Shown here piece after piece: positions 1 to 45,461 of a DNA stretch of 45,461 nucleotides. A model generated the notes under the pieces. It had not been told where the DNA came from and made no database searches. It saw nothing but the letters and a program-made list of their open reading frames with translations. This DNA comes from an uncultured Gammaproteobacteria bacterium (lineage in GTDB: Bacteria > Pseudomonadota > Gammaproteobacteria > SZUA-229): the NCBI GenBank assembly GCA_913065105.1, contig CAJXZZ010000013.1, positions 1 to 45,461 of the forward strand, given 5' to 3'. Position numbers and translations under genes: made by a program. Position 1 is the stretch's first letter. Every line of letters starts with the position of its first letter.

Positions 1-823
1 AATAGCGCTTAATCGTACCATCGATGACACGAATATAGTCGAGAAGCAACTCGGTTATGCAATCTATGCCGAAATACCACTTTCAGAATATCAGAACAAG
101 GCATCCAGGGCTGCCAAAAAACGCTCGGAGAGTACCCGCTACGAACTTCTTGCTCATGTGAATAAGGATGATCATGTTCTCGAAAGTTTCAGAAGCCTGC
201 GCACCAGTATCCAGTTTGCCTTGATGGAAGCAGAGAATAAAATAGTTATGATATCAGGGCCGTCTCCAGAGATCGGTAAATCATTTGTTTCGAGCAATTT
301 TGCTTATCTAATGGCCGAATCAGGTAAAAGGATATTATTAATTGATGCCGATATGCGCAAGGGTCATATCCATACCTCATTTAATATTGAACAATCACCA
401 GGATTATCCGAAATGCTTAGTGGTGAACACGAGTTATCAGATGTTATTCATAAGGATACCTTGCATAAAGATTTGGACGTAATTACTAGTGGTATTTATC
501 CACCTAATCCCTCAGAGCTTTTGATGAGCGATGCTTTCAAAACCTTATTAAATAACATTGAAGAAAACTATGATCTGGTTATTATCGATACCCCGCCGAT
601 TTTAGCGGTAACGGATGCATCAATTGTGGGGCAATATGCTGCAACCAGTTTTATGATTCTGCGTTCGGGCAGTCATCATCTGCGTGAAATCCAGATGGCA
701 TTCAAACGGTTTAAGCAGAATGGTGTACACATCAAGGGAGCTATCTTCAATGGTATCGAGTTGAAGAATGGGCGTTACGGTGATAAGTATTACTGTTATA
801 AATATGAGTACAAAAATAATTAG
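1..823 (+). CDS. Polysaccharide-export tyrosine autokinase (Wzc/BY-kinase), C-terminal part
   Basis: The reading frame is open from base 2, so this is the 3' part (about 273 residues) of a gene beginning left of the window; the GTG at 158 is internal. The visible part is the cytoplasmic kinase domain of a bacterial tyrosine kinase, which autophosphorylates and controls Wzx/Wzy-type exopolysaccharide polymerisation and export. Seen: the linker before the kinase (EKQLGYAIYAEIPLSE), the ESFRSLRTS oligomerisation motif, Walker A GPSPEIGKS, Walker A' ILLIDADMRKG and Walker B DLVIIDTPP. A C-terminal cluster of six tyrosines (RYGDKYYCYKYEY) is the usual autophosphorylation tail. The stop codon lies 3 bp before a transposase remnant, so the extreme C-terminus could have been altered. 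Family assignment is secure; which polysaccharide it serves cannot be seen. Confidence 0.93.
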   Translation, partial: IALNRTIDDTNIVEKQLGYAIYAEIPLSEYQNKASRAAKKRSESTRYELLAHVNKDDHVLESFRSLRTSIQFALMEAENKIVMISGPSPEIGKSFVSSNFAYLMAESGKRILLIDADMRKGHIHTSFNIEQSPGLSEMLSGEHELSDVIHKDTLHKDLDVITSGIYPPNPSELLMSDAFKTLLNNIEENYDLVIIDTPPILAVTDASIVGQYAATSFMILRSGSHHLREIQMAFKRFKQNGVHIKGAIFNGIELKNGRYGDKYYCYKYEYKNN

Positions 824-826
824 AAA

Positions 827-889
827 TGCATTAATAACCAGGTGGCGATCAATGTGTTTATCCATCGACCAACCAACTATTCTTCGAAC
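827..889 (-). pseudogene. IS3-family transposase (OrfB) remnant
   Basis: On the minus strand this stretch encodes VRRIVGWSMDKHIDRHLVIN, close to the conserved RRIVGWSM...LVxxAL segment of the IS3-family DDE transposase OrfB (rve domain). The surrounding frame gives no further recognisable transposase and runs into the antisense of the kinase gene. It therefore looks like a short scrap of a decayed insertion sequence. No terminal inverted repeats or target duplication were found. The match is from memory of the family consensus over about 20 residues, so confidence is moderate. Confidence 0.5.
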
Positions 890-1523
890 TGGGATATTCA
901 TTATTGGGATTGTTTGAAAACTGTTCATGGCAATAAAAACAGACCAAGACAAATTAAACAAGACGTCCCTATTAGACGAGAACTGAATCAATAAATAACT
1001 CAAATATCATTTTTTTAATAATAGGTGAAGAAAATTCGCGTGATTTTAGTAAAAGTTTGATATTCGTATGTTTGATTTCAATAATCCAAAAGCCAATTTG
1101 AGCTAGCAGGCTACCGTATGAGCCTATCGTAAGAATAAGCGCATCGTACTCAATTGTAAGTTCATTGAAGCTGATAATGGCTACGGTAAGTCTTACAATC
1201 AGGTCAGTCTCAAAGTAAATAATAGAAGTTATTAGTTGATCGTATATGATTTCCATATCTACAGTTCAACATGAAATGTAGATCACGCAAGGGCCTAAAA
1301 GCTAATTTCTTTGAAATTTGATCTTGGGTAGCTATCTGATAAATCTCTATATGTTCGATCAGCCAGGTTATGCTTATTCGAAGCGCGGACTGATCTTGAA
1401 AATTAGATATGTCGCGCTCCATAAAAGCGCCATAAAAGCTCCAATATTGGGGCTATTCAGGACAACTCAGGGCTAAACTAGTGATTTTTTTAGTGGTGAT
1501 GGTGTTTGTTAAAGGCTAATAAA
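890..1523. other. Gene-poor AT-rich spacer
   Basis: No gene is recognised here. Two overlapping minus-strand open frames (972-1256, 94 codons; 1210-1422, 70 codons) encode Ile/Leu/Phe-rich peptides without known motifs and could be frameshifted remains of one gene or chance frames in AT-rich DNA. A 10-base direct repeat (ccataaaagc) occurs twice near 1419-1440. The region lies between a transposase scrap and the 3' side of a tRNA-Leu gene, so decayed mobile DNA is a reasonable reading, though unproven. Confidence 0.5.
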
Positions 1524-1545
1524 AACAATATCTTGTGATATTATT
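1524..1545 (-). terminator. Possible terminator of tRNA-Leu
   Basis: Read on the minus strand, the hairpin AATATC-acaa-GATATT is followed by GTTTTTATT, about 30 bases after the end of the tRNA. The stem is short (6 bp) and AT-rich, so the call rests mainly on its position and the T-run. Confidence 0.4.
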
Positions 1546-1570
1546 TGGGGACTGATAAACTACTAAATTG

Positions 1571-1657
1571 TGGTGCCGAGAAGAGGACTTGAACCTCCAC
1601 GAGCATAAGCTCACTAGCACCTGAAGCTAGCGCGTCTACCAATTCCGCCACCTCGGC
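1571..1657 (-). tRNA. tRNA-Leu (anticodon CAG)
   Basis: The minus strand folds into a complete long-variable-arm (class II) tRNA. The acceptor GCCGAGG pairs with TCTCGGC, the D-arm contains GGAATTGGTAGACGC, and the anticodon stem-loop CTAGC-TTCAGGT-GCTAG exposes CAG. The variable arm is TGAGCTTATGCTCG and the T-arm contains GGTTCAAGTCC. The terminal CCA is encoded (1571-1573). It closely resembles gammaproteobacterial tRNA-Leu(CAG), which reads the CUG codon. It is divergent from rnr and has its own promoter. tRNA-Leu genes are common integration sites, and the 3' side faces the gene-poor, transposase-bearing spacer, but I saw no duplicated 3' end within the window. Confidence 0.97.
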
Positions 1658-1681
1658 AAGTGCTGAAATTTCACGCAGCGA

Positions 1682-1710
1682 ACTTTACAAGGCGTTAAAC
1701 CCATTGTCAA
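1682..1710 (-). promoter_or_regulatory. Sigma-70 promoter of tRNA-Leu with GC-rich discriminator
   Basis: On the minus strand: -35 TTGACA (1705-1710, perfect consensus), 17-base spacer, -10 TAAAGT (1682-1687), followed by TCGCTGCG, a GC-rich discriminator of the kind seen at stringently controlled stable-RNA promoters. The start site would fall near 1675, about 18 bases before the mature tRNA 5' end. On the plus strand the same place offers TTGTCA (1704-1709) with an 18-base spacer to TATTAC as a possible rnr promoter, so the two divergent -35 boxes would overlap. Confidence 0.75.
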
Positions 1711-1764
1711 TTTGTTACTGCTCTATTTATTACCTTATACCTTATATATTTGTACCTTTAAATT

Positions 1765-4089
1765 ATGTTGAAAAAAATCAAGAATAAACTCCTCTCTCGC
1801 TTTGGTAAAAAAACCGCGGTTGTAGAGAAACAGGAATCTGTATCAAAAGGCCCTCAGCCTAAAACCAGAGGACCGAAGAAACACAAATCAAAACGCACAT
1901 CAAAACGTCCAGACAAACGCTCAAAGAAAACCAGGGATCCTGAAGCAAAATCAGAAGCCAGACGTTACGAGAACCCGGTTGCTAGTCGTACTCTAATCCT
2001 TGAAACCATCAGTGAAAACGGCATGATGACGCAGTCATCAGTATTTAAGGAATTACATGTCAAGCCTGACCAGGAAGAGGGTGTTCGTCGACGCTTGGGC
2101 GCCATGGTTCGCGATGGACAGCTTATACAAAATCGTCGAGGTGGTTTTTTACCGGTCGATGAAAAGCATCTGATTCGTGGTCATGTGATCGCACATGCTG
2201 ATGGCTTTGGGTTTTTAGTGCCAGATGAAGGTGGTGATGATCTGTTTTTAAATGCAAAACAGATGCGCGGTGTATTGCATGGTGATCGTGCAGTTGCAAC
2301 GGTCGCCGGTGTAGACAGGCGAGGTCGATTAGAAGGTTCTGTCATCAGCGTGATCGAACGTGCTAACACCACGCTGATCGGTCGTCTATTTATCGAAGAA
2401 GGCATCGCCTTTATCGTGCCGGACAATAAGCGTATCACTGACAATATTCTGATTCCGTCGAATATGACAGGTGAAGCAGTTGCAGGACAGATAGTTAAAG
2501 TTGAAATCACCAGCCAGCCGACGAAAAGGAAACAGGCGGTAGCCAAAGTTGTTGATGTTATCGGCGAGCACATGGCGCCGGGCATGGAAATTGAAATGGC
2601 CATTCATAATCATAGTATTCCCTATGAGTTTTCTGATGCCACAGCCAGTCAGGCGAAAAAATTTGGTGATAGTGTAAAAGATGAAGATAAATTAAAAAAT
2701 AATCGTGTTGATCTGCGTGATCTGTACCTGGTTACTATCGATGGTGCAGATGCCAGAGACTTTGATGATGCAGTGTATTGTGAACCACGTGATGGCAAAG
2801 GCTGGAAGCTAATCGTTGCTATTGCCGATGTTGCGCATTATGTTGATCTAGGTTCTCCATTGGACGAAGAAGCCTATGAACGTGCTACCTCTGTTTATTT
2901 TCCTGGCCGTGTGGTGCCTATGCTGCCAGAAGAACTGTCGAATGGATTGTGCTCGATCAACCCTGATGTTGACCGTCTGTGTATGGTCTGCGAAATGTTT
3001 GTTAATCAACAGGGTGAGATCGAGAGTTACGACTTTAAAGAAGCAGTCATGTGTTCTCATGCGCGACTAACTTACACCCAGGTTGCCGAGGCTCTTGAAG
3101 CTGATGGTACCGGTGAGATTGCGGCCGATGTTTATCCCCATATCGTTAACTTAAACGAGATGTACCACGCACTTTCTGCGGCTAGAGTGCAGCGTGGGAC
3201 TATCGAATTTGATACCACGGAAACGATCATCAATTTCACTGATGAAAAACGCATAGATAGCATCCGACCTTCGGTACGTAACGAAGCACATAAGATAATT
3301 GAAGAATGCATGATCTCGGCTAATGTCTGTGCGGCAAAATATATTGCTAAGAGCAAGAACCCTTGTCTGTATCGTGTGCATGAAGACCCTGCCGATGAGA
3401 AGATAGAAGACCTGCGCGGTTTTCTTTCCGACCTTAAGTTGAAACTTGGCGAACCTTCAAGAAAAATTAGTTCGAGCGATTATGCTGCGCTTAGTGCAGA
3501 GATAAAACAGCGTGATGATTTCCATATGATTCAGACGCTGATGTTACGTTCGATGAAACAGGCAATATATAAAGCTGAAAATTCAGGACATTTTGGTCTG
3601 GCATTGACGCATTATGCGCATTTCACTTCGCCAATCCGTCGTTATCCTGATCTGCTGGTGCATCGTGCGCTGAAACATATCGTTCGTAAGGCGAAGACTG
3701 CAGATTATATGTATAGCCAGGATCGTATGATGATTATGGGTGAGCATTGTTCAAACAATGAACGCAGAGCAAATGAAGCGACACGTGATGCTGAGTTTGC
3801 GCTGAAATGTGAATATATGCTGGATAAAGTTGGCCAGGATTTTGATGCGCATGTAACGGGTGTTGTCGGTTTCGGGTTGTTTGTCGAACTGGATGAGCAT
3901 TATGTTGAAGGCCTGATACACATTACTAACTTGCCTAAAGATTATTATGTGTTTGATCCAAAAACACATCTGCTCGTAGGTGAAAACCGTGGCAAACAGT
4001 TTGGTCTGAACGATAAAGTACGCATCCGCGTTTCACGCGTTGACATGGATGAGCGTAAGATCGATTTTGAATTATTGTCGGATGACTGA
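1765..4089 (+). CDS. rnr: Ribonuclease R
   Basis: 3'-to-5' exoribonuclease of the RNB family that degrades structured RNA and works in mRNA turnover and trans-translation quality control. The 774-residue protein starts with a very basic tail (about residues 1-70, Lys/Arg rich), then a winged-helix domain (about 75-130), two cold-shock domains and the RNB catalytic domain. The latter contains DGADARDFDDAV, whose aspartates (D326, D329, D332, D334, D335) include the metal ligands of the active site. A C-terminal S1 domain follows (VTGVVGFGLFVEL). Length is slightly below E. coli RNase R because the C-terminal Lys-rich tail is missing. No clear Shine-Dalgarno precedes the ATG. rlmB follows, as in enterobacteria. 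smpB, encoding its trans-translation partner, lies about 16 kb away. Confidence 0.97.
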   Translation: MLKKIKNKLLSRFGKKTAVVEKQESVSKGPQPKTRGPKKHKSKRTSKRPDKRSKKTRDPEAKSEARRYENPVASRTLILETISENGMMTQSSVFKELHVKPDQEEGVRRRLGAMVRDGQLIQNRRGGFLPVDEKHLIRGHVIAHADGFGFLVPDEGGDDLFLNAKQMRGVLHGDRAVATVAGVDRRGRLEGSVISVIERANTTLIGRLFIEEGIAFIVPDNKRITDNILIPSNMTGEAVAGQIVKVEITSQPTKRKQAVAKVVDVIGEHMAPGMEIEMAIHNHSIPYEFSDATASQAKKFGDSVKDEDKLKNNRVDLRDLYLVTIDGADARDFDDAVYCEPRDGKGWKLIVAIADVAHYVDLGSPLDEEAYERATSVYFPGRVVPMLPEELSNGLCSINPDVDRLCMVCEMFVNQQGEIESYDFKEAVMCSHARLTYTQVAEALEADGTGEIAADVYPHIVNLNEMYHALSAARVQRGTIEFDTTETIINFTDEKRIDSIRPSVRNEAHKIIEECMISANVCAAKYIAKSKNPCLYRVHEDPADEKIEDLRGFLSDLKLKLGEPSRKISSSDYAALSAEIKQRDDFHMIQTLMLRSMKQAIYKAENSGHFGLALTHYAHFTSPIRRYPDLLVHRALKHIVRKAKTADYMYSQDRMMIMGEHCSNNERRANEATRDAEFALKCEYMLDKVGQDFDAHVTGVVGFGLFVELDEHYVEGLIHITNLPKDYYVFDPKTHLLVGENRGKQFGLNDKVRIRVSRVDMDERKIDFELLSDD

Positions 4090-4134
4090 ACAATTATCGT
4101 CTTGCTGTTGGAACAGGCAGCGAGAAAATAATAA

Positions 4135-4239
4135 TTCACCGCAGAGACGCGGAGGCGCAGAGTAAAGCTTTTATTGTTTGTTGCGCCACAGGCGCTATAA
4201 ATAAATTAAAACTCTGCGCCTCCGCGTCTCTGCGGTGAA
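4135..4239. repeat. Perfect 29-bp inverted repeat element between rnr and rlmB
   Basis: Left arm 4135-4163 and right arm 4211-4239 are perfect reverse complements, built on the core CACCGCAGAGACGCGGAGGC. The 47-base loop contains a second small hairpin (gcgcc-aca-ggcgc, 4183-4195). The arms are much more GC-rich than the surroundings. The right arm is followed by GTTTTTATT, so the transcript could also act as a terminator or mRNA-stabilising hairpin at the end of rnr. The core resembles the CGCAGAGACGC-type dispersed palindromes seen in many environmental bacterial genomes (from memory). No transposase is attached. Confidence 0.9.
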
Positions 4240-4267
4240 AGTTTTTATTGGTAACACATAAATAATA

Positions 4268-5035
4268 ATGGCAAAAAAATCTCACGAATTGATCTATGGT
4301 ATCCATGCTGTTGAAGCAGCGCTTAGGAACCAGCAGGAAAATGTCTTACAGGTTTTTGTGCAACAGGGCCGTAATGATAATCGTATAAAAAAACTTTTAG
4401 ACATTGCAGATAACTCTGGCATTAATGTTCAATCGATAAGCAATGAAAAATTAAAAGAAAAATGCCCTAAGGCCAGACATCAGGGTGTAGTGGCTGAAAT
4501 CCGTCTGAGTAAAAACAGTGCGTTGTCACTGGATGATATTTTAGATAAAGAACAATTATTATTGCTCGTGCTTGATGAAGTACAGGATCCTCACAATATC
4601 GGTGCTTGTCTGCGTACAGCGGATGCTGTTGGCGTCGATGCTGTTATTGTCTCTAAAAATAGAAGTCCGGCATTAACACCTGTGATCAGAAATGTTGCCA
4701 GCGGTGCGGCTGAAACCGTGCCTTACATCATGGTTTCAAACCTTGCCCGTGCGCTGGAAAAAATAAAAGAAAACAATGTCTGGATCATAGGTACAAGTGG
4801 CGACTGCCCACAGACGATATATGATGCAAGTAAAAATTTGAAGAGTAATCAAAGCCTGGCGTTAGTCATGGGGTCAGAAGGCAAAGGTATGCGACGTTTA
4901 ACACGTGAGGCATGTGATGAACTAGTGTCCATACCGATGCAGGGTAGTGTCGAGAGTTTGAATATTTCCGTTGCTACAGCTGTCTGTTTATATGAAATTC
5001 GTCGCCAGCAGATAACGTCTTCTTCTGAGGCATAA
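4268..5035 (+). CDS. rlmB: 23S rRNA (guanosine-2251-2'-O)-methyltransferase
   Basis: SpoU-class SAM-dependent 2'-O-methyltransferase that modifies G2251 in the P-loop of 23S rRNA. Seen in the 255-residue protein: an N-terminal substrate-binding domain starting YGIHAVEAAL, then the trefoil-knot methyltransferase with motif 1 NIGACLRTADAVGVDAVI, motif 2 VMGSEGKGMRRL and motif 3 SVESLNISVATAVCLYE. The length is typical for RlmB (E. coli 243). It follows rnr, as in E. coli, after the 29-bp inverted repeat, and is 8 bp upstream of the next gene. It is therefore probably the first gene of a transcript through recJ. Confidence 0.95.
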   Translation: MAKKSHELIYGIHAVEAALRNQQENVLQVFVQQGRNDNRIKKLLDIADNSGINVQSISNEKLKEKCPKARHQGVVAEIRLSKNSALSLDDILDKEQLLLLVLDEVQDPHNIGACLRTADAVGVDAVIVSKNRSPALTPVIRNVASGAAETVPYIMVSNLARALEKIKENNVWIIGTSGDCPQTIYDASKNLKSNQSLALVMGSEGKGMRRLTREACDELVSIPMQGSVESLNISVATAVCLYEIRRQQITSSSEA

Positions 5036-5043
5036 AAGCGGAG

Positions 5044-6093
5044 ATGAGTGCTGTTTCTGAATTACATCTTATTATACCGGCTGCATGTGGTCCGCTTGCG
5101 GAGGTACAGTCGTTACAAGATAATCCTGTTTTAAAACACTGGGTGAATACCTTGTCACGTGCACATAGTGCTGTGTCTGCCGATAACTTGCATGATGTTA
5201 TTAAATCAGTATTCAGTTTATCTATTGACGGTGATCTACCAACGGCTGCTTTGACTATGTTTGCAAATCAAACGCATGATGCCTCATTAAATTATCTACA
5301 CGCCGACCCGGTTCATTTACGGGCTGATTTAGATCATGCGATATTAAGCTCTAGTGAAGATATGTCTATCAAGGAAAACGAAGCTGAGCAACTATGCGCA
5401 GCGCTTAATCAGCACTTCAACCAGGATGGTCTGGATTTTTTCAGAATAAATAATAATCAGTGGGTCCTATCGAGTAAAAAACCTATTCAGATGAACACTA
5501 CGCCATTAGTCGATGCTGTTGGCAGAAATGTTAATTTCATATTGCCGCAGGGTGAAGGTTCAGGTAAGTGGAAACAGTTACTCACAGAAGCGCAGATGTT
5601 GATGCATGCACATGAGGTTAATATAAACAGAGACAATCATGGCTATCAGAGTATCAATAGTCTCTGGTTTCATGGCTGTGGGAAATTGCCTGTAATTACT
5701 GGTAGTAAAATAACCAGCGTCTGTAGTGACCATGATGTGTTCAAAGGTTTAGCTAGTCAGATGAAATGTGATTTTATACAGAGACCGAATTCTGTCAACG
5801 AATACATGGAATTTTTATTGGACAACGAGGATAAGAGTGTTGATGTTTTGCATTTCTCAGAACTCGAACATCTGATCAATTATACCGATGTTAGTATCTG
5901 GCTGGATAGATTAACGGAAATATTGAATGACTGGGTATACCCGCTGCTAAAACTGGCGAATAAAAACAATATTAAAGTTACCGTTTACCCCTGCAATAAT
6001 AAACGATATCAGTTTTCAAAATATGATTCTCTAAAATTCTGGCGTCGAGGTTCATTAGGTCAGCATGTCAATAGTTACTCATCAAATGTCTGA
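5044..6093 (+). CDS. Conserved protein of the RpfE/COG4255 type (phosphoglycerate-mutase-like)
   Basis: A 349-residue soluble protein with no signal peptide or membrane segment. Position directly before recJ, length, the N-terminal HLIIPAACGPL and the central SLWFHGCGKLP segment fit a family found beside recJ in gammaproteobacteria. In Xanthomonas it is called RpfE, and it is sometimes annotated as a cofactor-independent phosphoglycerate-mutase-like protein (all recalled from memory). I see no complete phosphatase metal-binding motif set, so enzymatic activity is not supported. The C-terminal part has HFSELEHLINYTDVSIWLDRL. It overlaps the longest possible recJ frame, but not the recJ start preferred here. 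Gene real: high confidence; function: unknown. Confidence 0.75.
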   Translation: MSAVSELHLIIPAACGPLAEVQSLQDNPVLKHWVNTLSRAHSAVSADNLHDVIKSVFSLSIDGDLPTAALTMFANQTHDASLNYLHADPVHLRADLDHAILSSSEDMSIKENEAEQLCAALNQHFNQDGLDFFRINNNQWVLSSKKPIQMNTTPLVDAVGRNVNFILPQGEGSGKWKQLLTEAQMLMHAHEVNINRDNHGYQSINSLWFHGCGKLPVITGSKITSVCSDHDVFKGLASQMKCDFIQRPNSVNEYMEFLLDNEDKSVDVLHFSELEHLINYTDVSIWLDRLTEILNDWVYPLLKLANKNNIKVTVYPCNNKRYQFSKYDSLKFWRRGSLGQHVNSYSSNV

Positions 6094-6121
6094 AGGTAAA
6101 ATTCTTGCTGATCAGGTATCT

Positions 6122-7876
6122 ATGACTTCTTCGATCGTGCGCAGAAATACGGAGATAAGCAAGGCGTTGAACGATAGTGATCTACATCCTTTATTAAAAA
6201 AGATTTATGCTAACCGAGGGGTTACAACGCTAAAGCAGGTAACCTATAGCTTGAATGATCTGCTTGATTATTCATTGCTAAAAGATATCGATATCGCTTC
6301 GGAAATCATTGCCAATGCGATCATGCAACAAAAAAATATTCTGATAGTAGGTGACTTTGATGCTGACGGGGCGACCTCATCTGCTGTGATGATACGCTCA
6401 CTGAAGGCATTTGGTTTGCTCGATGTTGACTATCTGGTGCCAAACAGATTTGATTTTGGTTACGGTTTAAGTCCGCAGATAGTCGATGTTGCGGCACAGC
6501 TTAAATCGACATCAGGATCACCACCGGATCTGATCATCACCGTTGATAATGGTATCTCAAGTATCGAAGGTGTCAAACGTGCCAATAATCTGGGTATCCA
6601 GGTGGTGGTGACGGATCATCATTTATCCGCTGATGAACTTCCAGACGCAGCTGCTATTGTGAACCCTAATCAACCTGGCTGCGACTTTCCTACAAAATCA
6701 ATTGCTGGTGTGGGTGTCGCTTTTTATGTGATGCTTGCGGTGCGGGCTGTATTACGAGAAAAAAACTGGTTTGGTGAAAAATTGCCTGAGCCGAATATGG
6801 CCAATTATCTCGATCTTGTTGCCCTGGGAACGGTCGCTGATGTTGTGCCTCTGGATGAGAATAACCGTATTTTGATCGAGTTTGGACTGCAACGGATAAG
6901 AGCTAATAAAGGCTGTGCTGGCATCAATGCGCTGTTAACTATCGCTGGTAAGTCAATCGAGTCTTGTTCATCACAGGACTTCGGTTTTATCGTCGGACCG
7001 CGCTTAAATGCAGCTGGACGTTTAGATGACATGTCTGTGGGTATCGAATGCCTGTTGAGTGACGATTACGAGCAGGCACTACATTATGCAACGATGCTTA
7101 ATCAGATGAATATACAACGTCGTCAGATCGAAGCAGAGATGCTGGAGCAGGCGTTAGCGCTTATGGATCAACAGGTATCTCTGCTTACTGGCAGTGACGA
7201 AATACCTGATGCTCTGGCATTGTATGACGAGCAATGGCACCAGGGGGTCGTCGGTTTACTGGCATCAAGGATAAAAGAAAAATTTCATCGCCCGGTGATC
7301 GCATTTGCCGATTCAGGCAATGGTGAGATTAAAGGCTCAGGACGCTCTATACCCGGGTTACATATCCGCGATGTTCTGGATGCAGTTTCAAAACAACATG
7401 CAGGCCTGATCGATAAATTTGGCGGTCATGCGATGGCAGCAGGTCTGACAATAAAAAAGGATAATTTTGAAAAATTCAAAAAGGTTTTTAATGAACGGGT
7501 GAGTTCAGTTCTGCGTCCGGAAGACCTGAATAATAACAGTGAAACAGATGGACCCATAGATGCAAAGTATTTAACAATTGATACATCCGAACAGCTTAAG
7601 TATGCCAGTCCCTGGGGGCAGTTATTTCCAGAGCCAGCTTTTGATGATTGTTTCAAAGTTGCCAATTGGCGTATCGTCGGTGAGAAACATCTAAAACTGG
7701 ATCTTATCAAGGAAGATAGCGGAGAATGTTTCGCTGCCATTGCTTTTAATAAAACCGATGCAGATCTGCCGGCAGGGGATAATAGTATCCGTATAGTCTA
7801 TCGGCTTGATGTGAACGAATTTAGAGGTAATCGCAGTCTGCAGCTAATCGTTCAGCATATTGAAGCGGTAAATTGA
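6122..7876 (+). CDS. recJ: Single-stranded-DNA-specific exonuclease RecJ
   Basis: 5'-to-3' exonuclease of the DHH superfamily, acting in RecF-pathway recombination, mismatch repair and base-excision repair. Motifs seen: [13 protein letters not shown] (motif I), VTVDN-type segment [14 protein letters not shown] (DHH), [40 protein letters not shown] and [11 protein letters not shown] (DHHA1). The frame is open from an ATG at 6065. The ATG at 6122 is preferred because MTSSIVRR...[10 protein letters not shown] aligns with the E. coli RecJ N-terminus, an AGGT sits 4 bases upstream, and it avoids a 29-bp overlap with the preceding gene. This gives 584 residues (E. coli 577). Confidence 0.95.
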
Positions 7877-7910
7877 TGCGGTTTGTCAGACAATTAAAAA
7901 AGGTAGTTTA

Positions 7911-8930
7911 ATGTACTCTTTATTACGGAAATTTTTATTTTTATTTGATGCGGAAACTGCCCATGTTTTTTCATTAAATATGCTGAGTTTTTTTAACTCA
8001 CTTGGTCTGTTGAAATTATTTTTTAAAAAGCGCATTGATGCGCCAGTCACTGTTATGGGGATAGAATTTCCTAATGCAGTCGGTCTTGCTGCCGGTCTGG
8101 ATAAAGATGCCAGACATATTGAAGCACTGGCGAAATGTGGTTTTGGATTCATCGAAGTCGGAACCGTTACGCCACTGGCGCAGCCGGGTAATGACAAACC
8201 GCGTCTGTTTCGATTGGTTGAAGACAGCGGCATTATAAATCGAATGGGATTTAATAATGCGGGTGTAGACGCGCTCGTTAAAAATGTAAAAAAAAGCAAG
8301 CCGTCCTGTGTCCTGGGAATCAATATTGGAAAAAATAAAAATACACCGTTAGAAAATGCGGCAGATGATTATTTGCTCTGTATGCAGCAAGTCTATGCAT
8401 ATGCTGATTACATCACTATTAATATATCTTCGCCTAATACACCGGGATTGAGAGAGTTACAGCATGGTGAAGGTTTGACATCACTATTAACACAGCTCAA
8501 AGATAAGCAGGCTGAGTTAGAAAAACAACATCATCGTTATGTGCCACTGGCGGTAAAAATTGCTCCTGATCTTGAAGCGAGTGAAATAGTTGATATTGCT
8601 GAACGATTAATCGCGGCAAGTATAGACGCTGTGATAGCAACCAATACGACAAATAGTCGTCCACCATCTTTGTTATGCCAGGAACTTGCGCAGGAACAAG
8701 GTGGGCTCAGTGGGCGACCAGTCTTCGAACTATCGACTAACGTTCTCAGACAGCTAGTGGCAGCGCTTGACGGTAAGATACCAGTAATCGCTGTAGGTGG
8801 GGTTTCATCTGCAGATGATGCCTTTGAAAAAATTAAAGCAGGGGCTAGCCTGGTACAGATATACACTGGCTTTATATATTCTGGTCCAAAGTTAATTCAT
8901 GACTGTGTAGCGCGATTAAAGAACAATTAA
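7911..8930 (+). CDS. pyrD: Dihydroorotate dehydrogenase (quinone), class 2
   Basis: FMN enzyme on the inner face of the cytoplasmic membrane that oxidises dihydroorotate to orotate in pyrimidine synthesis and passes electrons to the quinone pool. The 339-residue protein has the class-2 N-terminal membrane-association helices (about 1-35, [19 protein letters not shown]). FMN and active-site motifs are [27 protein letters not shown], the catalytic-serine motif [25 protein letters not shown] and a C-terminal [25 protein letters not shown] Shine-Dalgarno-like AAGGTAG precedes the ATG. It follows recJ after 34 bp in the same direction. Confidence 0.96.
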
Positions 8931-9099
8931 AACATTATGATCATTTTGTTAAATACATGATGCTTTCTGCTATATTTAAATATAATAATCTAATAAAAAC
9001 ATAATCTTATCTGATTTTTTGGTGGCTGAATTTGTAACAAGATATTATGGCTTGTGAATGTAACAGGCTACCGATTTTCACAATATTTGAGGTGTAGTA

Positions 9100-9495
9100 A
9101 TGAGTGAGCGTTTGTACTTATTTTTTGTCGGCGTATTTATTTTGATTGCACTCTACTTCGAAGTAGATGTAATGATATATCTATTGTGTTTGTTGTTGTT
9201 TATAGAAGGAATAACAAATTTTCGCTTAACCACTTTAACGCAAAAGCTTATGCATGTAACTGTGCCGGTCGGCCTGGTTTCTTTTCAAACGCATCAACGT
9301 TTTGAATTTGATGCGCTCAGAGCATGGCGTATAACTGTTGCGGCTATGTTAGGCGGTTCATTCTTTTTATTACGCGAATATGGTTTAGAAGTCGTCTGGT
9401 TTTTTCCCTGGTTCATGGGGTTTGCAATTATGGGTGCAGGCGCTAGCAGTGTTTGCCCGGTACTTTTATTTATAAGATGGATCGGGTTTAAATAG
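9100..9495 (+). CDS. Small four-helix membrane protein (YgaP/DUF2892-like C-terminus)
   Basis: A 131-residue protein with a good ribosome site (GAGGTG, 6 bases before the ATG) and about four hydrophobic segments (near 5-21, 25-41, 75-92, 99-129). The last segment ends GAGASSVCPVLLFIRWIGF, resembling the GxxGxCPxxxxLG end of the DUF2892/YgaP-type transmembrane domain, but the central region (HVTVPVGLVSFQTHQRFEF) does not. The next gene, a c-di-GMP enzyme, starts 6 bp downstream, so the two are probably co-transcribed and may act together. Function unknown. Confidence 0.7.
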   Translation: MSERLYLFFVGVFILIALYFEVDVMIYLLCLLLFIEGITNFRLTTLTQKLMHVTVPVGLVSFQTHQRFEFDALRAWRITVAAMLGGSFFLLREYGLEVVWFFPWFMGFAIMGAGASSVCPVLLFIRWIGFK

Positions 9496-9501
9496 TAAAA
9501 A

Positions 9502-11901
9502 GTGCAAGATAAAGAGCAACAATTTGAAGTAAAACTTCCTACTCGAATTACAGGTCTGGTTTTTTGGGGCCTGGTTTTTATTGGCTTGTTTGTTGCTGTC
9601 ATTATTTTACATTTTGCCGAAACAAATCTGGAGACTGAAAATAATGAGGAGATGTTAGTCATCTCTTACGAGATCGAAGAAATTCTTGAGCAATATTCAG
9701 AAGCGCCAGTTTTAAAGAAGGCTGCTGATCGGATAATTAATAAAATAAATGAGCATGTAAATGCAAGTGGTTTTCATGCGGTAAGGTTACATGAAGGCGA
9801 TCAATCTTTGTCTATTGGAAAAATAAATGAAGATGATGATTTGTATGAATTCACCTTGCATTATTACCCCAAAAATTCAAATATGCTGCAGGCCATTAAC
9901 ATGACGGTCTACTGTGCAGATTCAAAAGATATTATTTCGAATCTCCGTAAAAAATTCATGTTATCGATAGGTATTGGTGTTTTTATTTTTGGCCTGCTTC
10001 TCCAGCGTATCTTACAGAAGATGATATCCGCACCATTTCAAAAAATGGTGGCTACGGCTGAAGATTTTTCTCAAGGAAAAGAAGATGTCCGTTTTGATGA
10101 AAAACGCCAGGATGAATTTGGTTATCTAGGGAAGTTTATAAATGATGCAATAAGTGCAATTTTAAAACATAAAAATGATCTCGTGCTTGCGCTTGAACGG
10201 GCATCAGCATCTGAGATTGCATTAGGTATTGAGAAAGAACACGCAGAAGTTACTTTGTCTTCAATTACTGATACGGTAGTTACCGTTGATGTCGATGAAA
10301 ACATTGTTTACATTAATCCAGCAGGTGAAAAATTGTTGGGGCGTAAAAGTACGGAGATTCATGGTAAACCATTTAAAAAAGTATTTGTGATCATTGAAGA
10401 AAGCTCTAATTCTTCAGTAGAAGATCCATTGCACGATTGCTTTTTAACTGGGGGAATAGTTCATCTATCAGAGCATTCATCACTAACGGTACATGGTTCA
10501 ACGTTGGTCTCTATCGAAGCATCTATCGCTCCGATGAAGTCAACATCAGGAGACTTACTGGGTGCGGTGATAGTTATTCAGGATGTAAGTCATACGCGTC
10601 TATTGACCAGACAACTTTCATATCAAGCAAGCCACGACATGTTAACCGGGTTGTATAACCGCCGAAAATTTGAAGAATACCTTGGTGAACTCATCGACGA
10701 TATTAGTGAGGAGAACAGGCAGCATTCATTGCTCTATCTTGATCTTGATAACTTTAAAATTGTTAATGATAGCTGTGGCCATGTTGCCGGTGATGAGTTA
10801 CTAAAGCAACTTCCCATATTGTTTAATAAGGTATTACGTAGTGCTGATATCGTCGCGCGACTTGGTGGTGATGAATTTGGCGTAATTCTTGAAAATTGTG
10901 ACCTGGGTAAGGCGGAGAATATCGCGGAAAAAGTTCGTCAGACAATTAAAGATTATCGATTTGTCTGGGGTGATAGGACATTTGAAATTGGTGTTAGTAT
11001 TGGCGCAATTGGAATAAATGCTGATAATTCTAATATTTCACAGATCTTGAGTGCGGCAGACATGGCCTGTTATGCGGCAAAAGATTCTGGACGTAATAGC
11101 GTACATGTCTATAAATCTTCTGATAAAGCTGTGACTGAACGATATGGTCAGATGCATTGGACTGCTAAAATTTCTAAAGCGCTTGAAGAAAACCAGTTCC
11201 AACTTTATCAACAGCCTATGATTGGCATGGTAGATAGTAATAAATCCCATCTTGAGATATTGCTCCGCATGATTGACGAAGATGAAAATGTAATTCTGCC
11301 GGGTGCCTTTATGCCAGCGGCCGAACGTTATGGATTAATGCCGGCAATTGATCGCTGGGTAATACATGAGACCTTTAAGTACATGGGGAAGGAAAATCTC
11401 TCTGACCCTGATAAAGGTGCAAGTCGTGTTTTTGCAATTAATCTATCAGGTGATTCCATTAATGATGGTACATTGCTTGATTTTATCCTCGAAGAAAAAA
11501 CAACATGCAATATTTATCTAACAAATGTATGTTTTGAGATCACCGAAACTGTAGCGATAAGAAATCTAAACAAAGCTACTTTGTTTATGAATAAATTAAA
11601 AACTTATGGTTGTAAGTTTTCTTTAGATGATTTCGGAAGTGGTTTAAGTTCATTTGCATACCTTAAAACATTACCCGTCAACTATCTAAAAATCGATGGT
11701 AACTTTGTAAAAGACATTTGTAATGATCCAATCGATAGAGCAATGGTTGAATCTATTCAGCAGGTAGGTAAAGTTATGCAGTTAGAGACTATTGCAGAGC
11801 ACGTAGAAGATGAGCCTACTTTTCTTGCATTAAAAGAGATTGGTGTGGATTTTGTGCAGGGATATTATCTGGGTCGCCCAGAAGCACTCGAAGGTACCTA
11901 A
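9502..11901 (+). CDS. Membrane-anchored PAS-GGDEF-EAL c-di-GMP synthase/phosphodiesterase
   Basis: A 799-residue bifunctional candidate for making and breaking cyclic di-GMP. Order: transmembrane helix about 17-37, periplasmic sensor region about 40-150, second helix about 150-168, HAMP about 170-225, PAS about 245-365 (ITDTVVTVDVDENIVYINPA), GGDEF about 375-535 and EAL about 555-795. The GGDEF motif is intact (RLGGDEFG, residues 455-459), with an RxxD product-inhibition site (R446-D449) at the canonical five-residue spacing. EAL residues also look intact: EILLR (E585), NLSG, ITET, DDFGSG (D709-D710), LKIDG and TIAEHVE. Either activity is possible; sequence alone cannot say which dominates. 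The start is GTG, with a weak ribosome site, 6 bp after the preceding gene. Confidence 0.92.
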   Translation: MQDKEQQFEVKLPTRITGLVFWGLVFIGLFVAVIILHFAETNLETENNEEMLVISYEIEEILEQYSEAPVLKKAADRIINKINEHVNASGFHAVRLHEGDQSLSIGKINEDDDLYEFTLHYYPKNSNMLQAINMTVYCADSKDIISNLRKKFMLSIGIGVFIFGLLLQRILQKMISAPFQKMVATAEDFSQGKEDVRFDEKRQDEFGYLGKFINDAISAILKHKNDLVLALERASASEIALGIEKEHAEVTLSSITDTVVTVDVDENIVYINPAGEKLLGRKSTEIHGKPFKKVFVIIEESSNSSVEDPLHDCFLTGGIVHLSEHSSLTVHGSTLVSIEASIAPMKSTSGDLLGAVIVIQDVSHTRLLTRQLSYQASHDMLTGLYNRRKFEEYLGELIDDISEENRQHSLLYLDLDNFKIVNDSCGHVAGDELLKQLPILFNKVLRSADIVARLGGDEFGVILENCDLGKAENIAEKVRQTIKDYRFVWGDRTFEIGVSIGAIGINADNSNISQILSAADMACYAAKDSGRNSVHVYKSSDKAVTERYGQMHWTAKISKALEENQFQLYQQPMIGMVDSNKSHLEILLRMIDEDENVILPGAFMPAAERYGLMPAIDRWVIHETFKYMGKENLSDPDKGASRVFAINLSGDSINDGTLLDFILEEKTTCNIYLTNVCFEITETVAIRNLNKATLFMNKLKTYGCKFSLDDFGSGLSSFAYLKTLPVNYLKIDGNFVKDICNDPIDRAMVESIQQVGKVMQLETIAEHVEDEPTFLALKEIGVDFVQGYYLGRPEALEGT

Positions 11902-11968
11902 TTCAAATCATCCCTGTAAAAATGTTTCAAGTGCCTTCCTTTATAGAGATGTAATTTTTGCCTAATAA

Positions 11969-12475
11969 CTATACATAGATACGTCGTGTTTGCATGTCAG
12001 GCGTGCTGTGCTCCCATACCTCATTAAAGAAATCGACCTGTTTACCTGAGCGCCGTGGCGACATGAAGTTGACGTTGCCCTTATAATTTTTATCAATTGC
12101 CGATACTCTGTGCAATAAGCCAAGTTTGTCAACGACCATGAAGGCGGATCGCTCGTCTTTATATTCAGCTGACGGATTATGAATAAATACTGAGCTTGTT
12201 AAACTTTGTGCCAGCCTGATCAGGCAATGTCCATTTTGTACTGCTATCCTGGAGTCATGCACAATGATGCGAATACGTGTACTTGGATGTCTTTTTGCTA
12301 AGTCAAATATGGATTGCTCAAAGTCTTGATGGTTATAGATTTCTGCATCCATGTCCTGAGTAAAAATATCGATGCTGTAACGCGCCTGTTTCACTAGTGA
12401 GATAGCTGCGTTTTTATTTTCTTCAGCAGTCTCAACTTGTACTTCAGCGTCTGTTTTACCAAGTTTATAGTCCAT
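11969..12475 (-). CDS. PLD-like (DUF7931-type) protein
   Basis: A 168-residue soluble protein with the pattern QARYSIDIFTQDMDAEIYN, then RIRIIVHDSRIAVQNGHCLI, resembling the phospholipase-D-like DUF7931 domain. In pseudomonads this domain is often fused to the C-terminus of a GNAT acetyltransferase (recalled, not searched). There is no HxKxxxxD catalytic motif, so phospholipase or nuclease activity is not supported. It lies 83 bp downstream of a GNAT gene on the same strand, in the same order as in the fused proteins. This suggests a split version and a shared, unknown role. Confidence 0.65.
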   Translation of the reverse strand: MDYKLGKTDAEVQVETAEENKNAAISLVKQARYSIDIFTQDMDAEIYNHQDFEQSIFDLAKRHPSTRIRIIVHDSRIAVQNGHCLIRLAQSLTSSVFIHNPSAEYKDERSAFMVVDKLGLLHRVSAIDKNYKGNVNFMSPRRSGKQVDFFNEVWEHSTPDMQTRRIYV

Positions 12476-12558
12476 AGGGCATGCCTTTCACAGAGGCTAA
12501 GAAGGTGGGGCTAACATATTTTAAACGCATTTTAGTTTTGTTATTACCTGGCTGGTAT

Positions 12559-12990
12559 TTAGCATATTTTTTTTAACATGACACGATGTGGTATGTTTGC
12601 TTCATAAAAAATCTCACCTTGTGCTATAAATCCGTGCCGTTCATAAAAAGGAATGGCTGTGGTCTGTGCATGTAGATAGACTTGATCAATATTTTTACTG
12701 GCGGCGATATGTAATATAAAGTGTAGTAGTTTGCTGCCTATCCCTTGCTTGCGGTATTCTGCCAATATGGCCATACGACCGATCTGGCCATCCGATTTTA
12801 GTCGTGCAGTTGCAATCACCTGGTGTTCTAAAGTGGCAAAAAAATGTGTAGATGATTCATCATATTCATCCCATTCTAATTCTTCAGGAACGTTTTGCTC
12901 TTCAATAAATACATGTCTACGTATCTCTGACAGGACTTCTTTGTGATCCTGCCAGTTAGTAGTGTGGATTTTAATATTGTCTGGAGACAT
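12559..12990 (-). CDS. GNAT-family N-acetyltransferase
   Basis: A 143-residue acetyl-CoA-dependent acetyltransferase. Seen: an N-terminal segment RRHVFIEEQNVPEELEWDEYD, typical of the ElaA/YjcF-like subgroup. The acetyl-CoA binding motif A follows (IGRMAILAEYRKQGIGSKLL, containing R/QxxGxG/A as RKQGIG), and then the motif B region FYERHGFIAQGEIFYEANIPHRVM. Substrate unknown. The following PLD-like gene is on the same strand, which suggests co-transcription; in relatives the two domains are fused (recalled). Confidence 0.85.
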   Translation of the reverse strand: MSPDNIKIHTTNWQDHKEVLSEIRRHVFIEEQNVPEELEWDEYDESSTHFFATLEHQVIATARLKSDGQIGRMAILAEYRKQGIGSKLLHFILHIAASKNIDQVYLHAQTTAIPFYERHGFIAQGEIFYEANIPHRVMLKKIC

Positions 12991-13096
12991 TTTTATGTCA
13001 GGAAGATATCGCTGCTTTTGAATCCGTCTGGGGATATGTGACTAATGTTTTAATGAAAACGTCCAGGTTTATTGCCTGGTAGTTCTATCTGAACAG

Positions 13097-14621
<1,525 letters not shown>

Positions 14622-14705
14622 GTAAAATTTTAGTTTTAAAACAGGATAAAAACGGTATTATATCATCCTAAAATGATCAGTTGCAGTCGCTGAGGCAGAT
14701 GTTGA

Positions 14706-16079
14706 ATGAGTAAATTTCGAATTGAAAAAGACAGTATGGGTGAGTTGCAGGTACCAAAGGATGCTGTCTATGGTGCGCAGACGCAACGAGCGCTTGATAA
14801 TTTTCCAGTAAGTGGCATCACCATGCCTAAAGCGTTTATTCAGGCCCTTGGTCTGGTTAAACAGGCATGTGCAAATGCCAATCATGATTTAGGCGGCCTG
14901 GATGAGAGTCGACGTCGTGCAATCTCATCCATTTGCGACGATATTATCGATGGTAAGTTAATGGATCAATTCCCGTTGGACATTTTTCAAACAGGTTCTG
15001 CGACCAGTACCAACATGAATGCCAACGAAGTCATTGCAAATCTGGCGTCAAAGGAAGCCGAGCTTGAGGTGCATCCTAATGACCATGTCAATATGAGTCA
15101 AAGCTCCAACGATGTAATTCCTACCACCATACACGTAAGCGCTGCCATCGCCTGTCAGCAGCAGTTATTACCGGCGATCAATCATCTGATCTCAGTTATA
15201 GATGATAAAGCTAAATCAGTAGAATCGATTATCACAACAGGGCGAACGCATTTAATGGATGCTATGCCGGTGAGCTTGGGCCAGGAGTTATCTGGCTGGT
15301 CAGCACAACTGGCTTCGGCCCTGGTACATATTGAGCAGAACTTACCTGCATTACAGCAACTGGCAATAGGCGGCACAGCCGTGGGAACGGGCATTAATGC
15401 CGATGAATCTTTTGGTGATTTAGTTGCAGAGCAATTAACCAACATTACCGGTCTGAGTTTTAAGGTGGCAGATAATCACTTTGCTGCTCTAAGTTCGCAA
15501 GATGCTGCAGTTGCATTAAGTGGACAATTAAAAACACTGGCTACCTCACTGATGAAAATCACAAATGATCTGCGCTGGATGAATAGTGGGCCTTTGGCAG
15601 GTATTGGTGAAATTGCCCTGCCAGCTCTGCAACCGGGTAGCAGCATCATGCCGGGTAAGGTGAACCCGGTTATTCCTGAAGCCACAGCGATGGTCTGTGC
15701 GCAGGTGATGGGTAATGATCTGGCAATAACGATTGCTGGTCAGTCAGGTAACTTCCAGTTAAATGTTATGTTGCCACTGGTTGCGCATAATTTATTACAA
15801 AGCATAGAAATCCTGTCGAATGTTTCCCGTTTGCTGGCAGATAAAGCGATCGCTGGATTCACTGTAAACGAAGATAACATCAATTCTGCATTAGCTAAAA
15901 ACCCGATATTGGTCACCGCGCTAAATACCGTTATAGGCTATGAGTTAGGCGCGAAAATTGCCAAGACAGCCTATGCTGAAGGACGTGCTGTTATTGACGT
16001 GGCAGAAGATATGACCGATCTATCTCGCAAGGAGTTAGAAGACTTACTCGATCCTAAAAAACTTATCGGTAGTAATTGA
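14706..16079 (+). CDS. fumC: Fumarate hydratase, class II
   Basis: Iron-independent, oxygen-stable fumarase that interconverts fumarate and malate in the TCA cycle. The 457-residue protein shows KDSMGELQVPKDAVYGAQTQR at the start, GSATSTNMNANEV, HPNDHVNMSQSSND, TTGRTHLMDAMP and the superfamily signature GSSIMPGKVNP with the catalytic serine. Length and motifs are typical. It is divergent from purB, which belongs to the same superfamily and also releases fumarate. This is a suggestive pairing but probably not a functional complex. Confidence 0.97.
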   Translation: MSKFRIEKDSMGELQVPKDAVYGAQTQRALDNFPVSGITMPKAFIQALGLVKQACANANHDLGGLDESRRRAISSICDDIIDGKLMDQFPLDIFQTGSATSTNMNANEVIANLASKEAELEVHPNDHVNMSQSSNDVIPTTIHVSAAIACQQQLLPAINHLISVIDDKAKSVESIITTGRTHLMDAMPVSLGQELSGWSAQLASALVHIEQNLPALQQLAIGGTAVGTGINADESFGDLVAEQLTNITGLSFKVADNHFAALSSQDAAVALSGQLKTLATSLMKITNDLRWMNSGPLAGIGEIALPALQPGSSIMPGKVNPVIPEATAMVCAQVMGNDLAITIAGQSGNFQLNVMLPLVAHNLLQSIEILSNVSRLLADKAIAGFTVNEDNINSALAKNPILVTALNTVIGYELGAKIAKTAYAEGRAVIDVAEDMTDLSRKELEDLLDPKKLIGSN

Positions 16080-16098
16080 TATTATTTGTATAAAATAA

Positions 16099-16143
16099 AA
16101 TTTAAGCAGGTGTTGATATTTTGAATCCTTTCCTACTTAAAAT
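16099..16143. terminator. Possible bidirectional terminator between fumC and mltD
   Basis: Between two convergent genes, AATTTAAGCAGG (16099-16110) can pair with CCTACTTAAAAT (16132-16143) with one mismatch and one G-U pair. For mltD on the minus strand the stem is followed by ATTTTATTTTA. For fumC no T-run follows. Weak evidence. Confidence 0.3.
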
Positions 16144-16171
16144 GAACAAGTGTATGAATTAAATATTAGCC

Positions 16172-17839
16172 CTAAACTCCACTCTGTTCTGTAACATCAA
16201 TATATAATTTCAGGCGTTGTCCGGGTTGTATATATTTCCCTTTGATAGTATTCCAACGATGTAGATCTTTAACATCGACACTGTATTTAGTAGCGATGCG
16301 AGATAATGAGTCACCGTTTCTTACCGTGTAATGAATCGATTTTATCGTGTTGTTCGGATTATGTGTTTTAACCGAGGCCTGTTTGTTGTTGTGTTTACTG
16401 CTTGACCAGACCACCAGTTTTTGTCCCTGTTTTAATGGATCCCTTATTGCCATGCCATTCCACTTGGCCAGCTTATGCATATCAACGTTATATTTTCTGG
16501 ATATCTCCCAGAAGCTTTCATTACTTTGTACGGTATGATTTATACGTGTCTTGCTACCACGTTTGGTGTTTTGGATAGACTTTATACGCTGCGTTGATGA
16601 TAACGCGTAACTGTTTTTGTTTATGCTGGAAACAGGGATGACAAGATATTTCCCTTCGCGGATGTTGTTGCCCTTTATATTGTTTACTTTTCTTAGGTGT
16701 TTTACAGAGGTATTATATTTCACCGCAATTTCACTTAAGGTTTCGCCTGATTTTATTTTATGCCGTGACCAGCGTAGATGTTTATTAGCAGGAAGTGCCG
16801 AGTAATTTTCTTCAAATATTTCACCTGACTCAACCGGCAGGATTAACGTGTGAGGACCATCAGGGTCAGTCGCCCAACGGTTGAATGCGGGATTGTAGTT
16901 ATATAATGTTTCCAGATCAATCTCAGCTAATTCGGCGGCCAATGCCAGGTCAATCTGTGCCGTGGTTGTTACCTGTTTAAATCCAGGTGCATCAGGTATG
17001 CAACGCAGGCTAATCGAATATTTATCTGGGTCAGTTATGATCTCTTTTAATGCGAGTAATTTTGGTACGTAAGCACGTGTTTCTTTTGGCAGTTTCAGGT
17101 GCCAGAAATCCGTTGGTTTGTTTAACTTTTTGTTGCGTTTGATCGCGCGCTGCACAGTGCCAGAACCAGAATTGTATGCGGCCAGTGCAAGCATCCAGTC
17201 GCCATTAAATTGTTTGTTAAGTCTTTCAAGGAAATTTAATGCCGCCTGCGTTGACGCATAGATATCGCGTCGACCGTCATACCACCAGTTTTGTTTTAAG
17301 CCGTACATACGACCGGTGGATGGAATGAATTGCCAGATACCTGCAGCGCGACCATGTGAATAGGCAAAAGGTTGGTAAGCACTTTCAACGATGGGTAATA
17401 ACACCAGTTCGCTTGGTAAGTTACGTTTTTCTGCTTCTTCTAAGATGTAGTATAGAAACGGATCAGCACGTTTTAAAACACGTTGCATGTATTCAGGATG
17501 TTTAGCAAACCATTTTAATTCGTTTGTTAACTCTTGCTGCTGTGAGTCAGACGTTATTTGAAAACCAGCACGAACACGTGGCCAGATACTTAATGTGGGC
17601 TCAGTGTTCAGGTAGAGCTCTTCAAATTGTTCATATTCGATAGAGTCAAGAGATGTTGTTGGTAGTGCAGTGTTTGTTTGAGAATGCAGCGTGCCGCCAG
17701 ATATTTTCTCTATCGTTTTTGTCGTGTTTTCATTTTCAGCAGATCTGGTTTCATTACATGCGATAAGTGATGTAGACAGCAAGCTAATACTACTGACAAA
17801 AAAAATGGTTTTGATGGATGTGGTAAGTAAGGTCTTCAA
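16172..17839 (-). CDS. mltD: Membrane-bound lytic murein transglycosylase D with three LysM domains
   Basis: Periplasmic lipoprotein that cleaves the MurNAc-GlcNAc bond of peptidoglycan. The 555-residue protein has a signal peptide ending in lipobox LIAC (lipidated Cys28). The SLT domain contains LPIVESAYQPFAYSHGRAAG (catalytic Glu in VES), GIWQFIPSTGRMYGL and LALAAYNSGSGTV. Three C-terminal LysM repeats, which bind peptidoglycan, begin at IKSGETLSEIAVKYN, VQSNESFWEISRKYN and VRNGDSLSRIATKYS. It is divergent from rnhA, and the mltD-rnhA-dnaQ neighbourhood is conserved in gammaproteobacteria. No gloB lies between them as in E. coli. Confidence 0.95.
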   Translation of the reverse strand: MKTLLTTSIKTIFFVSSISLLSTSLIACNETRSAENENTTKTIEKISGGTLHSQTNTALPTTSLDSIEYEQFEELYLNTEPTLSIWPRVRAGFQITSDSQQQELTNELKWFAKHPEYMQRVLKRADPFLYYILEEAEKRNLPSELVLLPIVESAYQPFAYSHGRAAGIWQFIPSTGRMYGLKQNWWYDGRRDIYASTQAALNFLERLNKQFNGDWMLALAAYNSGSGTVQRAIKRNKKLNKPTDFWHLKLPKETRAYVPKLLALKEIITDPDKYSISLRCIPDAPGFKQVTTTAQIDLALAAELAEIDLETLYNYNPAFNRWATDPDGPHTLILPVESGEIFEENYSALPANKHLRWSRHKIKSGETLSEIAVKYNTSVKHLRKVNNIKGNNIREGKYLVIPVSSINKNSYALSSTQRIKSIQNTKRGSKTRINHTVQSNESFWEISRKYNVDMHKLAKWNGMAIRDPLKQGQKLVVWSSSKHNNKQASVKTHNPNNTIKSIHYTVRNGDSLSRIATKYSVDVKDLHRWNTIKGKYIQPGQRLKLYIDVTEQSGV

Positions 17840-18051
17840 GGGTTTGGCACTTTATGTTTTATTATTATTTAGTAATATATTTAACGAAGTATGAGAGATA
17901 CAATCAACCGATATCACATCACACACTTTATCCGGTTAGCAACTGGTGTTATGTGAGGTATAGCTATAACATCGCTAGATAAAATCTCTGTTATCATAAA
18001 TCACGTTTGTCTTAAGCAGATTGTACAACATCAACACCAAAATAGGCCTAT

Positions 18052-18495
18052 ATGAGTACAAATATTGTTGAAATTTACACCGACGGCGCCTGTCGTGGAA
18101 ATCCTGGCCCTGGTGGTTGGGGAGCCAGCCTGCGTTACAGCGGTAAGAAAAAAGACCTGTACGGTTCCGAACCGGAGACAACAAATAACCGTATGGAGCT
18201 GATGGCGGTTATTCAGGCGTTAGAATCACTGACCCGTCCCTGTGCAGTAAAAATATATACTGATTCAAAATATGTACTTGATGGCATGACAAAATGGCTA
18301 CCAAACTGGAAAAAAAAGGGCTGGAAAACAGCGGCAAAAAAACCGGTGAAAAATGTAGAGTTGTGGCAGCGTCTAGATATTGCGGTACAGGCTAATGATG
18401 TTAGCTGGCAATGGGTAAAAGGGCATTCAGGGCATGACGGTAACGAGTATGCCGATATGCTGGCGAATCGTGCCATTGATGAAATGCAGAACTGA
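18052..18495 (+). CDS. rnhA: Ribonuclease HI
   Basis: Degrades the RNA strand of RNA-DNA hybrids. At 147 residues it has all catalytic motifs: [16 protein letters not shown] (first Asp), [12 protein letters not shown] (Glu), [11 protein letters not shown] (second Asp) and [18 protein letters not shown] (His and last Asp). The basic protrusion ([20 protein letters not shown]) used for hybrid binding is also present. It reads toward dnaQ, as in E. coli the two are adjacent, though there they are divergent. The 133-bp gap to dnaQ holds no recognisable gene. Confidence 0.97.
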
Positions 18496-18628
18496 TCAAT
18501 GAAAATTGTAGCGAAATCGTTGCTCGGTAAATGCTCTGCTTTACCTTACCATCCACCCATGGACATTTGCATTGCTCTATTAAGTGGCCCCGTGTCACGA
18601 AGACGATTGTTCAGTATATAATCCATCC

Positions 18629-19354
18629 ATGGAAATAAATAATGATAACCCTGTAAATAACAGGCAAATTGTCCTCGATACAGAAACCACCGGTTTAGAG
18701 CCCAGTCAGGGGCATAAAATCATTGAAATTGGTTGCGTCGAAATGATCAACCGACGTTTGACTGGTAATAATTACCATCAGTATTTACAGCCGGATCGAG
18801 AGATCGATGAAGGTGCACAGGCGGTGCATGGTATCAGTAATGAGTTTCTAGCTGACAAACCACGGTTTTCAGATGTGGTTAAAGATTTTATTGAATACCT
18901 TGATGGCGCTGAGTTAATTATCCATAACGCCCCTTTTGACGTTGGTTTTATCAATCATGAGTTTAAGCTGATTGGCGACGAATACGGCAACGTAAGTACA
19001 TATTGCTCTGTTATCGATACCCTGGTAATGGCGCGAAAAATGCGTCCGGGTAAGAAGAATAATCTGGATATACTATGTAAAGAATATCAGGTAAATAATG
19101 CGCACCGCGAGTTACATGGCGCCTTACTAGATGCCGAACTGCTGGCAGAAGTTTACTTACATATGACTGGCGGGCAGAGCGCTCTGTCATTAGAAAGTGA
19201 TGACACCAGGGCTGCTGGATATGGCGCTATATCGGCCAAAACGTTGTCGGCTGACAGAAGGCCGATAAAAATCATTCAGGCAAGTGATGAAGAGCTACAG
19301 GCGCATCAAGCGATTATTGAAAAGATGGGTGATGTTGCTAAAAGTTGGCAGTAG
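18629..19354 (+). CDS. dnaQ: DNA polymerase III epsilon subunit (proofreading exonuclease)
   Basis: 3'-to-5' proofreading exonuclease of the replicative polymerase core, partner of DnaE encoded at 30372. DEDDh motifs: Exo I VLDTETTGLE, Exo II IIHNAPFDVGF and Exo III HRELHGALLDAELLAEVYL. The frame extends upstream to a GTG at 18584. The ATG at 18629 is preferred because it places the RQIVLDTETTG motif at the same distance from the start as in E. coli and gives 241 residues (E. coli 243). The C-terminal region after about residue 190 is the flexible DnaE-binding tail. Neither possible start has a good ribosome site. Confidence 0.95.
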   Translation: MEINNDNPVNNRQIVLDTETTGLEPSQGHKIIEIGCVEMINRRLTGNNYHQYLQPDREIDEGAQAVHGISNEFLADKPRFSDVVKDFIEYLDGAELIIHNAPFDVGFINHEFKLIGDEYGNVSTYCSVIDTLVMARKMRPGKKNNLDILCKEYQVNNAHRELHGALLDAELLAEVYLHMTGGQSALSLESDDTRAAGYGAISAKTLSADRRPIKIIQASDEELQAHQAIIEKMGDVAKSWQ

Positions 19355-19372
19355 GCAGTTATCTTTAAGAGA

Positions 19373-19852
19373 TTATCGAATTTTTAAAGATCTGGCTTTT
19401 TCTCTCTGCCAGTCCCGTTCTTTAATGCTGGCACGTTTATCATGTTCTTTTTTACCTTTGGCAAGTCCGATACTTATTTTTACTCGGCCATTTTTCTTCC
19501 AGAATAGCGAGAGTGGCACCAGGGTGTAACCTTTACGCTCGATTTGGCCGATCAAACGATCGATTTCATTGCGATGCATTAAGATTTTACGTGAACGTGT
19601 TGGACTGGGATGAATATGTGTTGATGCACTGATTAATGGCGTGATACTGCCGCCGACCCACTCCAGCTCACCATTTCGGGCTAGCACGTAACTATCGTTT
19701 ATTTGCACACGACCTTCACGCAAACTTTTGACTTCCCAGCCTTCAAGCACCAGACCACCTTCGAAAGTGGATTCGATGGTGTAATCAAAGTGGGCTTTTC
19801 GGTTGCGCGCAATGGTGTTGTCGTTTTGTTTCTTGTTCGGTTTTTTAGCCAT
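19373..19852 (-). CDS. smpB: SsrA-binding protein SmpB
   Basis: Binds tmRNA and delivers it to stalled ribosomes in trans-translation. The protein is 159 residues from the ATG at 19852. A longer frame from a TTG at 19879 adds nine residues unlike SmpB and is rejected. Seen: [20 protein letters not shown], the core motif [19 protein letters not shown] and the basic C-terminal tail [20 protein letters not shown], which reaches into the mRNA channel. It is convergent with dnaQ (18 bp apart) and divergent from the SNF transporter. No tmRNA gene was recognised nearby. Confidence 0.96.
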
Positions 19853-20064
19853 GGTGTGCTGAAAATTCAGGCATGCCAAAATAAGGCAGGCAAGTATAAC
19901 TTGGATGTTTCATGCTATCACTCTTTCTTTAGGGCGATTTGCCATAAAAATTTAAAAATAGCTTGAGTAAGCGTTGTAAATTGTTGAAAATGAAGCACAA
20001 AAAATAGCAGAGAGTAGTTTGTTAGAAACTCTGTTCCTAAAAATATATGGTCTGTTGAACAATT

Positions 20065-21435
20065 ATGACTGAAAAGCGCACTTCGATCCATGGTCAGTGG
20101 ACCAGCCGTACCGTATTTATCCTGGCGGCAACAGGGTCTGCCGTTGGTTTAGGGAATATCTGGAAATTCCCTTATATCACTGGTGAGAATGGTGGTGGAA
20201 CCTTTGTATTAGTGTACCTGTTATGCATCGCATTAATCGGTGTTCCCATCATGATGGCGGAAATCATGTTGGGCCGCCGTGGGAAACAGAGTCCGATCAA
20301 TACCATGCTTGCACTGGCTAAAGATGAACACCGCAATCCTGGCTGGGTCTGGTTGGGCTGGATGGGGGTCGCTGCCGGTTTCCTTATTCTCTCTTATTAC
20401 AGTGTCATTGCCGGCTGGGCGATGTCGTATGTGTTTCGCACGGGCGGGGGTATGTTTCTCGGTATTACCGCCGATGGTGCTAACAGCATATTTGCTGCCC
20501 TGGTGGGAGATCCAGAACGTCTGCTGGCCTGGCATACTATTTTTATGCTGATAACCATGATGGTCGTTGCACGTGGGGTAAAAAATGGGCTTGAAAAAGC
20601 GGTCACGCTTTTGATGCCCTTATTATTTGCCTTATTAATTGTTATCGTTATATACGCCATGACGACGGGTTATTTCATGGAAGGTGTTCGGTTTTTGTTC
20701 ACCCCCGGTACGATCGATGGTAAGGGTATTTTAACCGCTATGGGCCATGCCTTTTTCACCTTAAGTTTGGGTATGGGGGCTATCATGGTTTACGGTTCCT
20801 ACCTGTCAGAAGAATACTCTATCGTGCAGGCATCTATTCTGATTGCTTTGGCTGATACGGTGGTTGCCTTGCTTGCAGGCCTGGCTATTTTTCCCATCGT
20901 TTTTGCCAATGGGCTGGAACCCGGAGCGGGTCCAGGATTGATATTCCAGACATTACCCATAGCTTTTGGCCATATGCAGGGCGGGACGCTGGTCGGTGTG
21001 GTTTTTTTCACCTTATTGATGTTTGCCGCATGGACCTCGGCAATCTCACTGATTGAGCCAGCAGTTGCCTACCTGGTGGAAAACAAGGGAGTTAATCGTA
21101 TTTATGCGTCTGTATGGATTGGAGGTCTAACCTGGTTCGTTGGTTTAGGTACGGTTTTTTCTTTTAATATCTGGAAAGATAAAACCTTGAGCATTCCCTA
21201 TTTATTTGAGAATAAAACGTTTTTTGATACGCTGGATTATTTAACGGCGAATATCATGTTGCCGTTAGGTGGCTTGTTTATTGCTCTGTTTGCTGCGTGG
21301 GTAATGCGAGAGCAGTCAACCAAAGATGAGATGAAAACCTATCCGTTTATCTATAAAACCTGGCGTTTTTTGGTTCGTTTTATTACACCGGTCGCTGTTA
21401 TTATTGTGTTTCTAAAAGCCGTCGACGCTATCTAA
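20065..21435 (+). CDS. Sodium-dependent transporter of the SNF (neurotransmitter:sodium symporter) family
   Basis: A 456-residue inner-membrane symporter with about 11-12 hydrophobic segments. The first helix has the family hallmark AATGSAVGLGNIWKFPY, an unwound region that holds Na+ and substrate, followed by NGGGTFVLVYLL and GVPIMMAEIMLGRRG. The shorter bacterial form resembles LeuT-type and MhsT-type carriers for amino acids, but the substrate cannot be read from the sequence. It lies 17 bp before ratA on the same strand and is probably co-transcribed with ratA-rnfH. Confidence 0.9.
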   Translation: MTEKRTSIHGQWTSRTVFILAATGSAVGLGNIWKFPYITGENGGGTFVLVYLLCIALIGVPIMMAEIMLGRRGKQSPINTMLALAKDEHRNPGWVWLGWMGVAAGFLILSYYSVIAGWAMSYVFRTGGGMFLGITADGANSIFAALVGDPERLLAWHTIFMLITMMVVARGVKNGLEKAVTLLMPLLFALLIVIVIYAMTTGYFMEGVRFLFTPGTIDGKGILTAMGHAFFTLSLGMGAIMVYGSYLSEEYSIVQASILIALADTVVALLAGLAIFPIVFANGLEPGAGPGLIFQTLPIAFGHMQGGTLVGVVFFTLLMFAAWTSAISLIEPAVAYLVENKGVNRIYASVWIGGLTWFVGLGTVFSFNIWKDKTLSIPYLFENKTFFDTLDYLTANIMLPLGGLFIALFAAWVMREQSTKDEMKTYPFIYKTWRFLVRFITPVAVIIVFLKAVDAI

Positions 21436-21452
21436 CCATTTACGAATAATTT

Positions 21453-21896
21453 ATGTCACACATCAAACGTAGTGCGCTGGTCCATTATTCAGCAGCGGAA
21501 ATGTATCAACTGGTCAATAATGTTGCTGACTATGCTGCATTTTTACCGTGGTGTCGTTCATCTGAAGTTAAAAGTGAAACAGAAACAGAAATGATTGCTT
21601 CGGTCGAAATTGCTAAAGGGATATTAAATAAAACCTTCACGACACAAAATCAGTTGCAACAAGGTAAACGCATAGATTTACAACTGGTCGATGGGCCCTT
21701 TAAAAAATTATCGGGTTACTGGCAGTTTGATGCCCTTAAAACTGAAAATGCCTGTAAAGTAAATCTCGAACTTGAGTTTGAATTTGATAATGCCATGATG
21801 TCTATTGCAGCTAAACCGATATTCACACAGATTGCCAACTCTCTGGTCGATTCATTTTGTAAACGTGCTGTCGAAGTATACGGCGAACGTGGGTAG
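21453..21896 (+). CDS. ratA: RatA / COQ10-like START-domain protein
   Basis: A 147-residue protein of the polyketide-cyclase/START superfamily (COQ10 group). Seen: ALVHYSAAEMYQLVNNVADY at the start, FLPWCRSSEV, and a C-terminal amphipathic helix IANSLVDSFCKRAVEVYGER, the usual ligand-cavity lid. In E. coli the homologue is described as a ribosome-association toxin, while COQ10 proteins bind ubiquinone; which role applies is open. rnfH follows 8 bp downstream, and smpB and bamE are nearby, the standard gammaproteobacterial neighbourhood. Confidence 0.92.
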   Translation: MSHIKRSALVHYSAAEMYQLVNNVADYAAFLPWCRSSEVKSETETEMIASVEIAKGILNKTFTTQNQLQQGKRIDLQLVDGPFKKLSGYWQFDALKTENACKVNLELEFEFDNAMMSIAAKPIFTQIANSLVDSFCKRAVEVYGERG

Positions 21897-21904
21897 GTAG
21901 TATT

Positions 21905-22225
21905 GTGGCAATAGAAAGCATTAATGTTGAAGTAGCGTACGCATTACCGGAGAAACAGATTATCCGCGCAGTTAATGTTGAAGCAGGTACCACCATCGGT
22001 GCGGCGATCGTGCAATCAGGCATTATGATGGACTTTCTAGATCTCGAACTGGAAGACGCCAAAGTTGGTATATTCGGTAAAGCTGCAGCCATGACAACCG
22101 TGTTATCTGATGGTGATCGTGTCGAAATTTACCGGCCTTTGATTGCCGACCCTAAAGAGGTCAGACGAAAACGTGCAGCTGAAGGCAAGGTGATGAAGAA
22201 GGGCGCTTCATCAAATGAAAAATGA
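21905..22225 (+). CDS. rnfH: RnfH/RatB family ubiquitin-fold protein (UPF0125)
   Basis: A 106-residue beta-grasp protein of unknown biochemical role. It starts at a GTG, giving AIESINVEVAYALPEKQ, and contains GTTIGAAIVQSGI, KVGIFGKAA and the family ending DGDRVEIYRPLIADPKEVRR KRA. It lies 8 bp after ratA, as in the ratAB pair of E. coli. Despite the name, no rnf electron-transport genes are present in this window. Confidence 0.93.
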   Translation: MAIESINVEVAYALPEKQIIRAVNVEAGTTIGAAIVQSGIMMDFLDLELEDAKVGIFGKAAAMTTVLSDGDRVEIYRPLIADPKEVRRKRAAEGKVMKKGASSNEK

Positions 22226-22289
22226 ATTTTGTTACTGTGAGTGAAGTCTTGCAATGATCGTTATAGACTTTTAGTTTTTCATTGCCGTT

Positions 22290-22667
22290 TTATGGTTCCA
22301 CGTACTCAGAATCATCGATTTTTATCAGAACGTCATCTTTAAAATACAATGTCAGTAAAGATTTTCTTTCAAACCCTTTGTTAGGAATAAAGCGATAGAT
22401 GTAATCCCAGCGTTGCGTATGAAAGGGGTCTGCTAACATGGGCGATCCCATGTTTTTACGTACTTCTAACTTCGTCATGCCAATCTCAATACTTTCTAAT
22501 TGTTCCAGTTTGACAGTGTTGCCCTGTTGTAAATCGAGTTTGTGTGGTTCCGGCAACCATGATGCACAGGCGCTGATAGCGGCGATGCAATACATCATCG
22601 TAATTAACGAGCTGGTGCGAATAATTATTCGAAAAATCGGCCAGATGAGAGTGGTTCTCAGTATCAT
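22290..22667 (-). CDS. bamE: Outer-membrane assembly lipoprotein BamE
   Basis: Small subunit of the BAM complex that folds beta-barrels into the outer membrane. The 125-residue frame has a long hydrophobic leader and lipobox-like AISAC (Cys34), so the mature lipoprotein begins CASWLPEPHKLDLQQGN. The core has GMTKLEVRKNMGSPMLADPF and RWDYIYRF, the BamE signature. The leader is longer than usual; the internal Met-Met pair at residues 24-25 is an alternative start, but would leave a very short signal without basic residues. It is divergent from fur and convergent with rnfH, the usual arrangement. Confidence 0.93.
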   Translation of the reverse strand: MILRTTLIWPIFRIIIRTSSLITMMYCIAAISACASWLPEPHKLDLQQGNTVKLEQLESIEIGMTKLEVRKNMGSPMLADPFHTQRWDYIYRFIPNKGFERKSLLTLYFKDDVLIKIDDSEYVEP

Positions 22668-22743
22668 AAACGTGTTTAAATGGAGTTGTCTTAAAAAAGG
22701 CAGAAATACTACCTTATATGACAGCGAGAATCAGTAGAAATTT

Positions 22744-23157
22744 ATGGAATCAAGTGATTTAAAAAAAGCAGGGCTCAAAGTAACACTTCCCCGGATGAAA
22801 ATTCTGGAGTTTCTGGAAGTTACCGACGTGCGCCATCACAGTGCAGAGAGCATTTATAAAGCGTTACTTAATGATGGTGAAGAGATCGGCCTGGCAACGG
22901 TCTATCGTGTGTTGACGCAGTTTGAAGCTGCCGGGCTTGTAGAGCGCCATCATTTTGAAAGTGGTCAGGCTGTTTTTGAATTAAACGAAAAAGGGCATCA
23001 TGACCACATCGTTTGTGTGTCATGTGGCAAAGTTGAAGAGTTTTATGATGAGATGATTGAAATGCGTCAGCGAGAAGTCGCTAAAAGCAAAGGTTATGAG
23101 GTTACTGACCATAGCCTGACATTGTATGGGATGTGTCCCGTCTGTAAAGATAAATAG
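22744..23157 (+). CDS. fur: Ferric uptake regulator
   Basis: Iron-responsive repressor, 137 residues. The N-terminal winged helix has KAGLKVTLPRMKILEFLE and LATVYRVLTQFEAAGLV. The metal-binding part has HHFESGQAVFEL and GHHDHIVCVSCGKVEEF with the regulatory and structural His/Cys ligands. The C-terminal CPVC pair completes a structural zinc site. It is divergent from bamE, as in E. coli-like and pseudomonad genomes. I found no clear Fur box in its own 76-bp upstream region. Confidence 0.97.
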   Translation: MESSDLKKAGLKVTLPRMKILEFLEVTDVRHHSAESIYKALLNDGEEIGLATVYRVLTQFEAAGLVERHHFESGQAVFELNEKGHHDHIVCVSCGKVEEFYDEMIEMRQREVAKSKGYEVTDHSLTLYGMCPVCKDK

Positions 23158-23317
23158 GTCGTCGAATATTCTCTGAAATTATAAAAATATAGAAATAGCG
23201 CCCTTAATCTTGCATTTTCCTCACACAGCATCATTTTAATCTAAACTTTCTTCTCATTATCCTGCCTATACTGGGCAAACTCAATTTGCCTGCATTTTAA
23301 AAATACATAATATATTT

Positions 23318-25498
23318 ATGCAAAAAACACACTATTTTAATCAGATTACTAAAGACTTCACCATTGATCAGTACCTGCATCAACTGGTTGGATTTGATGT
23401 CGAAGAGGACAGTTTGCTGCGTCACGCCTGTGAGATGGTCTGGGACTTGCCAACTGGGGATTCACTGCCGAGCAGTCTGGATGTTGGTCTATTATTAAGT
23501 GAGCTGGGTTCAGACGAAACAACATTAATTGTTGCTCTGCTAAGTAGCACGAAATTAATCAAGTCGGTTGATATCGACGCACTGGAAAAAAAATTCGGTA
23601 ACGAAATCACACAACTGGTTAAAAACGTAGTTCGGTTGCATGAGTTTCATGGTGAGAGTGATGATGCATCACCTGAACAGGTAGAACGCTTACGTCGCAT
23701 GCTGCTGTCGATGGTGGATGACGTTCGTGTGGTATTAATAAAACTGGCTTTTCGCGTGCAACGTTTAAGACAGCTAAAACTTGTTGACGTGGTCGAGCAA
23801 CAGGAAGTTGCACGTGAGAGTCTGGAGATTTTTGCACCGATAGCAAATCGTCTCGGTATCGGTCAGTTGAAGTGGGAGCTGGAAGATTTATCTTTTCGTT
23901 ATCTAGAGCCAGATGCCTATAGACAGATCGCAAACAGTCTTGATGAAAAACGTGAAGAGCGCGAACAGTTTATTATCGATGTCGTCGAAAAGATAAAACA
24001 GATATCGAATAAAGAAGGCATTGCAGCTGAGATATACGGACGTCCAAAACATATCTACAGTATCTGGAAAAAGATGACATTGAAGCACCGAAGCTTCGAT
24101 GAACTGTTTGATGTGCGCGCAGTACGCGTGGTGGTTGATAGCATAGCAGAGTGTTATGTCGTATTAGGGCTGGTTCACGCGCAATGGCGACACATCAATA
24201 AAGAATTTGACGATTACATTGCCAATCCAAAAGAAAATGGTTATCAATCATTACATACTGCAGTTTATGGCCCGTATGGTAAGCCGGTTGAAATTCAGAT
24301 ACGCACGAAACAGATGGACGAGTTTGCAGAGCATGGTGTCGCTGCGCACTGGCGATACAAAGAGGCGGGTAGTAGTAAGAGTAATATTAATTCTGGTATA
24401 GAGTCATTAAGAAAATTACTTGATTCAACTAAAAGTAATGACGAAGAACTGATGGAAAGTTTTCGTACAGAAATGTTTAATGACCGTGTGTATGTGTTAA
24501 CACCGGAAGGACGAGTGATCGATTTACCTGATGGTGGCACACCACTTGATTTTGCCTATGCAGTGCATACCGAAATTGGTCATCGTTGTCGTGGGGCAAA
24601 AGTTAATGGACGTATTGTTCAATTAACCTACCAGTTAAAAAATGGCGAACGTGTCGAGATATTAACCACAAAAGAAGCATCTCCCAGACGTGACTGGATG
24701 ATATCTCATCTGGGCTTTATTAAAACTTCTCGTGCCAGAAATCGAATTCGTGGCTGGTTCAGAAAACAGGATAAAGATAAAAATTATAGTGATGGTAAAG
24801 CGTTATGTGAGCGTGAGTTCAAGCGTCATGGTATAAAACCAGCGATTTCAAAAGTGGTGCAACATTTCAAACTTGAATCGGCTGATGATTTTTATATCAA
24901 TCTTGGACGAGGGGATATAAGTGTCGCACAGATGTCGTCTATGATGGATGAGTTTGATGAGGATTATGGAAAGAAAGAAAGTGTTCCGTTACAGACGAAG
25001 TCGTTGCATAGCCAGGTTAAAAATACCAGCAGTAGTGTAAATGTTCTAGGCGTAGGCAACCTGTTAACAACGATCGCCAATTGCTGCATGCCCGTCCCAC
25101 ATGACGACATTGTTGGTTTTATTACCAAGGATAGAGGTGTGAGTGTACATAGGATAGATTGTAAAAATATCCTTCATCTAAAAGATAAAGATCAGGCACG
25201 TCTGATAGAGGTCGAATGGGGTGATACGGAGATACAGAATTACCCTGTAAATTTACTGATTCAGGCAAATGACCGTCATGGTCTATTAAGTGACATTACC
25301 AGAACTTTGTCTGATGAAAAGGTGAACGTTATTGCGGTTAATACCATATCAAATAAAAGTGATCAGTCAGCGCGTATGGCAGTGACCATCGAGATTCGTG
25401 ATCTGCAACAGTTGACACGATTAATGGATAAAATTTCGCAGCTAAGAAATGTTCTGGAAGTAAGTCGTGGTGCAAATGGAGAAACCACTTCATCGTAA
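23318..25498 (+). CDS. relA: GTP pyrophosphokinase RelA ((p)ppGpp synthetase I)
   Basis: Ribosome-associated synthetase that makes (p)ppGpp upon amino-acid starvation. The 726-residue protein has an N-terminal HD-hydrolase fold in which the HD metal motif is absent (ALLSSTKL in place of the usual HDVVEDT-type sequence), so it should not hydrolyse ppGpp. The synthetase domain has GRPKHIYSIWKKM, the RelA-type EFDD (residues 296-299) rather than RFKD, and NGYQSLHTAVYGP. A TGS domain follows (VYVLTPEGRVIDLPDGGTP), then a zinc-finger-like CCMP region and a C-terminal ACT domain. SpoT must be encoded elsewhere. The 160-bp upstream gap contains no recognised feature. Confidence 0.96.
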   Translation: MQKTHYFNQITKDFTIDQYLHQLVGFDVEEDSLLRHACEMVWDLPTGDSLPSSLDVGLLLSELGSDETTLIVALLSSTKLIKSVDIDALEKKFGNEITQLVKNVVRLHEFHGESDDASPEQVERLRRMLLSMVDDVRVVLIKLAFRVQRLRQLKLVDVVEQQEVARESLEIFAPIANRLGIGQLKWELEDLSFRYLEPDAYRQIANSLDEKREEREQFIIDVVEKIKQISNKEGIAAEIYGRPKHIYSIWKKMTLKHRSFDELFDVRAVRVVVDSIAECYVVLGLVHAQWRHINKEFDDYIANPKENGYQSLHTAVYGPYGKPVEIQIRTKQMDEFAEHGVAAHWRYKEAGSSKSNINSGIESLRKLLDSTKSNDEELMESFRTEMFNDRVYVLTPEGRVIDLPDGGTPLDFAYAVHTEIGHRCRGAKVNGRIVQLTYQLKNGERVEILTTKEASPRRDWMISHLGFIKTSRARNRIRGWFRKQDKDKNYSDGKALCEREFKRHGIKPAISKVVQHFKLESADDFYINLGRGDISVAQMSSMMDEFDEDYGKKESVPLQTKSLHSQVKNTSSSVNVLGVGNLLTTIANCCMPVPHDDIVGFITKDRGVSVHRIDCKNILHLKDKDQARLIEVEWGDTEIQNYPVNLLIQANDRHGLLSDITRTLSDEKVNVIAVNTISNKSDQSARMAVTIEIRDLQQLTRLMDKISQLRNVLEVSRGANGETTSS

Positions 25499-25516
25499 TA
25501 AGTCACAGGAATTTAT

Positions 25517-26422
25517 ATGTCATCTAACGCTTCAACCAAAGTTATCATCGCTGCTTTAATAGGCAACACTGCTATTTCTATCACCAAGTTTTTTGCTGCA
25601 TTTACCACAGGCAGTTCAGCTATGCTCTCTGAGGGCATACATTCACTGGTGGATACTGGCAATCAGATATTATTGCTCTATGGATTAAAGCAGGCAAAAA
25701 AACCGGCGGATGAAGAATTTCCTTTTGGACATGGCAAAGAAATTTATTTCTGGAGTTTCGTTGTAGCGATATTGATCTTTGCTGTGGGTTCAGGTGTGTC
25801 TATCTATGAAGGTATTCTTCATGTGATTCACCCGGCAGAAATTAAAAATCCTATGGTGAATTATATCGTTCTCAGTCTTGCCCTGATCTTTGAGGGTGGC
25901 GCATGGTTTTTTGCCTTTAAAGAATTTGGCAAGGTCAAAGGCAAGAGAGGTTATATCGAGGCAGTGCAGCGCGGTAAAGATCCTTCCATGTTTGTTGTCC
26001 TGTTTGAAGATTCCGCTGCCATGCTGGGTCTGTTGATCGCGTTACTCGGTATCTGGTTGACGCAGGTGACCGGTATTGCAGTCTTTGATGGTATTGCTTC
26101 TATTTTAATTGGCTTAATCCTTGGTGGCACGGCGATCTGGTTGGCGATTGAAACCAAGGGTTTACTTATCGGTGAAGGGGCTAACAAAGAAGTTATAGAC
26201 AGTATCAGGCGTGTCGCAGAATCTTTTGAAGAAGTTGAAAAAGTGAACGAGCTGCTCACCATGCATATGGGACCAGAATTCCTTTTGGTTAATATCAGTA
26301 TTCGATTTAAACGCGGACAGCTAACGCGTGAATTAGAAAAGATAATTGAGGAACTGGATGCTACCATCAAAGCGGAACATGAAATGGTGAAGCGAATATT
26401 TGTCGAAGCTGAGCCAGCTTGA
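25517..26422 (+). CDS. Cation diffusion facilitator family transporter
   Basis: A 301-residue inner-membrane divalent-metal/proton antiporter. It has about six hydrophobic segments. The metal-site motif of helix 2 is SEGIHSLVDTGNQ (HxxxD), and FPFGHGKEIYFWS is the conserved loop. In helix 5 the second pair is replaced by IAVFDGIASILIG (D without the usual HxxxD His). A cytoplasmic C-terminal domain ends REL-EKIIEELDATIK. Substrate (Zn, Fe, Mn or other) is uncertain. An AGGA ribosome site precedes the ATG, which is 18 bp after relA, so the two are probably co-transcribed. Confidence 0.9.
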   Translation: MSSNASTKVIIAALIGNTAISITKFFAAFTTGSSAMLSEGIHSLVDTGNQILLLYGLKQAKKPADEEFPFGHGKEIYFWSFVVAILIFAVGSGVSIYEGILHVIHPAEIKNPMVNYIVLSLALIFEGGAWFFAFKEFGKVKGKRGYIEAVQRGKDPSMFVVLFEDSAAMLGLLIALLGIWLTQVTGIAVFDGIASILIGLILGGTAIWLAIETKGLLIGEGANKEVIDSIRRVAESFEEVEKVNELLTMHMGPEFLLVNISIRFKRGQLTRELEKIIEELDATIKAEHEMVKRIFVEAEPA

Positions 26423-26460
26423 GTGATACGTAATAGTGGTAATAATAAAATAAGTTAAAG

Positions 26461-27360
26461 CTATTCTATGTTCTCAGGATCAACTGCTTCAGTGGTATCT
26501 GCCTTGTTGTTCGTTGAGCTGTCTTTCGGTTTATTTCCTTTAACGGTTATTTTCATATTGCTTTTCATTGCGGGTTCACTAAGCAAGTCATCATTTAAAA
26601 CTTTGTCATCTTTAAATAAGTCGTCATCTTCAAATAGTTCTTCATCGCTAAATTCTTCCGGTGGATGACCGTCATAGATTAAAAATTCTCGACGTAACAG
26701 CCAGGCATCGCGTACGAAAGCATAGCGGTCAGGTACGGTCTCATCGAGGATGTTACTGGCTTTTAGCAGGCCAGCACGTATATCAATATATTTAATTGTT
26801 AGTGTTACCAGGCTCTGTTGTAACGTCTGGCGGTTGAAGACAGGATCAAAATAAGTCCAGTCAACGGCCAGACCGGCGGTATCACGTATCGTGCGTGGGC
26901 CAATAAAAGGTAATACCACATAGGCGCCACTGGGCACGCCCCAGACAGCAAGCGTCTGTCCAAAATCTTCATTATATTTTGGTAGGTCCATGTGGGTTGC
27001 GACATCTATTAAACCCAATAGACCAAAAGTCGAATTAAAGACAAAACGCGCAGAAGTTGAGGCCGCTTCTGCTAACTTAAACTGAAGTAACTGGTTGAAG
27101 AAGACCACGATATCATCGACATTGCTGAAAAAATTACTAACGCCTTTGCTGGCGAAGCTGGGCATTATAAAGTTATAACCTTGTGCGGCTGGTTTAAAGG
27201 CGTATTTATCGACATTGTCATTAAACGTAAACATGCTGCGGTTGAAACTTTCAAGGGGATCGTCCGGGTTGGCTGGTCCCTCGATAGTTGTACAGCCACT
27301 ACTTAGTAAAAAAGTAATGCATAACAGGCAATAGAGTAAAAAATTATTTTTATTATTCAC
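26461..27360 (-). CDS. mlaA: Phospholipid-binding outer-membrane lipoprotein MlaA (VacJ)
   Basis: Part of the Mla pathway, which removes mislocalised phospholipids from the outer leaflet of the outer membrane. The signal peptide ends LLSSGC (lipidated Cys23). The mature protein has the hallmark DDPLESFNRSMFTFND, then GLLGLIDVATHMDLPKYNEDFGQTL in two parts, GVPSGAYVVLPFIGPRTIRD and the conserved FDP. The C-terminus beyond about residue 235 is an unusual acidic, low-complexity tail (EELFEDDDLFKDD) not needed for the fold. It follows lpxB by 22 bp, so lipid A synthesis and outer-leaflet maintenance appear co-transcribed. Confidence 0.95.
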   Translation of the reverse strand: MNNKNNFLLYCLLCITFLLSSGCTTIEGPANPDDPLESFNRSMFTFNDNVDKYAFKPAAQGYNFIMPSFASKGVSNFFSNVDDIVVFFNQLLQFKLAEAASTSARFVFNSTFGLLGLIDVATHMDLPKYNEDFGQTLAVWGVPSGAYVVLPFIGPRTIRDTAGLAVDWTYFDPVFNRQTLQQSLVTLTIKYIDIRAGLLKASNILDETVPDRYAFVRDAWLLRREFLIYDGHPPEEFSDEELFEDDDLFKDDKVLNDDLLSEPAMKSNMKITVKGNKPKDSSTNNKADTTEAVDPENIE

Positions 27361-27382
27361 AAAAAAGTATGTAGTGCTGATG

Positions 27383-28540
27383 TTATATCGTGTTGTTCAA
27401 CATTTTCCAGGCAAGTTCGGCAACATTTTTTGAGCCATTGCCATCACCCAACTGGTGCCGTAATAAGGATAGTTTATGTTTCATGGTTTCATAGTATTTA
27501 TCATCATTAAGCAGTTGTAAGGCCTCTTTGGATATGTTCGATGCAGTGGCTTCGTATTGTATGAATTCTTTTACGATACTTTCCTGTGGCACGATGTTGA
27601 CCAGGCCGATAAACCGGGTTATCGCCAGGTATTTCATGATGTAATAAGTTAATGGACTGACCTTATAAACAATGACCATCGGTACTTCCAGCAAACCGAT
27701 TTCAAGGGTTGCTGTACCAGAGGCGGTTAGAATGACGTCGCACGATTGAACTACATCATAGAAATTCTCTTTAGTGGTAGATACCGATAAGTCGTTTATT
27801 TCAGACTGGAAAGGTGCCAGCTCTTCATCACTGATGGTATTAGCAACGGGTAGTACAAACTGCACATCTGGTTTGTCTTTAATAATCTGTCTGGCACTTT
27901 CCAGTAATACAGGCAGTATGCGCTTGATCTCACTGCTGCGGCTACCGGGAAATAGACCGATAGTTGTCTGTTCGTTGAGATGTAACAGTACTCGTGCCTG
28001 CTGTTTTGTTTTATCGGCAACCACTTCACTGGTAAGCGGGTGACCAGTAAAGGTTACCGGTACATTGGCATCGGCATACAGTTCTTTTTCGAATGGCAGG
28101 ATGACGGCCATATGGTCGACGATCTTGCCCATCTTGTAGACGCGTTTTGGCCGCCACGCCCAGACAGAGGGGCCGATATAAAATAATACTTTAACGCCGA
28201 TGCTTTTGGCGTATGCCGCCAGACGCTGGTTGAACTCCTGATAATCCACCAGGATCAACAGGTCAGGCGGCTGTTCGGCTATATTTTTTTTCAGCTTATT
28301 AAGCTCTGACTTGATATAACTATATTTCATCAGCACTTCAACAAAACCCATAACCGCGAGTTTTGCCATGTCGATAAAGACATCAACACCGGCTTTGCGC
28401 AGCTGATCACCACCCATGCCGCGAAAAGCAATGTCATTATCGATTTTTTTTAGTTCTTCAACCAGGCCGGCAGCATGCGCATCTCCCGATGATTCGCCAG
28501 CAACGATGACGATGGTTTTGTGTTTTGTGTTTGATGTCAC
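27383..28540 (-). CDS. lpxB: Lipid-A-disaccharide synthase
   Basis: Glycosyltransferase (GT19) on the inner face of the inner membrane that joins UDP-diacylglucosamine and lipid X into the lipid A disaccharide. The 385 residues show VAGESSGDAHAAGLV, FRGMGGDQL, LVDYQEFNQRLA, YIGPSVWAWRP, TGHPL, FPGSRSSEI and ASGTATLEIGL, all typical. It usually sits in lpxD-fabZ-lpxA-lpxB-rnhB-dnaE clusters; here lpxB is inverted relative to rnhB, and lpxA and fabZ are not next to it. It is divergent from rnhB over 120 bp, which include a small palindrome TAACGT-cgtatt-ACGTTA (28592-28609). Confidence 0.96.
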   Translation of the reverse strand: MTSNTKHKTIVIVAGESSGDAHAAGLVEELKKIDNDIAFRGMGGDQLRKAGVDVFIDMAKLAVMGFVEVLMKYSYIKSELNKLKKNIAEQPPDLLILVDYQEFNQRLAAYAKSIGVKVLFYIGPSVWAWRPKRVYKMGKIVDHMAVILPFEKELYADANVPVTFTGHPLTSEVVADKTKQQARVLLHLNEQTTIGLFPGSRSSEIKRILPVLLESARQIIKDKPDVQFVLPVANTISDEELAPFQSEINDLSVSTTKENFYDVVQSCDVILTASGTATLEIGLLEVPMVIVYKVSPLTYYIMKYLAITRFIGLVNIVPQESIVKEFIQYEATASNISKEALQLLNDDKYYETMKHKLSLLRHQLGDGNGSKNVAELAWKMLNNTI

Positions 28541-28660
28541 TACTATTCCAATATGCTGTCACTCCGGCTAAGAAAATTCGGGAATGACTGTTAACGTCGT
28601 ATTACGTTATGATATACAATCTTAATTGCACAAAAATTTACTAGTCGGAATATTACCCGA

Positions 28661-29278
28661 ATGAAAATAACATTGCAGGATGAATTGCCGGTTATCAATG
28701 GTCTACTGGCAGGTACCGATGAAGCAGGCCGTGGGCCACTGGCGGGAAATGTAGTGGCAGCAGCGGTTATCCTAAATCCAGGTAAGCCTATCGAAGGTCT
28801 GGACGATTCTAAAAAGCTCTCTGAGAAAAAACGCCTGCTGCTGGCTGATGAAATAAAACAAAAAGCCCTGTCGTGGGCGGTCGTCAGTATCTCACCACAG
28901 CAGATCGATGAGATGAATATCCTGCAGGCATCATTGTTTGCGATGAGATCGGCGGCAGAAAATCTGCATGTTTCACCTGAACATGTGTTTGTCGATGGCA
29001 ATAAAACCTTACTGGACTGTTTTTGTGAATCAACAGCGATTATCAAAGGTGACTCGCGTGTCGCCGAGATCAGTGCTGCATCTATTTTGGCGAAAGTAGA
29101 AAGAGATGCACAGATGCTGGTCTTGCATGAGCAATACCCTGAATACGGTTTTGACAAACACAAAGGTTATCCGACCAGGGTGCACAGGGAGATACTGCGT
29201 TCGATCGGCCCTTGTCCAGAACACCGCCGCAGTTATGCACCGGTGCGCGATGCACTGACAGAAGCGGTGAATAGCTGA
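28661..29278 (+). CDS. rnhB: Ribonuclease HII
   Basis: Removes ribonucleotides misincorporated in DNA and RNA in hybrids. The 205-residue protein has GTDEAGRGPLAGNV (first Asp-Glu), DDSKKLSEKKR, VFVDGN, GDSRVAEISAASILAKVERD and YPEYGFDKHKGYPT. Length is typical (E. coli 198). Its stop overlaps the start of the next gene by one base (TGATG), implying translational coupling. A 190-codon frame on the opposite strand is only its shadow. Confidence 0.96.
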   Translation: MKITLQDELPVINGLLAGTDEAGRGPLAGNVVAAAVILNPGKPIEGLDDSKKLSEKKRLLLADEIKQKALSWAVVSISPQQIDEMNILQASLFAMRSAAENLHVSPEHVFVDGNKTLLDCFCESTAIIKGDSRVAEISAASILAKVERDAQMLVLHEQYPEYGFDKHKGYPTRVHREILRSIGPCPEHRRSYAPVRDALTEAVNS

Positions 29279-30237
29279 TGAATGACGTATCTCAAGTCAA
29301 TTCAAACAAAGACGGAGCCAGACTGGTTGCGTCATATTTGGTTTCGCTGTCGTTATTCGCCTTAGCGGGTTCTATCGTTTACTTCACTTATCAAATAGCG
29401 ATAGTCAGTAAACAGATTCCAGATATTCTGCTGAGTATCGACAATACCACTGAAAAGGTAGAGCCGGTTATTGCTGATGTCGGTCAGATTATTGATCTAG
29501 TTCCGGACATCCTCAAAGAAGTTGAGGAAATCCGCAAGATAATACCGCCCATACTTGAAGAAGTTGAACAGACGCGCAAGATGATACCGCCGATTCTTAG
29601 CGAAGTGGAGCAAACACGTAAGCAGATACCTGCTGTGCTTAAAGAGTCTGAAGCCATACGGGGTGAATTACCGGCAATACTTGCCAGTACCGATAAAGCC
29701 TCTGCTGCAGTTGCTGATGTTGCCAAACAGGTCGAAGCGACGCGGCCGCTGATCCCTGAAGTATTAAAAGAAGTTGAAACTACCCGTGAAGCGATTCCAC
29801 CGATGATGGACCGGGCGGATACGCTCATCGAAAAAGCCCGTGTTGCCGGTAAGGAAGCGAGTGAGGGTGCAGTTACCGGTTTGTTTACAGGGATAGTTAT
29901 GGCGCCATTTGCCCTGGTCGGTGATGCAGGTAAAAGTATTACTGGGCTGTCTGAAGAAGAAGCCAAACAACTGGATGATAAAGATTTTGAGCTTGTCAAA
30001 AATGCATCTCTGTACCTGTTAAATAATGGTGTAAAAGGTGAGGAGCGAAAATGGAAAAATACCGATTCAAATAATCACGGCACCGTTATAGTGATGGATA
30101 TATATCAAGAAGGCGAGTATGCCGATGTAGATTGCCGAACATTAAAGATTCAATTATATACAAAAGACAAAATGATTAAAGAAGTGCCTCGCTCATTCTG
30201 CAAGAATGATGATGGCAAGTGGGATTTTCATAGGTGA
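29278..30237 (+). CDS. Membrane-anchored protein with 14-residue tandem repeats and a surface-antigen-like C-terminus
   Basis: A 319-residue protein of unknown function, coupled to rnhB by a TGATG overlap. One hydrophobic segment near residues 18-42 anchors it, with the bulk probably periplasmic. Residues 78-175 are seven consecutive 14-residue repeats of pattern (I/V)LxEVExTRxxIPP, likely forming a helical rod with a Pro-Pro break in each turn. A short Gly/Ala segment follows (about 200-222, GAVTGLFTGIVMAPFALVG), resembling a glycine-zipper. The last 60 residues carry two cysteines in CRTLKIQLYT...SFCKNDDGKW, reminiscent of the CR...CR.xDGxW end of the 17-kDa surface-antigen family (COG4520-like, from memory). 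It replaces the usual direct rnhB-dnaE junction. Not assigned to a named family. Confidence 0.75.
   Translation: MNDVSQVNSNKDGARLVASYLVSLSLFALAGSIVYFTYQIAIVSKQIPDILLSIDNTTEKVEPVIADVGQIIDLVPDILKEVEEIRKIIPPILEEVEQTRKMIPPILSEVEQTRKQIPAVLKESEAIRGELPAILASTDKASAAVADVAKQVEATRPLIPEVLKEVETTREAIPPMMDRADTLIEKARVAGKEASEGAVTGLFTGIVMAPFALVGDAGKSITGLSEEEAKQLDDKDFELVKNASLYLLNNGVKGEERKWKNTDSNNHGTVIVMDIYQEGEYADVDCRTLKIQLYTKDKMIKEVPRSFCKNDDGKWDFHR
29509..29802 (+). repeat. Seven 42-bp coding tandem repeats
   Basis: Seven in-frame 42-base units (14 codons each) start at 29509, 29551, 29593, 29635, 29677, 29719 and 29761. They are well conserved at the protein level (units 1-3 and 7 best; unit 5 diverged to ILASTDKASAAVAD) but vary in DNA. 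They are therefore old duplications under protein selection, not a recent minisatellite. Confidence 0.85.
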
Positions 30238-30371
30238 TGAAAAATGCAAGTTTTGTACTTTTCTGAACTATTCATTTTTCAGCCAAAATATTTTATTCTA
30301 GATGTCGTAATTTGCTGTTTACCTTTTGCTGATTTGGTAGACTAAAGCCTCATCGAAGCAGAGGCAATTAC

Positions 30372-33300
30372 GTGACAACACAACCCAGTTTCATTCACCT
30401 GAGAGTACATACGGAATACTCACTGGTCGATGGCGTGGTGCGTGTCAAACCTCTGATGGCGGCACTTGCCGAGGGTAATGTGCCCGCCGTGGCGTTGACT
30501 GATCAGAGCAATCTATTTGCCATGGTCAAGTTTACCCGCGCTGCACTCGGCGCTGGTATCAAACCTGTCATCGGTGTCGACGCACTGGTGCGGCGCGGCG
30601 ATGACCAGGAAGCCCCTTTCCAGATGGTATTGCTGGCGCAGGACAAGCAGGGTTATCTCAACCTTTCCAGCCTTATTTCCAAAAGTTATCTCGAAGGTCA
30701 GCATCGCGGCGTGCCGATAATCCAGGCGGAATGGATCGAGCAGAATGCTGACGGAATTATCGCGCTATCCGGTGGCCGCAATGGTGATGTCGGCCGCGCC
30801 TTGCTGGCCGGACAGTCTGGATTAGCAAAACAAAGATTAAATGACTGGTTAGCCTGTTTTAAAGATCGTTTCTACATAGAGTTGCAGCGTACCGGCCGTG
30901 AAAACGAAGAAGCATATATCGCCGAGGCCGTTGAACTCGCCATCGAATACGATGTGCCAGTGGTAGCGACAAACGACGTGCGTTTTTTAAAGGCCGATGA
31001 ATTCGAAGCTCACGAAGCCCGCGTCTGTATTCATGATGGCCGCACCCTGGATGATCCGCGCCGGCCGAAAATTTACAGTGAACAACAATATCTTCGCACA
31101 GCCGAAGAGATGCAGCAGTTGTTTGCAGACATTCCCGAAGCATTGGTGAATACGGTCGAGATTGCCAAACGCTGTAATCTTGAAATTGAGTTAGGTAAAA
31201 GTTTTCTGCCTAAATTCCCCATTCCTGAGGGTGAGACTGAAGCCAGTTATTTCTGCCGTGTATCACAGGAAGGTCTGGAAGAACGACTTAAAGTATTGCT
31301 GGATGAAAGTGCGGATGATTATGCAATACAGCGCAAAGCATATGATGATCGCCTGCAGATCGAACTTGATGTTATCAACAACATGGGGTTTCCGGGTTAT
31401 TTCTTAATCGTTGCTGATTTCATCAAGTGGTCAAGAGACAATGGCATACCGGTTGGCCCCGGACGTGGTTCAGGTGCCGGTTCGCTGGTGGCTTATGCAT
31501 TAAAAATCACCGATCTTGATCCGCTGGAATTTGATCTGCTGTTCGAACGTTTCCTTAATCCAGAGCGTGTTTCACTGCCCGATTTCGATGTCGATTTCTG
31601 CATGGAAGGCCGTGACCGGGTGATCGATTATGTGGCGCAGAAGTATGGTCGCGACAGTGTCTCGCAGATCATTACTTACGGCACCATGGCAGCCAAAGCG
31701 GTGGTACGCGACGTCGGTCGAGTGATGGGCCAGCCCTATGGTTTTGTCGACCGTCTCGCCAAGATGGTGCCGTTTGAAATCGGCATGACGTTGAGCAAAG
31801 CGCTGGAAGAATCAGAAGACCTTAAAAACGCCTACGACAACGAAGAAGATGTGACAGTGATGCTCGATATGGCGCTGTCACTGGAAGGTCTCGCCAGAAA
31901 CGCGGGTAAACATGCCGGCGGTGTGGTGATCTCGCCAACGGTGTTAACCGACTTTAGTCCGCTCTACTGTGAGGAAGGCGGGGCGAGCATCGTCACCCAG
32001 TTTGACAAAGACGATGTAGAAGCGGTTGGCCTGGTGAAGTTCGATTTCCTGGGGCTGCGTACCCTGACCATCATCGACTGGGCGGTCAAACATGTAAATC
32101 GCCGCCGCGCTACAACTGATGAAGCCATATTAGAAATAGAACATTTACCTTTAGACGATCAGCCTACGTTCGATTTATTACAGGCAGCCAATACCACCGC
32201 AGTGTTCCAGTTAGAGTCACGCGGTATGAAGGACCTGATTACCCGTTTACGTCCGGACAGTTTTGAAGACATCGTGGCATTGGTGGCGTTGTTCCGTCCC
32301 GGTCCATTGCAGTCAGGCATGGTTGACGATTTTATCAATCGTAAACATGGCCGCGCCGAAGTCGATTATTTTCACCCTGATCTTGAACAGGTATTAACAC
32401 CGACCTACGGTGTTATTTTGTATCAGGAACAGGTAATGCAGATCGCGCAGGTGCTGGCGAATTACACCTTAGGTGGTGCAGATATGCTGCGCCGCGCCAT
32501 GGGTAAGAAAAAAGCCGAGGTCATGGCCGAGCAACGTGAGTTGTTCATGAATGGAGCGGTTGCGCGTGATGTCGATGCTGACCTGGCAACGCGCATCTTT
32601 GACCTGATGGAAAAATTCGCCGGTTACGGGTTTAATAAATCTCACTCCGCTGCGTATGCCTTGCTGTCGTATCAGACCGCGTGGTTAAAAACGCATTATC
32701 CGGCAGAGTTCATGGCCGCTGTATTATCGGCCGATATGGATAATACCGATAAAGTAGTGGGACTGATCGAAGACTGTCATGGACAGGGCCTAAAAGTTTT
32801 ACCGCCGGATATCAATCGATCGATCCATCACTTTAGCGTACCGGATGAAAAGTCGGTGCTCTATGGTCTGGGTGCGTTAAAAGGAGTCGGCGAAGGCGCG
32901 CTCGACGGAATCATAACCGAGCGAGATGCTAATGGTGCATTTGTCGATCTGTATGATTTCTGCCGACGCAGCGATACCCGCAAGGTTAACCGCCGCGTAA
33001 TGGAAGCGTTGATAAAATCAGGTGCACTGGATACATTAGGCCCAAATCGCGCCAGTTTAACCGCGAGTCTGAGTAATGCCGTTCAGTTAGCCGAGCAAAA
33101 CCAGAAAAATGCCAGTGTTGGTCAGGACGATATGTTCGGTTCATCCGATGAACCCGATACCCATGCCAACGTACATATTGTAGAAGTCGATGACTGGGAT
33201 GACGAAACGCGGCTCTCCAATGAAAAAGAAACCCTGGGTCTGTATTTAACAGGACACCCGATAACGCGTTATGAAAATGAGTTAAGACGTTTCACCGAAT

Positions 33301-33911
33301 GCCGTTTTTCTAAAGTACCTGATCTGGTGCCAGAAAGTGAGCGAGGCGGTCAGGGTGGTGGTTATGGCGGTTACCGTAAAAAGAATAAAACACAATATTG
33401 CCTTGCCGGTTTATTGATCGGCATGCGTGTGCGTAAAACAAAAACCGGCAGCAAGATCGTTACCGGTGTACTCGATGACAGAACCGCGCGGGTAGAAGTG
33501 GTTTTATACGAAGATGTTTTTGAACAATACAGTAATGCCCTGGTTAAAGATAAAGTATGTGTGGTCGTCGGCAGTGTCAGTTACGATGATTTCAATGCGG
33601 CCTATTCAGTCAATGCCAATACGGTTTACACCATGACGCAGGCCAGAGAAAAATTTGCCCGTGGGTTACAGATAAAACTGGATAGAAGTAAAGCCAACGG
33701 CAGCTGGTCAGACGCGGCGGTCATTCAACAACTGACCGACGTTTTGCATACATTTAGAGAAGGCCATTGCCCGGTCAACGTCGAATATAACAGTGGCACC
33801 GATACCTCACAGTTCATGTTGGGTGAAGAATGGAATGTCGTGCCTTCTGATGAATTATTAACACGGCTGGATAAAGTGTTTGGTTCTGATCAGATAGAAA
33901 TTAAATACTAA
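30372..33911 (+). CDS. dnaE: DNA polymerase III alpha subunit
   Basis: Catalytic subunit of the replicative polymerase. The 1179-residue protein starts at GTG (30372) with FIHLRVHTEYSLVDG of the PHP domain. The palm carries VGPGRGSGAGSLVAYAL and PDFDVDFCMEGRDRVIDYV with catalytic Asp404 and Asp406. Next come GKHAGGVVISP and the beta-binding/finger region LDDQPTFDLLQ. A helix-hairpin-helix and a C-terminal OB fold (CLAGLLIGMRVRKTKTGSKI) follow. Length is typical (E. coli 1160). Its proofreading partner gene dnaQ is 11 kb upstream. The 134-bp upstream gap has no clear promoter that I can defend. Confidence 0.97.
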   Translation: MTTQPSFIHLRVHTEYSLVDGVVRVKPLMAALAEGNVPAVALTDQSNLFAMVKFTRAALGAGIKPVIGVDALVRRGDDQEAPFQMVLLAQDKQGYLNLSSLISKSYLEGQHRGVPIIQAEWIEQNADGIIALSGGRNGDVGRALLAGQSGLAKQRLNDWLACFKDRFYIELQRTGRENEEAYIAEAVELAIEYDVPVVATNDVRFLKADEFEAHEARVCIHDGRTLDDPRRPKIYSEQQYLRTAEEMQQLFADIPEALVNTVEIAKRCNLEIELGKSFLPKFPIPEGETEASYFCRVSQEGLEERLKVLLDESADDYAIQRKAYDDRLQIELDVINNMGFPGYFLIVADFIKWSRDNGIPVGPGRGSGAGSLVAYALKITDLDPLEFDLLFERFLNPERVSLPDFDVDFCMEGRDRVIDYVAQKYGRDSVSQIITYGTMAAKAVVRDVGRVMGQPYGFVDRLAKMVPFEIGMTLSKALEESEDLKNAYDNEEDVTVMLDMALSLEGLARNAGKHAGGVVISPTVLTDFSPLYCEEGGASIVTQFDKDDVEAVGLVKFDFLGLRTLTIIDWAVKHVNRRRATTDEAILEIEHLPLDDQPTFDLLQAANTTAVFQLESRGMKDLITRLRPDSFEDIVALVALFRPGPLQSGMVDDFINRKHGRAEVDYFHPDLEQVLTPTYGVILYQEQVMQIAQVLANYTLGGADMLRRAMGKKKAEVMAEQRELFMNGAVARDVDADLATRIFDLMEKFAGYGFNKSHSAAYALLSYQTAWLKTHYPAEFMAAVLSADMDNTDKVVGLIEDCHGQGLKVLPPDINRSIHHFSVPDEKSVLYGLGALKGVGEGALDGIITERDANGAFVDLYDFCRRSDTRKVNRRVMEALIKSGALDTLGPNRASLTASLSNAVQLAEQNQKNASVGQDDMFGSSDEPDTHANVHIVEVDDWDDETRLSNEKETLGLYLTGHPITRYENELRRFTECRFSKVPDLVPESERGGQGGGYGGYRKKNKTQYCLAGLLIGMRVRKTKTGSKIVTGVLDDRTARVEVVLYEDVFEQYSNALVKDKVCVVVGSVSYDDFNAAYSVNANTVYTMTQAREKFARGLQIKLDRSKANGSWSDAAVIQQLTDVLHTFREGHCPVNVEYNSGTDTSQFMLGEEWNVVPSDELLTRLDKVFGSDQIEIKY

Positions 33912-33927
33912 TGGTGTTTGAATAGTT

Positions 33928-35250
33928 ATGCGTCAGCATGTCCGTCGACTAAAGTTTCGTTTTTTTCAACCGCGTGCATGGCGAACAAACCTGGTTTTCT
34001 GGGGCGGTGCAATACTGGTCGGTGTGGTCGCTGCGGTTTTTGCTTTAATGGCAGACCAGGGTGATCAGATGTTTCGACGCATCGTCGCCTACAATCAATA
34101 CCTGCCGTTAGTTGTAACACCCGCAGGTTTTATCCTCACCGTTTATCTAACCCGAAAAATCTTTAGTGGTGCCGAGGGTAGTGGTATACCGCAAACGCTT
34201 ATCGCCCTGGCTGATCCCGGCAGCAGTTTAAGTAATCGCCTGTTATCGATGCGCATGGTGGTCGGCAAGGTGCTGATGGCGGTGCTGGCGTTATGCAGCG
34301 GTGCGTCATTAGGCAGAGAAGGGCCAACGGTGCATCTAGGCGCTGCGATTTTACATTCACTGGGAAAGTATGCGCATCTGCCAGCAAGTTATTATGAACG
34401 TGGCCTGATTTTGACTGGCGGTGGCGCAGGCATTGCCGCTGCTTTTAATACCCCGCTAGCGGGCATTATTTTTGCCATAGAAGAGATGGCACGTTCTTAT
34501 GATCGCCGCAACAGCGGCATGATGTTAGTCGGCGTAGTGCTCGCCGGCATGACGGCCATCGTGGTGCATCAAAACAATTACAGTTATTACGGTACTACAC
34601 CAGCAACACTGGATTTTAGCTGGGTCTGGTTAGGGGTGATCGTCTGTGGTGTGGTCGGTGGTCTAAGTGGTGGTCTGTTTAGCCAGATATTAATACTGGG
34701 TTCAAAAAAATTACGGCCCTACATGCAGACGCACTGGATATTGATTGCTCTGGTGTGTGGTTTAAGTGTGGCGATATTAAGTATCTTAAGTGGTGGTGCC
34801 GCCAACGGTACTGGTTACCTTGAAGCGAAACAGATTGTTAGCTGCGCTGGTCTGGAAACCTGTAGCGCAGATTTTGGTTTAATGTATCCGCTCTACAAAG
34901 TGCTGGCGACAGCCGCCACCTATCTAACCACCATTCCCGGTGGTCTGTTTGCACCATCACTGGCAAGCGGTGCCGGTCTTGGCGCAGATCTGGCCTTACT
35001 GTTTCCAGTAGAGATGGCATCAACCATCGTAATATTAGGCATGATCGGTTACTTCACCGGCGTGGTGCAGACACCGATTACTGCTTTTGTAATCGTCATG
35101 GAAATGACGGATAACCAGGAACTGGTACTGGCAATGATGGCTACTGCTCTAATTGCATCAGGAACTTCAAAACTGATCTGTAAAAAACCAATCTATGAAG
35201 CGTTGGCGGAAAACTTATTGGCGATGATGTCAGATAAACAGAGTCGCTAG
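33928..35250 (+). CDS. ClC-family chloride channel/antiporter
   Basis: A 440-residue inner-membrane protein with about ten or more hydrophobic segments and the three anion-selectivity motifs: GSGIPQ, GREGPTVHLG (gating glutamate) and GGLFAPSLASGAG. GGGAGIAAAFNTPLAGIIFA is the conserved central region, and the following IEEM contains the glutamate equivalent to the internal proton glutamate of E. coli ClcA. This suggests a Cl-/H+ antiporter rather than a channel. No CBS domains follow. It starts 16 bp after dnaE and is convergent with the cytochrome operon. Confidence 0.93.
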   Translation: MRQHVRRLKFRFFQPRAWRTNLVFWGGAILVGVVAAVFALMADQGDQMFRRIVAYNQYLPLVVTPAGFILTVYLTRKIFSGAEGSGIPQTLIALADPGSSLSNRLLSMRMVVGKVLMAVLALCSGASLGREGPTVHLGAAILHSLGKYAHLPASYYERGLILTGGGAGIAAAFNTPLAGIIFAIEEMARSYDRRNSGMMLVGVVLAGMTAIVVHQNNYSYYGTTPATLDFSWVWLGVIVCGVVGGLSGGLFSQILILGSKKLRPYMQTHWILIALVCGLSVAILSILSGGAANGTGYLEAKQIVSCAGLETCSADFGLMYPLYKVLATAATYLTTIPGGLFAPSLASGAGLGADLALLFPVEMASTIVILGMIGYFTGVVQTPITAFVIVMEMTDNQELVLAMMATALIASGTSKLICKKPIYEALAENLLAMMSDKQSR

Positions 35251-35364
35251 TTATAAATATCTGTTGTTAATCAATATAGCTATTTTTGTATTTTAAAATG
35301 TATCACGTCTATTAGTATCCTTATTGCAAGTACCGATAGCGCTTACTGATAGTTGATAGATATA

Positions 35365-38300
35365 TCATTTGAACATATGGTGTTTTTTATGCGAACTATC
35401 ATTATGAAAATATTTATAGCGGTAAATTGCATCATTGCCATGGCATTCGGCGCAGACAATATTTTCGCTGTTACCAGCACGTAAAAAACTGGTACGTGCA
35501 TCCCCTTCAGTATTTTTTCCTGGGCCTTTAGTCTTTTTACCTGCATCCCACCGATGAGGATTATGGCAACTGGCGCATGTGATAGAACCAAAATCACTGC
35601 GTTTACCATTGTTATCAAATACCGGGGTGTCAGGCAGATTTTCACCGGGGTGCATGTTCTCACGTAGTTCGGTGGACCAGATTTTTATCTGTTGCGGATG
35701 TTTTGCCAAGGCCGGGTTTTTGTGAGCCGCAAAACCCAGTGGGTTGTGGCAACTACGGCAGCGCTGTTCGATAGGGTCGTCGCCTTTCCCAAGTTTTTGA
35801 GACCAGAGATAGGCATCAGCTTCGCCGTTGTGTGGTACATGGCACTGACCGCACAGGCCGGAGACATTCTGTGTCTGACCCAGCGTGTTAGTCGCGTCGG
35901 TTGTTGAATGCTTCAGGTCATGTTCGCTGCCGACGATGGTTTTCTTGTCTGCATGGCACGTCAGGCATAAATCACTGTTTTTATTCACGCTCAGGCGCAG
36001 GAAGCTGTTGCTTGTGTCGCCATCTTCGGACAGCATGGCAAGGCTACGTTTGTTAATGTCATCTGGATCCCAGCGGTGCGGGTTATGGCAACTGGCGCAA
36101 TCCACCTGTCCCTGACCATTTTCTTTTCTACCGCCATCAGCTGCAAAGGTTGGGATGCGCTTATCATGGTGCAGTTTACTGGCATCTGCACCTATCGGGT
36201 GATTGTGTTTGCCGGGCAGCTTATCCTGTGCCAGAGCATCTTTCTGGTGACAGTCAGTGCACAGTGCGGCGATAGCCGTTTCACCAGGGCCTTTACCTCG
36301 CGCCCACAGAGCAGGGCCTTTGGCGTTGTGTGGACGGTGGCAATGCATGCAGGGACCAGATAGATGCTGTTTCTGGATGTCGATGTTTTGGTTTTCTTCA
36401 AGCTGGGTAGAGAACTTGCCTTCCTGCTCAGTAACGTCATGTTTGGTGAAGTAGACGCTTTTTTTGTCGACATGGCAGTTGACGCACAACAGGCTCAGGC
36501 TCTTATCTGCAATACGCAGAAAGCTGTTGCCCGTGTCACCTTCTATTTTAGAAGGATCTTCTGCTTTGATCTCATCCAGCTGTGTCCAGTTATGTGGATC
36601 ATGGCAGGTGCCACAACCAACGCGACCACCTATGAGGGCTTGTTTGCCGGTCGAGTCATACAGCGGTAGCGGAATCAGTTCTTCACCGATGATACTGTCG
36701 GTATTGCTCGAGGTTTCAAGTGTGCTAACCCATCGATCAATGGTAGCGGTGATGTTCAGGTTTTTCACTGGCGCATTGACTGGATGAGAATGGTTACTTA
36801 TGGTTTTCTCTTTTGCCAGACCTTTATCATTGTGACAGCCCAGGCAGGCGACGTAACCCGTGCCCTGACCGGTCAAGTCGGCACGTGCCCATAAGCGATT
36901 GCCTTTGGCATTGTGTACCAGATGGCAGGCGCCGCAGATGCTGGATTCATCGACGGTCTGCCCCAGTGCATTTTTTGATTCCGGGGCCATTTTTCGCATG
37001 TCGTGTTTAGTGTTGGCGATATTCCATTTTTCTTTATGACAGGTTTTACACAACTCTGCCTGTGGACCGTTGGCGATGCGTAGGAAGCGGTTGGTATTGT
37101 CGCCTTTGTCGCCAGGTTTTGCCTTGTTGTGGATGTTGTTGGAATCCCACTGGTGTGGGTCGTGACAGCTGGCGCAGGAGACCTTGCCCTGTTCTACATC
37201 ATTCCATTTAAAACCACTGTCACTAAAAGTAGGCAGGGTTACACTGTGTTTTAGTTTTGTTATCGGTACACCAACAGGATGTGAATATTCTCCCACGGTG
37301 TGTTTTTTCGCCACTCCATCTTTGTTGTGGCAGCTCATACACAGTGATGTCATGGGGTCGTATTTTTGATCCGGTTTTATATCCAGCGTGCGTGCCCACA
37401 TCTTTGGACCAGTGCCTTTATGGGGTACATGGCAGGTACTGCAGGGGCCTGAGTTTGATGCCAGCTGCTTGCGGATATTGATACTGTCTTTGTCTGCCAG
37501 CCGTAAATCATGTTTGCTATCAATTACATGACGTTTATTTTCATGGCAGTCCTGACACAGACTATCTTTTTCGTTTTTAACCACTAGCAGATTTGTTTCA
37601 GGTAGGGCATCGTGAGGACGGTGACAGGTTTGGCAGATTACTTCACCATCGCTACCCAGTTTTGCGCCCTGTTTAAGCATAGCCTCAGGAACTTTCGCCT
37701 GTTTGGGTTTGACGTTAACGGGGTGCGTATGCAATTTACCCGCATGTTCCAGATCTCTGGCGTAGCGGTTTACATGGCACTGACCACAGAGTTGGGATTT
37801 ATCATTTTTTAGCAGTAGTATTTTTTTTTCTGGAGCAGCATGGGCTTTGTGGCAACTCTGGCAAATTACTTCGCCATCTTCTGCAAAAAAGGCACCAGCT
37901 GCCATTAAATCTTGAGGCGGTTTTTTTAACAGGTTTTGGATTTTTGTTTTTAATGGATGGCTGCCATGTTTGGGGCCTTTTATTTTTCCCTTGTGACAAG
38001 CCATACATAATTGACCATTTTCATTACGCACGCGCATGAAAACGGCGGTGTCTTGCTGGCCCCACGCAACGCCATGAGCCGTATGACAGGTGCCACAGTA
38101 AACTTTGCCATCCTCATTTAGCGGGAACAGTGTTTTCCCCTCAACAAGGGGGATTTCAATTTTGTCGGAAGGTTTTACTCCTACCGGGTGAGCATGTTTA
38201 TTTTCTTCCCATAAAAAGCGTGAGTCCAGTACAAAACCATCATGGCATGAAAAGCAGATTGGTTCAGTACTGGCTATATCCTGTTTGCCTGTTGGCATGA

Positions 38301-38532
38301 CTGGCTTAGGATCATAGGGGATTAACGTGCTGATATCATCGCGCTTGAATTCTGTTAGCCACATAATATGACAGGTCGCACATTCTCTGTTTGCAGATGG
38401 CTGGAGTATTACCGCCTGCGAGTAGTGGCTGAACAGAAGCAGGCATAAAAAAAACAAACCTGAAAACAGGCGGTGATAGCGGGTGATCACCGTTTGTATG
38501 CTGTTATTTCTTTGCCGGTGAAACAGCATCAT
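35365..38532 (-). CDS. Giant multiheme cytochrome c with 24 CXXCH motifs
   Basis: A 1055-residue Sec-exported protein (signal peptide about 1-40, cleavage near SQA; no lipobox). It has 24 CXXCH heme sites, the first at residue 51 and the last at 1027, on average one per 43 residues. Hemes 1-8 are spaced irregularly. Hemes 9-24 form four tandem tetraheme modules (starting about 364, 533, 728, 894), each with the order CxxCHxPHxxG, CxxCHxxxG then HSHPxG, CASCHxPHxW, CxxCHxxK then HD. Most CXXCH motifs of the doubled type are followed by (D/N/R/V)PH, giving a second axial histidine. The protein should be a long heme wire in the periplasm or outside. The ATG overlaps the stop of the NHL gene (ATGA). 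No porin gene is next to it. Confidence 0.93.
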   Translation of the reverse strand: MMLFHRQRNNSIQTVITRYHRLFSGLFFLCLLLFSHYSQAVILQPSANRECATCHIMWLTEFKRDDISTLIPYDPKPVMPTGKQDIASTEPICFSCHDGFVLDSRFLWEENKHAHPVGVKPSDKIEIPLVEGKTLFPLNEDGKVYCGTCHTAHGVAWGQQDTAVFMRVRNENGQLCMACHKGKIKGPKHGSHPLKTKIQNLLKKPPQDLMAAGAFFAEDGEVICQSCHKAHAAPEKKILLLKNDKSQLCGQCHVNRYARDLEHAGKLHTHPVNVKPKQAKVPEAMLKQGAKLGSDGEVICQTCHRPHDALPETNLLVVKNEKDSLCQDCHENKRHVIDSKHDLRLADKDSINIRKQLASNSGPCSTCHVPHKGTGPKMWARTLDIKPDQKYDPMTSLCMSCHNKDGVAKKHTVGEYSHPVGVPITKLKHSVTLPTFSDSGFKWNDVEQGKVSCASCHDPHQWDSNNIHNKAKPGDKGDNTNRFLRIANGPQAELCKTCHKEKWNIANTKHDMRKMAPESKNALGQTVDESSICGACHLVHNAKGNRLWARADLTGQGTGYVACLGCHNDKGLAKEKTISNHSHPVNAPVKNLNITATIDRWVSTLETSSNTDSIIGEELIPLPLYDSTGKQALIGGRVGCGTCHDPHNWTQLDEIKAEDPSKIEGDTGNSFLRIADKSLSLLCVNCHVDKKSVYFTKHDVTEQEGKFSTQLEENQNIDIQKQHLSGPCMHCHRPHNAKGPALWARGKGPGETAIAALCTDCHQKDALAQDKLPGKHNHPIGADASKLHHDKRIPTFAADGGRKENGQGQVDCASCHNPHRWDPDDINKRSLAMLSEDGDTSNSFLRLSVNKNSDLCLTCHADKKTIVGSEHDLKHSTTDATNTLGQTQNVSGLCGQCHVPHNGEADAYLWSQKLGKGDDPIEQRCRSCHNPLGFAAHKNPALAKHPQQIKIWSTELRENMHPGENLPDTPVFDNNGKRSDFGSITCASCHNPHRWDAGKKTKGPGKNTEGDARTSFLRAGNSENIVCAECHGNDAIYRYKYFHNDSSHKKHHMFK

Positions 38533-39497
38533 CTCCCCAGTTGGTAGACAGAAACTCTGTGTTTTTTCATTTCAACCACATAAAGTCTGTTTTTATAGAT
38601 AGTCATACCAACCGGTGTCAGCATGTCGTAAGGTTTGCCTTTGTCACCCAGCACAGCAACAAAATTCCCGTCATCTGAAAATTTTTGTACCACATTCATA
38701 TAACTGTCCGAAATGTAGAAATTCCCATGCTGGTCAATGGCGATACCTTTGGGTCGGAACAGTTTCCCTGGTAATACTCCCCATTCGCCAACCACCAGTG
38801 ATATGCTGCCATCGGTGTTAAATACCTGAGCGCGGGAGTTCAGTACATCAACGACAGCAATGCGTCCATCGTCCAGTTCACTTATGGTTGCTGGATAGCG
38901 AAATTCTCCACGGTTCTTTCCATTGTTTCCCCATTTTTTCAGCAGCTTGCCTTTGGGTGTGTATATCATCAACCGATGATTGCTGCCGCTAACAATGATA
39001 TTGCCGGTGCGAGAGTGACGGATAAGGTCTATCGGTCGGATTTCTTCTTTATTGTTTTTAACGTTAAAGCCAGACAGAAAAACGCCCTTATCGGAAAAAA
39101 TCTGGATACGGTGATTACCAGAATCGGCAACATAAACTCGGTTATCAGTAGAAACATCAATACCAACGGGATAATTTAGCTGGCCGGGCTGTTCGCCCTT
39201 GCTACCAATGTGAAATAGAAACTTTCCCTTAAGATCATAAACCATGATGCGATGGTGACTGCCATCAACAACATAAATTTTTCCGGCATGTACGGCAATA
39301 TCACTGGGTAACTGCAGAGCTTGCTTACTGTTATCGTCCGCTGTGACGCCCAGTTGTAGAACCTTATGGGCTGTTTGTGTTTTTATTTTACCTGCAGTAA
39401 TTTCTGCAGAAGCAGAACCTGTGGCTACAAAAAATAATAAACACAGGTTTGAAATGAAACCGATGCAATTATTTTTTATCCGTTGACGGTGTTGCAT
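38529..39497 (-). CDS. Exported six-bladed NHL-repeat beta-propeller
   Basis: A 322-residue protein with a Sec signal (about 1-31, ending TGSASA). It has six NHL repeats with starts such as LQLPSDIAV, LNYPVGIDV, FRYPATISE, LFRPKGIAI and MLTPVGMTI, and the strands IYVVDGSHHRIMVYD and VYVADSGNHRIQIF. NHL propellers are scaffolds for protein or ligand binding. The frame extends upstream to 39566, but that part overlaps the previous gene and is only its out-of-frame translation; the ATG at 39497 puts the signal peptide at the N-terminus. It overlaps the preceding gene by 29 bp and the following cytochrome gene by 4 bp, so it is translationally coupled and probably docks to the 24-heme protein. 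Confidence 0.9.
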   Translation of the reverse strand: MQHRQRIKNNCIGFISNLCLLFFVATGSASAEITAGKIKTQTAHKVLQLGVTADDNSKQALQLPSDIAVHAGKIYVVDGSHHRIMVYDLKGKFLFHIGSKGEQPGQLNYPVGIDVSTDNRVYVADSGNHRIQIFSDKGVFLSGFNVKNNKEEIRPIDLIRHSRTGNIIVSGSNHRLMIYTPKGKLLKKWGNNGKNRGEFRYPATISELDDGRIAVVDVLNSRAQVFNTDGSISLVVGEWGVLPGKLFRPKGIAIDQHGNFYISDSYMNVVQKFSDDGNFVAVLGDKGKPYDMLTPVGMTIYKNRLYVVEMKKHRVSVYQLGR

Positions 39498-40545
39498 CTG
39501 AACGTCGCCACCAGGCGCGACCTTTGAGTAATTCTTCATTTGGGATGTTTGTTTTATCATTGTCACCGACTATGGATTCTACGTCAGGTAGTGATGACTG
39601 CTTATTTAATAAATCAGGCATATAGAATTCCTTGTACTTTTCAACAATACCAACAATGTTCAAATTTGTCACATTATTGATACGTTGTTCGGAGAAACCC
39701 AGTGATCTGAATGGAAGATAACTTTTTTCTTCATCAGTATGGCAGCGAGTACAGAAACGGCCTTTTCCCATAACTAGACCATGAAAACGTTTTTTAATGG
39801 ACACTTTATCTTCATTTGATAATTTGTCTTTGATCTGAAGAAATTCTTTTGCGTCAGGGTTGTCTTCAGTTATCTCCAGCAGTTCTTCTTCACCATTGTT
39901 TTTGGAATAAACAACAATTTTGGAATAAACATCATCGGTATCGATAAGGTAACCGGTTTCAGGATTGATATCAGTGCCAAAAGGTTGCCCCTGTACCTCG
40001 ATGCCTGAATAGTTGAGCCACTGAAAAGTGTAATCATCTTCGGGTTTCTTGCGGGGGTCGGTATGGCAGGTCATGCAACCAATAAACTGAGTGTGCATAT
40101 TGAGCAGCGTTCTGATCATAGGTTTCTTAGAATGCGGGTAATCGCCATGACATTGAGAACAGACCGTTTTTTTACCCAGGTCTACTTTGTTAGTAGCCGG
40201 AATATTATGAAAATGCCGCTGGCTTTCTGAATAACGTTGATATTTGATTTCTTTTAGTAATTCAGGTCTCTCGGGCTCTTTTTTGAAAAGGCCAAAATGC
40301 TCACCCATTACTATAGTTAGCACCAGTAGCAGACTGATGATAATGGCGCCAAGAAAAAAAGTGGTAACAAATGCAATAACTGGATGTTCCCGCCTGATAC
40401 CGATAATACTGAACGGGCTGTGCTGAAAATGGCCGGGTATTTTGCTTTTATGATCGATCAAAACCAGCATGACAATACCGAACAGAATAAACAGTATTAT
40501 TGTCAGTACAACAAAAATGGTGAGTTGAGTATCAGTCGCGTGCAT
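39469..40545 (-). CDS. Membrane-anchored triheme cytochrome c
   Basis: A 358-residue protein with two N-terminal transmembrane helices (about 8-30 and 57-80) and a C-terminal domain. That domain carries three CXXCH motifs: CSQCH (129), CMTCH (157) and CTRCH (265). Heme attachment requires this domain to be periplasmic. The first two hemes are close together and the third follows a 100-residue insertion. It fits the role of a cytochrome that takes electrons from a quinol-oxidising b-type subunit. The C-terminus has the motif KGRAWWRRS, like the tail of the octaheme gene product in the same operon. An AGGG ribosome site lies before the ATG. Not assigned to a named family. Confidence 0.87.
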   Translation of the reverse strand: MHATDTQLTIFVVLTIILFILFGIVMLVLIDHKSKIPGHFQHSPFSIIGIRREHPVIAFVTTFFLGAIIISLLLVLTIVMGEHFGLFKKEPERPELLKEIKYQRYSESQRHFHNIPATNKVDLGKKTVCSQCHGDYPHSKKPMIRTLLNMHTQFIGCMTCHTDPRKKPEDDYTFQWLNYSGIEVQGQPFGTDINPETGYLIDTDDVYSKIVVYSKNNGEEELLEITEDNPDAKEFLQIKDKLSNEDKVSIKKRFHGLVMGKGRFCTRCHTDEEKSYLPFRSLGFSEQRINNVTNLNIVGIVEKYKEFYMPDLLNKQSSLPDVESIVGDNDKTNIPNEELLKGRAWWRRSDATPSTDKK

Positions 40546-40558
40546 GGTTTTACCCTGA

Positions 40559-40675
40559 TTAATATTCCGTCAGATACAGCCAGATAGTAAACAGCCCAAA
40601 TGCTGTCCAGAAAAAAATAATACCCAGAGTGAAATAGGCAAATATTTTTTGCAGAGGGGTCATCGGTTGTATCAT
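40559..40675 (-). CDS. 38-residue single-helix membrane protein in the cytochrome operon
   Basis: This small gene is hidden between two annotated-size genes. The ATG (40675-40673) overlaps the TGA of the b-type cytochrome gene in an ATGA junction, the frame ends in TAA at 40559, and the triheme gene starts 13 bp later. The peptide begins MIQPMTPLQK, has one hydrophobic helix (about 11-34, rich in Phe, Ile and Trp) and ends TIWLYLTEY. Position, translational coupling and clear membrane character suggest a small subunit that stabilises the cytochrome b/c complex, as small helices do in other respiratory complexes. No homologue is recognised. Confidence 0.75.
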   Translation of the reverse strand: MIQPMTPLQKIFAYFTLGIIFFWTAFGLFTIWLYLTEY

Positions 40676-41616
40676 GTGGTTTCTCTTGTCGCCTGCATTG
40701 TGTCGTTACCCGTGTCTGGCGAAAGTTCTCTGGCATCCAGTAGGTCGCTTAAATAGGCACGTTCTTCTGGTAGTTCCACCAGGTTGCGTAAATACTCAAG
40801 AAAATGTTCTTCAATCTGGTGTTCACGGGTAATTTTTCCGGTAAGAAAAGTCCATTGCATAGGGAAACGACCGGGGGCCAGATGCACGTTGTACCAGTGC
40901 CAGAAAGCAATCACCAGCAGCGCCAGTAAAGCTTCATGCGGATGTGATAAACGCATCATTTCCTGAAAGTAGGAAGCAGCGCCTTCGGGTAAGATTGATG
41001 CCCAGAATTCCGGGAAGATGAATGATGAACCGGAGATAACCATTACCAGATTACCGAAAGCCGCTGCATAATAATGAATTTTTTGTTTGTACATAAACTT
41101 ATCCATTTCCGGGCGCTGGTCTCGCGTGCCAGCGAAGTACAGCATGTCGGCTTTGAAATCACGGACATCTTTCATCGTGGGGATAATGCTGCGTTGGATT
41201 TCGAACTGTCGCAGTGTTATATCGCGAATGAATATCCAGAATAAATACACTATGTGATACACCATGCTGAATATCATTATACTTGCCAGGGTACGATGAA
41301 TAATACGTGAGATACCAATACCGCCGACCATATCGTTTAATGGTTGCGCCCAGACATGATCGATAAAAGCAATAGGTAAACCGGTAAACGCCAGTGTCAG
41401 GAACGTGACAAAGAGCAGCATGTGCTGGATGCGTATATGGATAGAATAGCGTGATAAATCGCCAATCGGATTAGACACAACATTCTTGTACAGCAATACA
41501 CGATCATCGGGCATATTGTCGATAAGTTGCTCTATATCCTCGCGTTCTTTATCATCAAGCTTGTTGATGCTCATCGATTTTTCAAGGACACTTTGTGCTT
41601 CAGTCGATAATTTCAT
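40672..41616 (-). CDS. Four-helix b-type cytochrome (cytochrome b561 / formate dehydrogenase gamma-like)
   Basis: A 314-residue integral membrane protein with four helices (about 66-86, 105-130, 182-204, 230-250). Histidines suited to binding two b hemes are H65, H107, H121, H181, H227, H240 and H245. The layout, including NVHLAPGRFP after helix 4, matches quinone-reactive di-heme b subunits of the formate dehydrogenase gamma/cytochrome b561 type. It probably oxidises (mena)quinol and passes electrons to the c-type partners. A charged 60-residue N-terminal extension (DDKEREDIEQLIDNM) precedes helix 1. It is 45 bp after the octaheme gene, and its stop overlaps the 38-residue gene. Confidence 0.87.
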   Translation of the reverse strand: MKLSTEAQSVLEKSMSINKLDDKEREDIEQLIDNMPDDRVLLYKNVVSNPIGDLSRYSIHIRIQHMLLFVTFLTLAFTGLPIAFIDHVWAQPLNDMVGGIGISRIIHRTLASIMIFSMVYHIVYLFWIFIRDITLRQFEIQRSIIPTMKDVRDFKADMLYFAGTRDQRPEMDKFMYKQKIHYYAAAFGNLVMVISGSSFIFPEFWASILPEGAASYFQEMMRLSHPHEALLALLVIAFWHWYNVHLAPGRFPMQWTFLTGKITREHQIEEHFLEYLRNLVELPEERAYLSDLLDARELSPDTGNDTMQATRETT

Positions 41617-41661
41617 ATTTGTTTCCAGTTATATGTCTATCTCTTGTCTTGGTAATATCGC

Positions 41662-42762
41662 TTATTCGATTCGATCTCGTTTTCTTGATGATTTGCGCCA
41701 CCAGGATGATCCTTTATGTAACACCCAGCCAGCACCATCACGACGACGACCAATAGTTTCAAACAAGGCCATAGCAACCAGTAAAACAATGACTATATCA
41801 CCAACCCATGAGTAGATTAAATTAGCGTAATAACGAAATGGGCTATGCTCTTTTTTACTTGAGGGGTGAGGATCCAGGTCAGCATAGTTTTTATCTGCAT
41901 GAATGTGACAGTTTTTGCAGGTCTCTACCTTGTTGTCTGCATGAACAGGTGATTCAGGATCACGTGATGGGCGAATATCGTGCACATTCATGTAATAGTT
42001 ATCTTTCTTAGCGTGACAGTCCAGACAGTTGGCGGCCTTGGTAAAACCATAACTTGTCACTTTGCCATGAAAACTTTCATCGTAAGATTCCACTGCTATG
42101 GCATATTTTTTCCCTAGCTCTCTGCCTTCTTTCTTAGCTGCTTTAACATGACGTTCCACCAGGGTTTTGTCACTGTGACAACTGGAGCATAATGCTACGA
42201 TCTCTGATGGATTACGTTTGACTTCACGAATACGGCGACTGGTATGTTTGTACCAGTCGGTGACAAACTCACGGTCTTCATGACATACCACGCAGCGATC
42301 AACAATTTTTTTCGGTGGTTGCTCTTCATTGGGGTTGTATATTGGGTTGGTATGGCAGGTGATGCAATATGGCTTATCTGCATCCATTCCCGTTTCGATT
42401 TTGTCTCGGCCATGAACACTGGCTTTGAACTTATTGTAGATTGGTTCGTGGCTGAACTTTTTCCCAGTGGCTGGATTTTTGATCGAATGGCATTCTGAGT
42501 CGCAGCGAACGCCTTCTTTTACTTCTTTATGTGGTAGTTGCTTAATGTAATTATGGCAGTCTGTACAGGGTACATTGCGGTGTACGGTAGAAGCAAACAT
42601 ACCAGGCATGACCTGATAGGATCTTTTAACTCCCTGCTCAGTAATACGCCCCATTTTTGGGTATTTATGACAGAGTAAACAACCTGAGTCATCCTCAAAG
42701 GCCCAGGCTGGTTGAATCAAATACAGCATTAGCAAGGGGATTATGAGAATGTAATTTTTCAT
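41662..42762 (-). CDS. Octaheme membrane-anchored cytochrome c with one CX3CH site
   Basis: First gene of the operon; 366 residues. Signal peptide (about 1-21, ending AWA), then eight heme sites: CLLCH (28), CTDCH (66), CDSECH (87, three residues between the cysteines), CITCH (133), CVVCH (157), CSSCH (192), CLDCH (246) and CKNCH (282). A C-terminal transmembrane helix (about 313-335) is followed by a basic tail with KGSSWWRKS. The layout (periplasmic hemes, C-terminal anchor, b-type gene next) recalls the c-type subunit of Cbc-like quinol:cytochrome complexes of Geobacter, a comparison made from memory. CX3CH is a rare variant of the heme site. The 560 bp upstream hold the promoter and no gene. 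Confidence 0.9.
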   Translation of the reverse strand: MKNYILIIPLLMLYLIQPAWAFEDDSGCLLCHKYPKMGRITEQGVKRSYQVMPGMFASTVHRNVPCTDCHNYIKQLPHKEVKEGVRCDSECHSIKNPATGKKFSHEPIYNKFKASVHGRDKIETGMDADKPYCITCHTNPIYNPNEEQPPKKIVDRCVVCHEDREFVTDWYKHTSRRIREVKRNPSEIVALCSSCHSDKTLVERHVKAAKKEGRELGKKYAIAVESYDESFHGKVTSYGFTKAANCLDCHAKKDNYYMNVHDIRPSRDPESPVHADNKVETCKNCHIHADKNYADLDPHPSSKKEHSPFRYYANLIYSWVGDIVIVLLVAMALFETIGRRRDGAGWVLHKGSSWWRKSSRKRDRIE

Positions 42763-42932
42763 CCTAAATTATCTACACTTGTAAACGCTGGTTGTCTTTA
42801 TCTTTGATAACAACAGGTGTTCTGGTTTGAATTGGGATGTTTTGATTAACCATTGATTTTGATAGTCCAGTTAATTATTTCTCATTTATACTTATAACTA
42901 AAATTCATGACGTTTCGTATTCAACAATATGG

Positions 42933-42973
42933 ATAGTACAGAAGTATTTATAATAAAGTTTGACTTAAATCAA
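42933..42973 (-). promoter_or_regulatory. FNR/ANR-like promoter of the octaheme-24-heme operon
   Basis: On the minus strand TTGATTTAAGTCAA (42960-42973) matches the FNR/CRP-family anaerobic box TTGAT-N4-ATCAA at 9 of 10 positions. It is followed after 21 bases by TACTAT (42933-42938), a good -10. The box would be centred near -41, the geometry of a class II FNR-activated promoter. The predicted leader is about 160 bases to the ATG at 42762. No FNR gene is in the window. By-eye prediction. Confidence 0.6.
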
Positions 42974-43027
42974 TTATGGCTATCAATTGATTACATCAGA
43001 GTGACGAGTAAGAGTTAGAAACTAGTA

Positions 43028-43063
43028 AATGTATCTTTAAAAAAATATTTGCAAAGATACATT
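43028..43063. repeat. 11-bp inverted repeat upstream of the operon promoter
   Basis: AATGTATCTTT (43028-43038) and AAAGATACATT (43053-43063) are perfect reverse complements around a 14-base AT-rich loop, about 60 bp upstream of the FNR-like box. It could bind a second regulator. A self-complementary ATCACGTGAT lies about 30 bp further. No known regulator consensus is recognised. Confidence 0.6.
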
Positions 43064-43234
43064 GCATGTCATGTCATAATCGTGGCAATCACGTGATAAT
43101 TAGTTGTGGTAAAAATTACCAGGCTTGATCTGCCATTTTTTATTTATCATGGGTCTGCATACTGGCATAGCGGTAGAACCATTATTGAATGAGTAAGGTC
43201 ATCTCAATAAAAACTTATTCCATTAAGGTTTAAC

Positions 43235-43252
43235 CCGTTTATTACTAAACGG
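43235..43252. repeat. Short perfect hairpin CCGTTTA-ttac-TAAACGG
   Basis: A 7-bp stem with a 4-base loop, lying 17 bp beyond the terminator that follows the lipoprotein gene in the direction of transcription. It may reinforce termination or serve as an operator; no T-run follows on the minus strand. Confidence 0.5.
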
Positions 43253-43265
43253 ACTGCTTCGTACC

Positions 43266-43309
43266 CAAAAATCACTCGGCTAAGATACGCGTGACTTAGG
43301 TGAGTGATT
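43266..43309 (-). terminator. Rho-independent terminator after the NrfJ-like gene
   Basis: On the minus strand, 14 bases past the stop codon, the outer stem AATCACTC/GAGTGATT (8 bp) and inner stem CTAAG/CTTAG (5 bp) form a long hairpin around a 10-base loop, running directly into ATTTTTGGG. It ends the upstream cytochrome transcript and separates it from the promoter of the octaheme operon. Confidence 0.8.
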
Positions 43310-43323
43310 CCGTTGATTGTCTA

Positions 43324-44055
43324 TTAATTACTTACTTTTGCATCTTCAACAATTACTTCGTATGTATAGCCATAGCCGAATTTTTTATTTAACGCCAACG
43401 AACCTTCTACCACGATAACATCATCAATTTTGGCGCTCGCACTTGTTGTAATGGTAAGATCTTGTTGACTGCTGCTATCACGAATATGTATCCAGTTTTT
43501 ACCCAGGACATCTGCCGTATACTTGCTTACCTGGCCTCTTATCTTTACAGTTTTTTCTGCAAGTGTTTTTTTGTTTTCTAGTACATCGGCAATGGTATGA
43601 CCATTTTCAGCTTTTTTAAATGATTTGAGTGCTGAAGCAGGTTTTTTCCTGGTGGCATTTTTGTGAGGGTCGGGTACACTAGCAACAGAGCTTTTACCAT
43701 TTATGATAAAAGCATGAACAAAGTAGATGGTCTCAAAATCACGTCCCAGTGATTTACTGTGGAAATCTCTCATTACCATTTTTCCGCTAAAACCGATGTG
43801 ATCCCCCTTATTTATGCTGGTAATGGGACCTGCTACCCATACTGGGCCATCATTAGTCTTGATTTGCACATAGGTGTAACCACCCGCATCAAAGGTTTCA
43901 ATTAAATCGCCGCTAATAAGGTTGCTGTTATGAACCTCGGAATTATCTTTAGAAGACGATTTTTCTGTAGCAGTGTCTGCGGATTTGCTTGCCAGGCAGC
44001 TTGTTACTACCAGTGAGGAGAGCAGTAAAGTACTAATAAGTTGTTTGATGTTCAC
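43324..44055 (-). CDS. NrfJ-like / OB-fold lipoprotein
   Basis: A 243-residue exported lipoprotein (lipobox VTSC, Cys20) with two domains. Residues about 45-115 have AGGYTYVQIKT, VWVAGP, and MVMRDFHSKSLGRDFETIYFV, the pattern of the NrfJ-like family found beside multiheme cytochrome genes. Residues about 150-243 form an OB-fold segment with GHTIADVLENKKTLAEKTVKI, GKNWIHIRDSS, DLTITT and a closing YGYTYEVIVEDA. Such proteins are thought to help maturation or assembly of cytochromes, but the role is not established. It is 137 bp after the tetraheme gene and ends at a strong terminator. In the 137-bp gap is a 16-base palindrome (44128-44143). Confidence 0.75.
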   Translation of the reverse strand: MNIKQLISTLLLSSLVVTSCLASKSADTATEKSSSKDNSEVHNSNLISGDLIETFDAGGYTYVQIKTNDGPVWVAGPITSINKGDHIGFSGKMVMRDFHSKSLGRDFETIYFVHAFIINGKSSVASVPDPHKNATRKKPASALKSFKKAENGHTIADVLENKKTLAEKTVKIRGQVSKYTADVLGKNWIHIRDSSSQQDLTITTSASAKIDDVIVVEGSLALNKKFGYGYTYEVIVEDAKVSN

Positions 44056-44192
44056 AGTTTTCTCTTTGCAGTTGTTAGTAATTTTATGTGCTGAATTCTA
44101 CATGCTAAACGTAGATCTTTGTTTGCTTAAGATAAAAATCTTACGTTATTTTATTTAATGAAAGTTCTCAGTATTCTGTATCAAGCAGGTTA

Positions 44193-44879
44193 TTATTTGT
44201 TATGGCATGTCAGACAAATTTGACTGCCAGCTTTAGTGATCCTAAGAAATGGTTGATTCTTGTTACCTGGTCCAACAAAATTGTTGTGTACATCGTGGCA
44301 TGAAGTACATTGTACTTTTCCATCGGATAACAAAAGATTTGTGATGGTACCAGTTTCACTTGCCTCGCCACCAGCACCAATCGTGACTATTTGTATAGAA
44401 GGATCATAAAAACTGGGATCTTTTGCGGCTAGTTCTCTATTAAAGGTGACCGACAGTGGATGCTCCTTAGTTACGCTGTCACCAGACGTTGCTGTAATGT
44501 CACCACCGTTGATTGCCAAGCTGCTATTACCACCAATTTTATCGAGTGCAACAACTCCATCGTGACACGATAGACAGAGCTTTGATACACCCGAGGGTTG
44601 ATCCTCGAGGGCTGTATTTATATTATCTGTAGAATACAGGCTGAAAGTGCTAATGGTAAAAGCATGGTTCCATACAGGCGATTCTACGATAGAATTTTCC
44701 GAATTGTGCGGTGTATGACAGACAACACATAATTCACCACCAGTGAAACCGCTATTAACCAGGTCATGGGCAGTGCCGGTGATGCTACCGGCTATTACCA
44801 TACCGGTTGTTAACAACGAAAGTATTGCAACCAGGCTGCTAGTTAGCCTGTAGCTGAGGCTTGTAGTGTGATTCGTCAT
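44193..44879 (-). CDS. Tetraheme cytochrome c
   Basis: A 228-residue exported protein with a signal peptide (about 1-30, cleavage near VIA) and four CXXCH sites: CVVCH (51), CLSCH (102), CTSCH (191) and CLTCH (222, almost at the C-terminus). The mature start GSITGTAHDL and the CVVCHTPH and CTSCHDVH motifs are typical of doubled-CXXCH periplasmic cytochromes. The 85-residue insert between hemes 2 and 3 is Gly/Ser/Thr rich. It has no membrane anchor, so a soluble electron shuttle is likely. It is 80 bp after the partial cytochrome gene on the same strand and probably shares its transcript. Confidence 0.88.
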   Translation of the reverse strand: MTNHTTSLSYRLTSSLVAILSLLTTGMVIAGSITGTAHDLVNSGFTGGELCVVCHTPHNSENSIVESPVWNHAFTISTFSLYSTDNINTALEDQPSGVSKLCLSCHDGVVALDKIGGNSSLAINGGDITATSGDSVTKEHPLSVTFNRELAAKDPSFYDPSIQIVTIGAGGEASETGTITNLLLSDGKVQCTSCHDVHNNFVGPGNKNQPFLRITKAGSQICLTCHNK

Positions 44880-44959
44880 CTCAAGTCTTTGTTTATCTGT
44901 ATTAATGCTATTTTTAGCGTTAACGAATTAATAAATAGTATATTCATAAAATTTGATCT

Positions 44960-45461
44960 TTATTTAAAATGACAGTACTGGCAAATGTTTTTTGCTCTGA
45001 GTCGTTTCGTACTATCAGCGCCTTTAGCAGTTGCTGGATTTTTAATAACGCCTTTTTGATGTACGTTATGGCATGTACCACAAAAAACTTTTCCGGTTTT
45101 GGGCTCCAGTGGAAAGCTGATCTGATTTTTTTCTGACATCTTCTGCAGCCTGTTTTGTGTTGATTCTGATGGTTTTACAAGATGGTCAGGGCCTGAATCT
45201 TTTTTGAAAAAGGTAAACTGACCACCAGGGTGTGGTGTCCATGGGTGACAGCCCCAACACATGGTTGATAAGGATTCTTCGGCGTTAAATTTAAGTTGAT
45301 CGATATTTTTAAGCTGAAGCAATCGGGCAGTTGTATCAGCATGACAGATAGCGCATTTTTCTGTTTTTAGTTGACCTTGCTCGTTGATCTGATCATGCGG
45401 GTTGAGCCGCTGATACTGGGTTTTATCGTGACATAAAAAACATAACTGGCTACGTCTTTCA
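44960..45461 (-). CDS. Multiheme cytochrome c, C-terminal part (at least 5 hemes)
   Basis: The frame is open to the right edge, so the N-terminus lies beyond the window; an in-frame TTG at 45322 is internal. The visible 166 residues carry five CXXCH motifs in order: CFLCH, CAICH, CWGCH, CGTCH and CQYCH, the last two residues before the stop being FK. The segment between hemes 3 and 4 (CHPWTPHPGGQFTFF) is not typical of a common family known to me. It is the most upstream visible gene of the second cytochrome transcript. Confidence 0.85.
   Translation of the reverse strand, partial: ERRSQLCFLCHDKTQYQRLNPHDQINEQGQLKTEKCAICHADTTARLLQLKNIDQLKFNAEESLSTMCWGCHPWTPHPGGQFTFFKKDSGPDHLVKPSESTQNRLQKMSEKNQISFPLEPKTGKVFCGTCHNVHQKGVIKNPATAKGADSTKRLRAKNICQYCHFK

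Follow-up and report, generated by a model that had tools for sequence, protein, structure and literature searches.

Among the closest described counterparts of the locus analysed here are the Uet cluster of Tenderiales, the Cbc5 (CbcBA) operon of Geobacter and the Geobacter cytochrome OmcE. Uet (uetABCDEFGHIJ), as presented in the available parts of PMC10734462 and PMC12575090, codes for an undecaheme cytochrome (UetJ), a tetraheme cytochrome (UetA), two NHL proteins (UetH and UetI), a probable barrel-type porin (UetC), a peptidyl-prolyl isomerase (PPIase, UetB) and three soluble triheme cytochromes (UetD, UetE and UetG). The Cbc5 operon (cbcEDCBA) is described as combining three c-type cytochromes, one b-type cytochrome and one membrane protein (PMC11434368). 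OmcE is the protein of PDB entry 7TFS (PMC12954529); the role of cytochrome filaments as physiological wires is disputed in the literature.

It is not settled how cytochrome nanowires exchange electrons with the quinone pool. One conserved locus of sulfur- and iron-oxidising Proteobacteria, rather than of Geobacter, appears to encode every step of this exchange, so that the route can be tested as a unit.

The six-gene operon and its predicted inner-membrane proteins

The window, 45,461 nucleotides long, is the whole of contig CAJXZZ010000013.1 (assembly GCA_913065105.1; C13 below), and position 45461 is the contig end. All six reading frames A to F named in a preliminary description of this DNA are present and run leftward (minus strand). 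Their spacing is as compact as was claimed, with gaps from A to F of 45, -4, 13, -98 and -4 bp, the 98-bp overlap of D and E depending on a GTG start. The count of at least 35 c hemes also holds, A, D and F contributing 8, 3 and 24. The operon recurs with its gene order kept in 57 public loci, many of them incomplete. Its extent is a different matter: the six genes stand, but leftward genes at 43324-45461 that had been overlooked belong to the same cluster. A promoter scan yielded 16 sites, fewer than the 23.1 found in shuffled sequences, and a terminator scan 11 versus 8.6.

A (41662..42762, 366 aa) is a membrane-anchored octaheme c-type cytochrome with seven CXXCH motifs and one CX3CH, a signal-like amino terminus and a carboxyl-terminal helix; it is probably located on the periplasmic side of the inner membrane. 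All eight heme motifs, CX3CH included, and eight further histidines are invariant in 52/52 aligned sequences. B (40672..41616, 314 aa) is a four-helix b-type cytochrome of the Ni_hydr_CYTB / formate dehydrogenase gamma type (PF01292, E 2.9e-8; TIGR01583, E 6.5e-13, under the cut-off of the latter model) whose hydropathy peaks fit four helices. It has 11 histidines invariant in 55/55 sequences and carries a probable quinone site. The invariance of these heme motifs and histidines places the motifs of A and B beyond chance. Searches against the PDB gave best E-values of 0.56 for A and 0.7 for B, and Foldseek gave no match for the structure that AlphaFold2 predicted for A with a mean pLDDT of 71.9.

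C (40559..40675) is a membrane peptide of 38 aa with a single helix. Of 53 loci containing B and D together, 46 have a match to its HMM, and in the other seven a comparable hydrophobic ORF, 37-42 residues long, occupies the gap between these two genes. D (39469..40545, 358 aa) is a triheme c-type cytochrome with three CXXCH and two amino-terminal membrane helices, and has relatives at related loci. E (38529..39566) is a six-bladed NHL propeller with a signal-like amino terminus (PF01436, E 3e-27). In most relatives the NHL gene likewise lies between D and F; according to the ORF tables it is displaced or absent there in L085, L088, L091, L092, L094, L097 and L098. Family searches found no Rieske Fe-S subunit among the six proteins A to F, which rules out a cytochrome bc1 complex.

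In a tree of B, from which one long row (L090) had been removed beforehand, the sequence from the window forms a group (100/97) with those of five related loci. The paralogue branches are extreme and two rows titled Acidobacteriota fall among Sedimenticola; no horizontal transfer is claimed from this tree. The B model (E 1e-60) hit 9 of 369 genomes in a class sample, own genome included, and the repeat model A5 (E 1e-20) hit 1 of 398 in a phylum sample, namely the own genome at four places that are all in F; both counts are poor estimates of frequency because the initial screen was loose, few candidates were scored and the samples agree poorly.

Probable outer-membrane genes at the contig end and on a second contig

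Three leftward genes lie between A and the contig end. The first codes for an OB-fold-like lipoprotein (43324..44055) with weak OB-fold matches under the cut-off and a lipobox-like VTSC, also found in several related genomes. The second, P0008 (44193..44879), is an OmcE-like tetraheme cytochrome and putative nanowire subunit. Its alignment to 7tfs (E 2.5e-22) covers residues 16-228 of 228, with all four CXXCH aligned. The third is the carboxyl-terminal part of an octaheme cytochrome (44960..45460, five hemes seen) that runs off the contig and is 70% identical to residues 215-380 of a complete relative of 380 aa.

The preliminary description regarded the system as being without a porin. That no porin-like gene was seen is an artefact of truncation: the contig of the window breaks off within the cluster, in the octaheme gene, and such a gene is found on contig C78 of the same genome. 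A search for a porin-cytochrome locus elsewhere, suggested at the time, retrieves the cluster on C78 and also an unrelated MtrB on contig C15. C78 carries an undecaheme cytochrome (11 CXXCH in the 559 residues seen, 55% identical to its counterpart in L064), the porin-like P0009, two NHL lipoproteins and a second tetraheme cytochrome, P0012. The undecaheme protein has an amino-terminal domain homologous to OmcE. P0012 is a paralogue of P0008 with four CXXCH (7tfs, E 7.2e-23). The NHL proteins (P0010, PF01436 E 6.5e-22; P0011, PF01436 E 2.9e-16) adjoin the porin-like gene and both have lipobox-like starts. P0009 has 663 aa, a signal-like start, a carboxyl-terminal F and a weak beta pattern (z 1.9); its family has no match in Pfam or NCBIfam. 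The other seven complete ORFs of at least 100 aa in the 14-kb section of C78 covered belong to Smr, SurE, PCMT, VTT, LysM/M23, sigma-70 and DUF498.

The junction of C13 and C78 rests on synteny and on binning (bin 99.69% complete, 3.28% contamination), with an estimated 0.7 kb between the contigs not covered. The same genes are on one contig in the related genome G008, and the single-contig genome G159 has the whole set on one strand. Presence was counted for the 25 loci whose 20-kb window is complete. Among these, F occurs in 25/25, the octaheme with all eight hemes in 22/25, the undecaheme with all 11 hemes in 19/25, and the OmcE-like tetraheme with four hemes and the porin-like family each in 18/25. 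The seven loci in which this last family is absent are L062, L066, L067, L079, L088, L092 and L105. A system without a porin-like gene is ruled out by C78 and the relatives that carry one.

Proposed electron route, direction of flow and the 24-heme protein

The operon probably encodes one half of a Uet-like conduit for extracellular electron transfer, the half in the inner membrane and periplasm; from there the route would continue to the outer-membrane set and an OmcE-like filament. B, with quinone-reactive b hemes, would form a quinone:cytochrome complex with A, C and D. The partner of this complex in electron exchange would be F, a 24-heme wire in the periplasm that would measure about 20 nm with the packing of the OmcE filament. 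F in turn would exchange electrons with the outer-membrane set (the porin-like protein and the undecaheme and octaheme cytochromes, mostly on the neighbouring contig). This set would connect to a filament that the OmcE-like tetraheme protein is predicted to form, the NHL proteins helping assembly or docking. A path from quinol through b hemes and the octaheme and triheme cytochromes to F had been proposed before. Its core, extracellular electron transfer by a quinone-linked b/c module together with a large multiheme wire, is kept as the likeliest reading, but F is not well placed as terminal carrier. Because it has a signal-like amino terminus and no later membrane anchor, F is better seen as a link spanning the periplasm, and the OmcE-like tetraheme protein is more likely the terminal piece.

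The direction of flow along this conduit may be inward, a reading to which we give nearly even chances: electrons would be taken from Fe(II), minerals or a partner cell to reduce quinone and support CO2 fixation. The own genome has two RuBisCO matches and, over their cut-offs, dsrA and ccoN (cbb3 oxidase), and the relatives bear titles such as Thiobacillus, Sulfurimicrobium, Gallionellaceae and Thiodiazotropha. PMC12575090 describes Uet as a cluster for uptake, and PCC3 is modelled inward (PMC5566968). Yet a sulfur oxidiser may equally discharge electrons at low oxygen, and the Geobacter b/c complexes are described for reduction of Fe(III) or electrodes. The outward use proposed in the preliminary description, in which quinol is oxidised and electrons reach extracellular acceptors, is a possibility we hold with less confidence. 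It agrees with the parallel in composition to Cbc5 (PMC11434368) and with the service of CbcBA in Geobacter respiration at low potential (PMC12307469, PMC10553843). Against it, the gene content of the own genome is autotrophic and sulfur-oxidising, and a reversed CbcBA is proposed for Seep-SRB2 (PMC10553843).

F (35365..38532, 1055 aa, 24 CXXCH) has an amino-terminal tetraheme block U0 (37933..38400, residues 45-200, profile match 98.3%) followed by two half units, which match at about 97% over the last heme pair only, and by four consecutive OmcE-like tetraheme repeats U1-U4 (35383..37530, residues 335-1050; 98.9-99.5% in profile-profile comparison to the OmcE-like tetraheme family). Profile comparison strongly suggests that the repeats are OmcE-like tetraheme domains in tandem. 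The four-heme relatives of P0008 have four conserved distal histidines, the amino-terminal one included (26/26), and their order KH-PH-HP-DPH, present in the same 26/26 sequences, recurs throughout F. One of these histidines would ligate the neighbouring subunit in an OmcE-like protein. For heme 1 of F no distal histidine is conserved (the 24 hemes have 23 conserved ones in all); Met57 is present in 38/42. Structural comparison of F to 7tfs gave Z 6.7 (under 8) over 137 residues with 31% identity (VIA-align); seven chains were compared and 7tfs alone was listed, so that other folds for F are possible. Foldseek found a single match (E 5.9).

It could be objected that F is an ordinary multiheme wire with doubled CXXCH, its likeness to OmcE merely a generic pattern of heme motifs. 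A search with one repeat retrieves 7tfs and 9yuq at about 4e-6 and then NrfA cytochromes (E 8.7e-5), and also OmcS. The last heme pair is common to the octaheme X8h (96% on that pair in profile comparison to the OmcE-like family; A' 42%), which matches the OmcE-like model in hmmsearch at E 4.9e-9, a 760-aa octaheme following at E 0.024. Against this, the F alignment spans the OmcE-like profile from first to last heme motif and F has the same histidine cycle as the OmcE-like proteins. The F repeats match the family at 98.2-99.5%, whereas A and D, taken as multiheme controls, reach 0.8-3%, and the model has no match in MtrA, the 518-aa octaheme and the 28-heme protein of the own genome. The objection is in our view unlikely to hold.

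There is also a tentative proposal, which we rate as possible rather than probable: F may be a genetically fused OmcE polymer, in which the subunit-linking histidine is supplied within one chain to give a wire of fixed length bridging the periplasm. At the porin this wire would contact the undecaheme cytochrome through the latter's OmcE-like amino-terminal domain, and the path would run on outside the cell in OmcE-like filaments. The fixed-length wire in the periplasm and the filament outside would then apparently share one kind of domain, with one heme-stacking geometry from the inner membrane to the exterior and predicted lengths of about 20 nm for 24 hemes and about 15 nm for 18 hemes. Eighteen-heme variants of F lack hemes 6-7 and 10-13 in 11/12 cases. 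For structural work, F would be a naturally occurring OmcE-like oligomer in a single chain.

That the six-gene module acts alone in the periplasm, for instance storing electrons or connecting to a periplasmic reductase, with the outer-membrane genes mere neighbours, is quite improbable: it would suit the seven full-length loci without the porin-like family, but in two of them, L062 and L066, the module is flanked by a PPIase and another barrel-sized protein, a third, L079, shows a weak match to the porin-like family (E 4.5e-6), and the linkage of module and outer-membrane genes recurs in two different arrangements.

Comparison with described systems

The combination was at first thought to match no system that could be named. 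Its outer half resembles the published Uet, and the composition of its inner half is like that of Geobacter Cbc5. Among the literature matches listed, neither this inner module in combination with Uet nor a 24-heme cytochrome with OmcE-like repeats is described in any title or abstract start.

The Mtr, Mto and Pio conduits use a porin of the MtrB/PioB type. The porin-like P0009 is of another type and has no Pfam match, the one MtrB match of the genome being that on C15, and an Mtr conduit is ruled out. PCC3, compared by description (PMC5566968, PMC10734462), likewise has a periplasmic cytochrome of 21-27 hemes (24 in F, predicted to be periplasmic), a porin and an inner-membrane heme protein. 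The latter is described with five helices, two WX3HX13H motifs and SGXXG; neither motif occurs in B (55/55 sequences), which rules out identity with PCC3. OetABI with its linked OmcX/OmcS-like filament genes, as described in PMC10553843, is likewise a porin conduit encoded beside filament-type cytochromes. It belongs to Desulfobacterota and has other cytochromes, and in that description its cassette contains no inner-membrane module.

Cbc5 shares with the operon its three c-type cytochromes (here A, D and F), one b-type cytochrome (B) and one membrane protein (C), a likeness of composition; it differs in that the module here is linked to a porin-type cluster. Homology to OmcE extends over the full length and the four heme motifs of the tetraheme proteins, and also includes the undecaheme amino-terminal domain and, very probably, the F repeats. 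OmcE is a Geobacter protein; here filament formation is predicted, and in F such domains are fused in one chain.

Uet was set against the cluster by its description rather than through Tenderia sequences. An undecaheme and a tetraheme cytochrome and two NHL proteins are common to both, and P0009, with its weak beta pattern and no family match, is a candidate counterpart of UetC. No PPIase is found among the complete C78 ORFs of at least 100 aa in the 14 kb covered or the window cluster genes, nor any soluble triheme cytochrome among ORFs of at least 100 aa in the parts seen; D is triheme but differs from UetDEG by its two membrane helices. PPIases adjoin the module in the relatives L062 and L066. 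A 370-aa neighbour in POR2 loci was considered as the Uet PPIase and rejected, the L089 copy, the sole one scanned, being a PQQ/BamB-like propeller. Beyond the components described for Uet, the cluster has the octaheme X8h, the inner-membrane proteins A-B-C-D and the 24-heme F. Because it is without the Uet prolyl isomerase and soluble trihemes, it is named Uet-like and not Uet.

Genes A to F and the contig end

The six leftward ORFs reported in the preliminary description (35365-42762) are borne out. They code for an octaheme cytochrome (A), a b cytochrome (B), a 38-residue peptide (C), a triheme cytochrome with two helices (D), an NHL protein (E) and a 24-heme protein (F), with spacings from A to F of 45, -4, 13, -98 and -4 bp. 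A features seven CXXCH motifs and one CX3CH; all eight, together with eight further histidines, are invariant in the 52 sequences aligned, a pattern that fits eight bis-His hemes with ligands putatively assigned from the alignment. B gives a match to Ni_hydr_CYTB (PF01292, E 2.9e-8), its hydropathy peaks fit four helices and 11 of its histidines are invariant in 55/55 sequences. The short peptide C is real, as had been proposed: it has 64.9-84.2% identity across eight relatives and was recovered by HMM in 46 of the 53 loci with B and D, while an ORF similar to C was picked out in the remaining seven.

A second, diverged triad A'-B'-D' (a protein with 6 CXXCH, a b cytochrome and a triheme protein) is found on contig C54 of the same genome (L027, 7429-10026). 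In relatives, triads of this kind flank or interrupt the main cluster (e.g. loci L055, L083, L084 and L106). At L055 (2566-4934) two genes accompany the inserted triad, one for a radical SAM/B12-binding protein of 515 aa and one, of 262 aa, without Pfam match.

The window is the entire contig C13 of genome G000 (45461 bases), so the cluster is cut off by the end of the sequence. Three further leftward genes lie upstream of A: 43324-44055 encodes an OB-fold-like lipoprotein, 44193-44879 a tetraheme cytochrome, and 44960-45460 the end, with 5 hemes, of an octaheme cytochrome whose gene is cut by the contig boundary. The lipoprotein gene, which adjoins the tetraheme gene, is present in related genomes too. 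Contig C78 of the same genome starts inside an 11-heme gene that is followed, on one strand, by genes for a 663-aa porin-like protein with an NHL protein on either side and then for a second tetraheme cytochrome; both NHL proteins have lipobox-like starts. Past the cluster C78 carries Smr, SurE, PCMT, VTT, LysM/M23, sigma-70 and DUF498 genes. Given its surE-pcm-VTT-LysM/M23-sigma-70 stretch (L110, 7081-12849), the cluster adjoins what looks like the rpoS region. The cluster genes of C13 and C78, A-F included, are together on one contig in the same-genus genome G008, where an A'-B'-D' triad, inserted divergently, lies with two other genes between the outer genes and A-F. Alignment comparison with G008 suggests that an estimated ~0.7 kb is absent between C13 and C78.

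OmcE-like domains and the architecture of F

The window and C78 each encode a tetraheme protein; the two share 52% identity, align nearly full length with PDB 7tfs (E 2.5e-22 and 7.2e-23, respectively), the four CXXCH included, and also match PDB 9yuq. 7TFS is the OmcE filament (PMC12954529). Residues 17-220 of the undecaheme protein form a further OmcE-like domain (7tfs, E 4.4e-29). The distal histidine order KH-PH-HP-DPH is found in 26/26 four-heme OmcE-like proteins and recurs, with small variations in neighbouring residues, through the four consecutive tetraheme repeats of F (U1-U4).

The hemes of F are spread over these four repeats, of 166-195 residues and matching one another at 31-41%, two half units and a block at the N-terminus. 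In profile-profile comparison each tetraheme block of F matches the OmcE-like family with a probability of 98.2-99.5%, over a stretch that covers at least profile columns 83-86 through 264-265, and the U3 alignment, the one printed, pairs all four heme motifs. The controls A (three cuts) and D gave 0.8-3%; the related A' gave 42% and the octaheme family X8h 96%, the match of X8h covering the last heme pair only. In the genome of the window, hmmsearch with the OmcE-like model (E up to 10) left A, D, MtrA, a 518-aa octaheme protein and a 28-heme protein unmatched and gave 0.024 for a 760-aa octaheme protein; X8h of a relative gave 4.9e-9. The U3 profile search returned first 7tfs (3.7e-6) and 9yuq (4.3e-6), then NrfA (8.7e-5). 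Modelled with AlphaFold2 (pLDDT 73.4), F superposes on 7tfs with rmsd 2.9 A over 137 residues (31% identity) and Z 6.7, below the level of 8 from which the tool advises more trust. Heme 1 of F has no conserved distal histidine; Met57 is found in 38/42 sequences.

Eighteen-heme variants of F lack hemes 6-7 and 10-13 in 11/12 cases. The twelfth, at L102, retains these hemes and is without the final six; the gene was read as two ORFs with 18 and 5 hemes. Directly after an eighteen-heme variant are found very large proteins with 12 CXXCH (L108, 15791-19495), combining PKD and class I cytochrome domains, and with 11 CXXCH (L070, 15862-19254). A 775-residue protein with 28 CXXCH on contig C17 of the window's genome (L113, 4757-7084) is unlike F, the OmcE-like model giving no match.

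In OmcE filaments heme ligation crosses the subunit boundary, a histidine from one subunit binding a heme in the next (PMC9473688), and the rise is 34 A per tetraheme subunit (PMC12954529). By analogy, F would make this inter-subunit link within one chain. If packed alike, with that rise, its 24 hemes would extend over ~20 nm. Such a span suits the Gram-negative periplasm.

Distribution among relatives

A scan of genome contigs with B yielded 57 loci, with titles including Thiobacillus, Sulfurimicrobium, Sedimenticola, Ca. Thiodiazotropha, Thiohalomonas, Sulfuritalea, Gallionellaceae, Noviherbaspirillum denitrificans and one Nitrospiria. The cultivable Noviherbaspirillum denitrificans TSA40 (L093) has A-F, with no member of the porin-like family in the 18 kb of sequence covered. 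Labelled by best HMM, with gene pieces included and many loci truncated, the 57 hold F in 47, NHL in 53, X8h in 44, the undecaheme family X11h in 32, the OmcE-like tetraheme family X4h in 30 and the porin-like family in 28. Full-heme genes alone give X8h (8 hemes) in 41/57, X11h (11) in 26/57 and X4h (4) in 26/57. Loci with a full 20-kb window have F in 25/25, full-heme X8h in 22/25, X11h in 19/25 and X4h in 18/25, and the porin-like family in 18/25. Because these same loci seeded the HMMs, all the counts depend in part on the seeds. The gene order 4h-NHL-porin-NHL-11h-8h-A-B-C-D-E-F is one of two that recur, the other being NHL-4h-porin-PQQ propeller-8h-A-F-NHL-11h, and the porin-like families of the two are related (hhalign 98.8%). 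The first is found on one strand in the single-contig 2.96-Mb genome G159. In a class sample, B was detected at E 1e-60 in 9/369 genomes, that of the window counted.

The combination of genes is real and recurs, and the parts it brings together are of known kinds. No single name for the whole was found among the literature matches listed. It holds one possibly new structural idea, that of F as an OmcE-like concatemer.

Probable electron route and known systems

The most likely route would lead from the quinone pool through the b hemes of B to the c hemes of A and D, with C as a small membrane subunit of this quinone-linked complex. F would be the next link, across the periplasm, followed by X8h/X11h with the porin-like protein and then by OmcE-like filaments. 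Beta-propeller and prolyl-isomerase companions have a role in nanowire assembly in the OmcS literature. The genome has two RuBisCO matches, dsrA and ccoN, and therefore likely belongs to a sulfur-oxidising autotroph, a reading that leans towards electrons flowing inward along this route. The analogy to Cbc leans towards the opposite direction, discharge of electrons outward.

The inner half parallels Cbc5 in composition only. The same genome has a second, unrelated outer-membrane conduit on contig C15 (L111, 2991-8014), where the gene for MtrB (PF11854, E 1.6e-167) comes after one for a decaheme MtrA-like protein; this pair adjoins the divergent 518-aa octaheme gene. The outer half has parts like UetJ, UetA, UetHI and probably UetC, but among the genes seen neither a PPIase nor soluble trihemes, and is hence named Uet-like. 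In L062 and L066 F is followed by genes for a tetraheme protein, a PPIase (PF00639), a barrel-sized protein and a triheme protein (two trihemes in L062, 15634-20578, directly after an 18-heme F). This set comes near the parts list published for Uet and ties the module to the Uet system.
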